Shown here: in pieces, positions 1 to 64,000 of the stretch
How the letters are laid out: each line of letters opens with the position of its first letter
Position numbering within the stretch: the stretch's first letter is position 1
Assembly (NCBI RefSeq): GCF_040436345.1
Contig: NC_133218.1
Location: 28,292,710-28,356,709 of the forward strand
Length of the DNA: 64,000 nt
DNA from: Pagrus major
Taxonomy: Eukaryota; Chordata; Actinopteri; Spariformes; Sparidae
Direction: 5' to 3'
Notes under the pieces: generated by a model
What the model was told of the DNA's origin: nothing
Database searches by the model: none
What the model saw: the letters and a program-made list of their open reading frames with translations, nothing else
Position numbers and translations under genes: made by a program

Positions 1-192
1 GTGCATTATTCAGATGGCTCCTCCTGGCTCTGTGGCACCTACATACACAAATTGTGGTTTAACTTGTTGAACCTGTAAGCACCAATATCACTCGCTGTAG
101 TTTTAGAGGCAAATCCTCTCTGTTTTTCTATTTGGCCCAATCTTTGCCACTTCACTCGTTAACATGATGTCAAATGTTTTGTCTCTGTCCAG
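1..192 (+). other. End of the last hk1 intron
   Basis: Non-coding sequence leading into a pyrimidine-rich stretch and the AG at 191-192. No other feature is seen. Confidence 0.8.
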
Positions 193-340
193 CTTCTCCG
201 GGATCATGCACCAGACAGTAACTGAACTGGCTCCTCAGTGTAACGTCAACTTCCTGCTGTCAGAGGACGGCAGTGGTAAAGGAGCAGCACTCATCACAGC
301 TGTGGGCTGCCGGCTGAGGCAGGAGCTGAACAGTAAATAG
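193..340 (+). CDS. hk1: Hexokinase 1, last coding exon (partial gene)
   Basis: This exon encodes the last 48 residues of a vertebrate 100-kDa hexokinase, which phosphorylates glucose to glucose-6-phosphate. The acceptor AG is at 191-192 and the first base completes a split codon. The frame reads [14 protein letters not shown], then [20 protein letters not shown], and ends at TAG 338-340. The [11 protein letters not shown] segment is the ATP/adenosine-binding loop near the C-terminus of the catalytic half. The IMHQTV and NVNFLL wording is closer to HK1 than to HK2 as I remember them, and the neighbours tacr2 and tspan15 agree with the human HK1 locus. HKDC1 or another paralogue is the main alternative. 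The rest of the gene lies to the left of the window. Confidence 0.9.
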
Positions 341-2004
341 AAAATATCTCTCCTCCACTTCTGTAGGTTCCCCTCCCCTCTGTTCTTCCCCCTTTGTCGC
401 CATTCCTCCTGAATCAAACCAATCCAGTCGACGTATCACGCTCCAGTAGCTGCTTTAGTCTGTCTCCATGACAGAGAGAGGGGGATAGCTTTTCTCTGCT
501 GTAGCAGAGAGTCAGGCACTATGTTGTAGTTAGAATATGTTTGATTAACAAATGTAACAATGCCCAGACTCTTAAGGGTTTTGTGATTTCTGAGGTTAAA
601 CTTATCGTAGAGATGAAACGTGCACATTCACCTCCTGTAAGTATGTGCAGGGCAGAAAAAGAGTAACGGTGTAACGGTCCCATGAGCTGAACATCATCGC
701 CATCTGGAGGATCCCTCTGATTACTGCTGTGTGTTACAGTATAACGGGTGCAAGATGTTCAGATGATGCAGGGGTATAAAAACACTGTTTCAAACCAAAG
801 TCACCAAAGTGTGTCTGCTGTCTGCTGTAGGTTGCTGACTGTCTGTACAACAAGACGTAAAAGGGATACGAGGTGATGTATAAATGTGTGATGACATGAA
901 AGGGAAATATTTTCTTCTTTAAAGTTTTTAATATCTTACCCAGATATAATACAATATGTTATACATACATTGTTGCTATTTATTTTATTTTTATATTGGG
1001 AGATGTTGAAAAATGTTACTGCTGCAATAACGAGGCACAAAGAGGAAGCCATCGATGAAGAAGTCCCCTCAGACGGTGTCTGTCCTGTTATAAAGCAGGA
1101 TTCAATGAACCATGTCGGGGCAGAAACCTAACAGATGAGGGACTTCTACCATGCTTGATCTGCAGGGAAAGCCATGCCCGTGCTTACTGAATGTGCTCCA
1201 ATTTATGACAACAATCCTATTCTACTCTAATGTACTCTACTGTAAAATATGTCCAAAGAGCACTTGTATTTTACTAAGTAGAAAGCCTGTTGTTGGTACT
1301 GATCACGGTTGTTTTTGTCTTAAGAAGTGCTGGCCATCCTCATCATCATAATGAGACTCTCCAGTTACTTATGAAACAGGAATGTGGTGCTAACATGGAT
1401 GCCAGTGGAACAACAATGGCCAAAATGTGTTTAAGAAGAATATGACTGTAGCTGAAGCTTTAAGGTTTTCTTGATACTCACTCACTGTGCTAAATATGCT
1501 CCTTAAGGCTCAGGAGGGTGTTTAAGTGAACTACTGTATGGCTCATTCAAGTAACACAAATCATGCATCATGATTTCAATTAATGATACTCACCGAAAGA
1601 CTGATGGATGTGTTCACTGGCATTTTATCATTATAGAGGCTGGCCTTTGTTTTTTTAAAATCCTAGACCATTAAAAGACAAAAGTTTTTAAAGTCATTGT
1701 CAGTTGGCATTTGTTGTCCAAGGATGGATCATTGAGATTATGAAATACGTTTGACTGCCATCTTTGTTAACCACAGTTAAAGTACTGGCTTGTGGGGACA
1801 GATTAGCACAACCTGAAGCTAAACTGCCACGAGCACAAGGGTCAGCCTCTTCACCAGGTCCAAAGACAACCTGATTTTTAAATTGTTCAACAAAGTAGTG
1901 ATTCTGAATGCCAGCTTCACATCACACAGACACTTTAATCTCTTTGTTTCTGATCACCAAACCCAGACTGTATCTGTCCAACACTGTCAATCAATCAGTC
2001 ACTA

Positions 2005-2010
2005 AATAAA
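2005..2010 (+). terminator. Candidate polyadenylation signal for hk1
   Basis: A canonical AATAAA hexamer 1.66 kb past the hk1 stop, downstream on the same strand. A second one at 2209-2214 is equally possible. Confidence 0.4.
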
Positions 2011-2208
2011 GACAAACCTGACGATCTCATGTTGCAGTTTTTTGACTTTGATATAGATTCTGTTCATCTGTGTTGTCAGTGACCAATAAGTTGAAGCCCT
2101 CATGTCCGTCTGCATCTGGCCGTCTGAAGTGTCCTTTAGCGTGACACTAAATCTGTGCCAGCTCTTGTACTGCAGCAATGGTGCTGTCTGACGTGCTGGG
2201 GGAAACTA

Positions 2209-2214
2209 AATAAA
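2209..2214 (+). terminator. Second candidate polyadenylation signal for hk1
   Basis: AATAAA followed within 10 bases by a GGGG-containing stretch, which fits a downstream G-rich element. Confidence 0.35.
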
Positions 2215-2459
2215 AAGGGGGACCAGCATGCAAGGAGTTGTGCAATTATTTCAAAACAGTGATTTAAATTAAATAGTTTCGAGGATGACTTCAGGAGCTT
2301 ATAGTCTGGTGGTACAGCAGCAGATACTTATGTATCTCTTGCCGGACACAGCAGGGTGAACAGACTTTGGCTAGGGTGGGTGTTGTCTTTCAGTATCCTT
2401 TGTCCACCAATGTTCTCTCAAGTACAACTGAATGAGCACTACACACACACATGTTCTGT

Positions 2460-4070
2460 CACATTTATTAAACATATTAACTTTTATTTAGGCCACAAAC
2501 AACGAACCTGCTGTTTTGCTTAGACAACAATTACAGATGTTTTAAATGTTGGCACAGGGAATGAAAAACATTCTGAAATGTGAACGAGCTACAGTATTTA
2601 CAACATCATGACCCGACTGTAAGTGTGCAACAAGTCCCACGTTTACATTCCCACTAACATTAATATTCTCAGTAGATGGCAGCGTTACATTTCACATCAG
2701 ATTCTTCTAGCAGCACCTTGACTTTTTTATCTGGACACAACTGAACACTGACCATAAAAAAGTTACAGTCATATGAAGCAGCGAAATCACAATATATGAG
2801 CAACATACTGTATAAATGCACATATGTTAAAGAATAGTACCTTACAGTAACAGATACATGCTAACTTAATAGCTAATAATGAAGGAGATCCAGCAAAATA
2901 CTGTGAAATCAGATAAATTCAAGGCTGATTTCCCTTTTAAAAGATAATAACAATAACAACAATAATCAGTTAACATCAGAGTTGATGTTGATACAGGAGG
3001 CAGTCTCCTCACTGCTTCTCAAACTTTTTTGAAAGCTGGTGAATATAGAATGTTTTAAGAAAAGAATGGCGATATCCTTACTCCAGTTGGTCCATATTAG
3101 CCTTACTGCTCCACATATGCAGTCATAAGTGTGTAACATCCTGTGTTACAGTATAAATAGCTAAGTCTTTCTGCTAACTTCATGTGTGCAGCAAGTTGGA
3201 CAGCAGTCGAAGGTAGATCGCTTCTAACAGTGGTGACAGTTAAACAAAAAATCTCTTAAATGCTGAGTTTATTCTACAGAGCTTCTCAGACACAAGTGCA
3301 TTAACTGATCTGCTTCACTGCCTTGGGAAAAGTATTTTATTATGTTGCAGAATACTCATTTTTCAATAAACTAAGTTGAAACACTTTATCACTTTGTGCA
3401 TTATGATTAGTGAGGAGAAAAGGAAGTGAATTAGCAAAATTTCCTTCTGACAAAAAGTCCTGAAGATGAAGAAGTCCAATGTCCAGGCAGTAAAAAGAAG
3501 AAAACACACATACACGAACAACAATATTAAGGCTTGGTGCTGATGCCAGTGGACTGATCATCTGTTATATGCTCTGAAAAATCCAGTCACCACAGCTACA
3601 ACTCTACAGTTACACAAACGTATCCACAGTTCACAGCCTTGCTCCAAAGGAGAAGAGGAAGAAGCGAAAATAAATGTCAGCGATGGAGGAAGGAATGTAG
3701 AAGATGGAAGATAAAAGAAATGATTGATTCCCACACACAACAAACACTAACAATGCATGAATAAGCCTCCCTTGTTGTCCAGTCCACAGGTGAAGTTCCA
3801 TTTATAAATATGTTTTCACATGTTTTTCTTATATTTGGCATCAGTTTGATCTTCACATTCAATCATAAACTGTATCTCTTCAACAGAAAAGGTCAATGGT
3901 CCAAAGTCCAATGAACAATTCTTCTCTTCAAGGTTTTCCGTGTGTGAACGTCACCACACTTTGCTCATCTGCAGTTGGCTCTCCTGTGTCTTTATTGTCT
4001 TTTTATCATCAGCTCTGTTGCTGCTACACACAAACCCTGCTGCCTTCCTCATTTTGATTTGTTTCAGCAG
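2460..4070 (-). other. Probable tacr2 3'UTR
   Basis: No coding frame is seen on either strand. On the minus strand AATAAA hexamers lie at 2488-2483 and 2469-2464, which would give tacr2 a 3'UTR of about 1.6 kb and put convergent hk1 and tacr2 transcript ends within a few hundred bases of each other. Other AT-rich hexamers inside this stretch could give shorter forms. Confidence 0.4.
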
Positions 4071-4407
4071 TCAGTGGCGGTGCTGCATGAGTTTGGCAGC
4101 TGAGGATTTTGTATCGCCCGGTCTGTTCACCGCATGTGTGTTGTGCACGCTGTGTGTTTTTGACGTCCCTTTTCTGAGCTGCATGCAAGCATCTCTCTTC
4201 GTGCTCAGCTCCATGCTTTCAGCCATGTTAGTGTCGATCGTTGTGTGGTTTGTTTTGATGGAGGTGTGCGCGAATGAGCTGTCTTTGCGGTGGCTGCGTG
4301 TCATGGTGACTCTGAAGGTGTTTGTGTGCTGCAGTTCCATCTTGTCCTCCTCCGACACTTTGATGAAGGGACACCAGGCAAACGCATGACGGAAACCAGC
4401 ACGGAAC
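4071..4407 (-). CDS. tacr2: tacr2 coding exon 7 (cytoplasmic tail)
   Basis: 337 nt ending at TGA 4073-4071. Acceptor CAG at 4410-4408. It encodes the 111-residue tail from [17 protein letters not shown], with a membrane-proximal Cys that could be palmitoylated and many Ser/Thr that could be GRK targets. It ends AAKLMQHRH. Confidence 0.9.
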
Positions 4408-7400
4408 CTGCAGATAGAGGAAAAAACAGTTTTTTGGGGTTTTTTTGCTTTGAGTTTTGGGATTGTGAAACTTTCTGGTTGTGAATGTGCCTCTTACCTT
4501 TGGTTTAGACAGCAGTAAATGATCGGGTTGTACATGGTCGAACTCATCGCTAACCAGAATATGGTCAGATACACCTGAGAAGGAAAGGAAACATGATGCC
4601 CATTAACGAAGAAGTCAGACTAAAAAGAATTAATAACAGGCAGAAAGGCAGCTGCTAACCTGTTGAATGTAATGCTGTTTATAAATGTCTCTGTTAAATG
4701 ATCCCAGTATGAAGTAGATGTGATAGGGCAACCAGCACAGGGCAAAGGTCACCACCACGACAACCATCATCTTCACCACCTATGATAAATCACAGAGCAA
4801 GAAAAAGTAAGACAAAAGTCTAAACTCTGAGTTCAGCTAAGTTGTTATCTGAGCATGTCGATCATAGTGAGAGTGCAACACATTAAAAAACTACCCAACT
4901 ACCTTTCTCTTGGCTGTAATCTGGCTGTGGTAATGTTCTGTCGCCTCTCCGGGGATGTGTCCACCCCACAGCGTTCGGCCAACTAAACTGTAGGTCACCA
5001 GCATCACCAGTAGAGGGAGCAAGTAGATCAGCAGTATCACTGCAAACTGGTAACTGCAGGGAGAGAAAGAGAGAGTAAAAAACTGGACACTCCAATAACA
5101 ATATTTGAATATATGGCATACTTAGAGGGGATTTACTAACATGAACATGAAGACATGATCATAGATCTTTATTAGAGACATCAAGCTTGCAATAACAAGT
5201 GTCAGTATGTCATCAGTAAATATTTATAGGTGCTGATGTTTCCTGTGCACGAGGTGTGAAGCAGTCCTTGAAAAGAAAGGATAACCTGTTGCTTGATATT
5301 ATTGATCTGCTGTGTTGTAACTGTCACTGTCGGTCATTCTATCTCTGTTTTTTTAATTGATTTTGTTATTTCACCTCAGCCAGTGATGGAATGTGACTAA
5401 GTATATTTACTCAAGTACTGCAATTTTGAGGTATTTGTACTTCACTTACTTTACTTGAGTATTTCTATTTCTAAAAAAAAAACTTCTGAATCCAATCCAT
5501 CAACATAGAAATGCTTTTATTTGTATTTCATTTATTTGCAGAAAATTACTGTTGAAAATTACTGATTACTTAAGTACATTTAATACCAGATACTTTTACC
5601 ATAGCAACACTTCACGTATGAGTACTTTTTACAACACTGACCTTAGTTGATGTGTTCCTCCGTAATCGTCAGGCCAGTCGACCATGCACACGGTCCTGGG
5701 GTAGTAAAATCTCGTCACACTGTAGTAGCACTGAGGGAAAGCCAGGCAGACGGCCACTATCCAAATCACGGCAATCACAACCTTTGTAGAGGTGGAGGAG
5801 AGGCGGGGCTTCAGAGGGTGGATGATGGCCATGTACCTGAAAGAGGACAAAAAGTTTTGTTCATTCATATCTGTCTGATGTTTATCTCACAGGAAACATA
5901 AAGAAACCTGCGCGACTCAATAAAGGCTTTCAAGAGTGAATGACTGAATCATGAAAGAGATCCATTAACTGCAATGAATATATGTGTGGATATATACCAT
6001 ATAAATGATCATGGATAACCTTTATTCATTAGAGATGTTAAGTGTATTATACTATTAACAATATAAGAAATAGTTCCTCCTGGTAAGTCTGATGGCAGCT
6101 GTGACTGAGATAAAGATATTGTTTCAACTAAGGTGGAATATTTTTAACAAATGTCAGTAATCATGGTGACCATGGCAACCTGTCGAGACTCTTACGCAAT
6201 CAACTTATACTCATTTGCTTTACAACATTTCTCAGTGTTGTCACCGATATAGTCAAATGATTCAACCCTGAGTATGAATCGTTCATTTGAATTATTCAGG
6301 GCCAACAGCGAGCGTGTACTTCGTTTCATGGATAAGAGATTTGCATTAGAGAAGCAATTTCTAAGTAAATTTTTTTTATGTATTCTGCTGTGTTGTATTC
6401 TGGCCTCAAATCAAGGTTAGTGGAGCGAGAAAAGGGAAATTTTTAATAAATGAAAAATGCATTATACGTAAATGTAAATACATAAATAAAGAGATTAGAT
6501 TGTTGTATCAGTAATTCTGGTTCTGTCGTATAAAGCAAACTATTTTCTTTCTTGCTTAGCCCTCAGTTCTCATCTTCATCCTTTTTAACCTGTTGGACCA
6601 AGTTACACCTGACCCACCTCTAACAGGTGGGTAGAACATGTAGGCCTGTTGCTGCAATATAAAACAATCATACATCGTGCGCCATTTTATGAATGCAGAT
6701 CATGTTTTTCAATTTATCTGTGTAATTAATTGTTTTTCCTGCTTGCTGCAGCAGGTGATGACACCAAAGAAAGCCACACAAACTGATGATTCTACAAATT
6801 GGAGACTAATGATGAGGAATTATTGAGTTATAAGCAGATTTACACCTGGTATGATCTCAGCATATGGCTAATTCATCACTACATCTGTCCTGAGCCACAA
6901 AGAGAGCCAGATATGATATATGTCATGCACACACATGAGAGTGTAATGAAACGCTCCAGTGACTCTCCCCTCTGGAACAACTGCATTGCAGTGTACATAC
7001 AGTTTGAGTTTACTGGGTGCGCCTACGCCATCAAATCCAGCAGTGCATCCTATCTTTATGAAGTTTATAATGTTCAGTCTGAGCTGACATTGTCTTTTTG
7101 AGACCATAATTAGTGATGCTGAAGTGGAATGAATTATATTAACATTCTGCCTCCCTCATGTATGTAAATGGAGGCAGATAAAACCTTTGAGATGTCTGTG
7201 AATGTAATGCAGTTCAATACAACCTCTAGTATAAAAGTGAAAAGTATTCCTCTGAAGGACATTTCTGTGCAAAGCTAACTGAACCTGATTTTTTGTCTCT
7301 TTGTCTGTCTGTCTGTTTGTGTCTTTCTACGTCTTCTACTTCATTTCGTCTTGATAGGTTGAAATCAGTCTCATGATGTTGGGAATGATCCCCTCGAATG

Positions 7401-9339
7401 CATTAAAATTAAAGTAACAAGCCTGTTTTGAAAATGTAAGGAGTAGAAAGTACAGATATTTGTGTTAGATACCTGAAAAATCTACTTTCTACAGTGGTAT
7501 AGTAAGTATTTGTACCTTGTTACTCCGCCCCTCTGGTATTAGCATCAAAATATTCTATTATAAGTATAAGTAAAAAGCACTAAAAGTATTAATTTCGGAT
7601 TCATAGTAATGGAGCTTGAGTGTTTGCTGTATATACCACCCAGTAGATGGTGTGATTTCACCAAAGGGTCAATAAAGTTTTATCTTTATCCATAATAATA
7701 CCAAATAATGAATTTGTTGATTCTCTTTTGTATTATTATTATCATAAATATGTAAGGTAACTAAAGCTGTAGTGGAGTAAAAAGCACAATATCTCCCACT
7801 GAAATAGTGAAGTAGAAGTAGAAAGTAAAGTAAAATCAAAATACTCGCTACAAGTACCGCAAAATTGTACATAAGTCTGTTGTATTTTACTGCAATACAC
7901 TGTAACTCAGGATATATCTCATACTGTGTGTTAAGTACAGTTTCAGACTTAGAACAGACTGGCCACTCATGCTCCAGTGAGCATTAATGATGACATCTGT
8001 ATCTCCGCTGCTTGTTGACTCACATCTCCTTCATGGAGCGTTTTCCTCTGTATTGACTGAACAGTGGCTGCAGCTGACATCAAGTGATGGATCTCAATGA
8101 GCGGCAATTTCACTGAGAGTCGCTGTTCAGCCTCAAACAACAAACACCTGTCTGACGAGGAAGCTCTGAGTGGGATCAGCGACGAATTGTGATGAAGAAC
8201 ATTGTATTAGACCAGCTGTTATCTGCCACTGAAGTGACAAGATGTTTATCAACCAGAATTTGACCACATTAATACACCATCATTGAAATCCATACAGAAA
8301 TAGACATTAATATAGCACATACAGTGTAGTAAGTAGCAGTTAAGAGGTTCACAAGGTGGTTTCCGTACTGCTGAGTTGACAGATTCAGTAAGTAGTCGTC
8401 CATCCTGTTTTGGGTGCATAATGCAGCTCCTAAATGGGTGTTGCAGGAGATGAGCTTCAGTCATCCCATTAGTGTCTAATTGCTGCTACAAAACAGTTTC
8501 ACATGTGCTGACATGTTCATTTTGGACGAGAGCATCAGCTTAACTGTATTGTGATTCTACTTTTAAGGAACATTTAATTACGCTTAAAGAATCATGGTCT
8601 GCAAGAAGAGAGCTTTCTCACCTGTCCACAGCGATGGCAGCCATCGAGTATATTGATGAAAACATGGCCGTGATGGGGAAGAAGTTCTGGAATCTGCAGT
8701 AGCCCAGGCCGAAGTACCAGTCGTTGTGAAGTGCGTACACAAAGTTAAAAAGAGTGTTGAATGACGCCATGGAAACGTCAGAGAAGGCCAGGTTGACGAT
8801 GAAGTAGTTTGTTACAGTCCTCATGCGTCTGTGAGCGAGAATAATCCAGATCACCGTGACGTTCCCAGTGATGGACACCAGGATGATGAGGGAGTAGGCT
8901 ATAGCCCACAGAGCCACCTGAGAGAGGAAGAGGAGAGGAAGAGGAGAGGAGAGGAGGAAAACACAATAAATGTCATACATAACAAAGGACGTCTCCAAAC
9001 CCTAAATAGAAGCAAACTCTTCTTGAGTTTGAGACCATTTTATTGTATGTGAACTCTATTTTAAGACGTGCTGCCACCAAACATCTGAACGTGAGTTTAA
9101 CATCTGATCCTGCCCCCTTCAATTTTTTTTTTGCCACTAGTGAGCCATATGCTCACCATAGCTTGCCATATTTAAACATTAACTTGTTAGATATTCTTAT
9201 GCTTTGCTGCAGAGTATCTGGGACCAAAAAATTAAAAGCCTAAAACTCTAAATCCTCTTTTATGACATTCACAGACTGAGTGTAGTTTGGTTTAAACATC
9301 ATGTAGCTGAAAAACATTAAACACATTTCTTTCTTTCGT

Positions 9340-9402
<63 letters not shown>

Positions 9403-9620
9403 CATGCTTCCTCTCCACTCAGAGTGAACTGGCTCTGACTCGGACCAGTCTAATTTCTGGTCCTGGTCCGGCTGTACTCTCCCACCTGCCAGTCGGGCTG
9501 CTGGAACTGATTCACGGTCGTCTCGTTGTCGTCCTCCAGCCAGTCGCCGGTCACTGATAAAGGGAACGAGGTGGCCTCCATGTCTCGTTCAATGTGTTGA
9601 ACCAGACTCTCTGCGTCCAT
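4071..9620 (-). CDS. tacr2: Tachykinin receptor 2 (neurokinin-2 / substance K receptor)
   Basis: Complete class A GPCR of 436 aa on seven coding exons: 9620-9486, 8917-8622, 5836-5642, 5053-4903, 4779-4660, 4574-4498 and 4407-4071 (1311 nt with stop). It is a plasma-membrane receptor for tachykinin peptides (neurokinin A in mammals), signalling mainly through Gq. Visible marks are an N-glycosylation sequon NET at residues 32-34, NQFQQPDWQ just before TM1, a Cys in GYCRF before TM3 that pairs with ECL2 TVCMVDW, DRY at 143-145, CWLPYH in TM6 (274-279) and NPIIY in TM7 (315-319). The tail starts [15 protein letters not shown]. The following EEDKMEL...RSHRKDS resembles the TACR2 tail (KEDKLEL) more than those of TACR1 or TACR3, and gene order also says TACR2. 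Start ATG 9620-9618 has A at -3 and G at +4. The gene has two more introns than the standard five-exon layout. Confidence 0.93.
4498..4574 (-). CDS. tacr2: tacr2 coding exon 6 (TM7, NPIIY)
   Basis: 77 nt: [20 protein letters not shown] then CCLNQ and the first two bases of Arg. Acceptor CTCAG at 4579-4575, donor GT at 4497-4496. It is parted from the previous exon by an 85-bp intron that is not a multiple of three, so it has to be spliced out for the receptor to be intact. Confidence 0.93.
4660..4779 (-). CDS. tacr2: tacr2 coding exon 5 (TM6 and ECL3)
   Basis: 120 nt, 40 codons: [20 protein letters not shown] (TM6) through [15 protein letters not shown]. Acceptor AG at 4781-4780, donor GT at 4659-4658, phase 0 at CAG|GT. 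It adds with the next exon to 197 nt, the size of the single exon 4 in mammalian tachykinin receptors. Confidence 0.93.
4903..5053 (-). CDS. tacr2: tacr2 coding exon 4 (TM5, ICL3)
   Basis: 151 nt, the conserved family size. The frame gives TM5 ([18 protein letters not shown]), then [14 protein letters not shown] and HSQITAKRK of intracellular loop 3. Acceptor CAG at 5056-5054, donor GT at 4902-4901. Confidence 0.94.
5381..5639. mobile_element. hAT-like miniature element in tacr2 intron 3
   Basis: 259 bp. The ends are imperfect inverted repeats: the left starts CAGTGATGGAATG and the right, reverse-complemented, starts CAGTGTTGTAAAA. The interior (ACTCAAGTACTGCAATTTTG, TTTACTTGAGTATTTC) is a sequence I recognise as a very common teleost repeat. 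The flanks are 8-bp near-repeats, ACCTCAGC at 5373-5380 and ACCTTAGT at 5640-5647 (6 of 8, both differences C/T). An 8-bp target duplication and CAGTG ends fit a non-autonomous hAT element. No transposase is present. Confidence 0.7.
5642..5836 (-). CDS. tacr2: tacr2 coding exon 3 (DRY to ECL2)
   Basis: 195 nt, the size I remember for exon 2 of mammalian tachykinin receptors. It completes [15 protein letters not shown] (ICL2), TM4 and part of ECL2 with [10 protein letters not shown]. Donor is CTAAG|GTCAGT with GT at 5641-5640, directly against a transposon-like element. Confidence 0.94.
7430..7600. repeat. Fragment of a teleost interspersed repeat
   Basis: Stretches such as AATGTAAGGAGTAGAAAGTA and AAGTATAAGTAAAAAGCACT are typical of the same broad group of teleost hAT-like repeats as the element at 5381-5639. 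The borders are uncertain and it lies in the first long tacr2 intron. Confidence 0.45.
7750..7885. repeat. Fragment of a teleost interspersed repeat, opposite orientation
   Basis: TAACTAAAGCTGTAGTGGAG, then AAAGCACAATATCTCCCACT and CAAAATTGTACATAAGT follow, block by block, the consensus I remember for the teleost repeat that ends with ...CAAGTACCTCAAAATTGTAC. It is degraded, with no clean ends. Confidence 0.5.
8622..8917 (-). CDS. tacr2: tacr2 coding exon 2 (TM1-TM3)
   Basis: 296 nt. Acceptor CAG at 8920-8918 follows a long pyrimidine tract (the GGA-rich stretch on the plus strand). The frame runs VALWAIAYS (TM1), through [18 protein letters not shown] (TM2) and [15 protein letters not shown] (TM3) to GAC AG, donor GT at 8621-8620, phase 2. 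The next exon completes the Arg of DRY. Confidence 0.93.
9326..9402. repeat. Compound (TTTC)n-(GTCT)n microsatellite
   Basis: A TTTC run with one interruption (TCGTT) changes at about 9371 into a GTCT run. It lies inside the extra intron between tacr2 exons 1 and 2. Confidence 0.95.
9486..9620 (-). CDS. tacr2: tacr2 coding exon 1 (N-terminal extracellular domain)
   Basis: Encodes 45 residues from ATG 9620-9618 to PDWQ. It ends CAG|GTGGGA with phase 0 and GT at 9485-9484. In the tachykinin receptors I remember, the matching NQFxQPxWQ is in the same exon as TM1, so the boundary here is unusual. The frame is open a further seven codons upstream without an ATG. A CAG at 9644-9642 might be an acceptor for an upstream 5'UTR exon. 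Confidence 0.85.
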
Positions 9621-10580
9621 ATTTTTCTTCTCCCTGTTCACCTGGTGACAGAAACTTTATGACTGTATGCGTCATGCGGCACAATTACACCTCATTAATT
9701 AAGATTAATAATGCAATAATTTAGAGTTACGATTACGAATACATTTGAAAATGTTTGATGCATTTAGAGTAGGTGAATATGACCTCTTATGATCTTCCAT
9801 CCAAATATAACTTATCATGCTTTTCCTTCTTACAGACTGAAGCGATCATACCGAGTTAAATTTCACTGTGAGAGCATTTGGCGCCTGAGTTAATAATCAT
9901 ACACCTCATATCACTGTTATGGCAACTCCCACAGTCTGCTGATAGTCTAATCTGAGTAGCGCCTGTTGGGTTTATTAAACATTTCCTTGTGCGTAAAATA
10001 AACCCAACTTCGCTTGATTTTAGTCCACATCTGACTGAAAAACACGCTTTAATATCAGCTCCTAATACAACATATATTCCTCATCCAACACGCATCACAG
10101 GCGCACAAACGCACAACAAAAGGTGTCTTTGGCTGCAGTAAGCGCAACAGCCTCCAGCACAAGTGATAACAAAAAAAATGATGCACACCAGAGGAAGGTG
10201 CTCTCTACAAAAATAAAACAAAATCTCTGTCAGTTTATTCCCAACATCTGGCTTACCTAAGGAAGTTGTCAGGGTTTTTTTTTTTCTTTAGTATTTCCGA
10301 TCCATTGCTGATTATGTCCCAAAAATTAGACTCCATATGCGTAATGGAGAACCAGGTCCATCCAATAATCCGTCAAGACATCTCTTCTCTCTCTCTCTCT
10401 CACTCTCACACACATCCACACATATAGTCTGTACACCCACACACTCTTTCTCTCCCTCCCGGAATGTGTAACTGTGGCTGATTAAGGTACGAGCTGCTGA
10501 GAGTGACAGAGGCGCACGGGCAGGCACACACGCGACTGTGCGCGTGGAGCTGCGCCAACTCCAAGTACACATACACACAC

Positions 10581-10648
<68 letters not shown>

Positions 10649-13600
10649 ATGAAAAGCAGAGAAATAAGCAGCTCCGGCTTTCTGGATGTGAATGGCTCTT
10701 GATGTGTTTACAGAAAATAGACAATGTGAGAAAAGTGGCATGAATTTGAAGCACATTTCCCCTGCTGTGCATTACTACATTCAACACAAAAGAGAGATGA
10801 GCAGAGTGTGTGTGAAATAAAGACCAAATCAAGGAGAGGCTTGGAGGAAAAAAAGGACTGGTTGCTTGGATGAGGACTGTGAAAACAAAAGTAAATGGAC
10901 AGCCCCAGTCTCCACTGCTTTACCTGCTGTTAAAGTATTTATAACCTACAGTCTGTTTCTGCTCTACACAACATGTGTCAAAGGAGACACACAGAGAGGG
11001 GAATAATGCAACATTTTCATGGTTGGACAGACGGAGAGCTCTCTGGAGCTTGTCTGTGTGGATGGAGATTCACCTGCAATCTTCACTTCCTCAGTTACAT
11101 CCTTTTTCATTGAGTTTACATAAACATCCATGAATACTGCAGGCAGTATCTTGGCTTTTTACACCAAAACTCTGAGGGTCTGTTCAAAAAAATTCTTGTT
11201 GTAGCTGTATTCAGCCTGCATGCCTCCAACACTTTGTTCTGAAACCCAACAATCGTTATCTGCAATCACCTGAGATCCAGGGAGATTGTCCACCCGAGGT
11301 GTTCCTTGTGGGTTATGACACGGCTGATGAGGTCAAACTTTATTGTAGAGTGGGAATGGATTTTTGGTGCTGCTGCTGAGAGGTGAATGTTCTGTGATGA
11401 GTTTCTCCGGTCTTTGCTGCTGCATGGCTTTACACCTCATTCGTGACCTCAATCTTTCTGTTCTGTTTTGGTGTCAATGTGCTTTATGTTGCTCTTCTCC
11501 TTCACAATGAGCAAATACGATATTCATTATCATTTCTTTGCTAACCACACTCATTTAATAACTCTGTTTTGCTGTGAAGCTCCAGAAATGTTTTATGGAC
11601 TGCAAAACTGAGTTATCATTTCTGGGTGAACTTGTCCTTGAGGAGGTTGCAGAGCTGATGACGGCGTTGACGACCAATACTGAATACTTGAAAAAGAACA
11701 GCCCAGTGTTTGCTGCTGTCGGCAGGCACACATTTTGAAAAACGGCAGCTGTCCACTTTTAGTGAGAGCTGTGGTATCTGAAAAATAACAAAACACTTAA
11801 TCGCTCCCCAAGAGAAAGTGTGAGTCAGTGTTTATGTGCTGCCAGTTTTGAAATGTGAACATAAATAAAAGTGTTAACATGTTCGTGTATGTTAAAGGGC
11901 ACGTGGTTAATGTCTTGGTGTTGAGGTGCCACTGAGGACATGCACCTTCGCTGTAATGAACAATGTTTACATTCCTAGAGAGTTCTGATGTCTGGTTATC
12001 GCAGTCATTTCTTTCTTTCTGGAATCGATGAAACAAAGACCTCTACAACAAACATTCAACAGCTCATGTGTAATGACTTCTGAACCTTCATTTCTTATTG
12101 TTATATCTTTTTCTTGTTCTTTCTGTTGTTTTTATTCCCACCTATCTGGTTTGTTGTCTGTCATTGCTCCCATTTGTGCTCTTTCTGTTCTCACCCCCCT
12201 CTCAGGGGAAATCTACTCTGTGTGTTTTCAACATGTGTTTGCACAGAAAAGGACGGGTAGAGGTAGAGCCTGCTGACTTCAGCTGTACTCATTTCGTCTT
12301 TCCTCTGTTGTGTGTGTACAGTATGCAGTGCATATGTGTACTTTCACATGCTCGGAAATCCTTATTTGCCAGCCGGGCCTGGTGGAGGGCACGTTGAAGG
12401 GCACGGGCAGGGGAATGAAAAGTTTCTAACAAGCTGGTCTAACTGCGCTTTACAAGTGTGTTCTCCCAGGTGGATCCAACCCTGAGGCACTGGAGCGGGA
12501 CAAAAACCAGTCATGATTACCGAGGGACTGAAAATAATGAGGAAGGGATCGAGCAAAGACAAAGATAGCTCTCACTGCTTCATATAAATGTTGCACCTGA
12601 ACGCATCTCAAAAACTACATCTGACCGCTGACAATTACCCATTAACATTTTGTGTACACTAACAAGTCATTAGTCTGCATTCATAGTCAAAAAACATCAC
12701 TCAAAGAGAAACATAAAACAACAAGTATCACCCCAAAGTGAATGTGATGAAGTGTCTAGAATACAAAATGAGTTTGTCTGATAAATCCTGAAACTTTTCA
12801 GGTTCGCTTTACTTTACTTTGTATTGTTGTTGTTGGCCCAGGCTCTTTGGCTTGTGGAAGAAGATAAGAGAGGACGGAGGTGATAAACGAGGAAAAACCA
12901 AACTAACTGAGGTGAAAGTGGCGAACAAGTGACGAAGCTGTTGAACAGCTGTTGATAAGGGTCAGCAGAGCTCATGCAGCTGGACACACTGCGTACACGA
13001 CAGCCCGGGGATGGCTGCTTGTTGTTTGGATGTGTCAGAGTGCTAAAACGTCTATAGTGGTCCACAGCTGTACCTTTATTCATGAGTAGTTCACACTGTT
13101 TGCGTCAGGCTCTAATTATGAAACGGAGCTAGATTAAGGGTTAAAACCTTCACAAAAAGCCATTTTTTTGGGTGATGTGGAGACAAAAAGTTAGTTTGCA
13201 TTTATGTTTTAGATTCAATTTATGTTCGATGTGATTTTGAAGTATTTAATCATCAGATTTATATGATTTTACAAATGTTTTCCTGTAGTACTTAATTGTA
13301 TTGTATAGTATCATGTATGGTATTTACTTTTTATTTATATTTCTAAGCACATTGAGTCCACACTTTTCTAGTCCACATTTCAGCAGGTTCTGAGAAGGGT
13401 TCTTGTGACCACATGGTCCCAACAGAGGACAGTCTGGGTGTCCAGTTCTTTATGGTCTCTGCTGGACTTCACCACTAGGGGGCAGAGTAATGTGTTTTCA
13501 GTTAATCTGTTTGAGTTGTGAGCTGTTGAGTTAAACTGTTTAATCCATTGTGTGGTACTCAGTAGATTTATCAGACCACAGAAAGCCTTAAAAATTAGGC

Positions 13601-14340
13601 CTAAAAAAGCAAAGACAGAAAAATGCCATAATGACAGACTCCGTTTTTTTTTCATTGAATGTGTCAGGTTTCATATTTGATATATGATATGATGATTTAT
13701 CCAGATGTTTGCACGATCCTGCACTGTCTTTACATCTTCTGGCCTACTGTGCGACCCAGACCAGGGGAGCACACTGGGACCGACCAAGATTGCAGAGTCT
13801 ATAAACTTACTGTATTTTTATTTTTAACTGAAGATCGAAGTTTTTCTACTTAATCAATTCTTGTACCCATTTGTACACATACACATATATAACAAAAACA
13901 GCATTTCTTCTGTTTATGTATAATCTTTGGGTTTTTTTTATTTCACACTTATTTTGTTGTTGTTATTGTTTCTTTCAGTTGTTTTGGCAATACAATTCAG
14001 GTGGTAAATCAAATAACGTATTCATGAGTCCTCAGATTTATAGTGTGGAGATTAGACCACTGGCTGCAGGAAATAAAAATGAAGTATAATATGTTAAAGC
14101 TGCTTGTCTTCTTGGCCAAACCTCTTGCAAAAGGGCCTCATAAATCTCATTGGGTTTTTAAATAATGGCAAAGAGGAGGAGGTGCATGAGCCCATAATTC
14201 CTGGGTACGCCCTTGAACAGAGGGATGTTTGACAGATTAAGATCAATTTCGTGGTTCGGCGGTCACAAACAATTATTTTTGAACTAACCCATGAATCATT
14301 AGATAAAGAAATGTCGGTATTTTAACGAGGTTGAGCTCAT
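9621..14340. other. Divergent tacr2-tspan15 intergenic interval
   Basis: About 4.7 kb between the two divergent start codons. It must hold the tacr2 promoter and 5'UTR and the upstream part of the tspan15 promoter, but no TATA box or CpG-rich core can be assigned to tacr2 with confidence. It contains a CT run at 10381-10401 and a long GA run at 10583-10645. No conserved coding frame is seen; the 100-116-residue minus-strand frames near 10.4-10.8 kb are products of the GA repeat. Confidence 0.55.
10583..10645. repeat. (AG)n microsatellite
   Basis: Pure AG dinucleotide run of 63 bases. A CT-rich run lies 180 bp to the left (10381-10401), so the two could pair as an inverted repeat. Confidence 0.97.
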
Positions 14341-14343
14341 AAA

Positions 14344-14375
14344 CCATCCCTCCCTCCATCCATCCATCCATCCAT
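14344..14375. repeat. (CATC)n microsatellite next to tspan15 exon 1
   Basis: CCATCCCTCCCTCCATCCAT and further CATC units, ending at the ATG of an upstream frame. It may lie in the core promoter or 5'UTR of tspan15. Confidence 0.85.
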
Positions 14376-14476
14376 GACGGCGGCGTGCGCTCTCAGGTGT
14401 GGTGACGATGACAACGCGGAAGTGTTGAGAGCAGCGCAGGGAGCCGCTGTCCGTCAACAGCCCTCAGTCAGACACG
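14376..14476 (+). promoter_or_regulatory. Likely tspan15 5'UTR / promoter-proximal region
   Basis: Locally GC- and CpG-rich compared with its surroundings (GGCGGCGTGCGC, GACAACGCGGAAGTG). The CCGGAAGT-like ACGCGGAAGTG could be an ETS site. The start of transcription is not visible. An ATG at 14374 opens a 66-codon frame that overlaps the tspan15 start in another frame. Confidence 0.4.
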
Positions 14477-42718
<28,242 letters not shown>

Positions 42719-44526
42719 TGAAAGCAAAAAGCAGCAAATGGACTCCAGCCAATACTCACAGTTGAGTGCAGGAACCTTGAAACTACAGGTTCACTATATC
42801 CTCACTTCAATGTAGATACATGTTTTTATTTTTATTTTCAGTTTTTGTTTTTGGAATTGTTCAGCAACCAGATTATTTAGAGTTTGATATTAAAGTGTTG
42901 ACATACTGTACAGTGTACAAATGCATCTTTTCAATATGTGTATTTAGCTTCAGACAGACAGTCTCAGGGAAAAACACAGAAACCAATACAACCATTTTTG
43001 CTTCTGGTTTTATTACAAGAAATAAGTCACGTTACACAATCTGCAGCACTTCTTACTTTTATACCTGTATTCATTGTTTGTCTTCTGCTACCACTTAAAG
43101 CATTGCTTGACTCCTCTACACAACCACTAGTGAAGCAGGTCCTATCATTCAATCACCACTGTTTTCAAGAACAAGAAAATTGCAATGCAAAATATTGTAG
43201 GCTAAGAGACTATTTCTGTCATATAAAAGCTGTTTGCCTTGTGTGTATATAGAGCTGGAAATACTCAAGGTGGAGGTTTGAGACTAAAACTTTAATATTT
43301 TGAAATAGCCTTTAGAGAACGTCCCCTTAATGACTTGTGCTCCATGAACCTTCATGATGTGTTCAGCACAAGAAGTGTTCCCTATAATGTTTTTTTATTA
43401 AATGAAACACATTTTCTGTTCATCTTCTGTGGTGTCAGGTCAGACAGTCGACTTCAAGGTGATCTTTTTTCTACATTAATTTAAAAGATCAATGCTAATG
43501 CAGTGCCACTGCCAAAATAAGAGGATATCTCAGGGTTATTGTTAAGTTTTGCAACTCTGTCTCCTAGAAATTACATTCATATACAACATATCAATCTGTG
43601 AGACACCTGAATGACGTTTTTAATCAACATGACAAAATGTAGTAAATCTAAATTACGCAACGTACCTCAGGTTGAAACCATGTGACTTGGAGCACACGTT
43701 ATCACATGTTTAGTTTAGTGGAACTAACCACAGATGTTTCCTTAATTTTAACCGAAGTCACACAGGCCTCAGGATTCAAACTCCAGTCTCCAGTGTTCAA
43801 GACTTTGTGCATCCACTATCCACTCAGACCATCTCCGTACAACTCAGTAAATGTTGCCACTGAACATAATCCAGAAAACAGTAAATGGAAGTAGAAGTGT
43901 TATTTCTAGGAGACAGTATTGCACATAGACACTTGGCTAAACAAGATATATTGTAGATAATATTGCCTTAGAACATCCCACAACATATAATCCAGTGTGG
44001 TTTTAAGTTTTACAGTCCTGAACTTGTCATGAAATAAGTAAATATTGTGAATTTAATGTGCTTCTGAACTTTAGTTGGAAACTGAGACCAAATGCCTAAT
44101 TTTTGTTTTAAATACAGAACTCCCTTCCTTTGTGTCTTTACATGACTTCACACTATATGTATGTTTGTATATGCTGTACTGCACTGCTAAAACATGTTTG
44201 AATGCATTTCAAGTTGGTTCTCTGGCTTTTCAACAGGATGTAAGTCCAATCAGGACTCCCCAAGGTTTCCCTGTTAGACTTGTTTTCCCTGTTAGGGTCA
44301 TTATCCTCATTAACATAGGCATATGTCAGGGTTAAACATATATTAATGCAGGTTAAATTACTTCAGCTCATATTCAGATGGCTGCAGAAATGTTACTAAC
44401 ATGTTGGGTTGGCAAAGTGCCTCTTCTGTTTCATGTTTCTGCTCGGTCTTTAGTTGACTGTAACTTGTGAAGCTAATTGGCTGGTGGGTTGAAGTTAAAT
44501 ATAATGTATAATGTGTATATATTCAA

Positions 44527-44953
44527 TTCCAAGGCGGTTATGTTTTCATCCGTGTCCAATTGTTGGTTGGTTTGTCAGCAGGATTACACAAAATCTATTG
44601 AACATGTTTCCATGAAACTTGGATAGAGGATGGGTCTCAGCCCAGAACAGACCCCATAAACTTTTGGTGCAGTTCTGGATAAAGGGACTAAACAGGGTGT
44701 TTTTCACATTTCCTTTAATTGCTCAGGGAATAATGCATGGATCATGATGGGAAAAAAATCAGGTGTATTCAGGTGTATGCGGATCCTTGATCTGGTGATC
44801 TTAAACTATAGTTAAGCAGTAATGGGTGGTTTAAATTTGAGAGTGATACAGGGCTGAGTTTGACATAGGGTTAGGCTCAATTGAATTAAAGGAGACTGTT
44901 GGGCCTTGGTGGAGGTATGCACTCTCCTGAGTGCCATTCTAGTTTGATATGTG
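44527..44953. repeat. Dispersed repeat (GGCCTTGG-GGAGGTATGC type)
   Basis: TTGGTTGGTTTGTCAGCAGG, CATGAAACTTGGATAGAGGA, TTTTGGTGCAGTTCTGGATA and GGCCTTGGTGGAGGTATGCA, ending TGAGTGCCATTCTAGTTT, are, in order, the words of a very widespread animal repeat I recognise but cannot name securely. Degraded. Confidence 0.6.
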
Positions 44954-45639
44954 CTTCAGTTACTTATCTTACAGTATGGCTGCACTAGTACACAATCGGT
45001 GTCGGGCGTTTTGACACATCTCTAAATATCAAATAAAGAAACAGTTAAGAGGTGAGATTCAACATACCATAACATATGACGTGATGATGAGCTTAAAGGA
45101 TTGTGATGGCTAATTAACAACTGATCACACATTTAGCACCCTCAATGGTCAGTCCAGGTTATCAGGGGAAATGGCAGAACAAGACCATCTCTGACAGAAA
45201 GTATTTGTTATCTGTATTTTCTGTTTTGTAATTTTTGTGAAGTTTGCAAAAGGTATAATACTTATAACCAAAGAAGTCAGTCGGTGCTACCTCTAATGAG
45301 TACAGCATGGGAAATATTTTCTGAAGGTGTTACATGACATAAAGAATATTCCAGTGACTGTAATGATAATGCAACCATCATCACTATAGTCGCATCTAAA
45401 GTGCCATTGTTGTCTCTTTAAAGGAATAAGATGATGTATGTCCAAGGTTATGACATTCAGCTCACCTCCCCCTATGTATGCCTGTACCATATATAATGAA
45501 TGCATTCAATATGTGGGTGGTATCAATGGGAATTGCATCATTCATCTTTAAAATGTAGTATCAGTCATTGAGTTGCGTAAAACCACACCTATTGAAAGAA
45601 GTTTTTAAAGAATCTTTTTATGCTAGGCTGACGGTGGAT

Positions 45640-45645
45640 AATAAA
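45640..45645 (+). terminator. Candidate distal polyadenylation signal for tspan15
   Basis: AATAAA on the tspan15 strand in a GGATAATAAAATG context. Another candidate is at 45032-45037. Confidence 0.3.
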
Positions 45646-48250
45646 ATGATTTATTGCTATTTGTTGAGTTGTGTTGTTTATGTTTGAGGTGACTGCAGCA
45701 CTGAGTTTGTCTTCCTGTCAAGGGATATTTGGGGGTTGACAGCCTGTTAAATAAACTATGGCTAACACAGTGTGTATTTTGTAGAGCAGGCTTTACCCTG
45801 AGTGACTCCAAGTGTCTACATTTTTCATGCAGAAGTATGTAAACAGGTATGTGAAAAGCCTGAGTATAACGTAGATGGAAAAAATAGTTGAATCAAAGGG
45901 CCACTGCTTAAATGTGAAACTTCAAATGTCCAAGTATGTGACAGCATACTTTCTTACAAAAAGGACCTTTAAAGACAAACATTAGAGAAAGGAAATTGAT
46001 GTATTCACAGGAAATGCATTTGTAAAATGTTTAAAATCTGTTTTTTAATCCCAAAAGAATTAAATGAAGTTCATCAGAGACAAAGGAAAAGGTTGGGAAA
46101 CAAAAAAAATCCCCCAAAATATGAAATATGAACAATATACTCTCATTGTTGCTTCGTACTGAAAACATAAATGAACGGCATGTCAAATATTCAATATTAA
46201 CTGCAACTGAAGTAAGAACTTTCACCTACATTAAGGCAGGAATATGCTTTGATAATATTCCTTGAGAAAAGACCAAACATTTGCTTCTAACAGACATGAT
46301 GTGTGTCATCTCAGCATGACTTGGCCCTGGTTAAACCAACTTCCTCAACTCCTTTACACATTAGAGGAGCTTGTGTTGAAAGTGTAGCAAAGAAAAGCGA
46401 GCCCTCTGAGATTGGTGGGGTTTGTTTTTTTTTCTTTTCTGTCTTTCCCTCACTCCTGTTTCTCCTGCTGCTTCAAGGACCTCCTGCTGCTTGAAAGCTA
46501 TTAATATTTTACTCCTACCACAACCTCCATGGAGGAGGAAATGATTTTCCTACATCACCAACAAGGAGGGACGAAGCTGTGAGTGGTATAGAAGTGGTAG
46601 TGGTCATGTTGCTCTGCTCCAACCAACACACAGCTCAAAATAACTTGCTTGATTTCTTCAGCAGCTCTCGTTCTCTGGTAGGTCAGACCACTATTTTTTT
46701 GTGGGGGATTCATTGTACCTAAGTTAAAGGTTGATCCTATTGTAAACTGCACCTGCTATTTGTCTCCCTGGGAGAAACTCAACCTTGGAGAGTTGCTGCT
46801 TTGACAAATGTTCAAACAGATCTGAAAAAACTGCCATATGACACATAGATAGAGAGTGTCATGTGAAGGCTGTCACGGAAGTCACATAATTCACCAGTAA
46901 ATGGTTTGATCATGTGCATGAGAGCAAGATGTGCCATATCTTTCCTCTGACAAGCCTACAAGAAAATCAATACTGGACAGTTCAGCAAAACCCTGGATTA
47001 GGTTCAGTAACAATGATTCACTCTTACACTGTCAACATGTGTTACATTTTTGCTTTCTAGAATATCTGTATGTTGCAGCAACTGTATGTGTAGATATGCA
47101 TGTCTGTGACAAGATGCAAGCTATGATCTCCTGCAGAAGAGTCTGTCACGCCAAACGCCCCCCCACCACCCCCTGCATTGCCACATGAAGAGCGTGTTGC
47201 TTTATGTATTGGCACTAACGTTGGCAGTGGACGTAACTTGTGAGGTGCACATGCCTATTACCTGTCTCACCTGAGTGTGTGACTGTGTGATCATAACTGC
47301 AAGTTTGAGATCAGACAGTAGACTGGTTCTGCCTGTACTGCAGTCATAGCACTGCAGTGTCTGACCTTGCTGACCATGTCAGTTTCCCTTTCCGACTCTG
47401 CTGTGAGAAACTTTGAGTTGATGTGTGTAACTGTCATTCATCTCAGTCTGTCTCACGCTCAGCATGTCTGTCCGTTGACTTTCACTTCTCCTTTCTCAGC
47501 TGTTCACGCTGAAACCACATGAGCCGACAGATGTACAGGGAGCAAAGGAGAAAGAGGGCAGGAGTAGACAGTATAGCAGCGCTTTAATTCAGATATGTTT
47601 TCTTCTGTCTGCTTTTATTCATCATTTATAGTCTTACAGAGGATAACAGCCTTTCAATGAAACTGATGTACCAAATATTTTCTACAACGTGTCGTCGGAG
47701 ATTTTTGATGTGAAGACAACGTCGAGCACATTTATAAAAGGCTTTGTAATCTACTCATTCAAGAATAGTAGACAGTTTGTGTGATGGAAAGGATGTCGAC
47801 TACGATTAAATCCTACAGTGAAATATACTCACTCGTGTTATTCACTCAACAGGGCCTCCATATCACACTGACATTGATCCAACAGCATCAATGTGTATTT
47901 GTGTGCTGGCTTGTCATGGCCAGTTTACAAGATTTCACACCCACTGTTTACTGACTATAAATTACATTTTTATCTGTAGTCTGTTGGCTTTTATCTTGGG
48001 CACCTTCCTGAGTCAAAGGTGTGTGTTTGTTTCTTTTGAAACTGGAGGGTAGTTTTAATAGTCCCAGATGCAGCTAGAGCTTGTGTTGTGTTATTAGTCC
48101 AGAGATTAGTGGCTGATTTCATTTGCTTAGACCTTATCTCAAATTGAATAAGTGATGAATGATCGAAAAGTGTTGAAAGCAGGAAAAAAAACATTAAAAC
48201 AGACTAATCTTACAGAAGAGAAGATTTAAACTCTTACAGAAAAGATAGTA

Positions 48251-48274
48251 GAGAGGGAGAAAGAGAGAGAGAGA

Positions 48275-48359
<85 letters not shown>

Positions 48360-48374
48360 TGTGTGTGTGTGTGT
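48251..48374. repeat. Compound (GA)n-(GT)n-(GCGT)n-(GT)n microsatellite
   Basis: A GA-rich run to about 48274, GT to about 48325, then nine or so GCGT units to 48360, then GT again to 48374. About 120 bp downstream an AC run (48497-48522) gives the complementary sense. Confidence 0.96.
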
Positions 48375-48496
48375 CTGGAGAGGGGATTGCTGGTCTTACC
48401 AGTGGTCCATTGATGCAGCTCCTGCAGTGTTATTAATCATCACTGTCAAACTTTAACCCAACATACAGAAACCAGATCTACAAACACACACATTCA

Positions 48497-48522
48497 GACA
48501 CACACACACACACACACACACA
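48497..48522. repeat. (AC)n microsatellite
   Basis: Pure AC run, opposite in sense to the GT run 120 bp to the left, so the two could pair. Confidence 0.95.
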
Positions 48523-49282
48523 ACACTGCCTCCTCCCGCCCATTTAACCTCTACTAATGAACTACTTGTATGAAGTTAATGGTCCTGGCACAACTTAATG
48601 TGACAATTCCAATAAGCTCAATTCAAATCAAAGCCAGTGGACACATCAAATCAAGAATTAGCTCAGTAGTTATCAATACACATGGTGAAATGGGCCGAAA
48701 GCACATAGCTCAAAACATTTCAATAACTGCATCATGATGTGAAGCTGAAAAATCGTGACTGTAAAAGCTTTGGTACAATGTTTGAAATGAGCTTTGAGTC
48801 AAGAAACAGATTATCTTTTTTTTCTCTAATCATTATCATTTGATGGAATAATACAAACAGTGTAAAGAAACTATTGACTCATTCACAATTTTGGCGACAG
48901 TTTATTGCTTATAAAGTAAACATAGCAAAAGCTATTTAAATTCTGCCATGTATATCAATATGACTAAAACAAAACTGGGGCAAAACACAAAATAATGTAA
49001 CACATCTTTACTTGCTAGCACTTTAAAATCACCATCATTAATAATGGTATATGTATAGTTAATTAAACTGAAGTTAATAGTTATTTCACTGTTAGCACAC
49101 AATGAAATGCTTTATAAAACAATTTTTCAAGGTTCACACACATCAGCTGCAACTTTATAATGACCGTCCAAATAATGTTTATAGATTAACTACACAGTAT
49201 TTAATAACCATTTACAAAGAATTGTAAAGATTAATTGTAACTTTACAATAAACAACTGCTTAAATGGTTTATAAAGTGTCTC

Positions 49283-49360
49283 ACTGTTAAAGCAACATTA
49301 TGTAACTTTTTAATAACAGCTTCAAATTCGATTGATGGGACAGTGTCTTGTAAAAGAGTG
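49283..49360. repeat. Dispersed repeat, copy B
   Basis: CATTATGTAACTTTTTAATA, ACAGCTTCAAATTCGATTGA, then GGGACAGTGTCTTGTAAAAG. Same block order as copy A at 24055-24165, with a small internal deletion. Confidence 0.7.
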
Positions 49361-52300
49361 ACATACAACATACAAGTTTTCAACACATAACATTGTTATG
49401 ACGTAATGAGTAATGAGATAATGTTTTGCATGATGGAGGTGACAAACCAAAAAAGTACAATTGCTCCCTGAAAACACGACATGACCGCACGTTCACTCCC
49501 CTCAAATCTAAATTAGACTTTGTCCAAAGAGACATTTGGCTGCCTCCCTGCCAACAAAACTCACTCCCTCTTGAATCTGAGCAAGTGCATCTGAATTCCA
49601 TTAAACTGCTTTAAGAAACGTAACATAGGTAATGGGTTGTTTGCTATTAGCTTTTGCTCAATAAGTTCAATCAGAGGGCTAATGAGGACATAAAAGGACA
49701 ATTGACGATAATTTAGCTGACAGGAAAGGCTTTTGTTTAACATACAGTATATCCAAGGACACATTTTTAAATATTAAGACATTGCACCAGTTTTCTGCAC
49801 TCTAACTATAATATTTATTTTGTATTGAATCAGTGGTCATGGATCATTTGGCTAATTAACATTTAGTCTGCACAGATTCCACTCTCCTTTTCCCTCATTT
49901 CTCCCGCACACACACTATCTCACCCACACACACTGACTGTGTCACTGTGTCCAATAATGTATGGGAGTGGTGGTCATTTATTAGTCTGGCAAATAGCCTG
50001 GTGTCTGGTCTGGAGCTGACATTTAGCCCTGTTCGTGTGGAAAGCAGCAGGGACACAGAAGTAGAGTCAAATGGCTTTTCAGAGACTTACACAGTTGAGC
50101 TATAATTGGTTCATGATGCGATTTAAGCAGATGTGAATAATATCAGTCAGCTACATGACATGCATGTATACATACCGCATCAGAAACACGTAAAGTGGAC
50201 TGCACATACTCCTCTCACTGTGACTGGGCAGAAATGAGACATTTATTCTTCAGAGCAGACCAAGCAGACACACTGTTTTGAATGAATCACGGCAGCGACA
50301 ACCGATATTATGTGAGACTCATTTATTAGTCTGGTAATCAGTCTGATCTGATACTGGCATTTAACACTGATGAAAACACTCAATAAACTAACAACAGGAA
50401 TAGATTGAGTCTGAAATTTAGATTCTCACAGACATGAAATTGAGATCGAATCAAAGGTGTAATCTTGCAGATGGCATGAAACTCATTATATTTTGGATAT
50501 TGTTCTGACATAGTAATAGCTGCTTTTACTTATGAGGGTAAATATGTGGTCAACACTAGCCAATCTTTAATGTCTGTGCACCATCTCTCTGTTTCTATGT
50601 ACGCACAGTAATTGAAATGGTCGCACAGTAAAGGGGAACTGAAAATTAGTTGTTTATACTTCTGGATTCAGGCGGTTTTCTAGTGAGTCTCCAAATGAAA
50701 ATGTGTTTTTTTGGAATGAAACTGGGCTCCAGGTGACAGGGTATATTTATTCTGTTTGAGTTTCAAGTCGTAAAAGATCATGAGCCAATGAGCTCTGAAA
50801 TTAAAAGGCCAGGTTGGCAAAGGTAGTGATGGACGGAATCTAGAAGAACAAACGGACATCGATTATATGTAACCCAGATCGTTAATTTCCTTTTCTGTGT
50901 CAAATAGAGCGCCATTAAAAGTATGTTCGGTCGATCGGATAAACTCCATGGATAAAGCAGTCGTTCTCGTCAAGGTGGCCTCGGGGACTGTCGGTTAACC
51001 ACTTTATCAATAAACTACGGTGGCTCTGAAGTACAAAACAGAGCATTCCAGCAAATGAAAACAGAAGACATCGACTTTGTGTGGCCCAAGTGTAAGGTGC
51101 TATATAAGTACAGTCCATTTACCATTACTTACTTACTAACTTACTTACAGGCTAAAGTAGGTATGGTCGTTATTTAGCTGGTGCCAATATTATGATTTTT
51201 TTCCCCCTGCAGATTGTTGTATAAAGCACCTTTAACATGTTGACAGGTATAATGCTTACTATATTTATCATCTTAGTTGAGCATGCTATCAATTGCATCT
51301 AATGAGCACAGTTTCAGGAATTTGTTCATGAATCAAAGTGTTCGATGAATTAAACTTGATGATGATGGCCAGGGGAAATGTTTGAGCATCACCAAAGTCT
51401 TTACAATTTACATAAAGGAGACGTGTGTACCAAATTCACTCAAAGCCAGATGGTGGCAATTAAACAAAAGTCGGAGGATCACCAAAGTCATAGCCAATGG
51501 CTTCTTCCTCTGGGTACCATCAATGTCTGTACAGGATGTACACTGTGATATAACTCTGGATTGAAAAAGTGTAATAGGACATTAGATACTTTTAATTGAC
51601 TATGAATGTTTGGGGGGTCTTGAACATGCAGTTTTAGCTTCTTCCCCACCAGCAGAGCTCCTGTTGTCAAAAGCTCTACAAGGAAAGAGGAAGGTTAGGA
51701 AGTCAGAGGGGTGATGGCTAACAGTGCAGATTAAAAGATCTTGGCATGTTTGATCTAAGAATAAAAGTTGTGAAATTTAAAATGATAGTGTGAGGTCCTG
51801 CTTCTGCACTTATTGCCAATGACAACAATATTTAAAACACAGAAATATACAAAATAATATAGGGAAACATTGTGTTGCCACGACTGCAAAGGCAAAATTA
51901 TTATATGTAAAGTCATAGTAAACCATTACTCAGAGATGCCGTGACAACCACTTTCATCCGATACATTTGCAAATTTTCCAGTTGAGCGAGCCTCTCCCTG
52001 TGCTCCAGGAGCTATCAAATGCAGTGTTTTGTTATTGACAAATTAAACACACTGAAATAAAAAAACGAGAACGTGCTCTGAAGTCACAAACACCGTTGCA
52101 CAGTTTGTTATACGAATTCCCGCTGTATATTGCTGTGTAGCCTTCAATGTGTCATGTGGCTGTATGTCATTAGGTGTCAGGTAACTCATGTGTTATGAGT
52201 TTCATGTGTGATTCTTGGGCTCTCGAAGGTGGAATTATTACTGGATTGCACAGTGTAGATTTCCTTTAAAATGTTATCACTGAATTGCAATCACACAACA

Positions 52301-52446
52301 GTTTTATGAATCGGGTCCCATTTTCAGCTTCACATTGCTCGATGCAGTAACTGTGAAACAGTACAATGATTAATGGGTCTGATGCATGGCAAAGATCATA
52401 AAGATCATGTTACACAGCAGCAGTTCAAACATTACATTACAGGAAC

Positions 52447-52686
52447 ATGTTTGGAGATAATGGTGGTGAAGCAGTAACGCAGGCTTGTGACCTCAGAGTT
52501 GCCGAGTTAAAAGGCTTGAAGACTTTGATGGATGAACAGACAAACACAATCCCCTCCTTTAATAACTTTGCAGCCTTTAAATGCCGCCTTCCACCTGCTC
52601 TCATCGACCTGCTCAGTGGCCAAGAATCCATGGTTGTGGTTGTACTGCATGAATGTGACGAGGTAGGTCAGGGCCATTCATTATAA
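52447..52686 (+). other. Unrecognised 79-codon open frame, possible exon
   Basis: The frame reads FGDNGGEAVTQACDLRVAEL and so on to LHECDEVGQG. It is bracketed by an acceptor-like TTACAG at 52437-52442 and a donor-like GAG|GTAGGT near 52662, and its composition is less skewed than nearby spurious frames. I do not recognise the protein, and no partner exons are visible. It may be an exon, a retroelement scrap or chance. Confidence 0.2.
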
Positions 52687-53216
52687 GAATATAAATACAG
52701 TTTTAGATGAAAAGAGCCATGAAATATCAAGCTTTATAAAAAAACATGGGCTTGAGAGAGAGGAGACATGCAGCAAAAAGGCCAAGGGCCACAATAAAAC
52801 CAAGGCCGCAGCTAGGTACTCAGCCTTCGTACATGAGGCACACACCCTACTAAGTGAGCTATTACATTAATTAAATATACAGTATATATAAAAAAAATCA
52901 CCAGTTATAAGCTGAGTGCACAACATGGCCTCCCACCAGCCTGACCTCAATCACGCTGCAACACCTGAACATCCACTGTGATTGAGAGCTCAATAAAACT
53001 GGTTAGCAAGCAAGCAGAGAAGTCAACCGACACCTTCAGCAACCACAAATAAAAGAAGAGAGAGAAAGAGAAAAAATGGCAAAGCCTATGTTCAGAGGAA
53101 AAAAGTTCTTGGAACAATATTCCTGCTCCAAGAAATGGAAACAGCACAGTTAAAGGGTAACTCCACCTCCACTTTACGTGTGAAATTGGTGGAGTTACGC
53201 TTTAAGGTGACCTTTG

Positions 53217-53247
<31 letters not shown>

Positions 53248-53248
53248 C
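53217..53248. repeat. (AT)n microsatellite
   Basis: AT run followed by GTATATACTGTATG. Confidence 0.9.
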
Positions 53249-53651
53249 TGTATGTTACCTTTCTACTGTTGTGTCATGTTGCAAACACTGCAACTGTCTT
53301 CAAATTCTTTTGCTTCTCTGTAATTTAAGAAAATCCTCTGATACTTCAGGTTTATAAATCTTGGATGGTAGTAAATCTAAAAACAAGGTGATTTATCTTT
53401 GACCTTTGGAAATTTGAAGTCTTCAAGCTCTCCCCACAACAGAGGAAAATCACAGTAAGAGCTAATAGGAGACCAATTGAGTGAAACTACTTACAGCCTC
53501 CTCTGAGTGGTTTTGTTACATGTCACAATCAGCAATTCTGCACTGACAGAAAAGCTGTTTTTCGACTCATAAACTGTCATTCAAGCAGCTCCAGAAACCG
53601 TAGTGCGAGTGAAGGCAGTGTGTTGTTGTGCTTTACATGTGCACTGTTGTC

Positions 53652-53693
53652 CTGTGTGTGTGTGCATCTGTGTGTGTGTGTGTGTGTGTGTGT
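53652..53693. repeat. (TG)n microsatellite
   Basis: TG run with a CATC interruption. Confidence 0.92.
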
Positions 53694-55059
53694 TATTTGA
53701 ATCTATGTGTTGACATTCTAATGAGCTCATTAATTATAATTAATTCCTACCCCCTGTCCTGCATCCCAGCGTCCCTCTGTCACATGGTTGGGTAGGTGTC
53801 ACTGTGTAGGAGGGCCCCCTCACGCTGCTCTGCACTGAGCCTGTTTTCATTCCACTTTATGGCTGATTAAACTTAAATCTGCATATATTAGGTGTTTTCA
53901 CCTGTGTTTAAGTGTGTTTAATGGAATTTGTTCTTATCTTGAGGTGGTGTGAGGGTAATCTTCCAGTTCCTCATATAATTAGATTTCATACGCTGGAGAT
54001 TTCATAGACACCTCTCGCACACTACAGGCCTCCTTCACTGAAGACATTTTGACATGTCACAGTAGGAAAAGCACCGAGGTAAATAATAAAATCAATGACA
54101 ACTGAATTCCATTATGCATGCTGGCTCACTGTCACACTGTCACACTGTCACAGCTTACAGGGACACTACATCATTAATGTTATAACTAGACCTGCTTTTC
54201 TTACTATGACAAGTCACAATGTCTGCTGTGAAAAAGGCCTATTACTATATATTTTTCAATTAGCTACACACATTTCTTAAAAATGAGTTCACGCTTTCAA
54301 AACTCTTCACACAGTCAGCACAGCAGAAGTCAGTGTGGACTAAACTGTGGATTTAAGACCACCAGCCACATGACAAGTTGTCCCTATAGGACGCAGTCAA
54401 GGCTGGACGTCTGAACAAATCTGCATTAGGTTGTGATGGATCAGTATGTTGTGTATTGTAGGAAACTGTGTCTTATCTGTGCATTTATATGGTATCGGAA
54501 TAATCGGAAAAACGTTTTATTTCCAAAATCCAAAAAAGAAAATTATGGTACACGAGTTGCAGAGTTAACGTCATATGGTGCTGAAACATGGCCTACAAAC
54601 GTAAACATTGGGTTGATAGTAAGAATCTTTTATCAAATTTTGTGTTGTTTTGTTTTCGCTCTGAGTGATAAAATGCAAATCAACTTCTATTCAGCGTCCA
54701 TGTTGCTGCCACATCCTGACTTGTGCACACGAACGCACCAAAGTCGAAAGAACAAAGAAGTGGGACCATTCAAGGAGCCCATGAATGCAGCATCCGATAC
54801 ATACATGCACGTAAAACAAAGCCTATTCTGATTCATTGGTGTGACGTGGACTGTAAGACCGGCCTTTCAACTATTATCTAGTAGTGCATTCTCTTATATC
54901 TGACCTGTAAAGCTAGGAATTTAAATGTGTTGAAACAAAGCACCTTTTTATTTTTTTTCTCCACTTTGTTAGTTTGCACAGTCGAAACAACTGACACACT
55001 GAGGCCGGCAGCTTCAAAAAGTCAAGCTTTGATTAAATAAAGTCCACAATAACAAAAGG

Positions 55060-55270
55060 CTGGCAATAAAATTCTGGCAACAAAACAGGAAAAAACGAAA
55101 CAAACCAAGGAGACAGGAGGAGCACCAGTAGCAATGCAGGTAAGACACGAAACAGGACTGAGGCACAGACACAGGAAACACAAACAAATCGACAAAGAGT
55201 GATGGAAAACACAGACATAAATAATAAACAAGGACTATTTAACTAATGAAACACAGGTAAGCAGGAAGAA
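55060..55270. repeat. Possible dispersed repeat, A-rich
   Basis: ACAAACCAAGGAGACAGGAG, ACACGAAACAGGACTGAGGC and CTAATGAAACACAGGTAAGC have the look of a common fish transposon tail. Borders were not found. Confidence 0.35.
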
Positions 55271-57610
55271 GGTCAGGGTGCCATGAAAGGTGTGAAAGGT
55301 GTATTATTTATCACTGGTCGCAGTTAATGAAATTACAATGCAATTGCATTATGTGATTGAACAGTTGAATTCCTTTATGCTTTTTAGCATATACACTGCG
55401 AATAATTATACCAATCTATATGGTGAGCTTTGGATTGGTTGAGAAGACAAGAGAAGTAGAACAAAAGACGACAGAAAAACACAGGAAATAGGAAGGTAAG
55501 ACCACGAGAATGTCAATGAGAAAAGAAGAATGGAAAAGGAAATTAGAGGACGGGAATATAGGAGGTTGAAAATTCAATGAAAGAGGAGAATAGATTAGTG
55601 AGGAAAGAAGGAGGAGGAGGAGGGTTTACATGGCTAATGTTTCATAATGTGTCGACGTACTGATGCCCATGAAATTGGTCTGACCTTTTTTCTCCAACCA
55701 GATCACTGCTTCCTGGATGGCATTTGTGTAATGAGGTTTTGTTGCTTTGGCTCTAACCACAGAGGAGAGTTGTGATTGGTCCCTATAGTTACACTGTTAA
55801 ATACAGCAATGCTTCCACACATATACTGTACATATCTACAGATAGACAGAGACATATATATACAGAAATATCTGCTCCTGCATGCATGTATACACACATA
55901 AAAGCCCTTTTGAATTGTTTCTTGTTAATGTATGTGTTTTGTTGGTCATAAATCAAGACTGAAACCGAGCAGGACCGGCTTTAAATTTCAAAGGTGTATC
56001 TGTCATGTAATTGGCGGGGTTGACCGGATCAATACAAAAGCTATGAATACATTTTACTGGACTTAAATGTATATATACTCTATTCTCATGAGTTTGTGAT
56101 ATATCAATAAAAAGAAAGTGTGGAATAAGACTTTCATTAAACATTTAATACAGTTTAAACCTCTCTTAACAAAACACACACGTGTTGTTGAGAGCCAATT
56201 TTTACACCATTTGACCATCATACATGACAATGATCTCGGGACAAACACAAATAAAAATGGCCACCATACTTTAATTGCTTTCAGATTTGGCATCTTTTTT
56301 AGTTTTTGGAATTTGATATGACATGCAAGCTCCCAATCGAGAGAAAACCCCTGACTGAAAACTTTATTTAAATGTTTTTTATCTTTTTGATTTTTTTTTA
56401 ACATACACAACGTTAGCTTCAATGTGAAGGGTTTTTACCTCAAGTGAAAGTCAGGAGACAGCATCATATTTTTTGTTTATTTTGTTTTCACCAAATATCA
56501 AAATGTTCATTTGGGAGAAGCCCATAAAATGAATCTGGGCCTGGCTCTAACACATCTGCTCTTACAGTGACTGAAACTTATGACTCATAGATTGAGGACT
56601 CTTGGAGGGAAAACGTACAAACTGTCAATCAACTACAACCTGACCTCACCATACAGCTGGAAACGGTATAATCATTCAAAAGAGAAACTGAGATTTGAAC
56701 TTCGAGCTTCTCACTGAGGCTCTACCTTATTTGGGTTCAATACCCTTTCTTGCAAGTCAACGTTAGCAACGTGTACCCTAAAAAAATATATATTCTACCG
56801 AAATGTACCTATAATAATCCGTACTAAGAATATCCAGAGTATACTGCTTTTGTGCCTGGCTGAGGACAGCAATCTGCCTCCTCCATTTCATATGCAGTCA
56901 CCAGCTGCCTCTTTTCACCTGCCAGCAAGGAGCTTTACCAGCAGGGTGTAAAATGTGCCCATACTAAACCTCAATATGTGCCATTACCAAGAAAGCACTT
57001 CCTCAGCCACAACTGATTCCTCCTCTCCTGGAGGTAATTGTATACAGGAGCTTCTATCAGTCACTCTGATTCAGCTGAATCCTCCCTGTCTCAGGTGAAT
57101 TTTGTGCAAGTGTGGCCATCATTTTTTTCCACTTGGTTCTACAGATCATCTAAAGTGCAGAGGCTCAGTTCACCATGGCTGCCTATTAAATAAGATGGAT
57201 GCGTTTTCATGGGAAAAGGAGCTCTGACCACTATCGCTTTGGATCAGTTCGGTGTTGTCTTTACACTCCAACGAATGGAGACCTGTCACATCCAACACAT
57301 AACACACCAGCTGTCTATTGTTATTCAAATGTAAGACCAAAGTACAAACTAAAAAAACAAGATTGAAAAAGTAATACTGGGGCTGCACAAGCATCAGCCA
57401 CCACAGTACAACATCATGTTTAAACAAACTTGTTGTCTCACTACTGACATGTTCTGAAGTATTTCATTCAATCACAAATGTCGTAAGTGTACATACATGG
57501 TGTTTACAGTAAAATCATGTATCGACTTTCACTGTATGACATTTACAGTACTTATTGCAGTCTGACTGACTCATCTGGCTCTGTTAACAGAGAGAGTTCT
57601 GATTGTTCAG

Positions 57611-58014
57611 GTTTCTGCAAACCACGAAGGGGTTGAAACTTTACATTTCTTAATGTTGCAACTTTATGTTTCTTTAGGTTACTTTTTTTTTTCTTTTCAC
57701 AAAGCTGTGCTTATGCTCTGGTTGGTTCAGGCACAAGAGCCACTTGGTTAGGGTTAGGAAAACATCATGGTTTGGCTTAAAATATCCGTTTTGGTCGCTA
57801 CAAACACAGCTGGGGATGTGGCAACTTCTCATCAACGATATTTTGGATCTCCTTTGAAATATCCAGTGTTTATTCGCAGTCTCAAACTGTGGTCACTCCT
57901 CTCCTGTAACTCTACCAGTGAAAGTCAGATCATAAACATGTACTGTGAACGTTATATGACACGTTTTGTGAAAATGTCAACATTGCGGTGAATGTGTCTG
58001 AGGTTTGCAGAAAC
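57611..58014. mobile_element. Non-autonomous element with short inverted ends
   Basis: GTTTCTGCAAACC at 57611-57623 and its exact reverse complement GGTTTGCAGAAAC at 58002-58014 bracket 404 bp. The interior (CAGGCACAAGAGCCACTTGG, TTAGGGTTAGGAAAACATCA TGGTTTGGC) matches a dispersed fish repeat I recognise. There is a 74-codon frame inside with no recognised domain. Confidence 0.55.
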
Positions 58015-60369
58015 GTTCACCGCCAACATTTTACCCTGGCGACCGGGCATCAAGGTAGCAAATGGGGATGTTGAGAACTTCGTATAAAAATAAATGGGCA
58101 AGAATTAATGGAACAACAGTCTTCTTTTGTTGATGGGTGTAACATCTGTTGGGAGCCAACTTGCATTTACTTGGTGATATTAGGGCAACATAGCACTGGT
58201 GAGAAGACAGATGGGATGTAATCAGCTGAAAGCACAGCCTTACACTCCCCTTCTGTGGCTCCTTTACTTTGCTCAGTTTCTTCTTTTAATCTCCACCTCT
58301 CTCTCAAATTCTTGATAAAGCTACAAACACATGAGGCCACTTTCCAGATTAAAAGGCGGACATGCACAAGTGTGCTCCCCAGGAGTTTATGTTGCATTTT
58401 CATTACTTAATTGATATTACATACAGAAAAACTGAATCAGAATTCAGAGATGTGAAGGGCAGCAGGACCCTCCAGGCAAATATCATGATTGCTGGTATTA
58501 AAGGGAGTGCTCCTAATCCTTCTTGCTGAATATTTTTTTTGTCTGATAAACTTCTGCACTGTTAGTTTGGAAACTATTCATCTGTTGTGACTTTAGTTAA
58601 TCAGTACAACTTAAAAACAATATTTCAGGGTTTGACCAAAAAAATCTTGACTCTGAGTCCAATGTCTAGCTTTGTTCTTGTTGCTGTTTGTTAGACTAAT
58701 TTTTCCAAGGTCAAGACTGAACTTTCACCCTCATTTTCTGCCAGTGTTTGGACTGAATTCATGTGAGTTGCACATCAGAAAAATTAAGAAAGAGAGCCTG
58801 ACCTATATCTGTATTTTATCTATCATTTTTGGGAGTTTAGTTCACATGGAGATGAAGGAAATGTTCAGAAAGAGAAATAACATTTTTGTTTCCCTTGTAA
58901 TCTGAATATTATGTTTAAAGTGTTGCCCTGTGGAGTTAAAGATGTGCCCATGAAAATCCAGTCTTTGATAAACTACAAGGGCTTAATAAGCTGCACATGA
59001 CTGTGCGTATTAAAGAGCTCCATCATTAATATGAAGAAAGAGATCGAAAGGTCATTTAATCAGCTATTCAAATGTATACAGCTAATGAGTCTACCAAAGA
59101 CCAATTACCTCTATGTCTATTTCTCTCTTCCACATGTGTGTCTCTCTTCTTTCTTTCTCTAAATTTGGCTGTGACCTTTGTGAGAAGGGCTGATGATGCA
59201 GTAAAACATCTAGGGCCTGTCACAAAGACAAAATTAAACCGTACAAAGACGGGAAATGACTGAGTGAATGGATGAGCATTGTGCTTGGATCAGAATGTGT
59301 TAATATGCCGTAAACACCAGAGTTTACTAAACATGATGGCTGTAACACTGTGATAACAGCATCGTAGAGGTTCACAGCCAGCTTGTGGTATAGACTCAAT
59401 CCTAATGCGAGATGACAGTTTCATCAGCAGAGACATGACAGCTCTGCAGCAAATTCATGTTGATGTATGTCAAATGCACAACAAGTGTCACCTAAAAGTC
59501 ACACTCTACATTTGTACTAGAGTTTTTCCAATTTCTTACCCGGCTAAAACGGCTTTTTTCTTATCCCAGAAATCTATTGAATCTCTGAAACAGTAGCTTG
59601 CAGCAAGTGGCATTGTGCTGCCACTGGTAGCTACTGTTTTAGAGAGGCTATAAGAATTGAATTGTGGTAGTGTTACATTAGCCTGAGCTAGCAAACTGTC
59701 AGCAACTATAAAATCCTACCAGTAAAACGGCAAAGTGTACAGTATGCATGGCAAAAACATTTAAAAAGTAACACGCAAAAGATCACAATAAGTTCACCAA
59801 GGGAAAGCGGGAAAACTGTACTGACTGACTGACACTAAGAGAAAGGTCTGGGGCATTTATTCCCCCTGTGTATTTGATAATATAATATAGCCTGTCCCAT
59901 TGTGGTTTGCCTCAGTCAGAGGGAATACAGCTGTATCAAGCCATGATTATTTTTATTGTCACATTATATTCTCTTTTTGTATTACACTGAAATATCTAAA
60001 AAGCATGATTATTTCCAGTGTGTGCTGTGAACCATGAAAAAGAAACAGACAATGAGCATTTCTTAATTGGCTCATTTGAGAAAGACAGAACAATCCTATC
60101 GGTAGTGTTTGCATGATATCCATGTTTGCACCATTATCTTATTCCACTGTTATCAACAAGTCACTCTCTGATGCCAGCTGAGGTATCTCATCAGAGAACA
60201 GATACACATCTGCAGCTGAGATGAAAGCTGGTTAAGTATTATATCATACGGTACACACTATAAACTAATCTCCATTGCACATTGTTTTGCAGTTAGTGCC
60301 AAAGAGATTAACAATAAAATTATAGAAATTTAAAGGGCAGAGGCACATTTGCTGTTTTTAGCTTTTATT

Positions 60370-60735
60370 TTAAAGCCATTGATGGGAGCAGGTTGCTAGT
60401 GAAGCACATCAAAGACCACATCCTTGCCAGCCTGGACCCTCACCATTATGCTCTCAGAACCAACAGATCCACAGAGGATGCCATATCCACTGCCCTCCAC
60501 TCAGTCTTCATACACCTGGCGAATAAGAACAGCTACATCGATTGCTGTTTGTTGAATTCCCAAAGGATACTAAAAGACAATACCCACCCCTGCCACAGTC
60601 TGTTCACCCTGCTGCCATCAGGCAAAGACACAGAAGTATACGTTGCCATATCGCCCGACTACGAAGCAGCTTCTTTCCCCAGGCAGTGAGGCTCCATACT
60701 TCATCGCTTCTCACTTCAATTCACTCCTCAAAGAA
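60370..60735 (+). mobile_element. Internally deleted non-LTR retrotransposon (LINE) remnant
   Basis: The first half reads RLLVKHIKDHILASLDPHHY, ALRTNRSTEDAISTALHSVF, the start of a LINE reverse transcriptase as in fish L2/Rex1-like elements (…YRANRSTDDAISTALH). Without the catalytic middle it passes, around 60540-60570 and with frame changes, to words of the C-terminal end: ILKDNTHPCHSLFTLLPSGK, RHRSIRCHIARLRSSFFPQA. The catalytic YxDD region is missing. It cannot move on its own. Confidence 0.75.
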
Positions 60736-61813
60736 GTTCGATTTTGTTTTGTGTTGTTTTTTCTCTTATGGGCCACAAAGGAGCTTAAATTTAATTTAAT
60801 TTTGCTTTTGTTTTTTGGAGTAACAGCTTCGTGATAGCAGGAAGTGATGACAGATGTGATATCAATTGAACGTTTTGCTGTCTCATTGATACGTGATCAG
60901 GTTTAATGTTTCCCAGCTGTAAGATGCTCCTACATTGTCTCTGTGCATGGCATTATGGGACAAAAGTGTCCATCGAGAGCCCACTCAAACATCAGAGCTA
61001 AACAGCGCTCAGTTTTGTGACAGTTTAATAACTATATTACAGCTTTTTGGCAAACATCTAACATAGCTGTCTGAAAGAAAATGACTATGGTTGAATCACA
61101 TTTCAGGAGTGTGTCAGCTGCTATCAGAGTAGAATAATTGAGGGAGCTGGATATGAATTGAAAATTGAACTGAACTAAAAGGATCTAATAGACCGGGTCT
61201 AAAATCATAATTTCATGAGTGCAGAGAGATGAAGATTAAACATTTGAAATGAAAATCTTTATGTTACTGCACAATATGTTCGACTGTGATTTATAATTGC
61301 AGACGCCGTGCAAACTGCTATATTTCATATATGAAAGACTTCCATCATATCTACTATTTATATATTTTATATGATTATTATATGTCTCTAGTTACATATA
61401 TTAGCGAATTAACGAGAATGCAACATTGAAGAATCTCTTTCAGTTTAAGTCTTTCTTTCTGAGACCTCTTTTGCAAGTGTTTACATTACACCAGTTCACA
61501 GCTGGGTCTAAACACACAGGACACCGTCACACGTCGACACATACCACAATTATTCACAAGAATGCCACCTGTGAGCAAATCCACTTTACTTTAAAAGCTG
61601 TGTGTATCTCATCTTTGTACCCCTTTTTTCCATTTGAATAACAGCTGAAGACACAGACCAGATGCGAAACTCTATACTGCTGTGGAGAAAAAACGTTTTA
61701 ATTTCAGCTGGATTTTACGAATAAATGTGGGGTCTGTGCAGAATGAGCAGTGTGGAAGAATCTGTCACGTTGGCATGTAAAGTTTACGTGATGGCTGACC
61801 TGATCTCTGTTCT

Positions 61814-61814
<1 letters not shown>

Positions 61815-61850
<36 letters not shown>
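61815..61850. repeat. (GT)n microsatellite
   Basis: Pure GT run, about 17 units. Confidence 0.96.
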
Positions 61851-61852
<2 letters not shown>

Positions 61853-62944
61853 CCCCTCACTGGTATGTTATTGTCTGACCATACTGACACATTGGTCTTT
61901 AATCCTCACGTCTAAACTAACAATACCATGAATGGTACTTCTGGTATTTTTCAAAAGCCTGACAGGGTTTACGAAGGAACAAGTTTTAAAAAAATGTTCT
62001 TTTACATACATTTGAAATAATGGAAATCATTTTTATTATGGAATGACTATTTTTGTGATAAAAAAGCAAATACATCTTTGTTAAAACTGGTTGATCACCA
62101 AACCAAATGAAAGTGATGCAATCATTAATGTCATAAAAGCAGCCAAGTCTAAACTCTAAACTTTTCTTCTATGTTGTGTGAGTCTCCCTCATAGACAGGA
62201 GGTTTCACCAGGATATCTGCTGTCATCTCCTGGTCAGCAGCTGCAACTGCAAACTGCACATCTGCTTTATTCTAACCAAGACAGTCGGGTCGATAGGAAG
62301 GTAGAGGTGAGTAGAGGCCATTTAACAAATAAAAAAGTTTTTTTTTTTGCTGTTCCACTCTTTTAAAATGTCTACATGAAGCCGAGACTGCACAGTGAAC
62401 ATCCACATAACCTGCTATAAACAGGCAAAACCACTGTTACAGATGTTACAGATAACGTTCGTGCCTCTGCTCTTGCTGCTTTGTTTCATGGCCAGTGGCT
62501 GGCAGCAAAGCTTCATCATGCAGAGAGACTGGCTCCATTGTGTGCCTCAGTTTCTGTTGGCAGCCATGTCTGATTAGTATAAGGGACTTTGACCTTATAT
62601 ATAGTACAATATGTGTATATACACTTTTGTTTTCTTTAGGCTACATCATCTGGGCTGGGCGTGTGTCTGCTTAACAGAGCACAAAGTCATCAAAGATAAA
62701 AATAAAAAAATTATAATAATAATGTGTACTCCACTGACTGTTTCTTTCCTCCTGCATAAAGCACAGAAACTGGCCCATTCTTTCAATTATAAATCAAGGG
62801 ATTTGAATAATTGTCTGCATATGTGCCTAAATATACAATGCAGTGTGTCTTTCAGCGGATTTTCTGGTAAATTAAAAACACTCATATGTTGTAGGCCTAT
62901 TTATGTGCCCTAAAACATACACATTCTGTTAATTAAGAATCTAT

Positions 62945-62967
62945 AAAATAAAATAAAATAAAATAAA
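62945..62967. repeat. (AAAAT)n pentanucleotide repeat
   Basis: Four to five AAAAT units. Confidence 0.9.
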
Positions 62968-63056
62968 TACATCAGCTTTACCATATAAATAGATATAAAA
63001 TCTTGATTCATAAATAACCATGTTGAGAAAATGATTTTGAAGTTGAGATTGCTGAT

Positions 63057-63146
63057 TTCTCTCGCGATATCTGGCAACCCAGCGAGCAGCCAGTCTCCTG
63101 TCAGCCCGTCAGGAAACACACCGGAGGTCCTCTGTCAGCCGCGGAA
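63057..63146 (+). promoter_or_regulatory. Likely promoter / 5'UTR of the zinc-finger-like gene
   Basis: TCTCGCGATA at 63060-63069 resembles the TCTCGCGAGA promoter motif of broadly expressed genes, and the next 80 bases are CpG-richer than the surroundings. The transcription start is not fixed. Confidence 0.35.
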
Positions 63147-63303
63147 ATGTTCAAAACAGACAAACTAAAAGCGTTGGTGAATGAGAGGCTGTCAGCAGCC
63201 GCCGAGGAGATATTCAGCCTCTTTGAACAAACCATTAAAGAATATGCGGTGTTTCGTTCACAGCAGGAGACCGACCGACAGCGGAGGCAGGCCGGGTGGA
63301 AAG
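63147..63303 (+). CDS. First coding exon of a probable C2H2 zinc-finger protein (partial)
   Basis: 52 codons plus one base from ATG 63147 to a GT donor at 63304-63305 (GGAAAG|GTAACA). The peptide has LKALVNERLSAAAEEIFSLF, then EQTIKEYAVFRSQQETDRQR. This is the common N-terminal exon of teleost C2H2 zinc-finger proteins (…LRALVxQRLxAAAEEIFxLFERTIxEYEE), a short helical, probably coiled-coil segment before the linker and finger exons. The fingers themselves would be to the right of the window. The large number of such genes in fish prevents a symbol. The identification rests on the motif only. Confidence 0.7.
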
Positions 63304-63462
63304 GTAACAGATTAACTTTCACCTCGGGGCAGCTCTGAAGCTCTGAAGCTCTGAAGCTGCTTCACTCCTCATCTAATCACGATAGCGTTTGTTAGGACGA
63401 ACTGGAGTCTGCAGTAGTCCGGGGGGCCACTCCCTAAATACACATAGGAGACAGCAAGTAGC

Positions 63463-63506
63463 GCCATTTTGCATCCCCACAGGGAGGAGGGGGGATGCAA
63501 AATGGC
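63463..63506. repeat. Perfect 16-bp inverted repeat (hairpin)
   Basis: GCCATTTTGCATCCCC at 63463-63478 and GGGGATGCAAAATGGC at 63491-63506, with a 12-base loop. It lies in the first intron of the zinc-finger-like gene. Confidence 0.95.
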
Positions 63507-63710
63507 TGTCTCTGACCTAGGGACCATCAATAAATGACCCCATTGTTTGTTTGATTTACACAAAAACAATCTTTCTTTATGCTGGCTTGATGATATTAGT
63601 GAAAATTATGATTTCAAATAATAACACTAAGCTGATTTCATGTAGCACACTTATTTTGATTGCTAATGTGTTAGGTATTTATTTGGCAAAAATATTTTTT
63701 TTATAAGATA

Positions 63711-64000
63711 GGGGCTTTTTTTTTCAATAGCTTCCATGTCATGTGACCCAGTGACTCCAAACTAATGCCGAATTGTATTACTAAATGGGACAAATAAGAC
63801 ACACTTGTTTCATTACATTTTACTACTTCCTCTATTTTATATGAATATTTATTATGAAAATTCAGCTTTTTTTTCAATAGCTTCCATGTCATGTGACCCA
63901 GTGACTCCAAACCAATGCCGAATTGTATCACTACACAGGTCACATAAGACACGCCCCTTTTTTATTGGATTTAGCTGCTTCTTCTATTTTCTATCAATAA
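63711..64000. repeat. ~150-bp tandem duplication, running off the window
   Basis: Unit 1 starts near 63711 and unit 2 near 63861. TTTTCAATAGCTTCCATGTC, ATGTGACCCAGTGACTCCAA and TGCCGAATTGTAT recur exactly 150 bp apart. Divergence is concentrated in the second half of the unit. A minus-strand frame crosses both units and so shows the repeat LESLGHMTWKLLKKK twice; it is not a recognisable protein. Confidence 0.9.

What the first reader, a model, noticed from the sequence alone, without database searches (positions are those of the whole stretch)
5373..5647. hAT-like element inserted exactly at a splice donor, with the target duplication spanning the exon-intron border
The element 5381-5639 is flanked by ACCTCAGC and ACCTTAGT. 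On the gene strand the right copy is ACTAAG|GT, the last six bases of exon 3 plus the donor GT, while the left copy is GCTGAG|GT followed by GAAA. So the insertion seems to have duplicated the 5' splice site. The exon-side copy is used with donor bases +3 to +6 (CAGT) supplied by the element's own terminus, and what may be the ancestral donor survives 267 bp inside the intron. A transposon end that can complete a splice site would be well tolerated at this spot.
Basis: partly seen in the sequence, partly recalled or inferred. Interest (0 to 1): 0.72.

Follow-up and report, generated by a model that had tools for sequence, protein, structure and literature searches.

The report
Transposon end completes splice site
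In a fish neuropeptide-receptor gene a small old jumping gene landed exactly on an exon-intron border, so that the border now appears twice and the copy that seems to be in use takes half of its signal from the jumping gene; a second gene in the same genome shows the same arrangement.

Summary
Observation confirmed. A 259-bp non-autonomous hAT element (5381-5639) sits between 8-bp flanks matching at 6 of 8. Relatives in the same 786-Mb genome (2,292 left ends) confirm both ends; two full copies have 8/8 target duplications (L075, L105), and the right end is 18/20 identical to the Tol2 end. The host is an open seven-exon tachykinin receptor gene (436 codons, probably tacr2). The duplicated 8 bp are the last six bases of exon 3 plus the donor GT. 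Only the exon-side GT keeps the frame. The working donor AAG|GTCAGT thus most likely has GT from the duplication and CAGT from the element. Four paralogues have a donor at the same place and phase, with introns beginning GTGAG, like the inner copy (GTGAAA). A recheck found a second case: in L099 a semaphorin exon ends VCK|GT directly before the same element end, where 10 of 10 paralogues also splice. Of 17 conserved ends with AGGT 0-6 bases away, 2 of 4 at distance 0 and 0 of 13 others adjoin a recognised exon (post hoc, about 0.04). No orthologue or RNA was available. It resembles known transposon-supplied splice sites (Ds, introners), but an existing vertebrate donor is replaced and no intron is gained.

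The parts
5381..5639 (.). non-autonomous Tol2-type hAT element, 259 bp
   Evidence: ends confirmed by relatives; right end 18/20 to the Tol2 3' end
5640..5647 (-). exon-side copy of the 8-bp target: ACTAAG|GT (last six bases of exon 3 plus donor GT)
5373..5380 (-). intron-side copy of the 8-bp target: GCTGAG|GT
   Evidence: 6/8 to the other copy, both differences at third codon positions and synonymous
5636..5641 (-). inferred working 5' splice site GTCAGT: +1,+2 from the target copy, +3 to +6 from the element end
5369..5374 (-). inferred ancestral donor GTGAAA, now inside the intron
   Evidence: use gives a stop at once
5642..5836 (-). exon 3 of the tachykinin receptor gene
4903..5053 (-). 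exon 4, joined in frame to exon 3
4071..9620 (-). tachykinin receptor gene, probably tacr2: coding exons 9620-9486, 8917-8622, 5836-5642, 5053-4903, 4779-4660, 4574-4498, 4407-4071
   Evidence: open for 436 codons with GT-AG at six introns; PDB matches; Pfam 7tm_1

Best explanation
A non-autonomous Tol2-type hAT element inserted across the exon 3 / intron 3 border of a fish tachykinin receptor gene. Shown by sequence: the element and its ends, the flanking 8-bp repeat that spans the border, an open frame only with the outer donor, and the paralogues' splice position. Inferred: both target copies kept AG|GT. The exon-side copy is now the working donor and reads GTCAGT, GT from the duplication and CAGT from the element; +4 A, +5 G and +6 T can pair with U1 and offset the poor +3 C. 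The old donor lies unused 267 bp inside the enlarged intron, and the element is removed with the intron. The protein is unchanged, so the insertion was tolerated. The same end does the same job in a semaphorin gene (L099), where the duplication is no longer recognisable.
For: Ends and duplications of relatives; Tol2 end. Frame and gene model; ungapped alignment to NK1R across the junction. Four paralogues with a phase-2 donor at the homologous place, introns beginning GTGAGT (two) and GTGAGA (two). Outer donor third of the gene's six by a recalled matrix, 4.43 bits; the register with two intron bases in the duplication scores best of those keeping GT. L099: exon ...RVARVCK|GT then the element's right arm, matched to Sema4D up to that lysine, 10 of 10 semaphorin paralogues with GT after that lysine.
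Against: No orthologous empty site and no RNA. The target copies differ at 2 of 8. Window and relatives are only 58-73% alike over full length, though the ends agree. The strength scores rest on a recalled matrix and U1 end. In L099 the left end is damaged and the flank matches by eye at 3 of 8, so its duplication is not shown. GTCAGT also occurs without the element (L163). A site inside the element, AAAGTAAGT, scores higher (5.12) than the outer donor.
Confidence: 0.87

Rival explanations
1. Nested splicing: because the duplication spans AG|GT, the element plus one target copy is itself bounded by GT...AG (5641 to 5375). It may be spliced out first, restoring ACTAAG|GTGAAA, which then joins exon 4 (introner-like, twin-intron or recursive splicing).
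For: The anatomy is exactly that; the joined product restores the presumed old border. Introners that take both splice sites from the insertion site are described (PMC9860276 passages).
Against: The inner acceptor is poor: GCTGAG, 65% pyrimidine at -20 to -4 against 82% and 94% at the acceptors of exons 3 and 4. One-step splicing from the outer donor already gives the protein. L099 has no recognisable inner AG|GT copy.
Confidence: 0.07
2. Inner donor (GT at 5374) or the element's own donor-like site (GT at 5449) is used in part of the transcripts, giving a longer exon 3.
For: Scores of 2.04 and 5.12 bits lie within the range of the gene's other donors, 1.83-6.89.
Against: Such transcripts meet an in-frame stop right after the border...HQLRSVL*, so they cannot make the receptor; a minor or regulatory form at most.
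Confidence: 0.15
3. Chance abutment: the intron started GTCAGT before, or an old element came to lie at the border by deletion, and the 6/8 repeat is coincidence.
For: Two mismatches in eight; GTCAGT donors occur without the element (L163); duplications are not kept in most copies read.
Against: Complete family end at the exact base, 6/8 flanks at 0.65% chance, paralogue introns beginning GTGA like the inner flank.
Confidence: 0.04

Closest known systems
Tol2 (medaka hAT) and related non-autonomous elements in teleosts
   Same: right end 18/20, 8-bp duplications in relatives, CAG...CTG ends
   Different: 259 bp, no transposase; left end only 12/20 to the Tol2 5' end; no autonomous parent identified
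Maize Ds elements acting as introns or splice sites
   Same: a hAT element whose terminus takes part in splicing (titles in the reference list of PMC3260210; details recalled)
   Different: Ds cases are insertions into exons with a new intron; here an existing intron's donor is replaced
Introners with splice sites taken from target duplications (PMC9860276)
   Same: splice sites taken entirely or partly from the target duplication of a DNA element (passages)
   Different: introners create many new introns and that paper reports no such pattern in vertebrates; here two old intron positions are kept

Membership tests
hAT superfamily, non-autonomous member | 8-bp target site duplication | tested here: met
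   Relatives L075 and L105 8/8, L035 and L066 7/8; window copy 6/8; not kept in most other copies read
hAT superfamily, non-autonomous member | short terminal inverted repeats CAG...CTG | tested here: met
   CAGTG/CACTG; 9 of 12 between the ends, 10 of 20 over 20 bases
hAT superfamily, non-autonomous member | mobilised by a hAT transposase with matching ends | tested here: inconclusive
   hAT transposase domains abound in the genome (150 scored matches of 1151 candidates); none was tied to these ends
Tol2-type hAT | terminal sequence | tested here: met
   right end 18/20 to the Tol2 3' end, next best in the window 14/20; left end only 12/20 to the Tol2 5' end
Introner | the element creates a new intron | tested here: not met
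   four tachykinin receptor paralogues have the intron at this place without the element; likewise 10 of 10 semaphorin paralogues for L099
Tachykinin receptor gene (probably tacr2) | sequence match to tachykinin receptors and open frame | tested here: met
   NK3R 372, NK1R 356, NK2R 338 bits; 436 codons open. Subtype not settled: C-terminal part NK2R 151.7 against NK3R 150.1

The most novel reading that the evidence does not exclude
Because hAT ends begin with CAG, an insertion whose 8-bp target ends on a donor GT always leaves GT|CAG on the exon side, with a good +4 A and +5 G. That register would be splice-neutral for the whole superfamily, so vertebrate genomes should carry an excess of hAT insertions exactly there, each replacing the donor's inner half. 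The two cases here (tachykinin receptor, semaphorin) would be its first examples.
Probability: 0.3. Interest if true: 0.6.

Novelty: new variant of a known kind. Interest (0 to 1): 0.43.

Why it matters
It shows how a DNA transposon can land on a splice donor without harm: the target duplication keeps the GT and the transposon's conserved first bases supply the rest. It yields a simple genome-wide test, a register bias of hAT insertions at donors, linking transposon end sequence to intron evolution in vertebrates. With 2,292 counted left ends and about 200,000 donors (my assumption) in 786 Mb, roughly 0.6 insertions in this register are expected by chance before selection, and I found two with this one end by partial searches, so an excess is possible but not shown.

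Tried and rejected
Relatives in viral contigs (32 loci): matches of at most a few tens of bases, taken as chance. Phage collection: no match. Rfam: nothing at gathering threshold. Paper searches for the family's sequence gave primers and unrelated papers. Searches for an earlier report of this exact kind returned no such case in their listings; the library lacks most subscription papers, and the Ds papers of 1988, 1991 and 1994 are not held.

Rejected: 'the insertion strengthened the donor'. The joined empty site scores 2.92 against 4.43 now, but the paralogues have G at +5, so the inner site may have decayed.

Corrected on rechecking: I had concluded that no second case exists. One search had scored L099 only 15/20 because of two extra A; searches show it to be one. 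This raised the novel case (0.2 to 0.3), the main reading (0.85 to 0.87) and interest (0.36 to 0.43). Also read: 30 of 216 sites with AGGT plus right end at <=1 mismatch (control 164); 20 stretches; L138 and L139; 17 of 17 exact sites. L089 (MA3 domain) ends CAG|GTCAGTG but has no element end after it; L116 and L113 likewise have open frames before such a GT and no element end. Exon recognition was by open frame, Pfam and PDB; five open frames of the gap 1-6 sites had no Pfam match, and the longest had no PDB match. Short exons may be missed.

One search scored several gene donors one base out of register; one search replaces it; its list of GT sites in exon 3 and intron 3 is unaffected. In one search the context of donor 1 was typed wrongly; one search corrects it.

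Full report
Observation. The window holds ACCTCAGC at 5373-5380, an element from 5381 (CAGTGATGG) to 5639 (CAACACTG), and ACCTTAGT at 5640-5647. Random 8-mers of the window match at >=6/8 in 0.65% of draws. CAGTG..CACTG pairs of 80-1000 bp with flanks >=6/8 occur twice (0.74 per dinucleotide shuffle), and with TIRs >=9/12 once, here (0.1 per shuffle).

The element. The window is part of a 786-Mb genome in 25 contigs. Of 45 non-self matches to the element, 36 start at query 8 or 9, where 9 is base 5381 (25 at 9, 11 at 8). Of 16 non-self matches to the right arm, 7 stop at query 79-81, where 80 is base 5639, and 9 stop further inside. Full-length relatives share both ends but are only 58-73% alike over their length (7 relatives). 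One search listed 36 end pairings, wrong ones included; 5 of 36 keep >=6/8 of the duplication (L075 8/8, L035 and L066 7/8, L046 and L069 6/8); L105 adds 8/8. So the family makes 8-bp duplications, and the window's 6/8 is among the better kept. A 34-base left-end pattern with <=3 mismatches has 2,292 matches, reversed control 0. The right end is 18/20 identical to the Tol2 3' primer printed in PMC4818426 (passages), next best in the window 14/20; the left end is 12/20 to the Tol2 5' end. The 34-base left arm differs from the majority of 29 copies by 5.9%, against a mean of 4.8% for those copies.

The gene. On the minus strand seven exons (9620-9486, 8917-8622, 5836-5642, 5053-4903, 4779-4660, 4574-4498, 4407 to a stop at 4071) join into 436 open codons with GT-AG at six introns. 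PDB matches are NK3R 372, NK1R 356, NK2R 338 bits; the C-terminal part is best to NK2R, 151.7 against 150.1 for NK3R. tacr2 is my reading, not settled. PMC3151243 (passages) states that TACR1-3 keep their DRY intron from fishes to mammals; the passages seen do not treat intron 3.

Which donor works. Exon 3 ends CAA CTA AG and exon 4 starts T TAC, giving L-S-Y with no gap against NK1R. The inner GT gives ...HQLRSVL*. Four paralogues (L081-L084) have a phase-2 donor here; L081 and L082 have exactly as many residues from WP to the border as the window gene, L083 and L084 two fewer. Their introns begin GTGAGT (two) and GTGAGA (two). So the outer site is at the conserved place, and the inner copy GTGAAA resembles the family's donor more than GTCAGT does.

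The two differences between the target copies are A/G at the third positions of CAA/CAG and CTA/CTG, synonymous in the exon. This is what change in the exon copy under coding constraint would look like; with two changes it is weak (1 in 28 for random placement among eight positions, my arithmetic).

Splice strength. With a recalled donor matrix and recalled U1 5' end, the outer site scores 4.43 bits and -8.4 kcal/mol, third of the gene's six donors (6.89, 6.85, 4.43, 4.33, 3.32, 1.83). The joined empty site scores 2.92, the present inner site 2.04, and modelled insertion registers peak at two intron bases in the duplication, where CAGT fills +3 to +6; with three bases the score falls to -0.01. 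A site inside the element, AAAGTAAGT (GT at 5449), scores 5.12 but lies behind the stop.

A second case. Rechecking the loci showed that L099 (C20:23679052-23679210, minus strand) holds an exon reading ...DDDKIYFFFTERSQEQIAYPSQTKVSRVARVCK whose last codons TGC AAG are followed by GT and then the element's right arm CAGTGTTGTAAAAAAAGTACTCAAAAGTCATACTTGAG. Pfam gave nothing on this 53-residue piece; PDB gave semaphorin-4D, E 1.3e-5, aligned to that lysine. All 10 other genome matches run to the same lysine and 10 of 10 have GT right after it. Their introns vary; one (L163) reads GTCAGT without the element, so GTCAGT alone is no sign of it. In L099 the left end, about 320 bp on, is damaged and the following 8 bases match the target at 3 of 8 by eye, so the duplication is not shown there.

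Is it a tendency? Exact patterns with AGGT 0-6 bases before a conserved end gave 7 right-end and 10 left-end sites, reversed controls 0. At distance 0 there are 4 (window, L092, L099, L136), of which 2 adjoin a recognised exon; at distances 1-6 there are 13, of which 0 do. The one-sided Fisher value is 6/136 = 0.044 (my arithmetic), post hoc, on small numbers, and exon recognition was limited. Other sites read (30 of 216, 20, 2) gave no further case. By copy number and an assumed 200,000 donors about 0.6 insertions in this register are expected before selection.

Rivals. The duplicated AG|GT makes the element a GT...AG unit whose removal would restore the old border, as in introners that take both splice sites from the insertion site (PMC9860276 passages). 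The inner acceptor is poor (65% pyrimidine against 82% and 94%); I give 0.07. Partial use of inner sites (0.15) could coexist with the main reading and would yield stops. Chance abutment gets 0.04.

Known or new. Splice sites from hAT ends are known from maize Ds (titles in the reference list of PMC3260210; details recalled), and splice sites taken wholly or partly from target duplications from introners. The paper searches listed no case of this exact kind, in a library that lacks most subscription journals. Here existing vertebrate donors are split and completed by the element's end and no intron is gained. I file it as a new variant of a known kind, of moderate interest; the register rule is what deserves a test.

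Noticed in passing
window 4071-9620 (-): The receptor gene model has seven coding exons; mammalian tachykinin receptor genes have five (recalled), so the introns after WQ (phase 0) and after LNQ (phase 2) may be fish additions or differences of annotation.
   Followed up: no
window 5441-5449 (-), inside the element: AAAGTAAGT is the best donor-like site in exon 3 plus intron 3 (5.12 bits by a recalled matrix); it lies behind the in-frame stop.
   Followed up: partly
window about 7430-7870: AAGTA/TACTT-rich stretch in intron 2 that looks by eye like a remnant of another hAT element.
   Followed up: no
L036, L059, L062: Several left-end matches within a few hundred bases in one locus, suggesting nested or tandem insertions of the family.
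   Followed up: no
own genome, e.g. C9:76825, C10:15753418, C18:12689098, C21:522623, C22:4173785: hAT dimerisation domains with identical scores and frame lengths on many contigs, suggesting recent spread or duplicated blocks.
   Followed up: no
L163 (C12:19081795-19081895): A semaphorin paralogue uses GTCAGT as donor without the element, so this donor type also arises on its own.
   Followed up: yes
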